Shown here one piece after another: positions 1 to 64,000 of a DNA stretch of 64,000 bases (within the stretch, counting starts at the first letter, position 1; each line of letters begins with the position of its first letter). Under the pieces are notes generated by a model. It searched no databases, was not told the origin of the DNA, and saw only the letters and a list, made by a program, of their open reading frames with translations. Location of the stretch: NCBI GenBank assembly GCA_900095095.1, contig FMBT01000373.1, positions 1 to 64,000 on the forward strand, read 5' to 3'. The DNA comes from Fragilariopsis cylindrus CCMP1102 (Eukaryota; Bacillariophyta; Bacillariophyceae; Bacillariales; Bacillariaceae). The translations under genes and the position numbers were made by a program.

Positions 1-1121
1 CCATAATCCTACGGCATTATAACGACAAAAGAATTTGAAGTTTGGGACTTGCGAACTTTTAGAATTCCCGTACTAATTTTAATGTCACGATCGCGAATCA
101 CAAAGGAATGGAATGTAGGACCATAACAATAGCGTATCACCTCCTATTGCCTTCCAGTGACTGATCCTAATAATTATCGACACAATTAGTTTCCTATTTC
201 ATCACAAAAAGAAAAGAAAGAAAAGAAAAATCATGAATGTACAACAACGAGCGCAACGAAGAAGATCTACGTATACATCATCGAGAGAAGGAAGTGATAA
301 TGAAGACAAGTTTATTGATGTATATACCATCTGTGCTAAAGGTACCAACAACAAAGAAATTATTTTTTGGAAGAAGAAAAAATGTTGAACATTGGGATAC
401 CTTCAAAAGAAAATATTCGTTTCGATCTACGAGTAAATTATCTATTATGGCAAAAGTTTTTCATGTAGGAGGCTGAATGAATCAAATCAGACTGTCTCGA
501 ATCCTCGTAGTATTCGTTCTAGTAAAAAAAAATGGGGAAAAGAAGAAAACGAAAGGAGTGACGTATATAAATTCGTGCATGTATGGGGTTCAGAAGAGTG
601 CATGTGCGGCTTTATAATAATATTTCTTAGAATTTAGAATGTATAAAATAGATGTATATTAACTTCCAATAGATCAATAAGTGCTCTTCTTTTAAGAGAC
701 TAGTCATAGTTGTTGCGTGAGATCAACTATTAAGTAGGCGGAATAGTAATTTTTAAGTTATTTAAGTATATGTCTATGGAGGAATATTGCATCATATCAT
801 ACTGCAACTTGTTCAATACAATTCAATAATGACTGTCTTTTTTATATATCTATATATGTGTGTATGTGTGTGTTAAACTTAATATGCGTTCGGGATGACG
901 ATGATGCATTAGATGGGGAGGGGGATGCACTCGATCACATGATATCAACACAACTTAAAAATGCGATCATGCGGAAGTTTATCGTATTCAATAACGAACG
1001 GCAGGGAATAATTCCGTTACGTAGAGACGGAAGATCGACGATGTTTCTTCTTCTTCTTCTTCTTCTTCTTCTTCTTCTTCTTCAACACAGGATTATGCAG
1101 ATAAACGCCTGGGATGGTTTT
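1..1121. other. Intergenic region with CTT microsatellite
   Basis: No supported gene is visible. The ORFs here are short and biased in composition. A (CTT)n run at about 1043-1082 creates an artificial poly-Leu frame. The rest is AT-rich, with short TA-rich tracts near 840-860. The right edge is probably the 3' flank of the minus-strand glycosyltransferase. Confidence 0.5.
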
Positions 1122-3016
1122 TCATATAAGTCGATCCGTTTCAGCGACATTGGGGAATATCATCGGAATATATCTCCTTGATATTGTACAATGTCCTTCA
1201 TATTGTCTAATCGTTGTTTCATCAGAAATTCCAGTGATATTCCCCTCCTTAGGATCATACAAGTGTATCGGGTACCTTTCTGACCATTCTCGTTCCAATG
1301 TCGTACGTACTTTGTGCCATTCTATCAAAAGTTTCGTGCAAAGCAGTCCAGGTTTGTTACACCATTCAGGTTTGCCACATACCGTCAAATGAGTGGTGTA
1401 AATCTCATCTAAGGACGTCTTTCGACAATCCTGACACGTATAGTCTGGTTCCAATGTCCTGCACATGTTGGTCCTATTTAATTTTTCCGAGTTATGATAG
1501 GGATCATCTACCATTGTATTATAATAACACCGATTAAGTTCGACAGATCGGTTGGGTTGTAAATGGCTATAATAATAAGAGGCAAGTCCTTGAATAGTGC
1601 CTGCCCCGTAGTAGCCACCGTAGTTTAGTTTCCCCCCCCAGCCTCTACCGATGCTATAGTTCCCTCCGGATAAAATAACACTAACGAATTTATCAAAATC
1701 TTCCTTACTGGGCTTCATTACAAGAAATCCTCCCTGTGTTCCTATTTGATGAGGCTGACGCCTTGGAGGATCTACCTGTTCGTGCAGGATTTTAAACAGA
1801 ATACTGTTGAGGGAAAAAATAATACCACAGGACGATCAAGTGCTCAACATTTATGGATAAACGGATGCAGCATGGAACGGAAAAATACTAAATATGTTTG
1901 TTTCTGCTGCCAAAAAAACGTACCATGTTATAATCACGTGTAAATACAAAATCAACCAACCCATTTCGACCTTCCTCTTCTTTCCACATTGAATGATGTT
2001 TAAATTTAATTCGATTATATAATGGATCCGTCATGATATCAAAGACGTCATCCATCGGTTTAAGAACCAAAGTATCTAAATCAAGATGTACGACAACAGG
2101 ATAATCAAGTAGTAGATAGGAATACAACTTAAGATATTCCTTTTCCCCCCAAAAGATATACATCAAATCGTAGAAATATAATAGCAGCATGAATGAGATA
2201 AGATAAATAAATATTCAAGGAGATCAAAATTCAGAAAACCTGCCAACAAAACCCATACAACGAAGCACATATATAACAACAAAACACATATAAGAAAGAA
2301 TCTCAAATTCTATTCGCAACAATTTTTGTTCGGTCCTCTTCTCTTCTTTTTTTCCTTCTTCTTCTTTCGTTGATGCTCACCCTTTCTTGACAGCACCCAT
2401 TATTTTGCGCCGCGATCAGGTCCGGGTTCTGAATGTCGGTGATATTGAAGGGTGTCTCTTTGATATGAACGTGATATCCGAGTCGTTTCAACCAAGGTAC
2501 GACCTCCACGGCTTCTGGATGTACGAAGGCATGGATGTCATAATCGTATCGACTCGATGTATTCATCGCCAATTTGATCGATTGATGCAGTACAGCAGCC
2601 CGATCAAGGATCATGCCTTTTCTTGGTTCAGGATTTATCAAGCCCGCAAAGTTAGTGACGGTGATTGCGTACGCGACAGTCGTTTTAGTTTTAGTTGTGG
2701 TGTTGTTTACGGTGTAAACTTGTTGGTCGTTGTCATTATTATTGAATTTGATTGCTGATGTGCCGTTTACGTTGCCAATGATACCGACAGGAAGTAATGC
2801 GTTCCAATCCATGGAGGAATGTATCTTTGCCATCGTGATAGAAGCAGCAGAATTTTGGAAGAACACAAAATTCCTCACCAACATAACAATTCCAAGGACG
2901 AAGAACCCTAAATAGAAGTACCATCGTGAAGGCGGCGGCTGACGATTATTCGTGTGTTGAATGGTCGACTGATTCTTCTTCATCTTCTGCTTGGACCTAG
3001 GGGAGGAGTCTACCAT
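1122..3016 (-). CDS. Golgi-type GT8 (glycogenin-like) glycosyltransferase, three exons
   Basis: Likely a type II membrane glycosyltransferase of the secretory pathway that moves a sugar from a nucleotide-sugar donor. Exons on the minus strand are 3016-2381, 2139-1924 and 1754-1122. Introns start GTGAGC and GTACGT, end in AG, and both are phase 0. The start is the first in-frame ATG after an upstream stop. Next come a short basic tail and a membrane anchor (WYFYLGFFVLGIVMLV). The catalytic part shows YPVVVHLDLDTLVLKPMDD, which holds the DxD metal/nucleotide site, then GGKLNYGGYYGAGTIQGLA and ELNRCYYNTMVDDP, blocks familiar from microalgal GT8 proteins. The acceptor substrate cannot be told. 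No frame breaks were seen. Family call is good; exact function is unknown. Confidence 0.8.
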
Positions 3017-3526
3017 TGGTTCTAATACATTTGCTCTGGTTGTAGAAACATTTTGTTTGTCGTTGATGGTTGATGTATTTTGAGTTACTGTACGGTAGAC
3101 CGGCACTTTTAACCGCGACAAAATGAAGAAAAAAAGCGTCTGGTTCGCTTTTTGCTTCGGATGTGTGATGTTTTATGTGCTCATTTTTGGGGGGTACACT
3201 TTTATGCACGTTTGCGAATTTTATCTTTCACCCCCCTTTTTCGGCGAAACAATTAAACTTTTATGTTCGCTTCTTTTTTATGTTCGTGATTTGCACGCGT
3301 TTTGAGCATGGTAAAATGTTTTTTGATTACAACAATCATAATAGCTAGCCAGTCATCATCCTATCCCTTAGCAACGAAAAAATAGCAACTCCGTTACCGA
3401 CTACGATTTGTAACAATTCAGCATAATGGTGAGTCTCTTTTAGAAGTTCGAGTCGAGTCAATTAAGAATTGTCTCTTTCTTTCTTCCTACGCATAGTACT
3501 ATTTATGTCATGATGTCACTGATGTC

Positions 3527-4312
3527 ATGATGTCATCGTCGTCTCTCATCTCCTCTTCATCGTATCTACCCACGCATTATCAACATCAACATCCCCGTCA
3601 ACGCCAAAACCAAAACCAAAATGATAACAATGCAACTGCAACATCGATGACATCATCATCAACGGCAACAATATCAACGTTAAAGCTAACGTCAACGCCA
3701 ACGGAACAACAACAACAACAACAAATATTTAACAAGCCACCCTATTTTAAAAGTAGTTATTATACATTCTTAGTTGCAACATTCCTTGCCTATAGTATTG
3801 GTGTTGGATATTATGTCTCCACCCGACCACGTGGAAAATGGCGATCACCCTTTTCCTACCATCCATTTTTAATGACAGTGGGGATGATTGGGATGATGGG
3901 AATTGGTGCCATTACAAAAAAACTGGGTGGATATACCAATACAAAAATGCATGGGATGATTGCCTCAACTGGATACTTTGTAGCCTGTGGTGGATTGTAT
4001 GCCATTTATCAGAATAAAAATTTAATGGAACGGAATCATTTTACCTCCACACATGGAAAAATTGGTATCGTCGTGATGGTCTCATTCCTTGGTCCATTAC
4101 TGGCAGGTGGTGTGGTCTTACATCCTGATTTTGGTGTCGATAAAACAAATAAACTGATTCGTACAGTTCATAAACTGTTTTCCAGATTATTAATGTGTGT
4201 GGCATGGGGAAATTCAATCTATGGATTGTATGGGATTCGGTCGGAACATCCAATGGAGCTATTTATGTATGGTGTACCATTATTAATGTTAATGCCAATA
4301 ACGTTAATGTAA
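3527..4312 (+). CDS. Cytochrome b561-type transmembrane protein
   Basis: Intronless, 261 residues. The first 80 or so residues are Ser/Gln/Asn-rich. About five or six membrane segments follow. The b561 pattern of paired histidines is present: FSYHPFLMTVGMIG, KMHGMIAS, TSTHGKIGIV and RTVHKLFSR can supply the four axial ligands of two haems. The family carries electrons across membranes, usually from ascorbate to ferric iron or monodehydroascorbate. The compartment cannot be decided, because the low-complexity N-terminus is not a clear signal peptide. The start is the first of two adjacent ATGs. The gene ends about 400 bp from the convergent TMEM144-like gene. Confidence 0.75.
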   Translation: MMSSSSLISSSSYLPTHYQHQHPRQRQNQNQNDNNATATSMTSSSTATISTLKLTSTPTEQQQQQQIFNKPPYFKSSYYTFLVATFLAYSIGVGYYVSTRPRGKWRSPFSYHPFLMTVGMIGMMGIGAITKKLGGYTNTKMHGMIASTGYFVACGGLYAIYQNKNLMERNHFTSTHGKIGIVVMVSFLGPLLAGGVVLHPDFGVDKTNKLIRTVHKLFSRLLMCVAWGNSIYGLYGIRSEHPMELFMYGVPLLMLMPITLM

Positions 4313-4711
4313 AAGCATTTTGAAGAAGCACAAATAAAAGAGGAGAATGTACATATATATATAAATTGTATGGGCGAACAGCATAAACAAGTGGCATCAC
4401 GTCAAATAATAGTAATAGTAAATATAGCTACAAAAGATTATACTCGACAGGTACTTTACGTCTTCAAAATATTACTATACGGGAAACGTCTCTCATTAGT
4501 ATGCTCTGCACTACTTTTGTTTTGTTTTGGCCTGACACTTAAAAGCTAAGAATATTCTCGTAAAAGCATCACATGCTAGTGATAGCGTACGTATTCATTC
4601 TATTGAAGAAATTAGTTACGGCGATGAGGGATTTTTATACATAACAATTTGGTTTTTACACATTATATTATTATATTTGAATTTATATGTGTATGCTATG
4701 TTTATGATATA

Positions 4712-6283
4712 TCATGGTTCATGATGTTCATAACTTAGTAATAGTATACCAAGTACAGTTACTGAGGCTGATAAATACCATTTAAATATTGCATTAGAAC
4801 CTTCAATTTCATTAAAATAAAATATTCCCCATAGGCCACTAATTAACATACTTGCTTGCGTTGAGGAATATCCAACACCTTCCCCTAAAAATTCGACACT
4901 TAATATCGAACAAAAATTACCAATACTCCACAGTAATCCACATGTCATACCATATGGCCACATTTGTTTGAAATGAAAGGATGGTAATGCCTTATATGCT
5001 TCACCGAAACAATAATTGTTTGTTTTGAATATAACTATATATATGTATCGTATTGTCCAAAGACCAATTGTCACAATAGTTGCACCGATAGCAAAACTTG
5101 TTAAGAATGGTAATCCTTTATCAATATTTGGTGCAAATTCCATTGGTACCATCATTGATCCACCCCATAATCCTGTAATAAAAAGTGCTGCTAAAATTCC
5201 TAATGTACGTTCTTGTATTCTTATATATCCTCTACAAAGTGTAACAACAGCAACTGGTGATGATGGTATCGGGGAAGAAGAAGATGATACGCCTACTACT
5301 TCTGCTGCGTTATCATTATCGTTACTACTATCATCACCATCGAAACTTCCATCGAAACTTCCATCTACTACTATTGCCAGATTCTCATTATCATTATTCT
5401 CAAATATTTCAGCAGGAATTATTTCGCCGTCGCCACCGTCGTTTGTTGTTGAATTATTATTTTCTTCTATTTCATTATTATTCCTATTATCGTCATCGTT
5501 GACGACATCGTTGCTGTTGCTGTTGTTGTTGTTGTTGTTGTTGCTGTTAATCACATTATTGAATTCAACATAATTCCGACCGAATGAATCATCTTCGTCA
5601 TCAGGTGGTAAAAAATCATCATCGTCTGGTCGGATCGGTTGATAATAATCACCACCACCACCACCACCACCACCGTCCTCTGCTGTACTCGATGCATGAT
5701 GATGATGATGTGCAACAGTCGGACTTGAATAGTACGCCATACCACCTAATCCACATAACATACACGCAACAGCAGAACATGCTTGTACTCTACTATGTAC
5801 ATGTTCATCAAAGAAGAATATACCCCATGAAAAACTAACTAAAACAATAAATGAGGACCCAACACCAATCCCTATAGCTAATCCAGCAGTTTTTATTGCA
5901 TATATTGTTGCAACACCACCTGGTACCCAAAATAAACCACTCACAAGTCCCATTGGTGTGAATGTAATTTCTTCACCACGTATCCATAAAAATAACCATG
6001 ATGTTATAAAACACATACCTGTCTTATAGGATTGCATAACAAGTGGATCAATATCTAATGATATTGCGACTTTTGATTTTACTGGTACACCGAATGAACC
6101 AAATGCTAACATCCCACCTATTGCCCATAACCAACCACACATTTCACAGTTAGCAGAATTAGATGATCCACCACTACCACCACCACCACTCATACTGTCG
6201 TCGTTCATACCGGTACTGTCATCGCTGTCTATTCCTGTACCGTTGCCGTTACCGTTGAATAAAAAGGCGAATGGCGTTGACAT
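4712..6283 (-). CDS. TMEM144-like / drug-metabolite-superfamily multi-pass transporter
   Basis: Single exon, 523 residues, roughly ten hydrophobic segments in two halves. The first half has AFGSFGVPVKSKVAIS, SGLFWVPGGVATIYAIK and GVGSSFIVLVSFSWGI. The second half repeats the plan, with LFITGLWGGSMMVPMEFAP and a terminal GLWGIFYFNEIEG. This suits the TMEM144 / glucose-ribose porter branch of the DMT superfamily, whose substrates are probably sugars or sugar derivatives. The halves are split by about 140 residues of His, Gly, Asp and Asn runs encoded by simple repeats (5250-5720), likely a disordered loop. The N-terminus is Gly/Asp/Ser-rich. Family assignment is by pattern only. Confidence 0.65.
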   Translation of the reverse strand: MSTPFAFLFNGNGNGTGIDSDDSTGMNDDSMSGGGGSGGSSNSANCEMCGWLWAIGGMLAFGSFGVPVKSKVAISLDIDPLVMQSYKTGMCFITSWLFLWIRGEEITFTPMGLVSGLFWVPGGVATIYAIKTAGLAIGIGVGSSFIVLVSFSWGIFFFDEHVHSRVQACSAVACMLCGLGGMAYYSSPTVAHHHHHASSTAEDGGGGGGGGDYYQPIRPDDDDFLPPDDEDDSFGRNYVEFNNVINSNNNNNNNSNSNDVVNDDDNRNNNEIEENNNSTTNDGGDGEIIPAEIFENNDNENLAIVVDGSFDGSFDGDDSSNDNDNAAEVVGVSSSSSPIPSSPVAVVTLCRGYIRIQERTLGILAALFITGLWGGSMMVPMEFAPNIDKGLPFLTSFAIGATIVTIGLWTIRYIYIVIFKTNNYCFGEAYKALPSFHFKQMWPYGMTCGLLWSIGNFCSILSVEFLGEGVGYSSTQASMLISGLWGIFYFNEIEGSNAIFKWYLSASVTVLGILLLSYEHHEP

Positions 6284-6595
6284 GACTTATGGAAAATTTT
6301 ATGGCAGCACTTTAAGATGACTCGTCTTTGTTTGCATTCTTTGTTTGTTTGTCTGTACTTGTTTGTTACTTAAACAAATAAAAAGAGAGATTTTATGGCA
6401 CTTCACAATTACCACTTGTCTTTGTTTGCATTCGCTCTTTGTTTGTTTGTGCTTTAAATCGGTCTTCACGCTGAATTTTTTTACATGAGTGATGTGAATT
6501 CCGCTTCGGAATTTCGACGTCATATTTGTTGAGTGAAAACACTCAATACGCTATCCGGGATTCAATTTAGTTTTGTCAAGATTCATTCATTTTTT

Positions 6596-6722
6596 AGATG
6601 CATGCTGGTCAAATGGAAATAATTGATAATGCTCGTCATCTACTATTCCAAGATGAACCATAAATTACAAAGGACGCAATTGAAAGAGTTATAGATTGGA
6701 TCTTGGCAAGGACAACGTAAAG
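6596..6722 (+). pseudogene. Relic of an alpha/beta-hydrolase C-terminal exon
   Basis: After a splice-acceptor-like tract (ttttttag), a frame beginning ATGCATGCTGG reads MEIIDNARHLLFQDEP, one stop, then ITKDAIERVIDWILART. This resembles the end of monoacylglycerol-lipase-type hydrolases, where the catalytic His lies in a G-x-R-H-x-L-x-x-E-P stretch followed by an amphipathic helix (compare EEVLEDILSWI). No other part of such a gene was found within about 1 kb upstream, so this is probably a stranded fragment. The similarity is short. Confidence 0.35.
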
Positions 6723-8285
6723 TATAGGAGTGTGTCAAGTCAAGGCAAGTCAAATTAAACTATTACTACTGTAGTAGAAATCAAATTATGATCGACATCG
6801 CCAATAAATAATGGTTTTCAGCAAGCTTAGCTAAATAGCTACTACTGTGTAACAATACTACATTCTTTATATAATTTTTTTTAACAATCTACTAGTATCT
6901 ATTCCAAAGAGGTTCCTTCGCAAAGCATTACCAAAAAACTCCGTTCCTGCATAGACAGCCCTCAGAAACATATATAGTATATACGACGATTCTTGGATAC
7001 TGCGAATCAATGAATCGTAAAACGAGGAAATCGATTTCAGATAGAATTATCATTTTTAGATAATTCATGAGATGATTTCATTTATCTAACATTTAACTGA
7101 CTTAAAAATCATCATGATATGATTGAGAAATTAATTGCATAGCTGTGTCGCCAAAACGAAATATTCTCCACGAGGGTCAAGTTCATCTTCTTCAAGCAAT
7201 TCTTCAATCTCCTCCTTCAAACTTTTGATTTCTTTTTCCATCTTTGGGATTTGAATTTTCAAAAATGTCTTCTTGCATCATCACTTCATTCATCTTTTTC
7301 TTTGCTTCCCTATGTTCCTTTATAAGACTTATCATTTATCCATTTATTTATTACATCAACCGCAAAAATCAAAACCGAATAAAAGAATAGTAAAAAGTGT
7401 CAGTCAGTCAGTCAGTCAGTGTAGAAGTTCTTTTTTTTAGTAGAGTCGATGTCATGCATCATCAAATTTTTAATTCACAAAACGATTTAAGTCTATTTAC
7501 AGTACATGTACCCGATCTATAATATATACGGTTGTTCTTACCGATCGAGTGTCTTGGTCTTGACCATTAATGAGCGTTCTAAGCCCACGAAGCCTGCTTC
7601 TGTATGATCCATATTGAGTTGTGTTGTTGTTGTTGCTTCTTCTTTTTGTTTCAAGTAGTTAGTTAGTATTAAAAAATTATTTGTCAAGAGTTTGTATCAT
7701 CAGTTTATCGATCGTGGCTGTCGTCAAAAGTGGAACACAGTATGTATAGTATGGCGAGCGTTGAGTGAAAGAAAATGCAAGCAACAATGGAGCCCCAATG
7801 GAACACAAACGCGATATCTTTTCAAAGTGGTGTCACAAGATCAATTTAACTATGCCTATAACAGTCATTAGTCGACTAGTTTGACCCAAATCATATACAT
7901 ACATGTTGTTTCAGTGTCGGTACTGGTTAAAGGTGATAGACACATGGATTGAAACCAGTTAAAAAGTAGTTTTGGGCGGGATTAAAATCTGTGAGCGGAA
8001 GTACTGCCTGTAGTAAAGTACAGCAGATGTGTCTGACTCAAAAACGAATGATGCATCTGTTCGACTGGTTACAGAACAATCTTCAACAATTGGAAAGGAA
8101 GAATTACGCGCAAGGCCAACCTTGACGGTGTGATCGCCAACCGTTCATTAACATTTTCCACCCGTTTGTAGTTTTATTTTCGTGTGACAAAGCGCCGGTT
8201 TTTACGGAAGTTGCACATTATTCTTCATTTTACATTACACACATACATAACACAACAAAGTAATTAAACCAACAAGACATTCAAA
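6723..8285. other. Intergenic region with a coiled-coil-like coding trace
   Basis: No complete gene is visible. A (GTCA)n tetranucleotide repeat lies at about 7403-7422. On the minus strand at about 7335-7136, two frames of the same strand read MISLIKEHREAKKKMNEVM and then MEKEIKSLKEEIEELLEED, followed by LDPRGEYFVLATQL and a stop. This is charged, coiled-coil-like sequence split by one frame change, so it may be a small gene, a relic or chance. The 300 bp before 8286 probably hold the cytochrome c promoter and leader. Confidence 0.35.
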
Positions 8286-8980
8286 ATGGCAAAGAAAAGC
8301 AAGGGACCAAACGAAAAGAAGGGAGCCAAGATCTTCAAAACGAAGTGCTCTCAATGTCATACTGTTGAAGAAGGTGGACCACACAAGCAGGGACCTAATC
8401 TGTACGGATTCTACGGAAATCAATCTGGTAAACAAGAAAGTTTCTCATATTCTTCTGCAAATAAAAAATCTGGTGTTATCTGGGAGGAAGATACATTATT
8501 TGAATACCTTGAAAATCCTAAAAAATACATGAAGGTGAGCGCTTTATTATTCCGTCTTGACCTTTCGTTCCAAAGTTTTACTTTAAATCATCCGATGATG
8601 ACGAATTTGATTTAAAAAAAAAAAATCATTTTCTACTCAAATTATTTAGCACGAATAGTGTAAATAATTTAAATGACCACCAAATCAATACATTTATTTG
8701 TGTAGTACATACCAGTCATGATACATGTCTATTCGTTATTTATACTGGAAACTTTTCCTTTGTCAAATGTTGGCATGAAAAGATTTTATGAAATAAATAA
8801 TTACGAGAATTTATTCTCACCGTCGTTTTCTTCTTCTTCTTATATCATCACACTACTTTGCAATTATATTTATAAATTAATTTAAAACAGGGAACTAAAA
8901 TGGTGTTTGCCGGACTAAAGAAGCCACAGGACCGTAAGGATCTTATTGCATACCTCAAGACAAGTTGTACCGGCGCTTAA
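8286..8980 (+). CDS. Mitochondrial cytochrome c, two exons
   Basis: Soluble electron carrier of the mitochondrial intermembrane space, between complex III and cytochrome c oxidase. Exons are 8286-8534 and 8891-8980, joined across a 356-bp intron (GTGAGC...ACAG, phase 0), giving 112 residues. The haem-attachment site is CSQCH, preceded by GAKIFKTK. The distal methionine ligand lies in [11 protein letters not shown] at the start of exon 2. NPKKYMKGTKM corresponds to the usual NPKKYIPGTKM, so the common Ile-Pro is Met-Lys here. Length and motif order are those of the family. The ATG lies in the context caaaATGgca. Confidence 0.95.
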
Positions 8981-9268
8981 GAAATATGAAAAGAACAGAA
9001 CTGACTATTATGTCGATCGGCTGTAATTATGCTTGAGGAGAAAATCATCTCGTGATGAAGATTATTTCAATTTTAATATTGTAGAGTAAACAAAATAAAT
9101 ATTGCGATTAAATAGAACGGGTATAAATATTATTACAGTTTTTCTCACTCCCCAAGACTGCATTAAAAGAATACATAAGAAGATGGTATTAATAGTAGAG
9201 ATACATTGTGTTGAATGATAGAGTGTATATAGTAGTACAGTATGCGCGCATGTTTTTAATGTACTAAG

Positions 9269-11609
9269 CTATCGAATGGCTACCATCCGACCGCTAGAGT
9301 TACCTCCCACCATGATTAGTTTATCTGTTGAAGAGTTGAAAGCATGTACGGCTAAAAACGGATCCCAATGATTCTCCCATTACTTTTCGTAGTAGTCGAC
9401 CTTGAGAATCAAAAACTTCCATACAACGAGGTCTATTCATGCTACCAGAACAAAAGATATCCATTGTTGGATGCCAAGTAGCTTGAAAGGTTGTCAACCA
9501 ACGTCCTGAGAGCAAAATTAAATTGGAAGATAGTAGATTATATGACAATTGCATCGACGACGACGACGGGACCAATGTAAATAGGAAAAGGGTAAGGAGT
9601 GAGGTGTGAGATTTCAAAATTGTAGAGATAATGAAACGAGTCGTTTTCCGTTTCTATAAGGAAAATAGATGGAATGTTATCTATATTCGATCCATTTTTA
9701 CTCACCGGTTTGGTTGTTGTGGCGAATACTATGAGTCGGTCTGATTGTTCCACCACCGGTATGAAGGTGCGCGTCCTCAGTCAAATCGAAACGATCAGCA
9801 TAAGATGTAGTTAGTAAGCTCTTTCCGCTTGGAGAAAAGAAGGAACTGTTTACGGATCGACCAGGATTTGTGTGCATAAAGGTTTCGGAGATTTGGACGA
9901 TGATACACCCTGCGAATCACGAAACTTTCGCATGTCAAACAAACGCACTGATCCATCATTGCCAGACGTAGCAAGAGTTGTACCATTCGGATGAAGGCTG
10001 GAATTTTTATTCGACAAAATAGAAAAAAATGAGTAAATTAGTCGCCAAATGAAACAGAACAACAAACTTGAAACCGAAAAATGGAACTTCTTTCTCTCCT
10101 TATCCTTACAAACAAAACTTTATAAAAACATATACGTACCTGACCGTATTAAGTTTTTTTCGCTGACCGATTCATGGAATGTGATTTTTTGTTTTTCAGA
10201 GACCCTCAAATCTACATGGAATACATTCCCAACTGAAGTCGATACAAAAAGACATGGATTTGATGCACCCTTGTAACGATGATCTACCGTAACATTCTGC
10301 GTCCAGTATCTATATCCAAGATCAAGACCGTATCCTAAGTCTTCTAAATATGTTGTATCCGAATCGTCATAGGTTGCAAATATCTCCTCAAATATGCCAG
10401 TTTCTACATCCAATCTACGGACACTTCCATCATAAGATGCTGTGACCATATTTTCGTTGTTTAACCACTCAAGACAACAAATAGGACGGCTATGGACGCG
10501 AAACAGAGAGACTCCATTACTATTTTTGACGCTGATGTCGTTGTTGTTACTCTCAGACGATGATGTACCGCCGTCTACATCCCATAAACCTACATAACCT
10601 TTTTTATCCCCAGCACAACAGATCAATTTAGATTCGCTTGGATGGCAAGCAACACTAAATATAAGATCTGGAGTTACCTTTGCTACCCATTCTTCCTTAT
10701 CGATAGAAAGATTATCAACCATGTCTGTAATTTGATCATCATCCCATGATGATGTGTCCTTGGTGGTCGCTACCATGACGGAGGTTGGGCTCCTTGTTCT
10801 CGTGCTATTATTATTTTTCTTCGTCATCTTGTACTCTGAGTTTTCAATCGTCGATTCTTTTTCTTCAACGAGTGTCAACTCCTTGAAAAGATTTTGTGCA
10901 TTAATTCTGATTCGTCATGTATCCATTTTGGATCGTTCATCTCAATCGCATCCTTTATATTCAAATTTGAGCCATCGTTAACACGATCGTTGAAGAATGC
11001 CTTCTGTTGATCCGTATCGTTGTTGTTATTGTTATTGTCCTTATCGTCTTCTCCACCCCCACCATTTTGAGTAACGACGAAAGAGGTGTTATCTTTATTC
11101 CAATTATTTACATTTAAATCCAAGGCCACGAGTTTTGTTTTATCACCAGAAATACGACTCGATATACGGCTTCGAACGGGTGGTGCTTTCTTGGCAGAAC
11201 TTTTTTTCTGGTTACTCTTCAGTCCACGTTGTGAGAGCATAGTTGATCCGTCCGTTACCTTGAAACGTTTATTGGGTGTTGATGAAGACGGTCCAAATCC
11301 TAACCCCATAAGAACTTTTTCATTCCTCTTTCGCTTAGCGTCAACAAAGTCTTGATAACTATTGAAATCGACACCGGTCCAAATATAGACGCGCTGAGTT
11401 TTTTCTTCGTCGTCGTCGTCTTCAGAATCTTCTTCATCTTTTACTCGCGTGAATTCTTTACTGTCTTTGTAATATTTGGTGGGGACCACTTTGCTGTCAT
11501 CTTCAACCTTCATTTTTCCCGCACTTGACCTAGTGGACCTACGAGGAGTAGTCGCTCCCGTAGTATCCGCTTCATGTTCCTGCGTTTTTTGTCGTCTTGT
11601 TCTCGGCAT
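9269..11609 (-). CDS. WDR76: WDR76/CMR1-type WD40 protein, frame interrupted
   Basis: Nuclear WD40 protein of the WDR76/CMR1 family, linked in other eukaryotes to DNA damage response and chromatin. The acidic/basic N-terminus (11609 to about 10885) has RSRISSRIS, like the family's RxSxR box. Beta-propeller blades follow: FSVACHPSESKLICCAGDKK, CCLEWLNNENMVTASYDGS, HPNGTTLATSGNDGSVRLFD, SVNSSFFSPSGKSLLTT and a final VGGNSSGRMVAIR. Likely splice sites are 10145/9997 (donor GTCAGG, or GTACGT five bases on) and 9706/9505. Frames change near 10886-10889 (one T short in a run), near 9886-9890 and near 9376-9385. All blades are present in order, so this is probably one intact gene with sequence errors, but a decayed copy is possible. 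It starts divergently from the gene at 12044. Confidence 0.75.
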
Positions 11610-12043
11610 CGTTAAAGAAGGTTTGTTGTTAAGAATATTATTCGTATAGTACGCAGCAATATTGAAATAAGAAATGAACTTTTTGCTGATTTACTATGAC
11701 TGGAAGTAAGCACAATGCATTTCTGTCTTCTCTGTTCTCGTCGTTCAGTATTGGTATGATACAATAGATCTTCAAAAACACAATAACTGAATCATTTCTT
11801 ATCAATGATGATGAATCATCAAATCATCATCACAATAAGTTTTCGGAGAAAATCACAAAAATGACGCGGAATTTTTTTTCCACGCCAATTCTCAAATTCT
11901 CAAATCACGAACGGATCGTGATTGGATATTTTATTTTTCACTGCTCACAAAGCAGGAGTTGTCAAGAAGATACGTTAGCATTAAAATAAGCAGTTGACAA
12001 TATGCGATATGAATGATATGAAGAAACCAAAGTAAAAACGACG

Positions 12044-14691
12044 ATGTCAGAAGAAGAGGAAGATCACGACGAAACGAAGGGAGGGATTGACTTGCACGTG
12101 TTGCGGATTTGGCACAAGACGGAACGATATCGTGATCCAAAGGAATTTGTATCTACATTACAGAATTTATGTCGGTTCCCTAAATATTTTGAAGATTTTT
12201 GTGCAACTATAACAAAATGTTTCGCAATTAAGAAGGACATCAATAACCTGCTGTTCCGTGACCATCCAACGTGGACGTCAGTAAAAGTACTCAGGGCACT
12301 CGACCAAAATTGCTATGACAAGCACTTTTTTGTGGAATTCGATCGGAGGATACCACAACCGTACCTAAATTTTGTATCGACCGCAATAAAGTGGCAGGTG
12401 CAGCGATCATAACAGACTGGAATCGTTCTATGACAGATTTGACTGGTATTGCTCGTTCGGAAGTGGTAGGACGGAAATATGAAGATATACTTTTGGAATG
12501 GATACCAAGTCTTTCTAATGTATATCGTACGGAATCATTGAAATTTATTTACACCCCACTAGAACCACCGAAAGAGAAGATAACCTTCGAATCAATACTC
12601 GCTCAAGATAGCGGTACATATTTTGGTTACGATAAAGTGACAATGGAACGGCTCAATAAATTTGAGAGCGGTGAAAATCCTAAACCGCATTACAAGTTTC
12701 CTTTGCCTTTACCCCTTCGACAGGATTCTAAAGATGTTGATGAACGATATAATGACTACGTTGAACTTCTAATCGATGGAGAAATAATAGAAGATTGCCA
12801 TAATGAGAAATCTGATAGAGATTCGGGATGGATGGGTGGCACTACGTTTATCCTTCGCCGAAAGCTCCGAAAGTCAGTTGCGATTGTAGATGACGATATG
12901 AATAATAATGGTGATGGTAACACAACATCAACAGCAACAGCAGCCAATACTAGCGAACCGAATACAGATACGCCTAGAATTTCAATAAAAGATGACTCGT
13001 CAACAACAGAAGATGAAGATGAAGATGAATTGGACAATATTTTTACAGTACGATATAAAAGAAAAATTAAAGCAACGTTGCATGACATCTGCACCAAAAT
13101 TAAGTCATCTCGTCCGTCTACTGTCAAGTACATGCGAGAGGTACTTTTCCATTTAATGGACATCAGCCGTAAATCTGTGGTCAGTAATAAACATTATGTT
13201 TTCTCGAAAGATTGGACCAAGAATAAAGAGGACGATGATGATGAGAACGAGAATGATAATAAGAATGGCAGTAGCAATAACGGCACTGCAACATCTCAAT
13301 TAAGCAAGTTAGTTATTCAGGCTCTTGGTGGAGATTCAATCGTTAAACAAAATCGTTCATCAAAGAACGGCAATGATACATATTATTGGTCTCTCCTTTG
13401 GTGCACCCGAAAAAGTACTGTAGCTGTTTTACAACAGAAAAAGGAATGAGTATCATCATTAAGTTTGTTCCTGGATCGTATCTGTCCTATCGTTGGGAGG
13501 GAAAGCCCTACTGTATGTGATGCTTCGGATGCATCTATTGTGATTCCATACATTGACGATCCCGATCGGACCATTTTAACATTGAAAATATTGGAAAAAA
13601 AAGATAGTGGTGGAATTGGGTCCTGGGCTATCGTGCAGGTCCCATCTACGCTTAACTTCTTCCAATTGCATAGAGTGGTTTCTCAAACTATCAACTGTTC
13701 GCCTTCCTGCACAAGTAAAACCCACGTGTGGAAAGTGAGAAACCTCGCGAGTAGAAACGATGGCGATCATGACGCAGTTCAAATTGGTGAAGGATTACAA
13801 GCTTCATGTTTTCCAACCGGAAATTATTTCCGGCAGCAAGTATCTGAAACCGGCGCATATATCGAACAGCAGGCTCCATTTTATCCGGATCGATACGATT
13901 TATTTCCAGTTACATTTGTCGGAGAACTTTATGCAAGTATTCATTCGACATGCATATGCTCGCTCTTCTTCAAGGAAGGAACCGTGGTATCATTGCAGGA
14001 AGGCTGTGGCTATGACTGCGCAAAATTTGATATTTCTTGCGTACGTATCGGCTCCTACCTTAGTCCTATCCCAAAGACGACGACGAATTCGAATATTAAT
14101 GCATTTCTTCCAAAATGTATCCGTAGGAAAAATCAAGATGGAAGAACAACGGATAAGGCAAATAAACAACTTTTCTTAGATCGTGGTTGCTTACGCAGAA
14201 ATTTCTGCAAAATAAATTCACGGGATTGCTTGCAACGTATACCATGGTGTCACGCAGAAGACCCGTGCCGTTATCGTAATCGTGATAAAGAATATACCGG
14301 CCCGATTGCTACTACTATACGTGGTCTAGATGGTGCACCGATGTATATAATAGGTGAACCGCCAATGCCTGCTAATGATTCAGAACAAAAATATATGAAG
14401 CATTTATTATCCATTAATTTAGATGATTCACTTGATTTAAAGTTCCTACCGGAGCGTGTTGTAGACGATTACGGTTCGTTTTCTGTACCATTTGGTAAGC
14501 GTGCTAAGGTCCGAGATATGTTTGGCAAGGTGAAAGATTTTCGAGACAATGATAAAGAGGAGGGGGAAATCGATGGATTGATATGGGAACGTGAGGCTGA
14601 TGAAGCCGATAGCAAAGTCTTATTATTAACAAAGAATGACGACGAAAACGAAAACGATAAGCGACTGAAAAAGAAAAGGAAGAAAAAGTAA
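12044..14691 (+). CDS. Unrecognised protein with PAS-like segment, frame interrupted
   Basis: Not confidently recognised. Open frames run 12044-12390, 12391-13446 and 13450-14691. The first break (12388-12391) is cured by one more A in an AAA run, joining STAIK to VAGAAIITDWN. The second is an in-frame TGA at 13447. GAAIITDWNRSMTDLTGIAR then SEVVGRKYEDIL resembles a PAS domain (IxDWNxxxxxLTGxxxxEVVG), a ligand-sensing or dimerisation fold. Near 13620-13730, WAIVQVPSTLNFFQLHRVV weakly recalls the pRiA4b ORF3-like fold. The C-terminus is lysine-rich and could be a nuclear localisation signal. It may be two genes, split at 13447. Confidence 0.55.
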
Positions 14692-15263
14692 TATGCTCGA
14701 AAGATACAATAGAAACAATCAAGTATGATACCATTCCATCTTGGACTAGTCTTCTCTGCTAACAGGAGTACTAGTATTACAGTTCGAATGTAACAACAAA
14801 CCAAAGATGAGTCACATTTTAGAGGGGGTTCCAATTAAAGTCCAACTTTTCTAATGTCATTCATGTAGTAGAAAAATCTATGTAATCTCCCTCCATTCAT
14901 AGAAAGTGCTAACCTCGTTTATGTACTTACTACAATATATAAGAATAAATATTGTATAGAATAGAATAACAGATTGTAATATTTGGTTTTTAATAGTATT
15001 TCTGTCTTTTAATGTAGGATATATATATACTTAACAATAATGATAATAGTAATAATAATTAATCTTCTGGGCTGATCGTACTGTACACGCAAATAATAAT
15101 AATAGTAATAATAACATAAATATAGATAGATAGTGTAGTAGATAGTATGTTAACAAAGAACAAGGATGGCTGACGACTTTTGCAAGAACCAATCGCACAC
15201 TCGCTCACTTTTAAAGAAATCACGGCGGCCTGCGACAGACCTGCCCCATGATTATTTACAAGA
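14692..15263. other. Intergenic region between convergent genes
   Basis: About 570 bp between the 3' ends of the PAS-like and CCCH genes. It holds AT-rich sequence with ATA/TAATAA repeats and no supported gene. Confidence 0.5.
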
Positions 15264-16063
15264 TTAGAATAGGCTCGATGAACTGATCAAGGCGGTAGTC
15301 TCCTTCCAATCCATAGCGAGAAGTTGCTGGTATCGTCGTTGTTTTCTACGGTCGTTGTCGTTGTTGTTGCTTCTATCACCCTCGTCATGGTCGGTATTGG
15401 CGTTAGCGTTAGCGTTAGCAATAAAATGATGATGATGATTAGTAATATCAACGTTCACATCCTGATCCTCGTCGTTATTATCATCCGAGACAACGATATT
15501 ATTCAAAACTGATTCTAGAATCATCACCATTTCTCGTTCAGGACCTTGGAATAATGAGGAAGAAAATTCCAGAGCAAACGGCTTGCTGTTGCTGTTGAAA
15601 TACGATGACGACATACTAGTACTAGTTGTAGTAGTCGTCGTCGTAGTAGTAGAGGTCGCATCGAAAAAGGATGGCATCAAATATTGTTGGGTGATCGTAG
15701 TCATTGTTGTATTTTCGACGGCGGTGCTATTGTTGTTGCTGTTGGTCTTCATCTCCTTGGTATCCAACGATAATGATAACAATGAGGACAACGACGACGA
15801 AGAGCCACTATTTTCATTACGATCATGAGCACTATGATCTTTAGTAGTGTGATCAAGATCCTTGTTATCATCATCACATATGAATAGACCTGCAAGGAAA
15901 CCAAAATGTTCTACTCTATTGAAGTAGTAATCGTATCCTCCATCTTGATTATCATCTTCAATACATCCGGCTAAAGACAACAAGAAATGAACATCATCAT
16001 CGTCGTCGTCGTCGTCGTCGTCGTCGCCATTAACATCCATGACAATATCATTGGGGATAATAG

Positions 16064-16097
<34 letters not shown>

Positions 16098-16329
16098 GCT
16101 ACTACTACTACTTACTGTTGTTGTTGATAATGTTGTTGTTGTTGTTGAACAACTACTCAAAGTAGTAGGACTGGTACTAGTTGTATTATTCCCGTTACCT
16201 CCGCGACCTCGATCGCGACCATAACCACCATAGCCAAAGGCATTCCAATAATATTGTCCTGATGATGATAATAATGATAATGATGAGTCATAATCACAAT
16301 CGTATGGACCGATAACATCGTCGTCGTTA

Positions 16330-16371
<42 letters not shown>

Positions 16372-17336
16372 TTAGATGAGGAAGAAGATAAAGATGGTAG
16401 GACTGGTGTTGGAATTCCAGGTGGTGGACGACGACCACTATTAGCAGCACTCTGTGTTTTTTTAATTCGACTATGCTCCTGCTGTTGATTATTTTGTCCC
16501 ATTTCTTCTAGAAGTACATGACTAAATGGACAATTTTCACCGAATTGACAAGAACCTTGCTGGAAAAAGAAACGACATAGCCTTTCTTCTAGAGGTACAT
16601 GACTAAATCGACAATTTTCACCGAATTGACAAGAACGACCTTGCCGGAAAAAGAAACGACATGGCTTAGAAGAAGAATTTTTCTGTGGATGTTTGATGGC
16701 TTTCATATCGTAGGATCTTTGAAGGTGATCATCATCAGTAGTAGGGACAGGCGGCGGTGGCAATGGCGGTGCAATAGTAGGTACAGTGACTACTCTTGTG
16801 TCAATACTAGGTTCAGGTACTACTACTTTTGTTGTTTCAATCCAAATCTTTAAATTACTTCCTGGTGGGATCCCAATCAGTATTTGCTGTACATCTTCTG
16901 GTGTTTGAAGTTGTAATGCAACACAACTATCAGTATAATAATAAAAGGTGGCATTCGAAACAAGATGTGGTATGACGTATCGTTTTTCATATCCATTATT
17001 ATCTGTACATTCAAACAGCATTATTGTTAATAATGACTGACGTAATCGTTCAATAATATCATGAGGAACAACGATTGTTGTGGTTTGAGTAGTAGAAGTC
17101 GTCGTCGAAGTAGAAGAGATGGAAATAGAAGAAGTATCATCCCGACTATCATCCCCACCACCACTATTATTGATTGTGGTAAATAAGGAATATCCCAGAG
17201 CATCTGATGAATATTTCACAGATAACAAAGGATCAATAAAACGAAATTGAACCTTTTCTATCATACGAAAATTATTACTATCATTGCTGTTGTTGATGTT
17301 AACAATCCCGTTGGTGGTGGTGGTGTTGTTGTTCAT
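15264..17336 (-). CDS. CCCH-type zinc-finger protein with long acidic and Ser/Thr tracts
   Basis: 690 residues in one exon. Two adjacent CCCH fingers lie near residues 225-275: CRFFFRQGRSCQFGENCRFSH (shown to its His in spacing C-x9-C-x5-C-x3-H) and CRFFFQQGSCQFGENCPFSH (C-x8-C-x5-C-x3-H). They are near copies, so the second probably arose by tandem duplication. Such fingers usually bind RNA and act in mRNA turnover or splicing. The N-terminal 200 residues look folded, with DPLLSVKYSSDALGYSLFTT. The rest is broken up by Asp, Asn, Ser and Thr runs encoded by GTC and TTG repeats. The C-terminus ends MDWKETTALISSS. The RNA target is unknown. Confidence 0.75.
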
Positions 17337-20300
17337 GGTGTTGTTGTTATTGTTGTTGTTGGTGTTGTGATGCTTGTTGTCGTAACGCTATTACCTGTAT
17401 ATGATGTGTTCGTTTCGTAAAAAGAGTTGAACGAAGTGCCTAACTTACTATATCGTTGATGCATGGAATGAAAAGAAATGGCTGAGAATGTTGATTTTTT
17501 GTGTTTTTGAGTTTTTTTGTGTTAAATTTTGACTTTCAGACTTTTTTTGTCAAAAATTGTGACAAAGCAATTAGGCGTAAATATCGAATTGAGGATAGCC
17601 CTTAAACATACTGTGTATTTTTTGCGCGTGAAAAAAAAAATAGTGATGATTTTTCTACGGCCGGTGAGCCGAGCATGTAAAGTAAGTGTGATACAGTACT
17701 GAAGTAGGTCTTTTGTTGTATGCAGTATTGCAGTTTTATTATATATATATTTATGTTGCGCATAAATTTTGTTTTGGTAGAAGAATCCTTCACAGGTAGA
17801 CACACAATAGGGAACCTCTTTTCCAGCTCCCAATGAAAGATATATTTGTGTTCTCTTAACCTATAAATGCGTCTAGCTACTACCTAAGCTCTACTAGACC
17901 GAAGACTTTCTAACTATGTGTCCGTACATAAGTAAATAGTGTTTATTAGAAGTGTGAGCTTGGTAGTTAGTTGCTTGTTAGTGGTGTATATGATGTACTC
18001 ATATGGTCAGTCAAGTCCTTGTCCAGCCATGCCATTCCATAGTTACTTACTCCTGTCTTACTCCTACACTATTGAGTATTCCTCACAACTAGCTGTATCA
18101 AATTGGGTGTATGTCATCCTTCCTTCTGGATCAACCAAAGCTCCCCTGACTTGTTATTCCAGAAAATATCAACTGTTGTGCTCTTTAATAGCACTGCTGT
18201 TGGTATCAATTACTGCTACTATACTGTTACTTTGTTATTGCTATACATTATCCTGTACTGCTTTTGTGCTGTTACCAACACTGCACTACTAACTAGTACT
18301 AACTCTTTACGTTAGTAAGGTTGCTACTACACACTCCCTGCTCTGTCTGTTTTTCTTGCATCTGTGGACTAAAACTTCATATAGCTTTCTTGTCTGTTAT
18401 ATACCTGTCAGTAATAGTTTCTGACAATAATGGTGGAGAGTGTTGTTACTGTCTTCTTATTCAATTTTTGATATCATCTTCTGTCAACAATGTTTCTAGT
18501 AACAATATCTAGGCCCAACCAATATATGATTGATTCAATCCCACGAGCTAGTTGATCTTCCATATTTACATATAATGTCAGTAGCCACACTAGAAGAGGG
18601 TATATTATTCATCAGGCGGATCCAACTAGAAAATATGGATGTAAGGGATATATTGTCACTGCCAATGCCAAAGTTGCTAATAGTGTCAAGTTCAAATCCT
18701 GCCTGCAAAAAGAAGGTGATGCAATCCTTGCCCATCCGGCATGACAGCATCAGGAAAGTATACAACTACATCCTGCCAGCCTCCCAGCTTGACAGTTGTA
18801 GTATTATCTCCCAGCCACTCTTCTCTAAAAGACCTCACAACATATCTGCAGCAATATCAGCTTTCTCTACTACTACTACTACAGCAATTCACCGCCATAA
18901 AAATTCTTTAAGATAAGCTTTGAACAATATAGCACAATTATCTACTAATGATCTAGTTCATTATGTGTACTCTCACAACACAGAAGGGCAACCATTTTAA
19001 GGCTCATCATACTGTCTTCATCAGCAGTGTGACAATACCTACAAGGCAGAATGGCTGGCTATATGTCTTAAATGTTGGAACAAAATTACATGGTTTGTAG
19101 AGGAATAAAACATTTATTCTCCCTGTGTGTTGCTGTTATCATAGTCTTACTATTCAGTATCAGATAATGAATAAAAGTAGAGGTAGTGATAAATTCCTTG
19201 GATGAAGGAAGGATGCTACAAGTAGCACCATGTATGGCTAGTTGCCTTGCATACCCCTAGCGCTTCTTATGGGGGAAATGATTTGTACTGTTGTTGTCTG
19301 GATGTATATGTGGTAGGGTATGATATGATATGGTATTGACGGTGGTAGAGATATAGATAGAGACTATACAGATATTTGTCACATGAGACAAAAAATGATG
19401 ATAGAAAAATCTAAACTGATGGTATGGGATTGGATGAGAGAGAGAGAGAGAGAGAGTGTATGTGTGTGTGTGTGGTTGGAAGCATGTATTGGTAGTAGTA
19501 AAAGAAAAATCAGTCAAGATGACATCAAGAGCAAAGAATATTGATGAATGTAGAACTGGCAGCAATATCACTACCTACCACCACTCATCATTGTCAACAT
19601 GTTGACCTCATTGCCAAGAATAGTGCAGTGTAGTGTGTTACTGATAAAGGTGTACTTCTTCTTCTTCTTCTTACATAAACTAAGATATTTTAGATTATTT
19701 CCATACATATTGGCGAAAGTGTCTTGGTCATTACACAAATAATAATAAATCAAACTCGAAAAGTTAAGTCACAGTTCTAACTCAAACCCTAATCATAAAA
19801 AGTATCACACTTTATGAAATTGTTACTTAACGTTCCTTTCTTTCCTACATAGTCGTCGCGTCGACTCATATTCGAAAATTATGGCATTACAGTACTCAAT
19901 AACCGTATTTTTAGCTTCAACAGAGCATTAGAAAAAAAATACCGACTCCGGCCGCAAGGAAAGAAAGGTCTTACAATCAACAAAAACCTTTACTGTACGG
20001 CAAAAATACGTAGAAACACTACTACAAAAATCAAGCAGCCCTCCTGCCTCTGCTTTTAAATTATCTTGTTTCTTTTATCACGCACAAATATACCTAACCT
20101 TTGCACTCTTATCATCCTTTTATCTTCACGCGTATTTAATGTAAAGAAACTACACACTATTATTTATACAAATAAAAAAGACAACAAACGTTACAAACGG
20201 TACACATTATTTTCATTTCATAATACTCACAACATAACATAACATAGCAAACATACCACACACACATAGTAATCATTCATACAGTTACACAACAACACAA

Positions 20301-20561
20301 ACGTATATAATACTATCTATCTTCTATCGATGTAAGTTCCGATCATCATACTGTGTTGTCAACATTAATCATTACAGTCTGAGCTAAGAAATCGGCATGG
20401 TTCGTTCGTTCGTTCATTCCTCACACGTTGTTTTCGTTTCTAAAACTTTCCTTTCTTTCTTCTTTCCTACCTACCTACCTCTATATACTCTATCATCGTG
20501 TGCTATTTGTCTTTTTCTACTCTGCATTACTGTAGTACACATTCATTGAAACAACAAAGAT
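17337..20561. other. Gene-poor region of about 3.2 kb
   Basis: No gene is supported. Several ORFs of 60-130 codons occur at 17939-18916 but lack recognisable motifs or splice partners. A mixed GA then TG dinucleotide repeat lies at about 19437-19474. The stretch 20150-20560, just before the next start codon, is CA-rich with short AACA repeats and may be promoter and leader. Degenerate mobile-element sequence cannot be excluded. Confidence 0.45.
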
Positions 20562-23246
20562 ATGATGCTACGATACAAATTAAGTCGTAACCAAAACGGT
20601 GCCAACAGAGTCAGCAGTCGTTCGATGAGAAGTTATATGCGATCGATTGATGCTGATTCGATTAGTATTATTGCGAACGCCGATGAAAGTGATGATGATG
20701 AGGTTGAGGATCATAATGATGATGATGATGATGATGATATTCCTCCTACCGCTCCTACCGAGGACGGCGACGACGACGACGACGAGAATGCATTCTATGC
20801 TTCAAATCAACAATCGATGAAATTGATTACGGCATCTTCTCCTTCTTCTCAAAAGTTGAAGAACAAAAGTTATGCCACAAAGAAGAAGAAGATGACCACG
20901 AAGTCGAATGGGAAAGAGGAATCGTCGAAGGGGGATGATGCCACTCTGTTCATCAAGAAGAATCTGAATGATATCATTCACACGAAGAAGAAAAAGAAGA
21001 ACGGGGTTCCTTCTACGATCATTGTCGGCGGTGGCGGCGATCACGACGACGATGATAATGGAAATAACAACTTCGAGAACGACAACGACAACACCATCGT
21101 CCCTCCTCCGAGCAAGAACAACATGCATAGTAGTACTAATGACAACAATCCGGTCGTTGTTGTTGATGTTCTTCCTCCTCATGTTCCTATCATCATCGGG
21201 ACTGAGAACGATCATTCTTATTCTTCTTCGAGTATCGTTGTTGCTGCTACACCTATCAACAACAACAACAACAACAAGTATTCATCAGTATTTCCTACAA
21301 GCGCCATCAAGAACAACGATAGTCGTCGTGGAACACCTGCTTCGGCCGTACAAATTTTAGGATCAATCTCCTCGTCATCATCATTATTTCCACTACTACC
21401 ACTTCGACATACTGTGGTTTCACCTGAAACTATTATCTTGGAAGGAGGAGGAGAAGGAGTATCCACATCAAGCACACCGGTACTAAAATCATCTCCGAAA
21501 CGGGTCAGTCTCGATCATAGTTACGAACACCAACTCGATGGTACAACAAGTAATAACGTGATGGTGGTTATTTGTTAACAATAATAATGATAATATAATA
21601 ATGATAATAATAAAGTTCGATGCTTATGAGTGGTATGTCGTCAACTATGGGCAGTATGATGATGATTCTTCATTCATCGCCAATGGCGTGGCGAATAGTA
21701 TGTATGGTACTTCTGTTATGGACGGCAACCACAACATCATCAATGTACCAGCAGTGACAGTATTCGTGAAAGTCTCGGTTACCATTACGGGTTTATTGGT
21801 TCAATAATCAAGATCCCAATTATACAATTCAGTACAACAACAACAACAACAAACAAGACATCAACACCACAACGATACAGGAACGGATTTGGTGGTGCAG
21901 TAGTTCCATCTACTCCTGCTCCACCCTCTACACCTACTGCATCCACTACCAGTACTAACACTACTCCACCACCACCACCACCACCACCTATGCTCCCTCT
22001 TGTGGCACAAACTCTCAACGTACGTTTACTGCCGCATCGACATTGGTCTCTATTATGAGTACCAAAATGATGGCGCTGGGTGGTAGTAGTAGTCCCATGT
22101 CACCAACATCATCACCAACAAACGAGCACGTACTGATCCTATGCACTACGAGCTATTCAAGAGTAAGAGCAACACCAAGAGCATTATTACCAGCGTAGCA
22201 AGAAAAAGAAACAGAAGAAGACCATCATCATCGTCGTGAGTTTTCGAACAACAACATCTTTGACCATGCTCGTCTCTCTTTGACCAACGATTTCTCAACC
22301 GCCGCAACACAACGCCGATACTACTGCGGAGGATGACACCGACGAGGATGACGACGTCGATGATGATGCCGTTGTTACTACTACTACTACTACTACTACT
22401 ACCAGTAACAGTAACATCCTCCATTCAAACGTATTCCGCGTCGATTTGTTGATGATCCATCTCTTCCTACAATCAAGGGTGGAATGCGTCTTGCTGCATC
22501 AAATGATACACAACATCTGAATAGTTTACATTGTTTCGTTCGTTCTGAATTATTGGAGGTATTCGTTTTGGATGATATTGAAAATGATGAGGAGGAGGAT
22601 GCACTCATCAACAACCCATATCGTAACCGTGTTGGTCTTCGTTGTGTGCACTGTGGTCTTAAATCGAAGAAGGATCGACATGGTACATCAATGTCGACAT
22701 TCTTTCCAAAGTCAATTCAGGTAAGGTTTGTGTGTGTGCTGTATATGACTGTGTCTGTGTCTGTGAGCTGCTGTTTACTTTTTGTATCTTGTCGTCTATG
22801 GCTGGGTCTCAAATCCGCAACTCATATATATATCGTTGTGATTGATCGATTCTATGTAACTCTATTGATTCCAGGACATCTATCGTGGTGTATGCACATG
22901 GCAACGTATCCATTTCAAAGATTGTCATCATATGCCGGAACATTTCAGGGAAAAATATGATCACTTGAAAGAAATTGATCGTACTCGTGGAAAGAAGGCA
23001 CATTGGGTGAAATCGGCACGGGAGATGGGATTCCGTAATGCCGATGAAGATCGTAGTGGTGTCATTTACGATCCCGATGGTAAAGTCGCAGCTGCAACAG
23101 CTGCAGCTATAGCTGAAGGATCGTCGGTGACTTCGGAATCTTCGGTGGAATCGGAATTGTTCGCGGCATCAACAGCAGTACAAGCAATAACGGGAGTAAC
23201 AACAATGTCTTCATCGCTAGCAGAATATCAAGAATGGGCTTGTTAA
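20562..23246 (+). CDS. Diatom-type Cys-domain protein with low-complexity N-terminus, frame interrupted
   Basis: The N-terminal part (20562-21578) is Asp/Ser/Lys/Asn-rich, with MMLRYKLSRNQNGANR at the start. The middle (21579-22450) has coding-like stretches scattered over all three frames. The conserved C-terminal part runs from about 22440 to 22720 and 22875 to 23246, across one intron (GTAAGG...CCAG). It reads NDTQHLNSLHCFVRSELLEV, RVGLRCVHCGLKS, STFFPKSIQDIYRGVCTWQR, HFKDCHHMPEHFREKY and KKAHWVKSAREMGFRN. I remember this domain as recurrent in diatom proteins, with no assigned function; conserved Cys/His residues suggest metal binding. It could be one gene with sequence errors in the repeats, or two genes. 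N-terminal boundaries are uncertain. Confidence 0.6.
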
Positions 23247-24040
23247 GCGACGACGACAAGGACGACGATGCATTCAATATTTAGCATCAAGGGTAGACTC
23301 TCTATCCATCCACGTATCACCCTCAAGAGCATTTTCAACCTACATGATTCGGAAAGCGAGGAAAAATGCTGGCGGATTCATATACAGTACCAGCAAACAA
23401 AGAACAACAAGCAACGCACACCCTATCATTTGAATCACTTACTATTCAATACGGGCTCTCTCGATGAGATGTGAGCAATTAGTCATATATTTGGGTATGT
23501 ATATATATATATATATAACTATAAAACTTAACTCGCATTCTATTCACATCAGTAATAATATCTGATATTATCATCCCATTTAGATTCTTGTCATAGCTAG
23601 TTCTACTCGTAGTTTCTCTTAGTTTATTTGGGAGTAGTATGTTTTGAAAATCTTACTACAATTGTAGACTGATCTACTACTTTATCCTTTGCATGTTGTA
23701 CTAAAAGCTTGATGGCTTAGTCCGATCAGCCGGACCAGGCAGTGATTTCTAGTCCCACGGGATCCATCTTCATCGAGAATCGGAGAGCTTCCTATTTTCA
23801 AATTTTTGTGCGCTTTGACAGTAACGTTAGGCATTCTTCGCGATCTTTTACCTGTGACTGACACTGTGTATTTGATTTCATTTTTCTTTCTTACAAGTAA
23901 CTCCTTACAACAAAGCGTAACAACAACCAACAACAAATAGAACCAGCACAGCATCGTTCCGAAGAAGAACTAAATTGAATAGGAAATAGCAGCAGCAGCA
24001 GTAATTAACTTTTTATAGACTAATAAAAATTGAAACTAAA

Positions 24041-25799
24041 ATGACGCTGATTGAGATCTCTTCCGCCGAAGAACTAAAGACATTCATACAAAAAAATACT
24101 GTGTGCGTAGTAACATTTTCAGCTCATTGGTGTGGCCCTTGTAAGCAATCGAAACCACAACTGGAAGAGCTAGCAAAGGCATCTCCTGTTCCAATTTCAA
24201 TTGTTCATGAAAGTGATATCGGTGATTATCTTCATACATTTAAAGTTACTGCCTTCCCCTCGTACGTACTCTTCGTTAAAGAAACGGAAGTGCAACGTAT
24301 TAAAGGGGTCAACCTAAAAGGTGTGAAGGATATGATTGAAGCACACGCTGATAGAGCAGATCCTGCTATTCCCAAAGCTGGAGGAAACACACTTGGTGGA
24401 TCGCACAGTGCCGCGGAAGCAAGAGCTTTACGATTAGCTAAGCTAGAAGCCGGTGCGCCGAAGGCAGCTGCTGCTGCGACTACTACTAGTACCGAGAAGG
24501 CGGAGGACGACGACGATGACAATAAGGCAACTCCAATGGAAACAGAAGAATCAAAACCCGCCGCGAGTGATACTGGAAAAACTGATGATACTAAAATGGA
24601 AGATGCAACTACTGAAGAGGATAAAAAGAATCCCATCGATGATTTAGATAAGGAGGCGATTAAGACGTTGACGGAAAGCATGGGATTTTCGTTACTTCGT
24701 GCACAGAAGGGACTTCTCTTTTCTACCGGTGGTACGGTCGAATCAGCTGTAGAATGGTTAATGGAACATCAAGACGATACAGATATTGATGAAGATATTC
24801 CAGAAGGTTCATTAGGTTCAGCACGATCGTATAAATGTAACGACTGTGGAAAGATCTTATCCAATATGGCCAACCTTGAATTACACGCTAACAAAACTGG
24901 TCATAGTGACTTCGAAGAGTCAACTTGTATCATTGTACCTTTAACGCCCGAAGAAAAAGCCGCCAAAATTCTAGAAATTAAATCACTGTTGGCCTCGAAA
25001 AGATCTGAGCGCGAAGAGCAGAAAAGGTTGATCAAACGGAACAAGAAAAAAGACGTCGGTTCATGGGTAAAGAAATGGTCAAAACTAAGGAAGTAATGGA
25101 AAGAGAAGCACGTAAACGCGAGGCAACGGCACGAAAACGAGAAAAAACAGAAATCAAAAGGGAACGAGATAGAATTCGAGCAGAATTAGCAAAGGATAAG
25201 GCTGAACGGATTGCAAACAAGGGCAAACTTTGGGAAAGCTTGGAGTTGATGGGTATGCACCATCTGCAATTCAATACAACACCAGTGGAGGAAAGGATGA
25301 CGGGGACGAAGAAGAACCTGCAGCACAACGACCCAAGACAGCAGGAAGTACAGCCAGTGCTGCTAATATCGATGATTACATCACAAAAGTATCGAGTTAT
25401 CGTGCCGGTGGAGACGGTGGTAAAAGTTTGAAAATTCTTAAGTTGTTAGTCGGCAATGCTGCCGACAACCCAAATGAAGACAAATATAAGAAGATTAATA
25501 TGGAAACCAATGCGTACAAAAACAAGGTAAATAAACAAACACAAAATTAAAAATTTAATACTCACGATGGTGAGACCTTCTCTTTTTTTCTCACGGATTA
25601 CCTTTTCTTTTCCTTTTCTACTTCTTCAAAACAAAACTCTCAGGTTCGTCCCTTTGTAGGAGCAAAGAAGATTTTATTGGCGGTGGGTTTCGCCCCTGAT
25701 GAAAAGGATAAAACTCATCTGGTATTGAAGGAAGACGCTGATGCTGAACTTCTTCTATCTACCAAGGTCAAATTGGAACAGGCATTGGCCAAGTTCTAA
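24041..25799 (+). CDS. Thioredoxin-UBA-C2H2-PUB protein, frame interrupted
   Basis: Domain order by eye: a thioredoxin fold with VTFSAHWCGPCKQSKPQ (active site WCGPC); an acidic/Ala-rich linker; a UBA-like region (ESMGFSLLRAQKGLLFSTGG, VESAVEWLMEH); a C2H2 finger (YKCNDCGKILSNMANLELHA, then KTGH); a long charged coiled coil (REARKREATARKREKTEIKR); and a C-terminal PUB-like part (VRPFVGAKKILLAVGFAPDE). UBA with coiled coil recalls UBXN1-type adaptors, and PUB domains bind p97/Cdc48, so a ubiquitin/p97 redox adaptor is inferred. One intron lies between 25526 and 25644 (GTAAAT...TCAG). Frame breaks at 25046-25051 and 25229-25231 each fit one missing base in a homopolymer. Confidence 0.75.
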
Positions 25800-27102
25800 A
25801 TTTATTTCCCTGATATATTGGTCGTTCTGATCATTTTGACAGTAAAGAATGATGGGCCAGGTTTCAATCGAAAGACTTTTCTGACTACTATCCATAGCAT
25901 GAATAAGTTTGACCATAGTATTTTCTAATCAAATGAATAATGCCATTTGTTCATTCATACATTTTCATTGCTTTTTTATACTTTGAAATATCTACATTAT
26001 CCAAAGTAGTTTAGTTTGGATGTCATGTCATTCCATGTTCCTCCAATTACTTGCCTTCTTCAGGGGCATCTAGTACTAGTTTATTTTGTTACAATTGGAG
26101 AATGTGCAATTGATTCTACTTCTCTTTCTAGATATATTTTTTACTGGCTGTTACTGAGGACAGAACAACCAGTAATTGTTCATGATACATAGTCTAGCTT
26201 ATTATATCTAGCTAGTAGGCAAGTGACTACATGATGCATATTTTTGCTACACATCCTACCTCTAATAAGATGGTTGCGAATAGACTCATCCGATCGCTCA
26301 CAGCAGTTATCACACCAGGAAAATTAATCTTTGAGTTGAAAGTTTACCAAGTTCCACTGTGACCATGATGGGAAAATATTGTTGTATATATCTCCATTGA
26401 TTGATACTGCTCTAATTGTATACAAACGAGGTATCGGCAGCATAGGAGCATGTTGATAATGTTTTTGAATGAGAGTTGCTGCAGCAAAGAACCGTGGGAT
26501 TATGTGCAACCAAATTGAATAGAAAACCAATTGTCACATAATTTAACTAATGTAGATACTGTAGAACTAACAAAAAATTAAATTTCCTTTCCAACAGCTG
26601 ATGCCTTATGAATCTCTATACTAGCTGCTACAAGTAGTATAGACGGTGCATTATTTCTACAGGCATGACTACGGCTGGAAAGGATTTTAACACACTGCTT
26701 AACCAAAGTCATCTCCCTCTCTTTCTCTCTCCAATCAAGCAGTAAGCACTTTCATGCCAAATTGAGTAAGCTGTTTAATTTTTCCAAATGAAACTGATCC
26801 TTGAGTGATTGCTGAGTGAATGTGGTACTCTAACTTACCGGTAGCATAGCAGCTCAACAATTTTTTCTCTTCTGTCCCCCGTCCGTTACACAGTTTCAGC
26901 CACGAAAATCCTTCTACCGAAAATGAAAAATTACAAATAAACGCAGCAAGAAAATCTGTAGAAGAAACAATAGCAATGATTACGACGGATGCAAAAAAAA
27001 AAGAACAAGAACATCTAGTAGACCAGCGAAGGATAGATCTACTTTGGAAGTATTTGAAGAACTAACAGCCGTAATCAACTGCCACATACATAAAAGATAA
27101 CC
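25800..27102. other. Intergenic region of 1.3 kb
   Basis: No gene is supported. One minus-strand ORF of 68 codons (26324-26530) has no recognisable features. The part near 26930-27100 before the IMP4 ATG is A-rich and may be leader. Confidence 0.45.
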
Positions 27103-27996
27103 ATGCCAGCTTCCAACGATTCTGCGTCCAAACGACGTCAAACTCGACTTCGTAGAGAATATTTATATCGCAAATCCCTTGAGGGACGAGAAAAAGCCGC
27201 ATATGAACAAAAACGTGTCATCCGGGAGGCCCTCGCATCGGGGAAACCACTTCCAACTGAGGTCCGAGCATCGTACGATAAAATGATTAAGGAAGTAGAC
27301 GCTGAAGATATTACGACAGAAACACCTAAGTCTCATATTGATAATGAATATGGTGACGCTGGATTATTAGAACCAAGGATTTGTGTGACGACATCACGTG
27401 ATCCATCATCACGATTAAAACAATTCTCAAAAGAAATGAAACTTCTTATTCCAAATTCTACACGAATGAATAGAGGAAATAATCGAGTCGATGAAATGAT
27501 AGAATCATGTCGACAATCGGAATTTACAGATGTTATTGTCGTCCAAGAAACACGTGGAGAACCTGATGGATTAGTCATTTGTCATTTGCCATTAGGACCA
27601 ACAGCATATTTTAGTATTAATAATACTGTAATGAGACATGATCTTGATCCACCAGCTGCACCTATGTCGGAAGCATATCCACATATCATCCTAAATAATT
27701 TTAATTCTGAATTGGGAAAACGAGTGGGGAATATTTTAAAATGTTTATTCCCAGTGCCACGACCTGACACGAAACGGATCGTAACATTCTCCAACGATAA
27801 TGACTTTATTTCCTTTCGACATCATATGTATAGTAAACCGGCACATGATTCTGTCACACTACATGAAGTTGGGCCAAGATTTGAATTGAGATTATACCAA
27901 ATCCGATTGGGGACGTTGGAGCAAAAGGAGGCAGAAAACGAATACGTCTTACGGCCGTACCAGAATACAGCGAAAAAGCGGAAAATGCTTGGATAG
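27103..27996 (+). CDS. IMP4: IMP4, U3 snoRNP component of the SSU processome
   Basis: Nucleolar protein needed with Mpp10 and Imp3 for early cleavages of the 18S rRNA precursor. It is 297 residues, the usual length, and intact in one exon. The N-terminus is the typical basic helix (RRQTRLRREYLYRKSLEGRE). A Brix domain follows, beginning RICVTTSRDPSSRLKQFSKE, with SEFTDVIVVQETRGEPDGLV, HLPLGPTAYFSI, HIILNNFNSELGKRV, ISFRHHMY and EVGPRFELRLYQIRLGTLEQ. The end, RPYQNTAKKRKMLG, is also family-like. The gene reads toward the methyltransferase on the opposite strand, with about 100 bp between stops. Confidence 0.93.
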   Translation: MPASNDSASKRRQTRLRREYLYRKSLEGREKAAYEQKRVIREALASGKPLPTEVRASYDKMIKEVDAEDITTETPKSHIDNEYGDAGLLEPRICVTTSRDPSSRLKQFSKEMKLLIPNSTRMNRGNNRVDEMIESCRQSEFTDVIVVQETRGEPDGLVICHLPLGPTAYFSINNTVMRHDLDPPAAPMSEAYPHIILNNFNSELGKRVGNILKCLFPVPRPDTKRIVTFSNDNDFISFRHHMYSKPAHDSVTLHEVGPRFELRLYQIRLGTLEQKEAENEYVLRPYQNTAKKRKMLG

Positions 27997-28100
27997 TTAT
28001 AATTTTGCTTGATTATTGTTATCATTAGTATTATATTAATATTAAATTCCTAAATGTACATACTTAAATAGATAGATAGAAAGGAAAAAACGATGTGATA

Positions 28101-29948
28101 TTATACTGTCGGCAATTGTGATATTCTTATGGCTGCAGTACTTCCTTCCTTGGCACCAAGTAGTAACTCTCGTTTGGGATATAATAGACCAATCCGAGGA
28201 AGTTCAAGTAAACGAATGTAATATCCATGTTCTTTTGCCCATTGCAGACGATCAATTTCAATAATCTTTTTAGATATTTTACATCGTCGACGTCGTGCAA
28301 CTTCCTGCTCGTTAATCGCTTCTTCTATTTCTTTGTTGGATTCACCACCTACTCCGTAGTCAGCAGCAGCAGCTAACATTTGGTATTCTTCAAAACTAAC
28401 AGCTTCATTTAACCATGTAGATCGTGGATACGATATCATCGCGGACGGTGCCCCGCTTCTTTCAGAGGATGACAATACTTGTATGGGAGGCATCATACCA
28501 GTCTTATGTGCAGTAGCAGATGATGTACGTTGTGTAGATATCTTCCCAATGCAACATGGAGATATTACAAAAGGTAAATCATTTCCAACAGCAACAGACA
28601 TAGATAAGTCAGATGCAGCTCCGCATGCATGTAATGAAACCACAGCAGCACAATTATGTAACTGATTTTTTTTCTTATCATCTATCAACAAGTTTGAATC
28701 GACGTCGACGATATCTTTAGTATCGCCACCATCTCCACCAGCAGTATTAGTAGTTGAATCATCATCACTCATCAATGTAAGTAAATCTGCTTGTAATGTT
28801 TCGACATCAATCCCCAAATTATGTGCTCGTTTCTGAAGCATCGTCAACGCTTGACCATTTATATCCACACCCAGAATTTTAAAGTTCAGTTTGTTGAGCC
28901 ACCACGCCAAAGGTATGGAAAGATTTCCAGCACCGCATCCAAGATCTGCTATCACATTTTTATTGTTGATAGATTTACTATTGTTGTCATCATCGTCGTC
29001 ATTGTCTACTATTTCTTTCCCCAGAATAATAGTCTGAACAACAGTAAGAAATGTTTCAACTGCTGCACGTTTTCTTTCTCCACGCTGTGTACCCATGCGA
29101 ATTTTACCACCAAGCATTGGATCAATTTCTTCTGGACATGATGACCAATCAAGATTGGGTGCATCAAGAATAGGTGTCTGACTACTAATGTTGTATATAA
29201 TCAAGTCATCTTTATCGATGTTGTCGCCATTATTATTACTGTGATTGTCATTCAGTTTTGATAGTATCGAATCAATAATCTGATCAGTTTTTGTAGCGAC
29301 TTTACGTCTTTTTCTTGAATATCTTTCAGCTCGATCCTTTCTATGTTGGATACGCTCGGGGGATAGTATTGTGTCGCTACTTCTATCTCTGGAATCGGTG
29401 ACGTCTTTGGTGGGCATTTTCGGTATAGATGCCCATTTCAATTTGAGTTCTTTGTTGTTGTTGTTGTTTTTGGTGGTTGTGGGGGCAGCAGTGCTGGTAG
29501 TGCATAATAAATCATCTGAAAATTGCTGTAAAGCTTTCATTCCTATCTTTGCTTTTTCTGCAGTTAGAAACGATACTCTGGCACTCCCACGATGAAATTT
29601 CCCATCGTCACGTTTCTTTTTAGGAATTGGTAAAGGAGCAACGTTCACTTCGATACTACCACTGTTGTTGGTGTTGATGGTGTTGTCGTTGTCATTTTTT
29701 GTCGTATCTTCTCCACAAATATCTACCACAACCCCTATTATCATATCCGACACATCCTTAACTGGAATTGTCCAATCGAGATTACCAACATGAATAATTG
29801 TGTTGCTATTACTGCAGTTGATAGTTGTTGACCGCCATCGTTGTCGTGTTTTGATTATAGAAGTAAATGCCGTTGCAATGATAGTATCGGTGTCAATAAT
29901 GCTATACCAGATGGAGATAACTAATAATAGCTTCAGATAAAAGTCCAT
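28101..29948 (-). CDS. GSTCD-like SAM-dependent methyltransferase with RRM-like N-terminus, probably plastid-targeted
   Basis: 615 residues, one exon, intact. A hydrophobic N-terminus ends in IIATAFTSIIKTRQRWRST, a signal peptide followed by a basic, Ser/Thr-rich stretch with a Phe at the expected cleavage point, as in diatom plastid presequences. An RRM-like segment follows (IIHVGNLDWTIPVKDV, RGSARVSFLTAEKAK). The C-terminal half is a Rossmann methyltransferase of the Methyltransf_32/GSTCD type: VIADLGCGAGNLSIPLAWWL for SAM binding, ILGVDINGQAL, VVSLHACGAASDLSMSVAV and ISPCCIGKI. Members are thought to act on RNA, and the RRM-like part agrees, but the substrate is not known. It shares a 186-bp divergent promoter region with the oligopeptidase gene. 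Confidence 0.75.
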   Translation of the reverse strand: MDFYLKLLLVISIWYSIIDTDTIIATAFTSIIKTRQRWRSTTINCSNSNTIIHVGNLDWTIPVKDVSDMIIGVVVDICGEDTTKNDNDNTINTNNSGSIEVNVAPLPIPKKKRDDGKFHRGSARVSFLTAEKAKIGMKALQQFSDDLLCTTSTAAPTTTKNNNNNKELKLKWASIPKMPTKDVTDSRDRSSDTILSPERIQHRKDRAERYSRKRRKVATKTDQIIDSILSKLNDNHSNNNGDNIDKDDLIIYNISSQTPILDAPNLDWSSCPEEIDPMLGGKIRMGTQRGERKRAAVETFLTVVQTIILGKEIVDNDDDDDNNSKSINNKNVIADLGCGAGNLSIPLAWWLNKLNFKILGVDINGQALTMLQKRAHNLGIDVETLQADLLTLMSDDDSTTNTAGGDGGDTKDIVDVDSNLLIDDKKKNQLHNCAAVVSLHACGAASDLSMSVAVGNDLPFVISPCCIGKISTQRTSSATAHKTGMMPPIQVLSSSERSGAPSAMISYPRSTWLNEAVSFEEYQMLAAAADYGVGGESNKEIEEAINEQEVARRRRCKISKKIIEIDRLQWAKEHGYYIRLLELPRIGLLYPKRELLLGAKEGSTAAIRISQLPTV

Positions 29949-30134
29949 GATTCTCTTGTTTTATTCGTCCCATCTCCCATCGTCGGCATGAATATGTGAT
30001 TTTTATGTTTTATGATTTTTTTGATGCAGAATCTTCAATCTGATCGTAGGGATGCAATCAAACAATCAAACTACTAGTACATCAGCCATCAGCAAGAACA
30101 CAAACACAACAACAACAACAACAACAGCTCTTTC
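29949..30134. promoter_or_regulatory. Shared divergent promoter region
   Basis: 186 bp between the start codons of the methyltransferase (minus) and the oligopeptidase (plus). Both promoters and leaders must lie here or overlap neighbouring sequence. An (ACA)n tract sits next to the plus-strand ATG. No definite motif was recognised. Confidence 0.4.
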
Positions 30135-32961
30135 ATGACGTCAAGCAGCCGCTACTGTAATAGAAGTCAGCAACGCCGATCTTTCCTTTTAAGTCGACTC
30201 GTAACAGTCGTCATCATTGCTACCAACATTTTACGTTTACGTGCCTTTGCGTCACTTGGCAAGAAGGTAGCAAGCAGGGCCATGACTTCTTCTTCTTCGT
30301 GCTCATCATCCGCAGCAGCAGCATCAGCATCATCATCAACTTGTCTTAACAACAACAATCCACTATTGGAATCATGGACAGCCCAACCTTTCTCGTTACC
30401 TCCATTCGAAAAGATTGAAGTTGATCATTTCAAACCTGCATTAGAAGTTGGGATGGAAGAACATCTAAAGGACCTAAATGGAATTGTTAATAATCCTGAT
30501 CCACCAACATTTGAAAATGTAATTGTTGCATATGATCGTTCTGGATCCATCTTTGATAAAGTAGGAGGAGTATTTGGTAATATGTGTTCATCACAAAATA
30601 CACCAGAATTACAGAAAATTCAAACGGATATGACACCAATTCTTTCTCGTTATTCATCTGCGACATATACATTACCGGGCTTGTTTGAAAAGATTCAGCA
30701 GGTTTTCGAAAACGATCAAAAGGATTGTCAGATGAAGATCGTCGTTTGATAGAACGTATCCATCTTGATTTTACACGAGCAGGTGCACATTTTACTGCCG
30801 AAAAGCAAAAGGAGAATGCTGACATCCAAGCAAAATTAGCATCGTTGATTACAGCATTTAGTCAAAATGGTACGTGTAAATATATAGTATCGTATCTATA
30901 GCGTGTCCTAAAAGGAAAAATCAAAGCATGTTTTAAAATCGTACTATATTCTCTAACCTTGCCGATCATTATTTGCATGTATCTCTGTATGTATGCATCT
31001 TACACAATATGATGGACAGTAATGAAGGATGAAGAAACGTATGAGTTAGTTCTGAAACGAGATGACCTATCGGGTTGTCCCGATTCGTTGATTGAAGCTG
31101 CTAAGAATGCAGCCGAGGAACGCAACAAAGAAGACGATGAGTACGTTATTACATTATCCAGATCGTTAGTGGAACCGTTTCTTACATTCTCAGATCGAAG
31201 AGATTTAAGAAAAATTGCCTTTGAAGCATGGACAACGAGAGGAGAAATGAATCCTGACCGGGACAACCTAAAAATTGCAACAGATATACTAAAATTGAGA
31301 CAAAAACAAGCTCGACTGCATGGGTACAAGAATTTTGCAGAATATCAATTGGTTGACCGTATGGCAAAGACACCAGAAAAGGTTATCGAATTATTAGAAA
31401 ATGTTTGGGAGAAGGCCAAGGTGTCAGCCAATCAAGAACGGGAGGCATTGGAAGAATTTGTCAAACAGAGTAATGATGGGAAAGACGATGATGATACGCA
31501 TGATATTATCGAAAATAATTTACAAGCATGGGATTGGCGATATTATGCGGAAAAGGTTCGTATTGCTAAGTATGATTTTGATGAATCGCTTTTGAAACCA
31601 TACCTGAGTTTGGATAGTGTCACTAATGCCGTTATGGCAGTTTCAAATAAGTTGTTTGGTTTGAAGTATATCTTACGAGAGGATATCACAAGCTACCATG
31701 AATCTGTGAAAACATACGAAGTTCGAAACGAAAGAGATAATGATAAACTCGTTGCCTTATTTCTTCATGACAACTATGCACGACCCTACAAATCGGGTGG
31801 TGCGTGGATGAGTGAGTACCGTTCTCAAACTAAAAACCTTTCTGACATGGCCAAAGAAGAATATCAAGGAATTCCTATTGTTTCGAACAATAATAATTTT
31901 GCTAAAGGTCGTAATACATTGCTTTCCTTTGATGATGCTACAACATTATTTCATGAAATGGTACGTTTTGAATTTATGTTGTGAAGAAAGAGAAGATTCT
32001 CCGGCTTGTGTAAACAATCAATCATTCCTCACGGTTTCGTTGCGTTCTATTTTATCTTAAATATCTGTACATCCACAATAGGGTCATGCTCATCACGGTA
32101 TGCTTTCGGATTGCTCATACGGTCGTTTATCGTCTACGAATGTTCTCAGAGATTTCGTGGAACTTCCTTCGCAATTGATGGAGCACTGGTTTGAAGAACC
32201 AGAGGTACTCAAGGAGTACGCACGTCACTACGAAACAGGTGAACCCGTCCCAGATGATCTTTTAAACAAAATGAAGACAGCAAGATCGTTTAATCAAGGC
32301 TTTGCGACAATTGAATACACTGCTTGTGCTCTCCTAGATATGCTCCTACATCAAGTTGAGGATTATGATAATTTTGACATTTCTAAGTTTGAACGAGAGG
32401 AACTTGATAAAGTTGGGATGCCCCAGGGTGTTGTGATGCGTCATCGACCTGCTCATTTTTTGCACCTTTTTGCCAGTTCAGGCTACGCTGCTGGGTACTA
32501 CGGTACGTAACTTGCCTTAATATCGATGATCTTGGATGCATAATTAATGTGACAATTTTATGCCTTTCATGGAGTTTGTTTCTGATTTATCTTCTAACAA
32601 TTTTGTTTGTTTGTATCTTGCAAATAGTGTATTTATGGGCGGAAGGTACGTAACTTGCCTTTTATACCGATGATCTTGGATGTATAATTAATGTGACAAT
32701 ATTATAGCTGTCATGGAGTTTGTTCTTCATTTATCTTCTAACAATTTGTTTGTTTGTATCTTGCAAATAGTGTTAGATGCTGACGTTTATGCAGCATTCG
32801 AGGAGACAGGTAACGTCTTCGATCCCAATATGGCCGAGCGAGTACGCAAATGCGTATACTCAGCGGGAAATACTGAAGCCCCCGATGAACTCTTTCGTAA
32901 ATTTCGTGGTCGTGATCCTGATATCAAATATATGCTAGAGAAAAAATCTCTCGTATCCTAG
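30135..32961 (+). CDS. M3-family oligopeptidase A-like zinc peptidase, probably organellar, five exons
   Basis: Cuts short peptides, including imported targeting peptides in plant organelles. Exons: 30135-30869, 31020-31960, 32082-32502, 32628-32645 and 32771-32961. The HExGH zinc site is split by intron 2: TLFHEM from exon 2, then GHAHHG from exon 3. The third ligand region is NVLRDFVELPSQ. Exons 3-5 join as YAAGYYVYLWAEVLDADVY, as in the family. The N-terminus has a hydrophobic signal ending LRLRAFASLGKK, like a diatom plastid presequence. One frame break at 30709-30712 (AAAA, one A short) separates FEK from RSKGLSDEDRRLIE. All four introns begin GTACGT. Introns 3 and 4 are near-identical copies. 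Confidence 0.88.
32503..32627 (+). repeat. Intron copy 1 of a duplicated 125-bp intron
   Basis: Begins GTACGTAACTTGCC and ends TTGCAAATAG. It is about 90% identical to the next intron (32646-32770), of equal length. Both are phase 1 and interrupt a G|TGT site. Confidence 0.9.
32646..32770 (+). repeat. Intron copy 2 of a duplicated 125-bp intron
   Basis: Same ends as copy 1, with about a dozen scattered differences (for example CCTTAATATCG versus CCTTTTATACCG). Only the 18-nt exon 32628-32645 separates the copies. Confidence 0.9.
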
Positions 32962-33120
32962 AATTGAGATAAAAATTTAATAACTATAGATAAGCTAACG
33001 AAATTTAATTTAAGCTAGTGGTTATATATCTAGTAGTAGTAGTAGTAGTAGGGTATGCTACATGTATTTATTAGTACTAAGTTTGAAGCAGCCACAGAAA
33101 AAAGTACATAAATTTATCAG

Positions 33121-33183
33121 ACAGAATCGACGTCGAACGTCCTAGCAGTTACAGTAACAGAATCGACGTCGAACGTCCTAGCA
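33121..33183. repeat. 27-bp exact direct repeat, two copies
   Basis: Two copies start at 33121 and 33157 (36-bp period). Each opens ACAGAATCGACGTCGAACGT and includes the palindrome GACGTC. They lie between the convergent 3' ends of the oligopeptidase and the Lys/Ser-rich gene. Confidence 0.85.
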
Positions 33184-33215
33184 CTTTCAATTTCGATTGT
33201 CCTACTGCCTTTATG

Positions 33216-35997
33216 TCATCGATCCTTGAGGAGGGATCGGTCGCTATTTCCGCTTTTGATCTTCTTTTTCTTTTTAGTCGAAGCAGGTTTGATAGGCGAT
33301 TTGGTTTCGTCAGTATCTTTGTCACCTTTTTTATTCAACGACCTCGTACTTCCAACCTTGCCCTTTTTCTTCTTCGTTCTCTTCGGTGAATGTTCGTAGT
33401 TGTTGCTGTTGTTTGATTGCGACAATCTCTCGATATTGCTGCTGCTGCTGCTTCTATCTTTTTTATTCCCAGAGTGTTCTGATCGTGTCCTCCGAACAGG
33501 TGCTCTGAGTGATTCTGTTGTACCTCCTGATGATGGACCTCTTTTTAAGGAGCGAGTGTGAGTCTGAGTTCGTGGTGGCTTGGAGGTTTTTAGTCCTTCA
33601 TTCTTACTTCCATCTTTATCCTTGCTGGTGCTCTTCTTCTTCTTGAATGATTGAATCTTTTCAACATGATAATTTCCGTCGTCCTTTGATTCTTTCTTTT
33701 CAACTTTGCTTTTCCTACTTTTCTTCTCTCTCTTCGGTGATACAATTTTCTCATCAGTATCGTTGCTTTCATTGTCGTTGTCGCTCTTGACTAATGCTGT
33801 AGAGATGATCCCAAAATGACTGATTTTCCTCTCAATATTCGGTGTAGTGGGATCCTCGTCATCACGTTGTGAACTACCTGTACTACCAATCTCAGCACCC
33901 ATTTTCTTTTTTTTCTTCTTTTCACCTTTCGTTACAACAAGAGCATCCTTATCATTGCCACCCTTATTGTCTTCTTTGTCGTCCCTTTTCGTGAAACTCT
34001 TCAGTGGACCGGGTGTATCGGCATTATCCAGAAAACTCGTACTATCGGTAGTAGTTGTTGTTGTACCACCTTTACTACTTTTTCTTCTCTTATGTGATTT
34101 CTTCTTCTCTCTCTTTGATTCGCTAAGATAATCCTTCTCTTTTGTTGAAATATTAGTAATAGATGTAGACAGTGGGGGTAGTATTATTGATGGTGATGGT
34201 GTATCTTCCGCGATCTCTGGTACCGTTACCTTCTTTCTATTTTCATCATTAATTTGTTGTTGCCACCATACTTCTTCAGTCTTTGCATCATTTATTTTCT
34301 GCCACCATTTATCCTCTTCTGTCTTTTCTTGTACCTTTCTCTCAGACAATTGTTTTCGTAATCGGCTGAACATGCTCTTCGTATCTTCATGATGTTCACG
34401 TTGCTTTTGTTCTTGTTCTTGTTCTCGTTCTTTCTGGTTGACTTCTTCTTTTATTTCTGATCTTATTGGTTTGTGGGCGCATTCCCTCGATGATGATACA
34501 TCAGCATTTTTCGGAGGTTGTTGCTGTGTCTCTACGATCACATCGTCTTCAATGTTGCTACCAAAACAATCAAAAATACCTAGGCTTTTTTTCTTCTTAT
34601 TCATCTTCTTTTTTGGTGTCACCGTGTTGCTGTTGATGTTTTCTTTTGATGATGACACTGCTGTTTTTGTTTTTGATTTTTCTTTAGGTTTCTTGATTTG
34701 TTCTAATGTTGTGTCGTATGGTTCGTTCCATTCCTCTGGATAATCGTCATTATAATCATCTAAATTTGTTGACGACTTGTTCCGTTCGATGACCTTATCT
34801 ATCCTTGCTGTCGATTTATGTGGTTCGTCGACAGTAGAAGGCGGATCTTCCTTCACTTTCATGTTTTCTTGTTGTTGTTGTTGATTATGTTTCGTTTCTG
34901 ATTCTCTTCGTTTAAGTTCTGAATCTAATGCAACGTTGAGTAATGAATCGTGTTTCTTATCGTATTCCTCATATTCTTCTTTACGTTCTTTTTTCACTTC
35001 AGAAAGAATCATTAGAAAGATATTTTTATCATCATTCTTTCCTTCCATTAACCATGTCCTGTACAATTCAAGTGCCTCCTCTAAAGCTTCTTCCTGACGA
35101 TCCTTTTCTCTTGATTCCTTTTGTTGTGCCAAATCAAGTATATAACTTGCCTCCGAAAACGACATTTCACTAACTGTGGTTTTTCCATCATCATCATTAT
35201 CATTATCATCATTATCCAAAATGCATACTAGCAAACTTTTGATACCAACTTTCTTCAAATTTTTATAAAATCTTTGTCGTGCAACCGGATCTTCAGGTTC
35301 ACCATTTAATAACATATGCTTTTTGCTTTTATTATTATCATTATTATTATTATTATCATCATCATCATCAGCGATAAAGTTGTCGGAGACACCCATACTC
35401 GTCACAGTTTTTGTGCTTCTACTACTTTTATTACTTCTACTACTTCTATTGCTTTTATTACCATCTGTAGTACTTGTGAGGGCATCACGATGACCATTAA
35501 TATTCGAGGATGTATCAAAACCTAATTCTGATTCATTCGGATGAAATTTCCCACTAGCAGTCGTCCACGTTGAAGGAACATTATTGACAAGTCCCGTAGG
35601 TATTCGATTATCGTTAGTAGTATCATTACCAGTAGCATTGGTGGCATTATTATCGTTGGTCCAGGGTGTGTTGATGTTTCGTTCTTCAGAGGACTTTCGA
35701 TCACGACCACGTCCTCCGATATTATTGTTGTTGTATATGTTTTTCTACTATCTCCACCTCTTCCTCTCCCAGCCCTCTCCCACCAGGAGGCGGTGTATGA
35801 CTTCTTCCTCTCCCAGCCCCTCTCGGATGACTTCTTACCTCTATTAGATTACTTTTCGTAACACTTGTGGCGTTTGTGGTAGTAGTAGTGGCAGTGGCAG
35901 TAGCATCAGCATCAGCAGTAGCAGCAGTCGTTGTTGAATCGGAGTGATTCTTCCCTCCGGAAGACGGAGAAGGATTTCTTTTACCCCCTCGAGCCAT
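33216..35997 (-). CDS. Lysine/serine-rich hypothetical protein
   Basis: Not recognised. The likely start is the ATG at 35997 (MARGGKRNPSPSSGGKNHSD), followed by Thr/Ala repeats and an Arg/Gly part. The frame changes near 35740-35744 (a T run on the plus strand) and then stays open to 33216, for about 925 residues in all. The long section has mixed-charge coiled-coil-like stretches (YILDLAQQKESREKDRQEEA) and many basic clusters with KKKKK or RRKSSK, ending KSGNSDRSLLKDR. It is probably largely disordered and possibly nuclear. Its only structured-looking part is near residues 200-330, with EDPVARQRFYKNLKKVGIKS then LLVCILDN. If the frame change is real rather than a sequence error, the coding part may start at a Met near 35395. 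Confidence 0.6.
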
Positions 35998-36067
35998 TAA
36001 TATAATTCCAATTAATCAGATGATGACTATTCTACGTTCTTATACTGGTAATTGCAGCTGCAATTCG

Positions 36068-36100
<33 letters not shown>

Positions 36101-38384
36101 TTGGGTATTCGACGACGACTTTTCCTTTCTGATCATGTGATGTTATATGTCACGATCGATTCTAAAATCAAATTAAAAAGAGGGATGCTGAATTGCTTGA
36201 CGATTGACGATCTAGGTCTCGTTCCTTTTCTGAAACGACGAATAAAATAGCTGTACTCGACTTCGTTGTCGTTGGAATAACGATGGTGCAAAGTTGTTGT
36301 GCATATTCACTGCCAATATATGCTACTATACATCACTTTGGTATTAAATTTCAAATGAGAAAGAATTCGTCAAGCGTCAAGATTAAGAAAAACTTCGCAT
36401 CCGTTTACAAACATCATAGATGATTAGCGCGCGTTGTCACCGTTTGTTTGTCTCGGACAAAAATGAAAACGTTTATGACTAATGATTATTAAGCCTTACA
36501 AATAGGGCCTAGGTCCTACATACTTTCATTTGGTCCCGTTACCAATAAAAATTCTGTCCAGCACACACGTTTGAGCTTACAACTCTATTTTAATTATTGT
36601 TGTTCAACAAAGATTTTGAAGGAATTTGTGTGTGCAGTGCGTAGTCAGTCACATACTATCACTGAATTCGCCTTCAATCCCAAACTTTAATGTGAACAAA
36701 ATACAGGTCAAACAAAGCAGAAAGATTGTAAACCCCTTTCTTATCTTGTATCTCCTATGTTTCATTGTTTTACTATATCGATTATATTGATGAGTGCCTA
36801 TTATAGCATAGTGTACCAACAGGAAGAAGCAATGTATGTCACCAACAAAAAAGTTACAGGTGTTTTTGTCTTCTCACCCTTTCAGTGAGGGAGTTCACAG
36901 CAATAATATTATAATGTGTATTTTTTCATCAATGTTTCATTCAAACAAAAAAGATCAGTAGTTGTTTGGACCTTATTATCCTCCTATTCTGTCTATATAT
37001 CCTGACAGAATGGAGATATTGATGATGTTGGAAGTTTGCGACAGATGATTATTATTCTAAACATTGCAACATATATATGACAATAGATGTAACTTCCAAG
37101 CAAACTGTGTGGTATAGTATTATCACATGTGATTGTATTGCAAAAATCACATTTACTTGGAACTAACCTATTACATTTATTGATTCCATTTCTTCTCTCT
37201 TACATGCAATCTCTGCACTTGTGCTGTATTGGAATTTAGCTATATCTAGTGGTTTTATTGCGCCTTACAAAAAATCTGACATACAGACAATTAAAGCCAC
37301 ACAAACTTTCCCATTTTCCTTGTCTTGTCAGGATTACTTCTACTCCTCGGCTGTTTTGATCTGATCAGCAATAATGAAGATATATGCAAGCTTAATTCTG
37401 TATGTTGACTGGGTGGATTTTGATTCCTATGTACAAGTTTTGTGAAGTTGCAATTTTGACATGTTATTTGTTGTTTTTACTATACTACTACTGCGGGGCA
37501 ATCAAAATTGTCAGAGAAAAATGGGATTGTGTTGTAACACATGCCAGTATACGATAATAACCAGTGTTCACTCATCTAATGGACTAGAGAATTTGATCTG
37601 ATACAGTACTGTAGATGAGAGATTACACCAGCGTATTACGCGAAGTATTCAAAATTTTCCCGTGAATGTAAAACACGCTAGGGAACATTGGTCCCGTGTA
37701 TTACACCACTAATTTATTACAAAGTACTGTAATTAGTATGCAACATTTTTTATGTGTGTATCGATTCAGAGCGGGGGGAACTTAGTATAGTAAAGAAGTT
37801 CTATCAGCCATTTCATTTTGCACCACAGTGTACTTACCGGAATGATCCTTTTTTTTCCACGATAAACTCTTTCGCGCACCTGGCACGTGCTATTATCTAA
37901 ATCACTTACAGCAAGTTAGGCGTTAAATTTTTTATTTATTGTTACCGTGTAGTGTGATGCGAACGCGTGGCTCATTATCAAACCGGGGAAAAAGTCATGC
38001 CGATGTATAATTTAGACTTATGTTGTACGGGTAAATAATGTAATTTAAAGATTCTTAGACGAAACCAGCATACATCATTTTTTTATATCACGTTAACGTC
38101 ACGTGTCTCTCACTTGTAGGTTTTTTTCAATACAATTAAACTTGCTATTAGATAGTAGTTGTTGTACAAGTAAAACGATCCGCTAACTGAATCTTACCGG
38201 TCCACATTGAGAACGAATCTCCACCACCACCACTCAGCAAGGACGGAAGGAACGCGAGTCTACAAGTTGTATTTGTTTGAACAAAGTGAAGATAGGCTAT
38301 TTATACTGATATTGATATTGAAGACACTACTATCAACATTTATATATAAATATAAATATAAAAATACATATTACTACTATTCCA
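35998..38384. other. Intergenic region of 2.4 kb
   Basis: No gene is supported. A (TTGA)n tetranucleotide repeat lies at about 36066-36098. The rest is AT-rich without long ORFs. The last 200 bp before the MATE start carry TATAAATATAAA-like tracts and may include its promoter or leader. Confidence 0.45.
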
Positions 38385-41300
38385 TTGTTTGCAACAAATA
38401 TAAAAAAGAAATTAACTTCTACAAAGATGGAAATGATAAAAAGATACCTCCAGGCACAATCCGAGGAATATTATTTAACAGGAGCTGCTGCCGCCGCTGG
38501 TGGTTCTCCTGATAATGATACTTCAGCCTCATCATTAACTGGTGATGATGATGATGAATATTCGTATGTTGGATATATTCCCACTACGTACGATCCAGAC
38601 TGGACGTTTACGGGATGTATCATAGCTGGTTGTCTATTGATTAATTTAAGTTTACCATTATGGATTTATTTAGGAAATTGTTTAGGATTTGATGATCGGT
38701 CACGAAATATTCGTCGTAGAAATAAAAAATCCATGGAAGGATGGGAAAATAATCAGAATGCCAATCACGAGAACGAGAACGAGAACAATGATAAAAACAA
38801 AAACAACGATGACAATAACAACAATAACAATATCAGTGGTGAGGATATTTTGATAAAACAACTTGATGATGCTCGATCGGCGATCAGTGTAGGGCGCTAT
38901 TCGTACACTCCAGGTGACTATGGTGATGAGGCAAGATATCATTCTAATTCTTTCACCCCTGGTGGTGGTAATGGTAGTGGATCTGTTGTGAGTGATTCAA
39001 TTGCACGATCACGAGCGGGAACACATATTGGTTTTACACATCATAAAAATCGTCTAGATGCTCCTGGCGGGTCAGTATTTTCTAGTACATCAGGATTTAC
39101 TGATGCAGTTTTATATGCAAAACCAAAACGATCCAGACATGCTGGACGTCGTGCCGGTAAAACAAAACGAATTATCACAACTAAGTCTGCAGTGATGGGA
39201 GGAGATGACTGTGACGACAATGGTACGACGACGGGTGGTGGTAGTGGGAAACTTGATGTTCGGATGGCAGCAGAATTTACAAAAGCAGAAATTGATATAC
39301 ATCAACAACGTCAACAACAGGCTGCCTCGACTACTGTGTTTCAACAACAACTAAACCACCAAGAATATAACACAATCACTCCAACAACATCCTCTGAAAT
39401 TGATTCAGGAAGCGCAGTAGACGATTCACGATGTGATGCATCAATTCTTAGTAAGCTTGATGCGGATGCTATTAGTGTACAAGATGCCGTTGATGCTCGA
39501 GATGGTGGAAAGAATTTTGGTATTGTTGGTGGTGCTGGTGATAATATGTTGAAAAATAGCTATGGTTGTGGCCATATCCCAATGCTGGAACGATTTTTAG
39601 AAACTGTTGATTGGGATAAGGAAATGAAAAAGTATATTACATTGGCTGGTCATTACAGTGTCCAAGGTATCGTTGTTGAGATTTTAGGCCTAGTTGAAAT
39701 TTCATTAATTGGACATTTAATGGGAATTTCTTCAGCAAATGCATATATTATTGTTGGTATTACTACAGGATTTACAGGAACGATCACTACAGGATTTTAT
39801 GAATGTACCGGCATATTGATCCCACAAGCAAACGGTGCAAAGAATTATGTATTAATCGGTCGGTATATGCAATTGGCTATGGTCCTTTATTGTATTGTAG
39901 CACTTCCAGCAGCAATCTTTTGGTGTTTTTATACGGAAAAGGCTATAATTTGGTATGGATTCGATGCTAAAACTGCTGCCATTGGATATAAGTACTTTTT
40001 GGTTACGTTACCAAATTTTTTTACATATGGTATTGATGCTGTATTGTATGAATTATTGAACACGGTCGGTCGTCATAAGTACGCAACAACTTTTACCTTA
40101 GTTTCAAGTATCGCCCATACAAGTATTATTGCTGGTATGCTCTTTTATGGTGTCAAGGATCTTTGGGTACTTGGCCTATTTGAGATGCTTAGTGAAACAA
40201 TTTGTTTGATCATTAACTTTGCAATTATGGTCTACAATGGTTGGTTAGACGAGTATTGGGAAGGTCTTATTAAAACCAACGGATTGAAGGTACGTACAAT
40301 ATATCTTATATACGATTATACGATACGGTAGGGTAGGGCGATACAACATATCGAGCTGGAAAACTGAGTACACTGTCTTTATCTCACACATTCCATGATT
40401 ATATTTTGTTTTAATTTGCAACATAGGATTTGCGTGCCGTCAAAAACGTGTTCAACACGGCGATACCACTTAGTTTTGCTTGGTTATTGACGTACGGAGA
40501 AGTAAGTCTTCATGGTATCCTTTCTCTTCAAATCTCCTGTTAATTTATTGTTTTCTGTGGAAGATTTACTACGTGATTATTAGGTATCAGCGTCTCACCT
40601 ATCATCACTCCGTCATTCCCGTTTTTGTTCTATTTATATCCTTATTGATCGCAGTGGGAAGTGATGACATTTTTTGCAAGGGCTATGGGCAATGGTGGAG
40701 CAGAAGTTGCCGCTTGGGGCCTTATGGGTTATCTATGGAGCGCGTTTGAAACGCTTACAAGTACGTACAAGTAGAGCGGCCGTGTGGATTGAATTCAAAA
40801 AAAGGCTGTATTTCTATTATCTTTTGTTCCTGTTTTTTTGGATTCAATTGTTTTCTCACTAACACTTTTTATCTATATCTTGGTTTTAAATAGATGGATT
40901 TGGAGATGCCGCCGAAGTCCGTGTAGGATTTAGAATGGGATCGGGGCAAGTACGTTTAGCCAAACTTTGTGCAGATAAAGCAATGTATGTCTCGTTCACT
41001 GTTGCGGTTTATGCGACTGGAATCCTTTTCATTCTTGCGATGTGGATTCCTAGCTGGTTAACCCCCGATCCCACGCTACAAAAGATGCTGTTTGACATCA
41101 TTCCTTTGATCGGATTTGGGCAGATATTGATGGTGTGGGGAATGGTGGCGTGGGCTGTGTTGGGTGCACAAGGGCGGATTCGTATCGCTACTGCTTTAGA
41201 ATTTTTTATTAGCTGGGGAATTGGTGCACCAGTTGCTGCTATCATGACCTTTGTTTTCAACTATAACCTAGAGGGTATTGTTGGTGCTATGACTATCTCC

Positions 41301-42341
41301 TACACCATCGGTACGAATGTCTACCTGTATATGCTTCATACTTCTGACTGGGAAGCGCTATCTGCCATTGTTGTGGCTAGTAATGTAGCTGAAGGGCAAA
41401 CTTTCGACGAATTTGATTGGAGTGAACTTCCTGAAAATATAAGAGATGCTGCGATAGTTCTCGGATATAACAAATCGTAAGTGCCACAGAATTGTGTCTA
41501 CTACTATTGTTCATGTGCATGTGCATGTGTGTGTTCTGATATAGATGAAGAAACTAACTAATATTGGTCATCTATCCGCTTGATCTCTTTCTTTTAAATT
41601 GTTTGTATTACTACCTGCTGCAGGATGTGGGAGACTGGCGAGGAAGAACCAGGAAGTAACGAAAAAATGTGGGAAGAATTATCCTCTGCCGAACAAAAAG
41701 CTGCTGGCTTGTTGGGTTACACCAAGAAGACGTGGAACCAGGAAACCGACACAGTAAGCTCGGTAGAAGAGAAGATGCCTTACGACGGCATATCTTTCGA
41801 CAAACTCCCGCTAAAAGCAAATAAAGCAGCTGTATGTTTAGGCTACAATAAGGAAATATGGGATTCAGATGACAAAATATCTGCGGACAGTAAGAAATGG
41901 AATGAACTGACACCTGCTGAGCAAAAGGCTGCAGAATTTCTTGGTTATGATTCCAGAAAATGGGCCGTTACGCACGGCCAAGATTTCAGTGTTGTGAACG
42001 ATGATTGGGCAAGCCTCTCAAAGGAAGCGAAGAGTGCAGCGAAAGTATTGGGTTACACAGCTTCAATTTGGAACAATGACGGAAGTGTCCCTGCAGAAGA
42101 TGAGGATTGGAACGAATTGACATCAAAGCAACGAGCCGCAGCAGAGACTCTTGGTTACACAGAGAAAAAATGGAACGATGACGATGACGACGACGATGAT
42201 GGTGAATCAAATGATTCACCGAAGGTTACTGAGCCTCCTTCATCCCAAAGTCTTCGCAAGGGTGTACCTGATCAAATAATATCTGTATCCAACCCCCTCG
42301 ATTCTGTATCAAGCGGAATTTTGTCTATGTTTGGGATCTAG
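38385..42341 (+). CDS. MATE-family transporter with C-terminal LGY repeats, five exons
   Basis: Multi-pass MATE efflux protein; relatives export organic cations or metabolites against H+ or Na+. Exons: 38385-40289, 40427-40501, 40655-40760, 40894-41476 and 41624-42341, all with GT-AG introns and in phase (about 1,128 residues). The first 400 residues are mostly low complexity around one membrane segment (TGCIIAGCLLINLSLPLWIY). The MATE core starts near ETVDWDKEMKKYITLAGHYS and includes GLVEISLIGHLMG and TTGFTGTITTGFYECTG. Exons 2-4 supply the second half. The tail has six repeats of the form W-x-x-L-x4-5-AA-x-x-LGY-x4-W, for example WNELTPAEQKAAEFLGY. The start may instead be the Met at 38427. 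The repeats are probably cytosolic; their role is unknown. Confidence 0.82.
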
Positions 42342-43114
42342 AGCGGCGAAGAATCGAAGGAGAGCTTGTCCAGATAAAAAATTAAGACCATATATGTGAG
42401 GACTGGCAATAAAAACTGAACCTCTCGCTGAAGAAATATGGGATGACGATAATTCATAAGTAAATATATCTTACTATCAAACTGTTTGATACTACCCCTC
42501 ATCATCACTTGATCAGACGCTATTAAAGGTAATGAATTTTCTAGCTAAGTCTAGTTTTTCTCTATAGTATTGAATAGTCGACGAACAATTATTGTTCGAG
42601 TTTTGCATAATATTTATTAGTACAATTAGATGCATAATATTTATTAGTACAATTAGATGTGTACTTTTCTTCTTTGTGTGGTAATACACTACAAACTCCG
42701 AAAGGAAAGTCTGGTATGAATTCTTGTTTTTCTACTTTGTTGTTGTCGAATTTATCTTATACACTTATATTAATTGTCCCATCGTGTTTACCATCATCGC
42801 TGCCATTGTTATTGTGGTTATGATATATGTGTGGGGTTCAAGGATCCTTCCTTTGAGCCATAAGCCATGATGCAGTAGTGTTACCGTCCTTGTGTATTAC
42901 CTTATATCGATGATGTTCAATGAATATTATGCACACCAGAGGTGCCAAAAATGAAAGCATTATAGCTACAATACATATATCTAATTTTCTTTGTTCCTTT
43001 TCGATCTGGGAGATAGTGCCAGGGATTCCAACGTACGTTGTTTTTGTCATAGCGAGAGGGTTGCTTAGAAAGGGCTGTTCAGCAGATATATATATATATA
43101 TATATATATTATGT
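42342..43114. other. Intergenic region or 3' flank of the CorA gene
   Basis: A 25-bp sequence (ATGCATAATATTTATTAGTA...) is repeated in tandem near 42605-42660. A minus-strand ORF at 43236-42838 contains one possible membrane segment (ICIVAIMLSFLAPLVCIIF) and a basic tail. It could be a further exon of the CorA gene, but no convincing splice pair links it. A (TA)n run lies at about 43085-43110. Confidence 0.4.
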
Positions 43115-45158
43115 CTACTTCGAATGCGATCTCCCAAAATTAAGCAAGCAGATTGTGGAGATAGAAAAAGAAAGAGCCGCCAAGCACCAAAACATAATAT
43201 ACCCGTTTTCCAATTGAAGATCTGGCATGTTGACAAAATTCATTCCCCAAACACCTACACATAAATCCAAACGAGAAGAAAGTGAAACAAATATAGTAAG
43301 TGAACAACTCGTAAAGATCACAGGCATCAATTGACGATAGAGAAAGGAACAATTTATGGATGCTTTTGTTGTATCTATAACAACGTACCTGTTAAAAATT
43401 GTGCTGGCAAAAAAGTAGCAGAAATTACTGTTAGGGTGTAAAGTGTTGTATCCATTTGTCTTGCCTGAAATTTTTCATCCTCATCATCAATTGACTCGCA
43501 TAATGAAATAAGAATTTTTACATCTTCATCGTAAATTTCTAGATTATCAAAAACATCTCTAAGGTAAACAGTTGCTCCCGCACTAAAGGAATCGTCTTCA
43601 ATAACATGGACCAAAAGTTTTAAGAAAGGTTTCATCCTGCGGCTCATTGACTTTAATTCGTCCTTCATCTGGTGGATTCGGTCCTTTAATAAAGGAAGAA
43701 AAAATGATGTTAGCAAAGATTTTATTCTTAAAATAAAAAAGATATATAATAGTCATCCACCCATGCACCATACCTGATTGATTGACTGACGACGTACCAA
43801 TTTTTTGTAACCTTTTTCCTGTAAGATTTTGCTTTCTTTTTGAATAGCTGCGGTAATTGTCTTTATGATCGGACCGATCTTATCCACACTTTGATCCAAT
43901 AGACTATATGCCAAATATTGGCCATCATACTGTCGTAATTTGGAGTAACTTTTTTTCAGTTCATTCCGTACTGACTTCCAGCAATCATCATCACATTGTT
44001 CATTGTTGAATGTAATAACAGTGTTTCCGTGAGGTTTGGTGATAAAAATGGATGTCATATGTATACCAATTTTTGGAACCTCTTCTTCATCTGCGAAAAT
44101 ATTCAATTTCTTCCTGTCAAAACACCCACGCCAGCTGCTGCTTGCCTTCTTCGTCGTCTTCTTTATTTGTGCATCGACAACTTCTGTAACAGTATCCTTT
44201 TCGGCTTGTTTCAGGTAGAAAACTGGAATCATGATAAAGTAATGACCGGGGTACGTATCTGCTTTACTTCTTTGGTTTGTCTGATTGAGAGCATCCTCAA
44301 GGCAAGTGGATGTAAACGATACTTCACGGCCATCATCTTCATAATATTGGAAGCTTTCCTGCCTGTAATGTTAATCCATCGTACAGAAATTTCCTTGTCC
44401 CTTTGAACAAGAAAGAATTCCATTAACGACATAGAATTAACCTTTAACACTCTCGATGATTTGACTAAACCGATTCCTTCTAAGACACTTCGTTTCAAAC
44501 CACTACTATTGTAATCAAAGAACTCAGTAAGGACTATGTCCTTATTCTTTGCCGATTTGGATGCTGCCTTTAGGATTGATCGTAACATTAGTAGCCTCAA
44601 TCCTTCTGAAAATTCGGCAAAACTGATTTCTCCAGAATTGTCCGCATCAAGGTATTGGACTAATCCTAGAAAGCTTCGATCGTCAAGCGGTTGAGAAGAT
44701 CCGAGTTCTGCACCGTGCTGAGACAAGCCAACCTTTAATTCTTCGTAGGAGATAGTTCCACTATCATCTTCATCAAAGATCTTGAATAACTTCATCAGTC
44801 GATCTTCTGTCAGATCAAAGGATGATTCAAAAATCGATCCCAACCCCTCACCGGAATCAATATTACCAGAAGAATACATTCGACTCATTGATGCCGCTTG
44901 TCGACCAAGTCCATCATTCTGATTTCCATTTCCATCATCGGCCTCGGCCGGAGACAAGGAAGTGAACAGGAAATCTTCCAATGCGGCCGCCGTTGCTTGA
45001 TTCTCATCAATATTTTGGAACCCAATTGGTCTAGAAGAATCACGACCTTGAATTTCGGCATTCGTCGGCGTCCCTCCCCTTTCTATATCGATAGAATCTG
45101 GTAGGCACCCAGAGGTAGCAGATGTCCTTGGATTCTTACTGGATGGACCTGGCAACAT
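43115..45158 (-). CDS. EF-hand CorA-type Mg2+ channel, frame interrupted
   Basis: Divalent-cation channel of the CorA superfamily. Two EF-hands lie in the N-terminal half: DEDDSGTISYEEL and DADNSGEISFAEF, both with full Ca2+-ligand patterns. The cytosolic CorA domain continues with KYRLHPLAL and GHYFIMIPVFYLKQA. The membrane end has FLPAQFLTG, the signature GMN in GVWGMNFVNMPDLQ, and a second helix (YIMFWCLAALSFSISTICLL). Exons: 45158-44249, continuing in another frame to 43774, then 43683-43389 and 43254-43115. Introns start GTATGG and GTACGT. The break at 44248-44251 fits one missing C in a CCCC run. Ca2+ control of Mg2+ flux is inferred from the EF-hands. Confidence 0.82.
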
Positions 45159-45784
45159 AATTAATTCAATCTATTATTCTCGGCGTTGGGATGTGAGATA
45201 TGGATGTAGACGTAACAGATCAAATTTTATGGCAATTTCGACCCCCGGTTCAAAACTAAACTAGGTTGCTTTGCGTTTCACGTAATCCTGATTGATGTCA
45301 GTGGGGTTGTGCATCTATTTGTTGAGGTGAGTTTGTTGAGGTGAAGATTTTCTGACGACATTACTGGAAGAACATGTAATGAATACCAGTCTATGCATGT
45401 AGATCCTGTGCATGTATTCTTGTTGAGGTGAGAGCGAAGATTTTTTAGCCAAACATCACCTAAGCCGTATTTGTCTACAGATTTAGTTGGAAGTAAGCCC
45501 GATAAAATCGGGTGGCATAAGTGGAGTTCAAAGTAAGAAGGACGCATTAGTTAGGCCCGGTATTTTGTGAGTGCTGTACTGTAGATCTTAGTATTTTAAA
45601 AGGTTTTAGCGTCTTAATTACGCGCAAAAAATTCCTCACGATAGCGCGTGCGAATCATGGGTGCACGGAGGAAGTACTTTAGGGCAACATTGAACATCAT
45701 CACATACGATCCATCTACAAACAAATCCGAAAATGTAATAATAATACACTTGTAGTCCATCAACTAAAATGATACTCATATACA
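45159..45784. promoter_or_regulatory. Divergent intergenic region between CorA and PIF1-like genes
   Basis: About 625 bp between divergent start codons. A short repeated phrase (TTGTTGAGGTGA) occurs at about 45318, 45331 and 45421. No gene was recognised; a 90-codon minus ORF (45278-45547) lacks known motifs. Confidence 0.4.
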
Positions 45785-48688
45785 ATGTCAGACAGAGCCT
45801 ATTCGTCAACTCCAGAGAAGCGACATCCTCATAATCCGTATGCCCAAAGAGCACATTCGTCAACACCAAAGAAGCGACCTCTTTCACAATGCAGTTCCCA
45901 GCACAGCTTTTCTAATCCGCAATCATTTGATTTCGCTAGCAGCGGTGGTACTACAAATAGTAGTATTAACACCAAAGTGCAACACGAATCCCCTTCTTCA
46001 AAGCGTCAATCACCTGGAATTGGAAACAACGACGAATTCATTTATTGTAGTGGCGGCAACAGCAACAGCAACAGCAAAAACAAAAACAGCATTAACAAGG
46101 AATATTATCAAAATAATCACAATGGTAATGATACTATGTGTACTGACGATGACGATGATGATGATGATGACGAACAACAACTATCGCAGATTCTAGAAAT
46201 GGCACCCGAATTTGATGGTATAACAAAAGGCATAGAGCAACTATCACTGAATGAGGAGGTCGTCGAAGAAATAGGAGATGAGCTCCAGGAGAAAGCAATC
46301 GGACTCGCTGCGGAAGGAAATAATATATTCCTAACAGGAAAAGCGGGGACGGGAAAAAGTTGGACAACAAGAAAGATAGTTGCTGCGTGTCGTAGTAGAA
46401 AAAAGATTCACATCACAGCTCCTACTGGAATTGCTGCTATCAATGTAAATGGGAGGACTATACATTCCTGGGGAGGGTTTGGATTGGGTGAATATATGCA
46501 AGACTTTGATAGAATGATGGGCCCAGAAACTATGAAAAAGATACGAGATACTGACACATTACTAATCGACGAAATATCCATGATCGATGGTCACTTCTTT
46601 GATGTCCTTGAATGCATGATTTCGATCATTCGTTGCTATGATATGGTTGATGAAAGAATTAAGGAAATAAAGGAAATCGGGAATAAAATTAGTGAAAACG
46701 CGGGTGGGACGCCAAACTCCATAATTAGTCCATACATGCTGGAAATGCGTAGGACGTGGGGTGATATAGAACCTTGGGGTGGTATGCAATTGATCGTTGT
46801 TGGTGATTTCTTTCAACTGCCACCAATACCAAGAAATGGAAGAGTACTTCTAGAGAACGACGAACTATCGGAAACGGAAAACAATCTCAAAATTGGACGG
46901 CAGGGTTGTTATGCCTTTGAGAGTCATACATGGCATCGAAGCGACCTGCAAATAGTTGAACTTCAAAAGGTACATAGACAAGCCGAAAATGATGGACTGT
47001 TCGAGCTACTTAACGCTATGCGGGCGGGGGAAGCAAATCTAACATACAATCACCAGGCTGCCTTGAGTGCTCTTCGGGCACCGATACAGGAACGAAACGA
47101 TGGGATCGTCCCAACAGAATTACATTCAATGAATCGCAATGTTGACAAGGTCAACAGAAGCCAACTAGAAAGATTACCTGGAGATTCGCATACGCTTAAC
47201 TCACTCGACGAAGTTGTGTTTGACTCCAAATACAAAAGTAAACTACTGAAGAAGTATAAGTTAGAACTTGTCAGCCATATGCCGTATTTGTTTGCTTCTG
47301 TTGAGGAACCACCACCACCACCTTCTTTACTACGCGAAACCTGTGATAAGCTGGCTTCGCTCGAAGAAAAGAGAAAAATACTCATCGCAAAGGAAGACTA
47401 CGAGACTTTGATTACCATGAAACCGGTAATAAAAGGTCTGAAAGAAAAAATAGAGACTCTTGAAAGAGAAGAAAAGGAAAAATCTGATATAAGTTTTACA
47501 TCGATTAAGAAATTTCTTGACGGATCTTTTGGTGACACTAAGAATGAAGATCCCTCAACGATATTCCAAAATTATCAAGCTTTCGTAGCTCAACTGAAAG
47601 TCGATTTCGAAGCTCTAAACGAGCATGCAGGTAAAAGATTTTTCCAGAAGGATTGTCGAGTCAACGAAACAATAATGTTAAAAGAAAACGCTCAAGTAAT
47701 GCTACTGTGGAATTTGGATGTACCCGGACAGCTTGCAAACGGAAGTAGAGGGATTTTGAAAGGATTTGTACCAATAGCATCCTATCGACGTCTAATCGAT
47801 CGAGAAATAAAGAAACGACAGAATGATGAAGAAAATAGAACAAATAATGAATCCGTTAAACAAACCGGACCTGTTGTTTCTGGGAAGTGTCAATGTCATA
47901 TTGAACCGGGCATAGTTTCGTGTAAATGCACTGCCGCAAACGATCCGACCAAATGTGTTCACGAAAAATCTGAAGACGTAAAGAAAGATAAAGAAGAAAC
48001 TGAGGCAGTTGACGACTATACTTATTCCATTGATTCAGAGATCCTACAGGAAATTAAATCGAATATAGGATGTATGTCGGATTTAAATGATGAACTTCGT
48101 ATCATTGATAAAATTTCAATGTCAGAAATGATGACTGCCTTGCCTTATGTTCAGTTCACAAATGGGAGAAAACGATTGATTCGTCCACAACCGTTCAAGA
48201 AGGAATTTAAAGGATGTGGACATGCTTCTCGTTGGCAAATTCCTTTGACCTTGGCGTGGGCTATATCTATCCATAAATCACAGGGTATGACAATCGACTT
48301 GCTTCATGTGAATCTCAATGGATGCTTTGCTCCTGGTCAAGCATACGTTGCCTGTAGTCGAGGACGTAGTTTGAAATCAATGACGGTAGTAAATTTCAAT
48401 CCCAATGAAATCAAAACGAGCGAGAAGGTTCAAAAATTCTACAAACTGTTGAATACTGATGCACCCTATTCTCAGACGTGGTCGGATACAATTGCTGAAT
48501 TCGATAAATCTCAAAAAGATAAACACCAACTGAAGAAACGTATGAAGCAGCGATACAAGGATGACAAGTGTCCAAATTGTTTCGCACGTTGCAGTGTAAA
48601 TCAAGCGAAAAAAGACGGGAGATGGTTCATCGTGTGCTCAGTTGTCTACGGACACTTTTTTCAATGGGTTCCAGTAACACCACATTAG
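45785..48688 (+). CDS. PIF1-family DNA helicase with GRF-type zinc finger
   Basis: 967 residues, one exon, intact. A low-complexity N-terminus precedes the helicase core. Walker A is FLTGKAGTGKSWTTRKIV, motif Ia ITAPTGIAAINVNGRTIHSW, and Walker B LLIDEISMIDGHFFDVLE. Motif III is QLIVVGDFFQLPP, and the late motifs are LTLAWAISIHKSQGMTIDL and YVACSRGRSLKSM. This is the PIF1 branch of 5'-3' helicases, which unwind DNA at telomeres, G-quadruplexes and stalled forks. Odd features are a Cys-rich insert (KCQCHIEPGIVSCKCTAAND) between the two parts of domain 2 and a C-terminal CPNCFARCSVNQ...GRWFIVCS...FFQWV that fits a GRF-like zinc finger. It lies just outside the left end of the transposon candidate. 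A transposon origin (as in Helitrons) is not supported, because no Rep domain is present. Confidence 0.85.
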   Translation: MSDRAYSSTPEKRHPHNPYAQRAHSSTPKKRPLSQCSSQHSFSNPQSFDFASSGGTTNSSINTKVQHESPSSKRQSPGIGNNDEFIYCSGGNSNSNSKNKNSINKEYYQNNHNGNDTMCTDDDDDDDDDEQQLSQILEMAPEFDGITKGIEQLSLNEEVVEEIGDELQEKAIGLAAEGNNIFLTGKAGTGKSWTTRKIVAACRSRKKIHITAPTGIAAINVNGRTIHSWGGFGLGEYMQDFDRMMGPETMKKIRDTDTLLIDEISMIDGHFFDVLECMISIIRCYDMVDERIKEIKEIGNKISENAGGTPNSIISPYMLEMRRTWGDIEPWGGMQLIVVGDFFQLPPIPRNGRVLLENDELSETENNLKIGRQGCYAFESHTWHRSDLQIVELQKVHRQAENDGLFELLNAMRAGEANLTYNHQAALSALRAPIQERNDGIVPTELHSMNRNVDKVNRSQLERLPGDSHTLNSLDEVVFDSKYKSKLLKKYKLELVSHMPYLFASVEEPPPPPSLLRETCDKLASLEEKRKILIAKEDYETLITMKPVIKGLKEKIETLEREEKEKSDISFTSIKKFLDGSFGDTKNEDPSTIFQNYQAFVAQLKVDFEALNEHAGKRFFQKDCRVNETIMLKENAQVMLLWNLDVPGQLANGSRGILKGFVPIASYRRLIDREIKKRQNDEENRTNNESVKQTGPVVSGKCQCHIEPGIVSCKCTAANDPTKCVHEKSEDVKKDKEETEAVDDYTYSIDSEILQEIKSNIGCMSDLNDELRIIDKISMSEMMTALPYVQFTNGRKRLIRPQPFKKEFKGCGHASRWQIPLTLAWAISIHKSQGMTIDLLHVNLNGCFAPGQAYVACSRGRSLKSMTVVNFNPNEIKTSEKVQKFYKLLNTDAPYSQTWSDTIAEFDKSQKDKHQLKKRMKQRYKDDKCPNCFARCSVNQAKKDGRWFIVCSVVYGHFFQWVPVTPH

Positions 48689-49027
48689 CTTTTATTAGAG
48701 GAAAGGATACATATATAATGTATCTACCTACTTGATTAGTTCATTCACGTTGTCAACGATCGTTTGCTATTCATTGCCTGTAACTTATCTTCATGTCGAC
48801 CACAAAATTTCTAAGTAAAAAACTACTATTAGTAAGTTAGCTAAATAATACAGTAGTTATGATGATGTTGGGAAATCAATCGAACAATCAATCACAGCAG
48901 GCTATGAGATAGAATTTCGATGAATGACTAATTGATAATGACATCAAATAATAAATGCATAAAATGTGATCGAAATTAAAAAAGTGATCGCGCGCGACCA
49001 TGCACAGTGCAAAAATAACGGTATCTT

Positions 49028-49114
49028 TATATCCATGGTGATTTTTGAAACTCAAATATGAGTTTTATCCACGTTTCAAAAAAATGAAACTCAGATCTGA
49101 GTTTCATTTTTTTT
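49028..49114 (+). repeat. Left inverted terminal block of the transposon candidate
   Basis: Outer block at 49028-49046, then a palindrome GAAACTCAAATATGAGTTT-like at 49047-49066, then the palindrome GAAACTCAGATCTGAGTTTC at 49086-49105, flanked by A and T runs. Confidence 0.6.
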
Positions 49115-49279
49115 CTTCACAACGCAGATTTTTTAAATCTCGATGTCATGACAACGAATACCCGAACACGACAAACAACATGAAATACACCTAATAGACG
49201 TATCATAGCATAAGGAATACATAAATCAGTCATTTATTTAACTTATTTTCTTCTAATATTGATTATGACAATGATAGTC

Positions 49280-49720
49280 TTATTCTAATAAGTTAGGACT
49301 ACGGAGAGACATTATATTCATCTTCTGGGAGAGGTGATAGTCCTCCTCGTACTCATTGTCAATGTCAACCTGGACGGTAGGCAAATCGGTAGCTTCGTCT
49401 TCTCCTTCTCCATCATCAGTAGTATCATCATCATCATCATCAGTGTCATCGTCAGCATTAGGAGGAACTCGACGTTGTGGAAGAGGACTGGTGATATCTT
49501 CTTCTTCTTTAATGGTAGGAGTACCCTTGACTTGGACATACTTCTTGATCGCATCATTGATCATTTTTTTCATGCATTGAGCAAGCAACAAATCAACAAT
49601 AGGATCGTCACCATCAACGTCGGCAGCAGCAGCACCACCACCACCACCACCATCTTCATTGGATGGTTCGATACTGACAGTAATACTGCCAGTTACTTTA
49701 ACAGAAAAGGATGTCTTCAT
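49280..49720 (-). CDS. Small acidic hypothetical protein inside the transposon candidate
   Basis: 146 residues; no family recognised. It starts MKTSFSVKVTGSITVSIEPS, an amphipathic beta-like stretch, then a Gly/Ala run, a possible helix (VDLLLAQCMKKMINDAIKKY) and a long acidic region, ending SLRSPNLLE. The ATG is preceded by a (GTT)n leader that is mirrored upstream of the divergent ORF at 50148. It may be an accessory protein of the element. The acidic part is encoded by repeats, so chance is a partial alternative. Confidence 0.45.
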   Translation of the reverse strand: MKTSFSVKVTGSITVSIEPSNEDGGGGGGAAAADVDGDDPIVDLLLAQCMKKMINDAIKKYVQVKGTPTIKEEEDITSPLPQRRVPPNADDDTDDDDDDTTDDGEGEDEATDLPTVQVDIDNEYEEDYHLSQKMNIMSLRSPNLLE

Positions 49721-49721
49721 T

Positions 49722-50128
49722 GTTGTTGTTGTTGTTGCTTTTGTTTATTTTGATTTATAATTTATGAAGAAAACAATAGTAATAATAATAATAATAATAA
49801 TAATACAACAAGTTGAGTCGAGTCGAGTTGGGTGGAGTTGTGTTGTTTCTTAAGAGAGAACCAACTGACGAATCCACAAACAACAACAATACAAGCACGA
49901 CGTATTAATAATAATAGTACAACGAGTTGAGTTGCCAACTTTCTTAAGAGAGGACCAACAGACGAATTCTCCACGAAGAATAAATAATAATAATACATTA
50001 ATACACAAACAACCGCAACAATAGTACAAGCACGACGACGGATTAATATTATTATTGTTACTATTGTTATCTTCATAAATTATAAATAGAAAATAGACAA
50101 AGCAACAACAGCAACAACAAATTAAAAC
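49722..50128. promoter_or_regulatory. Mirrored bidirectional promoter/leader
   Basis: The region between the two divergent small ORFs has inverted-repeat arms (49753-49789 and 50051-50087, about 35 of 37 matching) that extend loosely to both start codons through GTT/AAC repeats. Between the arms lie two direct copies, about 110-130 bp each, of a segment containing TTCTTAAGAGAG and TACAAGCACGACG (49803-49912 and 49916-50050). Confidence 0.6.
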
Positions 50129-50147
50129 AAACACCATCACCATCACC

Positions 50148-50510
50148 ATGGCCGACAATCTTATTATTCCGTGTCCGATTTGGGAAAGATCTAGTCAGCC
50201 TGGTAAAGGATTTAGAGGTCGTATAGCAATTGATTCCTTGAAGAGGCTCCTAGTTTATGATGATATTAGGTGGCCATCAGCTCCCTTCCCGGAATTAATC
50301 ATTCCACTTGTTGGTGTTGGTGTCGACATCAAATTCAAACCAGTCAATAGCAGAAACAACAATCACAAGATGGGGAGGATGACTGTTACAACATCTTCTA
50401 CAGCTACTGCTACTGTATTCCCTTCTATTATTCATGCCGGTGAGGTATTCACTTTCATTATCTCATTAGAAGACAGTAACAAAATCATCGGTTCAATGGA
50501 ATCAAAATGA
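50148..50510 (+). CDS. Small hypothetical protein inside the transposon candidate
   Basis: 120 residues; no family recognised. It begins MADNLIIPCPIWERSSQPGK and continues with alternating hydrophobic stretches (FPELIIPLVGVGVDIKFKPV, GEVFTFIISLEDSNKIIGSM) that suggest a small beta-rich fold. It is normal-looking and not built of repeats. It runs divergently from the 146-residue ORF and convergently with the transposase gene. An accessory role in the element is only inferred from position. Confidence 0.5.
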   Translation: MADNLIIPCPIWERSSQPGKGFRGRIAIDSLKRLLVYDDIRWPSAPFPELIIPLVGVGVDIKFKPVNSRNNNHKMGRMTVTTSSTATATVFPSIIHAGEVFTFIISLEDSNKIIGSMESK

Positions 50511-50584
50511 ATGATCATATTATATATGGAATCGAATCATAAATCTAGTCCGTATGATGGAAGCAAAAAGAAGGATCGAATCGT

Positions 50585-50773
50585 CAATCTAATACTAGTA
50601 TAACCAAGATAACATCTATAATATAAATATAAATACTATTACTATTATTATTATTTATTTACATACTACAAATACAAATACAAATACAAATAGCAGTAGT
50701 AATACAAATACAATCGTAACATACTATACGTTGTTTATTCTTCTAATAGTATACGTACGTTGTTTCATCGGAC
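50585..50773 (-). repeat. Partial duplicate of the transposase gene 3' end
   Basis: Matches 51279-51427: both run from AATCTAATACTAGTATAA through TTTATTTACATACTACA and ATAGCAGTAGTAATACAAAT to TTATTCTTCTA...ATCGGACT. The second copy covers the last codons and 3' flank of the transposase; this copy is degenerate. It is in the same orientation as the gene. Confidence 0.65.
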
Positions 50774-50837
50774 TTGACCAAAGGTTTTCGTCACGAATAC
50801 GAATACGAATACGAATACGAATATTAAGATCAGATCA

Positions 50838-51119
50838 GATCAGATTCTTGACCAAAGGTTTTTGTCAAAGAACATTGACATAATAATTCTTGACAAACAA
50901 TTTCCGGCAAAGATAATTTACATAATGATTCTTGACCAAAGTATTTCGGCAAAGAACATTCACATAATTATTTTTTACCAAAGGTTTTCGGTAAAGAACA
51001 TTTGCATAATAATTCTGGACCAATAATTTTCGGCAAAGAAAATTTACATAACCATTTCGGGCCAATGGTTTTGGGCAAGGAACATTACATAATCATTCTT
51101 GACCAATAAAAATCAAATC
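50838..51119. repeat. 33-bp satellite array, copy A
   Basis: About eight imperfect units of roughly 33 bp built on ATTCTTGACCAA...TTTCGGCAAAGAACATT.ACATAAT. The whole array is about 99% identical to copy B at 54751-55032 (two differences noted), and flanking GAATC and GTACT pentamer repeats are shared. The open frame inside is a by-product of a period divisible by three. Confidence 0.85.
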
Positions 51120-51404
51120 AAATCAAATCAAATCGAATCGGATCGGAACGAATCGTACCGTAAACTGTACTGTACTGTACTGTACTGTACCGAATCGAAT
51201 CGAATCAGAGCTAATCGTATCATAAATCTAATACTAGTATAAAAACAAAACGTACTGAATCGAATCGAATCAAATCATAAATCTAATACTAGTATAATAA
51301 CAAAGATGAAGTTTATAATATAAATACTATTATTATTATTTATTTACATACTACAGATACAAATAGCAGTAGTAATACAAATACAAATACAAATACAAAT
51401 ACAT

Positions 51405-54400
51405 TTATTCTTCTACTGCCATCGGACTCACTAGTGCCGGGGTAGAATGTGATCCATCAAGGATGTTAACTCTTCTTGAAATTGATTGCCGGTGATGTAT
51501 ATGAAAGCATCCATTTTCAACAGTACAAAACTCTTTTGTACTTCCATCAGCAGCTACACCATTCATAACTAATTCACTAGGCGGTCGTTCCCCACCCAAG
51601 AATGCAACTCTAGAATCGTTAGCTAAGATCATATTATTTATCTTTTCATCTTGGTTCTTACAACAATACCATCTTTTGCATATAACACATACAAAGTTAG
51701 ATTGAACACCACAAATACAGCACTTATTTCTTTTGGTATAATATAGAACACCATTACAATTCTTCAGACGATCTTGATCTGCTTCCCATTCAGCTGTCTT
51801 GTTCTTGGGATCTTTGGCTCGTCCTTTGCCAGGAGTACCACCAGTGACAGTAGTATAGTTCCTAATCTCTTGGAAAGAGCTTCTGTTTCTCCGCTGTACT
51901 TGAGTAGGTGTTTGAAGAAGAGGACCGTTGCTTCCAGTAGTATCGATAGTTAGTGCTGTGGTAGGAGGAGTAGGAGGTACAGCAGCCGCAGCAGCAGCCA
52001 CTGCATCATCTGCATTCTTGATGAACCAAACAGAAAGCCTATCAACTGTCTTGTGGAATGGATAGTTTTTATTTCTTGTATTACGGAAATGATGAAGAGA
52101 TGCATAGAAGTTCAAGTCGGGCTTGGCTGTAGCAATTTGATATTCTCTGTGTAATAGAATAGAATAGAGCTGTAAGAATTTAGCAAAAGCAACCACTTGA
52201 GACCGACCACTAGAAGCAAACTTGATCTGACAGTTCCACATCAGCTTTGTGGCTGTATCTGAAGCGCCTTTCAAGTTATTCCAAACTGAATGATTGTAAG
52301 GAAGAATTCGATTGCAAGGAGGAATTGGTAGTTGTAACACTTTCTTTATTCGTAACTGCCTCCAAATATAGAAGTCAGTTTGAAAGGAATGATAGGTCAT
52401 ATTAAGTTTCTTCATTTCCTTTGCTTGTAAAATCTTCTCAATCTTCACTTGTGGTAGTTGAATATCGTCTTCATAGAAGGGCTTCAGAGCTCGATCAAAA
52501 AGATCTTTCAACAGAGCCCGGTAGGAAGCAATAAGATTATCACTGTAGTTAACGAAAACACCAAACATGATTTTCGTTTTGTTACCAACAAGGAAGAGGC
52601 CCTTCCTTACGTCTCGAACTGCAACATGATGGAGCAGCTGAAAACTCTCCTTGTGCTTTGGGATCCACTTGTGAAGCTCTCCTCCCTCTGCATCAATTTC
52701 AACATAGTAAGGTTTTCCACTCTCATAGGCAGCTAATCCAAAATTAGCTTCAATCAGTTGTCTTTCAGAATAGAAAGTGCTATGAGCAACGCGAGCTTTA
52801 ATTTCAATTGGCATAGTTTCAATAGCAATATCATCATCATCATCGGTATCACTACCACTATCATTAGCAGCATGATCTTCTTTCTTGTAGATAAGTTCAG
52901 CATCTGATGAATCCAGTGCACCCGTAATTGATGTCGATTCAACTGAATATATATAAATAGATAGATAGATAAAAGTGAGACAATATATAGTCGATTACGA
53001 AACATTAGCAACTAAATCAGTCCGGAAATTGACTGGTCCAGACAAGGAAGGACTAAATCTGATCGAAATTAGGACTAAATCTGTGCGAAAATAATTGAAT
53101 CGGATCAATCAAATCGGATCAATCAAGTCGGATCAATCAAGTTGGATCAATCAAATCAAATCAAATCAAATCAAATCAGAACGAAGCAAAGCAAAGCAAA
53201 CAAACAAACAACACAACGTACCAACTGGTGTTTCATGAATAGCAACCGACTTGTAACCTTGTGTAAGTCCTTCCTTACTGTGCTGGTGGAACTGTTCCAA
53301 GAATGGACGCTCTAGAAGGTGTCCTTGTCTACAATATGCCTTGGCTTCGTCCTTTAATGGTTTCATTTTCGATGCTTTAAATATGTCTAGTAGCACAGGA
53401 TCCACAGTATCATCATCATTACCATCATCATCATCATCATCGTATGGATCTTGATTATTATTTAAAGTTGTATTGCGACCGATTCTTTTCCTTTCACACC
53501 GCACAACAAGATCATATAAAGCATTCTTGTTCTTTCCTGTTACTACTGCTTGTCCATCTAATTCTAATATACGCACCTTGAGTTGTGGAGCATTATAAAA
53601 GAAGTACTTTCTGTGGAGATAGGAAGACAACGCAGACCATGCTATGAGTTTTTTCTTCAAAGATGGTATAGAACCGGTTGATTTTCCATTATCATGCTTA
53701 TCAATGATCCCTCTAATAACAGCTTCATCCATATTATCAGAGTTGAGTCTATCTCTGAATAGACCATCTTCACCATCATTAACACGTCGGATCCAATTTG
53801 CTGGCCAATCCACACCAGGTGGTGGTGGTTCAGCGTCATCATCGTCCGCATCAAGAATATCAGAGATTGTAGTCCTTGCTCTTGCTTGACGGTTTGTAGT
53901 AGTAGTATTATTATTATTATTCCTTGCATCAGCGTAATCAGAGCTCCTTGGTAATAGATTCATTCTATCGACAGCATTTAAAACAGTCTCATATGATTCC
54001 CGGAGAGCATGGTCTTCTGTTATTTCTCTAGATCTTGAAGAAATACATTTATCAACAGTAGATGATGTTAATGAAAACTGTCTCATAATAAACCATACAG
54101 TATCTCCTTGTACAAGCGTCAAAGGTTGGATTGGCAGTGATTTAATAATGTCATGATGATCTGATGAACCAGCCACGACAGGGAATGCTTTTGCATTCCT
54201 TTCATCTTGTAATACAGTTCGATTGAAATACCACTTGTGATCCTTGGGGAAAGCTAGATTCAAATCAAATAGAGGACCATGATGAATTGTTGACATTGCA
54301 AGTGAAACAGCAGTTCCAGTACCAGTACGATAGCAAGTTGCTCGGATCTTAGCAGTACCCCATTTCAATGTCTTGTAGAATACGTCTTTAGCTCCTTTCA

Positions 54401-55988
54401 TCCTAATTTCAATTCTATTGTGTGTGTCAACTTCTGGTATTGCTGTCACCTTCCCTTTTGTGAATGTAAAGGGATACCAGAAGCATCTAGCTACAGTACC
54501 AACCACATCGGCTCCACATTTTAGAAGGAATAGAAATAGAAGAGTTGGTGTCCAGTATCCTCGATCGGAACCAAAAGTTATTCCTATATTTTGTTAGATT
54601 AAAAAAAGAAATTGTAATGTAAGTTGAAATATATATATATATATATATATATGAATACAAATACAAATACGAATACAAATACAAATACGAGAATACAAAT
54701 ACGATACGGATGCGGATGCGGATACAGATACGGATACGAATACGAGATCCGATCAGATTCTTGACCAACGGTTTTTGTCAAAGAACATTGACATAATAAT
54801 TCTTGACAAACAATTTCCGGCAAAGATAATTTACATAATGATTCTTGACCAAAGTATTTCGGCAAAGAACATTCACATAATTATTTTTTACCAAAGGTTT
54901 TCGGTAAAGAACATTTGCATAATAATTCTGGACCAATAATTTTCGGCAAAGAAAATTTACATAACCATTTCGGGCCAATGGTTTTTGGCAAGGAACATTA
55001 CATAATCATTCTTGACCAATAAAAATCAAATCGAATCGAATCGTACTGTACTGTACTGTACTGTACCGAATACGAATACGAATACGGATACGGATACGAA
55101 TATAAACATACCTTGTAGATTAGGATCACCATTACCAGTACGTCCACCAAACATTCTCTTACACATCCTTTCATACACTTGTGATTGTGTTTCCTCTTCT
55201 CTTTGAAACATAACACAGAGAGGAAATCCTGTTGCACTTAAACCTGCAGTATGTGCTATATGGCCCATTCTATTAGTCTTAATGTGCCGGGCTCTCAATA
55301 AACCATATGTATCAGCGTGTTTAGAATAATTGAAACGGTGCTTGTCATCATCTAATGCAACATAAAGTTCTTCTTCACCTCTTTCTGATAAAAAGTGCTT
55401 CTTGGCAAGTGAATTAAATAATTCTTCTATCTGCATCCACAATGATTCATCACCACTCCTGTGTTCCTCTATCTGCCTGATGAGTCTATAATATTCCCCA
55501 CTTTCCATCATACCAGTGGAATCAAATCGATTGTCTTCTAGAAGTCGTGAGGCAGGTGAACTTCTACTTGATGCAGCAAAGAAAGTAGCAAGAAATCTGC
55601 AGTATTTTTCATATGATAATGACAATTCTTCCATAAGCAAATGGCAGAGCCTGCTTTTAGGTCCAAATATTCTAGTAGCAAGTGTATCAAATGAAGGATG
55701 ATCTTCTCCCCATACAGTACGGAGGATTCCGATTTCTGTCCTTCCTTGTTTCCATATATGAATACGGCCCTTCTCCATTGTTACTACTGTATTAGAAATA
55801 ATATCTGGTGCATCATCTTTCCAATCAGCTGCACAAGGAAATTCACCACCATCTGTAGTTGTCTCTTCTGCTTGTCCCTCTGAAACCCAATTGTCATTAA
55901 TATCATCCTGATGTTGAGTCTGTGCTTGAAGAAAGTCAAAGTCCACATCAACATCAGCAAGGAATGTTGGATTGCACGAATCATCCAT
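51405..55988 (-). CDS. PiggyBac-like DDE transposase with SAP-like and PDDEXK-like segments, three exons
   Basis: Exons 55988-55112, 54583-53222 and 52942-51405 join in frame (GTATGT...ATAG, GTACGT...TCAG) to about 1,258 residues, twice the usual piggyBac length. Candidate catalytic Asp sites: VALDDDKHRF (about 213), GITFGSDRGYWTPTLLF (about 299, followed by ADVVGTVAR as in piggyBac) and WNNLKGASDTATKLMW (about 975). STIHHG near 390 also fits. An SAP-like segment lies near 625-660 (LKVRILELDGQ...GKNKNALYDL). Between 715 and 850, GHLLERPFLE, ALDSSD, PIEIKAR and FQLLHHVAVRDVRKGLFLVG fit the E...D...ExK...Q order of YqaJ-like PDDEXK nucleases. The C-terminus has a Cys/His cluster (CCICGVQSNFVCVICKRWYC). 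No breaks were seen, so it may be active. Superfamily is tentative. Confidence 0.65.
54751..55032. repeat. 33-bp satellite array, copy B, inside transposase intron 1
   Basis: Same array and orientation as 50838-51119, offset 3,913 bp. It lies within the 528-bp first intron of the transposase gene, next to TACGAA/TACAAA hexamer runs and a (TA)n tract. Confidence 0.85.
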
Positions 55989-56070
55989 TGTTGTCGTCGT
56001 TTATTGTTTTTCTTTCTTCGGCGTCGTCGTTATTGTTATTGCTATTGTTGCTTTTGCAGCTGCTGCCGCC

Positions 56071-56106
<36 letters not shown>

Positions 56107-56543
56107 ACGGATGAGCTGTTGCTGTGGATCGTTATGGTATCATTGCCATCGTCGTCGTCGGTGATAGAGATGATCTGATAAGAAAGAAGGAGGGAGGGAG
56201 GGAGAGGTGCAAATCAAACATACCGGTCCATCATTATTCTCCATTTCAATTGAATTGAGCGCCATTTCACTTCCCATTAGCATCGGCATGACTTCAAATA
56301 TTGTTGAATAGACCTGGAAAGAGGGATTATGTGCCATTGTCAAGGAAGTAATTTTCTTTTTGTCCGTCCTGGATGGAATTTTTGAGTGACGACGACGACG
56401 ACACATGAAAAAAATCACATAATAATGAAAATTTTCGTGTGCTACCCCCTTTAAATTGATCTCTAGTACTGAAATCCCTGTAGAAACCTACGAGAGAAAA
56501 GGCTAATTCTTCAATTTGAGACAAAAAAAGAATCGGTTGAATC

Positions 56544-56621
56544 AAAAAAAATGAAACTCAGATATGAGTTTCATTTAGTCAAATGAGTCGAGCGCGACGA
56601 AAAAAAATCATTATGGATATA
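56544..56621 (-). repeat. Right inverted terminal block of the transposon candidate
   Basis: Contains the palindrome GAAACTCAGATATGAGTTTC (56553-56572) after an A8 run, then an AGTCGAGCGCGACGA spacer and the outer block AAAAATCATTATGGATATA (56603-56621), inverted relative to the left end. Confidence 0.6.
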
Positions 56622-56764
56622 TATTCAAATAAAATATGTCTCTACTGACACCTCGCATCACCTTCGAACCTACTGTAACCACAAACGCAACACAACACAT
56701 ACTGTTAATACAATGAGCATATTATGTACACTACATTTACTGCATAACTTTTGGATGACTGAAA

Positions 56765-58558
56765 TTGACAATGCAACGAACGAAAGTCTATACTACTAGT
56801 GTCCTCGTAGGATTACTATGTTCATCATGGTTTCATCTACGGCTGTGGGATGATGCAAATTTTGTCGGCGTTGTTGAGAGCCTGGAAATAGTCAAAATGT
56901 CGCGACAACGACACCGACGAATACAAACAACGAAATTGTCTTTGGCAGTGCCATCAACAATAATGAAACCAATAAGAAGGATGCAATCATGTTCCCGGAC
57001 TACAACAATAATGTCCCTATCATCGTCTGAGCGTTGTCACGACGACCACGACGGTATTTTCGATGGTAATATCCCGCTCATTTCTACAAAAAAGACGGGA
57101 GGAAAAAGAACAAGAAGAAGTCGAGGATTTCTCACTCGACAATACGGCCAGAAAAATGACGATATTATGGATGACTCTGATGGTACTAGCAATGAAACCG
57201 GTAACGACGACAGCGACAGCGACATCAGCGGTGAAAGCAGGGACGACGACGATAGAATAAATACGGTACAAGCCAATGCGACAATAACGACGACGAATGA
57301 TAATCAAAAGCATCAGCGTCATCATCATCAGCATCATCCCATTTCAGACTTCTTGTATGGAGCCAAGTACGTCCATTCTCAGTACCTATCTATATTATGG
57401 AAGTATTCCTTTGTTTGGAGTTTTGCTGTAACAATACCCATCGGGATTGCTTTATTGTTTATCGGAGGTACAAATACCGTTCTTTACGATTGTTTATTTC
57501 GTGGATTGAGTTCCGTCCTTTCAGTATCGTCTGCAACAGCAAGACTACTTCAATTGCCATTAGAAATTGTACAAAAAATTGCTCTTAATATCTGGATTTT
57601 TCTACCTGAAGTGTTGACACCAGTTATTAATACCTTTCCAAACGTTGTGGCTGTTCCACTCGTTCAAATTTTGTTATCGATTCGTGACGCAACGACCACG
57701 GTTATAACGATCGGTCGTGGTAACAATATCATTGCCTTCATCTCATCGATGGTAGCGATCCTCGTTTGGAGACCAGCTGTTGAAGAATTGCAATATCGAT
57801 CTATTCTTGATAAGTTGTTATTCGCTGCGCCTTGTTGGCTGCTGAATAGTGTAACAAGGAAAAAGAGATTTACTGCAACTGACAATGATGATAGCGAAAT
57901 CGTCGTCGAGAACAACAAAAACGACAACGACAATAATTTACAGTCGTTCTTAGCGTCACCCGCCTCTTCAGTATCGATGGTAGAATTCATTCCAACGTCG
58001 TCGAATGATTTCACGATCACAGGCAACAATAACAATTTATCGTCTGTTGACGTTGACGGAACGATGGATGATAACGAAGTCTATAATCCACTACTTCCTA
58101 GCAAATCGACTCGAATCCTACTTGGAAGCCTACTATTCGCTACCACAAGGTTAGGATGGTTATCATCAGATCCTGCCGACTCGATTGCACTTTCGTCTTC
58201 GCCCTACGGTTTCACTATTGGGTTTATCCAGTCCATATTAGGACATTTTTCTAGTCAGGGTTTGTCGGATATTCGACCCGGTCTTCGTATTTTAATACTG
58301 CTATTAGCGATTCATCAGACCGTTAGCACGTTTTTCGTAGCACAGAATGTATTTGCAGGTATTTATAGCCGACGAGGCTTGTATGCATCTATTGGGGCGC
58401 ATGTTTCGTGGACGGTCGGTAAGGGGACAATTTTCTTTCGATTATTATGGAGATTATGGAAGCGGCTCACTACTATGGGTAGTGGAAGAAATAATAGTCC
58501 ATCATTAGGGGATGATAGTAGTCTATCCACGGCTCGATCAGACGGAGTAACAAAGTGA
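56765..58558 (+). CDS. CPBP/CAAX-type intramembrane protease-like protein
   Basis: 597 residues, one exon, intact. The hydrophobic N-terminus (TTSVLVGLLCSSWFHLRLW) may be a signal or transit sequence. A long acidic, His-rich linker follows, then five or six membrane segments. RPAVEELQYRSILDKLLF carries the EExxxR motif of the CPBP family, and GAHVSWTVGKG near the end can supply a later His. The middle FxxxH motif is not evident (LFATTRLGWLSS stands at that place), so activity is uncertain. A low-complexity insert (57890-58090) separates the first motif from the rest. Relatives process prenylated proteins or serve as membrane proteins in plastids. It starts about 140 bp beyond the transposon right end. 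Confidence 0.65.
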   Translation: MTMQRTKVYTTSVLVGLLCSSWFHLRLWDDANFVGVVESLEIVKMSRQRHRRIQTTKLSLAVPSTIMKPIRRMQSCSRTTTIMSLSSSERCHDDHDGIFDGNIPLISTKKTGGKRTRRSRGFLTRQYGQKNDDIMDDSDGTSNETGNDDSDSDISGESRDDDDRINTVQANATITTTNDNQKHQRHHHQHHPISDFLYGAKYVHSQYLSILWKYSFVWSFAVTIPIGIALLFIGGTNTVLYDCLFRGLSSVLSVSSATARLLQLPLEIVQKIALNIWIFLPEVLTPVINTFPNVVAVPLVQILLSIRDATTTVITIGRGNNIIAFISSMVAILVWRPAVEELQYRSILDKLLFAAPCWLLNSVTRKKRFTATDNDDSEIVVENNKNDNDNNLQSFLASPASSVSMVEFIPTSSNDFTITGNNNNLSSVDVDGTMDDNEVYNPLLPSKSTRILLGSLLFATTRLGWLSSDPADSIALSSSPYGFTIGFIQSILGHFSSQGLSDIRPGLRILILLLAIHQTVSTFFVAQNVFAGIYSRRGLYASIGAHVSWTVGKGTIFFRLLWRLWKRLTTMGSGRNNSPSLGDDSSLSTARSDGVTK

Positions 58559-59451
58559 TATCCTTCTTCTCCTAATGTTTGAACATTAGTGCGTTATTGT
58601 AATACTACACATACATAACTGGATGCTCAGCTACAATTATGGGACTTGCTGATACCGCAGTTTAGTACTGCTTCACAATTTTAGTACAAATTATCCAAAT
58701 CTTTCTGGTAAATGTGACGAACGTCGAAAATACCAAGGTAGCTCATATAAGATTATCATATATGATTACAAGGGATTAAAATTGTAGAGAAATACTACAA
58801 TTATACTAGAAATGCTAAATAATAGTAATAATTATAATATGTGACTATTATTGTTGTGCTTTTTCTATTCTTAAGATGGCATACATAGCCGAACTCTTTA
58901 GAAAAAAAACACAGTAGTATGCTTGTTGATGGTATACGTAACCCTAAACAGCGCTAAATATTACTGAATTCTTTGCTGCTGTTCTCCTCCTCCTGCTCCT
59001 TCTACTTTATCCTTTTTAAAGTATACGTCTCTCCGAGGTTTCTTGATTTATCCAGAAACTGACAACTTTCATTGTGCCAAATGCTTTCTGTACTTCAGGG
59101 TCTCATTTTCTGTCACCGACATGACTGAACACACACACATATATATATATATATAATATTTTATCTTCTTAATGGTGCTATCCATTGGCTATTTCAAACG
59201 AAATACGATGTGACTGTCTAGCATGAGCAGCTTGATGAATCCCGTGGAGAGGTGATGGAGATTCTATGTACTGATAAGGAACTACAGAAACGGATTGAAT
59301 GTACTTAGTAAGTATTGTAGTGCATATTTTTGTAGCCGGCGGCTGTTCTTTGTTATTAAATTTCTCACAAAATACATTAATCCAAGTTCATTGTATTGCC
59401 GCGGGTAAGAATCGTTATCATTATCATTATCATCCCGTTATTTGTCTTGTT
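58559..59451. other. Intergenic region
   Basis: About 890 bp, AT-rich, with a CACACA then TATATA repeat near 59130-59153. No gene was recognised. Confidence 0.45.
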
Positions 59452-60075
59452 TTAACGAAGGTAGGATGGCGGTGTACTTTTATAAAATCCACCCGTAGCA
59501 GGTGGATTTTTCTGTAATAATAAACGATCATTGTTATTATTACTATTACCTGTATTGTATCTTTTTAATACATCTGGTATTATTTTTAATAGGTTGTGAC
59601 TGGGTGGTTTATATGTATTATTATTATTATTCCTCATTCCACGCAACTGGCCTTGGAATAAATCAAATATACTCTTATATCGAAATGATTTATTTCGTCC
59701 ACAAAAGGCAATATCGTAGGCAGATATAAATTGATATTCACGATATTTATTAAAAAATATAGGAACGTTTTTATCATGATTATGAATAGAAGCAGTATTA
59801 CATAGTTTTTCAACGGAAGCATATTCACATCGGATCGTACATAGTATTAGTAACAATCCTCCTGCTGCTGCCGTCGTTCGATGATGGGAATCATCGTCGT
59901 CATCATCATCATCGTCGTCATCATCACTATCGTCGCCTGAATCAATTTGTTCTAGAAAAGAATCCACATACGTATTAATCGACTCATTCGTAATAATGGT
60001 TATTTCTCCAGCAATTTCTGATAGTAAATTTTTAACCGATTGTAGAAGACAATTATCATTATCGTTATCATCCAT
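59452..60075 (-). CDS. Hypothetical protein with acidic run
   Basis: About 207 residues from the ATG at 60075 (MDDNDNDNCLLQSVKNLLSE). An Asp run encoded by a GTC/ATC repeat sits near residue 60. The rest looks folded: AAAGGLLLILCTIRCEYASV, FFNKYREYQFISAYDIAFCG, RYKSIFDLFQGQLRGMRN and HNLLKIIPDVLKRY. No family was recognised. Open sequence continues upstream, and one more base in the AAA run at 60157-60159 would join it to a Lys/Thr/Ala-rich stretch (KKEIEAPPAKTKKESE) starting as far back as 60347, with a KHKRKKIR cluster. The true N-terminus is therefore unsure. It runs divergently from SRP54. Confidence 0.55.
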   Translation of the reverse strand: MDDNDNDNCLLQSVKNLLSEIAGEITIITNESINTYVDSFLEQIDSGDDSDDDDDDDDDDDDSHHRTTAAAGGLLLILCTIRCEYASVEKLCNTASIHNHDKNVPIFFNKYREYQFISAYDIAFCGRNKSFRYKSIFDLFQGQLRGMRNNNNNTYKPPSHNLLKIIPDVLKRYNTGNSNNNNDRLLLQKNPPATGGFYKSTPPSYLR

Positions 60076-60593
60076 TGTTGTTGTTATTGTTGTTGGATCC
60101 GAATCCAAATCCAATTGCTGTTCTGTTGTTGTTCCTCTTATCTTCTTCCTCTTATGTTTGTTGATGCTGATGTTGATGTTGCTGTTGCTGTTGCTGTTTC
60201 ACTTTCCTTTTTCGTTTTAGCTGGTGGTGCTTCTATTTCCTTTTTCGTTCTACAGTATCTGATTCCGAGTTGTGAAGTAAGGGGCGTTGGGGATTTGATG
60301 ACAATGATGACATATACATAATAAAGGCATGATAACAACATCATCAATCAATTAGTAAAATTGAAACACTGAAAAGATTTTTTTACTGAACGACGCTGTT
60401 CTGCAATTGTTATTGAGTCCCGCGTGAATTAAATTATGCTGTAATTCATAATAATCTCTACTCGATGAGGAACACGAAACAGTAAACAGTAGTAGTGGAT
60501 GTTGAAAAGATCGACAACTAATTCATATCGTACTACAAGTAGCAAGAAAGAAGGTGTATATACAGCATTGCACTGTAACAATCCAACACTAAC

Positions 60594-62933
60594 ATGGTCC
60601 TAGCCGAATTAGGTGGTAAGCTTCGTGATTCACTTCGCAAGTTACATACACGATCTGGTCGAGTGACAACCACACAACTTAATTCGGTATTATCCGATGT
60701 TGCTCGTGCATTAATCGAATCGGATGTGAGTGTGAAATTGGTAATGACATTACGTGACAACGTCAAACAAAAAGTGGAACGATTAATTGAAGAAGATGAT
60801 GACGACAATGATGACGATAATGATAATGATGCAAAAAAGGAACAACGTGCAAGTAATGTATCCAAGATGGTTCAGAAGGCTGTCGTGGATGAGCTCACTT
60901 CTCTATTAGAACCTGCTCGTAAACCCCACACGATGAAACGCGGCAAACCAAATGTGATATTATTTGTTGGACTACAAGGTGCTGGAAAAACTACCACAAT
61001 TGCAAAGTATGCTAATTACTACCAAAAACGGGGTTGGAAGACGGTACGTTAAGTTTTAAGCTATTTTTTAATTTGTTTGTTTGTTTAAGGATTGTCGTGG
61101 AATTATTTTCATTTTCTTCACGAACGAAATAATACTTGTTTAGAATTCTTTCTTTAACTACGTTACAATAATCTCATCTATCGATTGCTTTTACCCTTCT
61201 TCTGTACATCATCACTTTACTTGCCATACACACACACAAATTAAATATGACAGGCCATGGTCTGTGCTGATACATTCAGAGCTGGTGCTTTCGATCAATT
61301 GAAACAAAATGCTACTAAGTTACGTGTTCCATTTTATGGCTCGTACACACAAGCAGATCCGGTAGCAATTGCAGAAGAGGGTGTTGATCAATTTATTAAG
61401 GAACATTATGAGGTTATCATCGTTGATACGTCCGGTCGACATCGTCAGGAGGCAGGATTACTAGAAGAAATGCAAGAAATATCTGCTGCTGTTGATCCTG
61501 ATAATGTTATTCTTGTTATGGATGCAACACAGGGTCAATCGTTATACGATCAAGCATTGGCATTTTCAAACGCTGTAGATGTTGGTAGTGTTGTTATCAC
61601 TAAATTGGATGGACATGCGAAAGGTGGTGGTGCGTTATCTGCGGTCGCAGCTACAGAATCTCCAATTGTCTTTTTAGGTAGTGGAGAACACTTTGATGAT
61701 TTAGAGCCCTTCAATGCACAATCCTTCGTTTCGAAATTACTAGGCTTAGGTGACGTTCGTGGTCTGATGGAGGCCATGAACGGTGCGGGTCCCGACGGGA
61801 AAACACACGAGGAACTAATGGAGAAAATGAGCAAGGGAGAATTTACTCTTCGAGATATGTACAGTCAATTCCAACGTGTGATGAATATGGGACCACTTAA
61901 TAAGGTAATGGGTATGGTTCCTGGTATGCCAGAGTACTTGGTACCAAAAGGTGGTGACGATAATTCGAATACGCGTCTTAAAAAGTTTCTGTACATGATG
62001 GATAGTATGACCGACAAGGAACTGGATGGAAAGGTCGACTTTTCTGATCACGATGATGCTCCAATTCAATCACGTATCCGTAGAATTGCAGCAGGATCTG
62101 GTACCCACCCCAAGGAGGTACAGATGTTATTGCAAGTCCATAAACAGTTCGAAGGGATGGTTAACAAAATGGGTAAATCTGGTATGATGGGCAAACAGGC
62201 GCAGGCACAACAACAGCAGATGGTCGCACAAATGAGAAAAAATCCTAACTTTATCAATCAACGGTTGAATCAAATGGATCCTAAAATGTTGGCACAAATG
62301 GGTGGACGAGAACAAGTCAAACAACAAATGGAAGCCATGGCGTAAGTTAATTGAATATGTCTATTTCTTTCTTTCGTACCTTAGTAGATAAATACCGAAG
62401 ATTTTTGCTATGGTAGACTAAGAGGTATTCTTACACATATATACTTTTTAATCAAAAAATTTCCTTTAATTTTGCAGTAAGGGAGGCGGCGCAGGAGGTA
62501 TGGGTGGTGGAATGCCTGGTATGGGCGGCATGCCTGGTATGGGTATGCCAGGAATGGGAGGTGGAATGCCTGGAATGGGTGGAGGAATGCCAGGAATGGG
62601 TGGAGGAGGAGGGATGCCAGACATGGCAGGTAAGGTCTATTACTATCATTTTTCTTCTCCTTGAACGGAAATTCTTAGAACATTGGAAGCAAATTTTGAT
62701 ATTGGGTCAGATCTCGTATTCACTTGTTCGTCATTTTCAATTGTTCTAACTTCGATTTCTTATTATATTATGTGTGCGTTTGATTTTCATATTTAGCCAT
62801 GATGAAACAGATGGGTGGTATGGGCGGTATGGGCGGTGGAGGAGGGCAAGAGCAGATGCCTGATATGGCTACGCTTATGAAGATGGCACAAAGTATGGGT
62901 GGTATGGGTGGTATGGGTGGACCACAAAGATAG
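60594..62933 (+). CDS. SRP54: SRP54, GTPase subunit of the signal recognition particle, four exons
   Basis: Cytosolic SRP GTPase that binds signal sequences and directs ribosomes to the ER. Exons: 60594-61043, 61254-62341, 62478-62629 and 62797-62933, with GTACGT, GTAAGT and GTAAGG donors. N domain: MVLAELGGKLRDSLRKLHTR. G domain: VGLQGAGKTTTIAKYA (G1), VCADTFRAGAFDQLKQNA (G2), VDTSGRHRQEAGLLEEM (G3), TKLDGHAKGGG (G4) and GSGEHFDDLEPF (G5). The M domain follows, with FTLRDMYSQFQRVMNMGPLN and IRRIAAGSGTHPKEVQ, and a tail of GMGGGMPGMGG-type repeats over exons 3 and 4. An acidic Asp/Asn insert sits in the N domain (60798-60840). Intact, with the eukaryotic cytosolic type of sequence. Confidence 0.95.
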
Positions 62934-63511
62934 ATCTCGTGGAGCAAGGAGGTATTTGATTTGTCTATACCTTCTCAGGCCACATTAATAACAACATAAA
63001 ATTGATCCAATACAAGCAGCTTAATGCCTACAAAATGATCAATATTATGATATATTATTTCTTGCTTGTACCTACATGTATATTATCTCATTATATTTAT
63101 GCTAAGTGATAATCTATATCATATGGATTTAGAGGCAAATGAGAATTTTTCAAATAATCTGTGATATGAATGATGACGATGACGGTGATTTCTGGTCTTG
63201 ATAATAAATATGATATTATCGTGACATCTAAATTCAATTAAAGATCTTTGGGCACGCCACCGCCGCCCCTCAGGACCATGTTCACCCTGGCGTCTTTCAG
63301 CGAATTAAAATTGCTTTCTGTGTATCATGGCTTATTTCAATTGTTGTTTTGTGTGATTTCTAGATCTCCGTTCATACGTGGATAAAATTTCATACGAAAA
63401 ATTTAAAATCGCACCCCAAATAACAACAGCAACAGCAACAGCAACAACAACACAAACATTCGATCGGCGATCGACTTTTATATTCAATGGAATACATGCA
63501 GCGCAATAGCA

Positions 63512-64000
63512 ATGATAACAGATCCCAACGACGAAACGGCGGATTTGCAACGAGAAGAAGTACAGGCATTGGAAGCTATATTTCCTGATGCGCTCGAACT
63601 TCAATCTGGTCGTGATGAAGAGAGTTTCGATTTCCCCATCGTATATCGTATCAAACTAAACGAAATGGAAAATAATGATTACAACGATGGTACTGGTGAA
63701 AGTTGTTGTGGGAATGGCGGTACCACGAATTGGCCAAAGCATCCTTTGTCGATTGAAATCCAATATCCTGTTAATTATCCCTCGGAGGACGATCACGACG
63801 AAACAGAAAATGAGGAAGAAATCGTTGCTACCACCACTACCGTTCCACAGTTTGATTTATTGCACAAAAACACCGTTATCGACTTCCCATCAAAAATATC
63901 TGAAAAGTTATTGAAACTTCTTCATGACACGGCCATAAACGAACGAGGAATGCCATGTATCTTTTCTTGTCTCTACGCCGCTCGTGATTTTCTAGATGGA
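63512..64000 (+). CDS. RWD-domain protein, N-terminal part (runs off the window)
   Basis: An ATG at 63512 opens a frame that stays open to the window end (163 codons). REEVQALEAIFPDALELQ is the usual start of an RWD domain (compare E-x-EAL-x-SI). Then come FPIVYRIKLNE, HPLSIEIQYPVNYPSE (RWD YPxxYPxxxP-like), and FPSKISEKLLKLL with GMPCIFSCLYAARDFL, the helical end of the fold. RWD domains mediate protein contacts in GCN2, GIR2/RWDD1, IMPACT and RNF14/RNF25-type E3 ligases. The missing C-terminus decides which. An acidic insert at about 63785-63830 is low complexity. Confidence 0.72.
   Translation, partial: MITDPNDETADLQREEVQALEAIFPDALELQSGRDEESFDFPIVYRIKLNEMENNDYNDGTGESCCGNGGTTNWPKHPLSIEIQYPVNYPSEDDHDETENEEEIVATTTTVPQFDLLHKNTVIDFPSKISEKLLKLLHDTAINERGMPCIFSCLYAARDFLDG

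Follow-up and report, generated by a model that had tools for sequence, protein, structure and literature searches.

The segment at positions 49033-56616 of the window, by which we mean the whole 64,000-nt stretch of contig FMBT01000373.1 (forward strand; all coordinates refer to it), is a 7,584-bp DNA transposon with ATAT on both flanks (Table 1). Its subterminal palindromes fall into three types, with arms that change together, and in the six copies compared palindrome type follows the C-terminal Cys-rich domain of the long gene and the adjoining flank, not the other segments of the mosaic element.

Table 1. Features of the element, with window positions, strand and supporting evidence
Feature	Position	Strand	Evidence
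Transposon itself, 7,584 bp excluding both ATAT copies	49033..56616	.	termini shared by independent copies and by MITEs
ATAT target duplication, left copy	49029..49032	.	single ATAT in empty sites of other insertions
ATAT target duplication, right copy	56617..56620	.	terminus alignments and empty sites elsewhere
Left terminal inverted repeat, CCATGGTGATTTTT	49033..49046	+	read from the sequence; copy alignment
Right terminal inverted repeat, CCATAATGATTTTT on the minus strand	56603..56616	-	read from the sequence; copy alignment
Left subterminal palindrome P1, arms 7, loop 4, type A arms	49048..49065	.	
Left subterminal palindrome P2, perfect, 36 bp, core 49084-49107	49078..49113	.	
Right subterminal palindrome, core 56551-56574	56549..56576	.	
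Accessory ORF3, 146 aa, acidic	49280..49720	-	relatives at seven other sites among fetched loci
Accessory ORF2, 120 aa	50148..50510	+	71-94% identical in 5 other copies; dN/dS 0.17-0.57
Array of 42-bp units, copy a	50793..51092	.	95% identical to copy b
Array of 42-bp units, copy b	54706..55005		
Presumed transposase exon 1, ATG at 55988	55112..55988	-	spliced frame open; dN/dS 0.18-0.29 (4 copies)
Intron 1, 528 nt, GT-AG, contains 42-bp minisatellite array	54584..55111	-	
Presumed transposase exon 2	53222..54583	-	spliced frame open; dN/dS 0.17-0.28 (4 copies)
Intron 2, 279 nt, GT-AG	52943..53221	-	
Presumed transposase exon 3 with stop	51405..52942	-	spliced frame open; dN/dS 0.11-0.21 (4 copies)
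Candidate first catalytic Asp, D213-D215, LDDDK	55344..55352	-	motif by eye; invariant in 5 aligned rows
Candidate second catalytic Asp, D299, GSDRGYW	54564..54566	-	motif by eye; same in 4 covering rows
Candidate third catalytic Asp, D975, YNHSVWNNLKGASD	52257..52259	-	motif by eye; invariant in 4 aligned rows
Cys-rich C-terminal domain, aa 1130-1225, segment co-varying with palindromes	51507..51794	-	

A preliminary description of this DNA had proposed a transposon candidate with two inverted blocks at each end. Both blocks are present beyond chance, the outer matching at 17 of 19 positions within the bounds given there and the inner (49082-49114 and 56544-56576) being 97% complementary over 33 nt; the inner blocks match in either orientation, since they are themselves palindromes. 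The termini are indeed shared with other copies, whereas the exact bounds lie one base further in on each side: copies with unrelated flanks stop aligning at 49029 and 56620, not at 49028 and 56621. Genome-wide, a 16-base tip pattern with at most one mismatch gave 93 hits, as against 6 for its reversed control. Close matches to the left end lie at C640 and at four places on C72 (97-98% identity over 86-87 bases), with weaker ones at C63 (95% over 61 bases) and C108 (86% over 57). For the right end, C343 and four places on C72 give 99%, and a further group, C375, C674, C572, C180, C341 and C439, is less similar (76-91%). Furthermore, MITEs of about 220 bp (218-225 bp) carry the same tips and target site as the large element. 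At all ten sites where both ends were read (the window, C72, C375, C240 and six MITEs), ATAT stands on both flanks, a count that omits both C63, a fragment whose tips differ, and C439, which has an ACAT tip and whose other end was not found.

Paralogous empty sites point to the same duplication. They were found for four sites, yielding six filled/empty comparisons, and at three of the four sites one ATAT in the empty version faces two in the filled one: C367, C253 and C648, the last being phase ambiguous. A single ATAT is in place at the empty sites C234, C360, C679 and C401 (in C401 within ATATAT, hence ambiguous in phase), while C307 has one ATAT with an adjacent base missing; the fourth site, C240, with its altered empty counterpart C293, shows no clean ATAT. 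In this search 40 of 420 candidates were scored, and among these none was listed for C354, C674, C341 or C375. The sequences flanking C72 and C648 are members of a single repeat with many copies, and C401 was the sole copy of it retrieved. The combination of terminal inverted repeats common to independent insertions and a target duplication of fixed length in the empty-site comparisons is that of a TIR cut-and-paste DNA transposon. The search of end blocks and empty sites that the preliminary description recommended has thus borne out its main proposal, and the outcomes it named as contrary (single end blocks, ends without the internal genes, no common termini) did not appear. Its suggestion of recent activity fared less well: the remaining copies share 77-87% identity with the one in the window (the lowest value being that of C640, whose far part is unrelated, homology ending at about window position 53623), the only near-identical set is the four C72 units, which are a tandem segmental duplication, and a search for an empty allele of the window site found none.

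The long gene and two small ORFs noted earlier are also real features of the element. The former, its only large gene, has three exons and two GT-AG introns, encodes 1,258 aa and is intact in the window copy; dN/dS values of 0.11-0.29 (4 copies per exon) indicate purifying selection. The small ORFs recur in other copies. We infer a transposase role for the long gene from its context, selection and DDE/D-like motifs picked out by eye, since searches of Pfam, NCBIfam, PHROGs and PDB sequences turned up no convincing hit for the protein; the earlier label "transposase-like" therefore keeps the former grounds, whereas library and PDB sequence searches, including those for a DDE/D domain, lend it none. 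Several weak matches were set aside, among them an Asp-rich stretch against a "Restriction of telomere capping protein 1" chain (E 0.011), zf-rbx1 for the Cys-rich domain of C80 (E 0.025), PepSY (E 0.08), and ZNHIT1 for the Cys-rich domain (E 0.089, with proteasome PRE6 close behind). Scans of viral contigs and prokaryote genomes confirmed no relatives, a weak test because each used two short peptides. A structural model of one portion of the protein, translated through intron 1, has a pLDDT of 29.8 and is worthless for fold, and the all-beta model of ORF2 supports no claim, given its pLDDT of 49.4 and no Foldseek match at E <= 0.001.

When the element is set against known groups, two affinities come into view. 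Firstly, it could be a divergent member of the Sola superfamily, of the Sola2 kind, in which case the palindrome match would be a Sola property. Sola2-type elements are reported with AWWT duplications, ATAT included (PMC3627910), and Sola elements with a DDD transposase, 4-bp duplications and sizes mostly of 2-9 kb (PMC10741241), so that the ATAT duplication and the size of the present element both agree. However, agreement in target site and size counts for little by itself, and we regard this placement as somewhat unlikely.

Secondly, it could be a true but very divergent piggyBac whose target has switched from TTAA to ATAT. The tips of piggyBac start with CC. Like piggyBac and piggyBat (PF13843), the element has tips starting CC and duplicates a 4-base, AT-only palindromic target; VGTVxR and YN...KGxSD look piggyBac-like by eye. 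It also shares subterminal palindromes placed unequally from the two tips and a C-terminal Cys-rich domain, in the anatomy described for piggyBac, where two such domains bind one palindrome (PMC11707139). In the present element, domain and palindromes co-vary, and reading of the latter by the former is putative. Against this, the piggyBac duplication is TTAA (PMC5199201), the element's protein is about twice as long (1,258 versus 578-594 aa), some 676 aa separate the second and third candidate Asp, and there are two extra ORFs. Similarity in sequence was not detectable either: in four local alignments with pieces of piggyBac and piggyBat, 251 to 1569 of 2000 shuffles did equally well, and one of two mismatched control pairs outscored all four. 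PF13843 itself matches 53 places in the genome at E <= 0.001, none of them in copies of the ATAT family. Membership in piggyBac was accordingly rejected on target and sequence match, and descent from a target-switched piggyBac seems somewhat unlikely. The short elements resemble the MITEs of other TIR transposons in sharing tips and target with the large one, and are unusual only in their palindromes, which are hybrid and partly broken.

Among the palindromes, arms pair in 107 of 110 cells across 11 distinct blocks, chosen mostly for being palindromes, and in 143 of 160 once five broken blocks are included; neither figure was reached in any of 10,000 shuffles. Palindromes within one element share arms, and the first left palindrome of C240 and C375 was not called palindromic. 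The six copies compared are those found with a left end and a C-terminal Cys-rich domain; they represent three types, type A (that of the window copy) with three copies, type B, to which C80 belongs, and type C, one type having a single copy; more copies may exist, as 37 of 42 first-look candidates were scored. Across the six, palindrome identity correlates with identity of the Cys-rich domain at rho 0.94, a value that none of the 720 permutations of the labels attained except the true one. The corresponding values are -0.25 for ORF3, -0.11 for ORF2, 0.37 and -0.48 for parts of exon 3, and -0.50 for the end of exon 2. In scanning windows, 1.00 was attained only at 51530-51829 (3 of 44 windows were dropped from the six-copy scan for lack of data, and 1 of 48 from the whole-element scan, which omits C640; far windows still including C640 were not used). 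The peak is wider than the fingers, the flank at about aa 1018-1118 still giving 0.65. Right palindromes, in the four copies having one, tell the same story: C742 and C72 are 100% identical and C240 and C375 94%, against 71-76% across these pairs. Since C240 and C375 are both frameshifted within the domain, their domain type was read from pieces.

This correspondence could be plain ancestry, with three lineages that happen to be best displayed by these two segments. The sample is six copies, three of them type A, and noisy segments could mask the tree elsewhere. Yet ORF2 and ORF3, although situated between the domain and the left palindromes, give a different grouping that unites C742, C640 and C375 at 90-96%, and exon 1 groups C72 with C375 at 98%. 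Moreover, within type A there are hardly any silent changes in the domain: aa 1130-1225 show zero amino-acid differences, and silent differences are at most 1 in 32 in aa 1130-1190 versus 13-33% in aa 748-1090, the low divergence extending to aa 1226-1258 and, for C72 and C640, to aa 1091-1129. We consider plain ancestry unlikely. Alternatively, the co-variation of arms could reflect a mutational process such as hairpin-templated copying and not reading by a dimer; this too would keep arms paired through many changes, but it explains neither why arm type follows one protein domain nor why arms are shared among the palindromes of an element, and it appears quite unlikely. That the long gene is no transposase, the element being moved by another element's enzyme, would suit a gene with no recognized transposase domain but is highly improbable for one that is the only large gene, is under purifying selection between copies and has a domain tracking the end sequences.

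Our reading, by analogy with piggyBac, is that a dimeric zinc domain may be matched to its own palindromes. The element is probably an autonomous-type cut-and-paste transposon, in which a transposase dimer would use its C-terminal Cys-rich zinc domains to hold the subterminal palindromes, pair the two ends and cut beside the CCAT tips; insertion at ATAT would then duplicate this tetranucleotide, in a manner similar to that of piggyBac at TTAA. MITEs, keeping only the ends, would presumably be mobilized in trans. At least three specificity types would exist in the genome, arms and Cys-rich domain changing together while the remaining element is reshuffled between copies. Catalysis by the candidate residues D213-D215, D299 and D975, zinc and dimer binding, MITE mobilization and any role of ORF2 and ORF3 are likewise putative. 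A bolder version, in which the element founds a new superfamily with an ATAT target whose grip domain and palindromes at the two ends pass as a matched set among elements that otherwise recombine, giving several mutually blind transposition systems within a single genome, is possible if doubtful.

Where closely related elements have a single specificity in common, it is difficult to study how a transposase and its ends can change in concert without passing through a dead state. In the present family, identity between copies over the element is 83-87% (truncated C640 aside) and three matched sets of domain and palindromes occur against a mosaic background, and swapping one domain or palindrome would therefore be a direct test. 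The catalogue of eukaryotic transposons gains an ATAT target and a protein absent from the searched libraries, and because one end of the presumed enzyme varies in step with the palindromes in the six copies, the matching of enzyme to DNA in such elements becomes testable.

The segment at 49033-56616, 7,584 bp long, is a DNA transposon lying between two ATAT tetranucleotides. When the genome (67.9 Mb, 818 contigs, cited here by C-numbers) was searched for the element ends, the left end was recovered outside the window on C640 and four times on C72, with weaker matches on C63 and C108, and the right end on C343 and four times on C72, with weaker matches on C375, C674, C572, C180, C341 and C439. 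The preliminary description had proposed the transposon from its inverted termini, and the search bears this out, as further copies end at identical bases with different flanks: in alignments to the extracted copy loci, the start and stop bases are common across copies and the outer flanks are unlike. With at most one mismatch, the tip pattern matches the genome 93 times versus 6 for the reversed pattern, and these matches include MITEs of 218-225 bp, both ATAT copies included.

Features of the element. Numbers are window coordinates, except for palindromes, whose numbering starts at the outermost base of the outer ATAT; splicing was read from sequence alone.
Feature	Position	Strand	Detail
Left tip			CCATGGTGATTTTT
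Right tip		minus	CCATAATGATTTTT
Left-end palindrome	20-37		
Left-end palindrome	50-85		larger
Right-end palindrome	45-72		
Long gene, exon 1	55988-55112	minus	
Long gene, exon 2	54583-53222	minus	
Long gene, exon 3	52942-51405	minus	
42-bp-unit array	50793-51092		about 300 bp; past gene 3' end
42-bp-unit array	54706-55005		about 300 bp; intron 1

ATAT is present on both sides in all ten insertion sites with both ends read (the window, C72, C375, C240 and MITEs at C253, C354, C367, C648, C674 and C341), a count that was not blind, in that the genome tip pattern specified the inner AT, tolerating one mismatch, and the script pattern included ATAT, tolerating two. The same tetranucleotide adjoins single ends at C640, C80, C108 and C343, ACAT replaces it at C439, and the C63 fragment has different tips. 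Four insertion sites allowed six comparisons of filled with empty sites. A single ATAT stands opposite the two of the filled site, ungapped over 121-122 columns, in C367 vs C234, C253 vs C360 and C253 vs C679, which agrees with the target duplication expected of a transposon. C648 vs C401 also fits a single-ATAT empty site, but sits within ATATAT; in C367 vs C307 the one ATAT is accompanied by two single-base gaps, of which one adjoins it; and C240 vs C293 has five extra bases within the site and a 7-bp gap close by. The latter empty locus (C293:42917-43140, L059) matches the C240 flanks without the element, and its five extra target bases are perhaps, or perhaps not, an excision footprint. 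Among the matches found, none was an empty allele of the window site. The C72 insertion and the C648 MITE both lie in copies of one many-copy repeat, in opposite orientations.

Several further loci were encountered. On C63 (L032, about 3990-4200), a left-end piece of about 60 bp with an altered tip lies between two 16-bp direct repeats (TCATTATTTTTAGATT); it is a terminal fragment that was inserted in some other way. C47 (L042) and C90 (L043) carry relatives of the small accessory ORFs, ORF2 and ORF3, with no transposase match among those listed there, and are either derivatives that lost internal sequence or independent carriers of these ORFs. In the window, the element is neighbored on the left by a PIF1-like helicase gene (45785-48688), which ends 340 bp away, and on the right by an ORF with no Pfam match (56771-58558), which begins about 150 bp away.

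The long gene, the presumed transposase, has predicted introns of 528 and 279 nt, both GT-AG, and a predicted product of 1,258 aa. Its dN/dS is 0.11-0.29 (four copies per exon; C72 represented by unit a for exon 1 and unit b for exons 2 and 3). The small ORFs, one per strand, are found again in other copies; ORF2 encodes 120 aa (dN/dS 0.17-0.57) and ORF3 an acidic product of 146 aa. Database searches gave no credible known domain for either, and the long protein had no Pfam match up to E 10 and no credible match among PDB sequences. By eye, it contains LDDDK (D213-215), GSDRGYW (D299) and YN...KGASD (D975), from which we infer a catalytic triad, and C-terminal C-x2-C-x7-C-x2-C-x4-C and C-x5-C-x-H-x2-H motifs, which presumably form a zinc domain.

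The core 24-mer arms of the subterminal palindromes vary among copies, yet remain complementary. Across 11 distinct blocks, arms pair in 107 of 110 cells, where shuffles predict 85.5; with five broken blocks added, they pair in 143 of 160 (121.7 expected). None of 10,000 shuffles was as high in either case, figures that are a guide rather than a probability because relatedness is ignored and most blocks were picked as palindromes. Arms are alike among the palindromes of one element and define type A (window, C72, C640 and, at the right end, C343), type B (C80) and type C (C240 and C375, whose first left block departs too far from symmetry to count as a palindrome).

These types are matched by the Cys-rich domain of the long protein (aa 1130-1225). 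The protein search, in which 37 of 42 candidates were scored, yielded six copies with the third exon, counting the four C72 units as one; each of the six has a left end, and every one was included in the comparison. Domain DNA is 98-100% identical among type A copies and 85% identical between C240 and C375, both of which are 72-76% identical to type A (both are frameshifted here, their type being taken from separate pieces), and C80 is 84% identical to type A and 73% to type C. Right palindromes agree with left ones in the four copies having a right end. The identity of the left palindromes tracks that of the domain over the 15 pairs at rho 0.94, which only one of 720 label permutations, the true one, reaches; the corresponding values are -0.25 for ORF3, -0.11 for ORF2, -0.50 for the end of exon 2, and 0.37 (104/720 permutations) and -0.48 for parts of exon 3. 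A 300-bp scan along the element (47 windows, five copies) peaks at 1.00 at 51530-51829, with three overlapping or adjoining windows within 51380-52129 at 0.65-0.89 and the remaining 43 at -0.63 to 0.35; at 200 bp with six copies, five windows from 51430 to 52029 reach 0.85-0.98 and the other 36 are at most 0.41. Within type A, aa 1130-1190 show zero replacements and at most 1/32 silent differences, versus 13-33% of silent sites differing in aa 748-1090. Between types A and B, 20% of replacement sites differ across aa 1130-1190, compared with only 1% across aa 1191-1225. The block shared within type A is somewhat larger than the fingers, because low silent divergence extends to aa 1226-1258 and, for C72-C640, also to aa 1091-1129.

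The rest of the element groups differently: in ORF3 and ORF2, the window copy, C640 and C375 group together at 90-96%, and in exon 1, C72 pairs with C375 at 98%. The 42-bp arrays, 95-97% alike within a copy vs 87-93% between copies (four compared), have undergone concerted evolution; the C240 copy is without the intron array. Near-identical copies are found only on C72 (167615-209190; L025-L029), in four tandem 10.4-kb units, each comprising an element copy and 2.78 kb of host flank. Leaving gaps uncounted, the element copies are 99.9-100% and the inner spacers 99.8-99.9% identical; long alignments with gaps give 99.4-99.6%. Small indels, some breaking frames, distinguish the units and may be assembly errors. 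The array is a recent segmental amplification of one inserted copy, and since the only near-identical copies thus include host flank, the recent activity previously suggested for the element, on the strength of its unbroken exons, finds no support as transposition.

In piggyBac, a dimer grips a subterminal palindrome through two C-terminal Cys-rich domains, and the palindromes of its two ends are unequally distant from the tips (both described in PMC11707139). The layout of palindromes and Cys-rich domain is similar here, and this likeness, together with the match between palindrome and domain, makes palindrome recognition by that domain the likeliest mechanism. Such recognition does not speak for shared ancestry with piggyBac. 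When aligned with piggyBac and piggyBat, the candidate core and the third motif score within shuffles, and one of two mismatched controls outscored them; PF13843 occurs at 53 places in the genome and in none of the element's copies; and the target is ATAT, not the TTAA given as the piggyBac rule (PMC5199201). By target description rather than by protein, ATAT fits the AWWT sites, ATAT included, ascribed to Sola2 elements (PMC3627910; for Sola elements in general, PMC10741241). Searches of the open-licence literature turned up no report of this transposon family or of such a matched exchange of domain and palindrome. Beyond what piggyBac offers, the present element is a natural record of a palindrome and a domain kept matched amid recombination elsewhere in the element.
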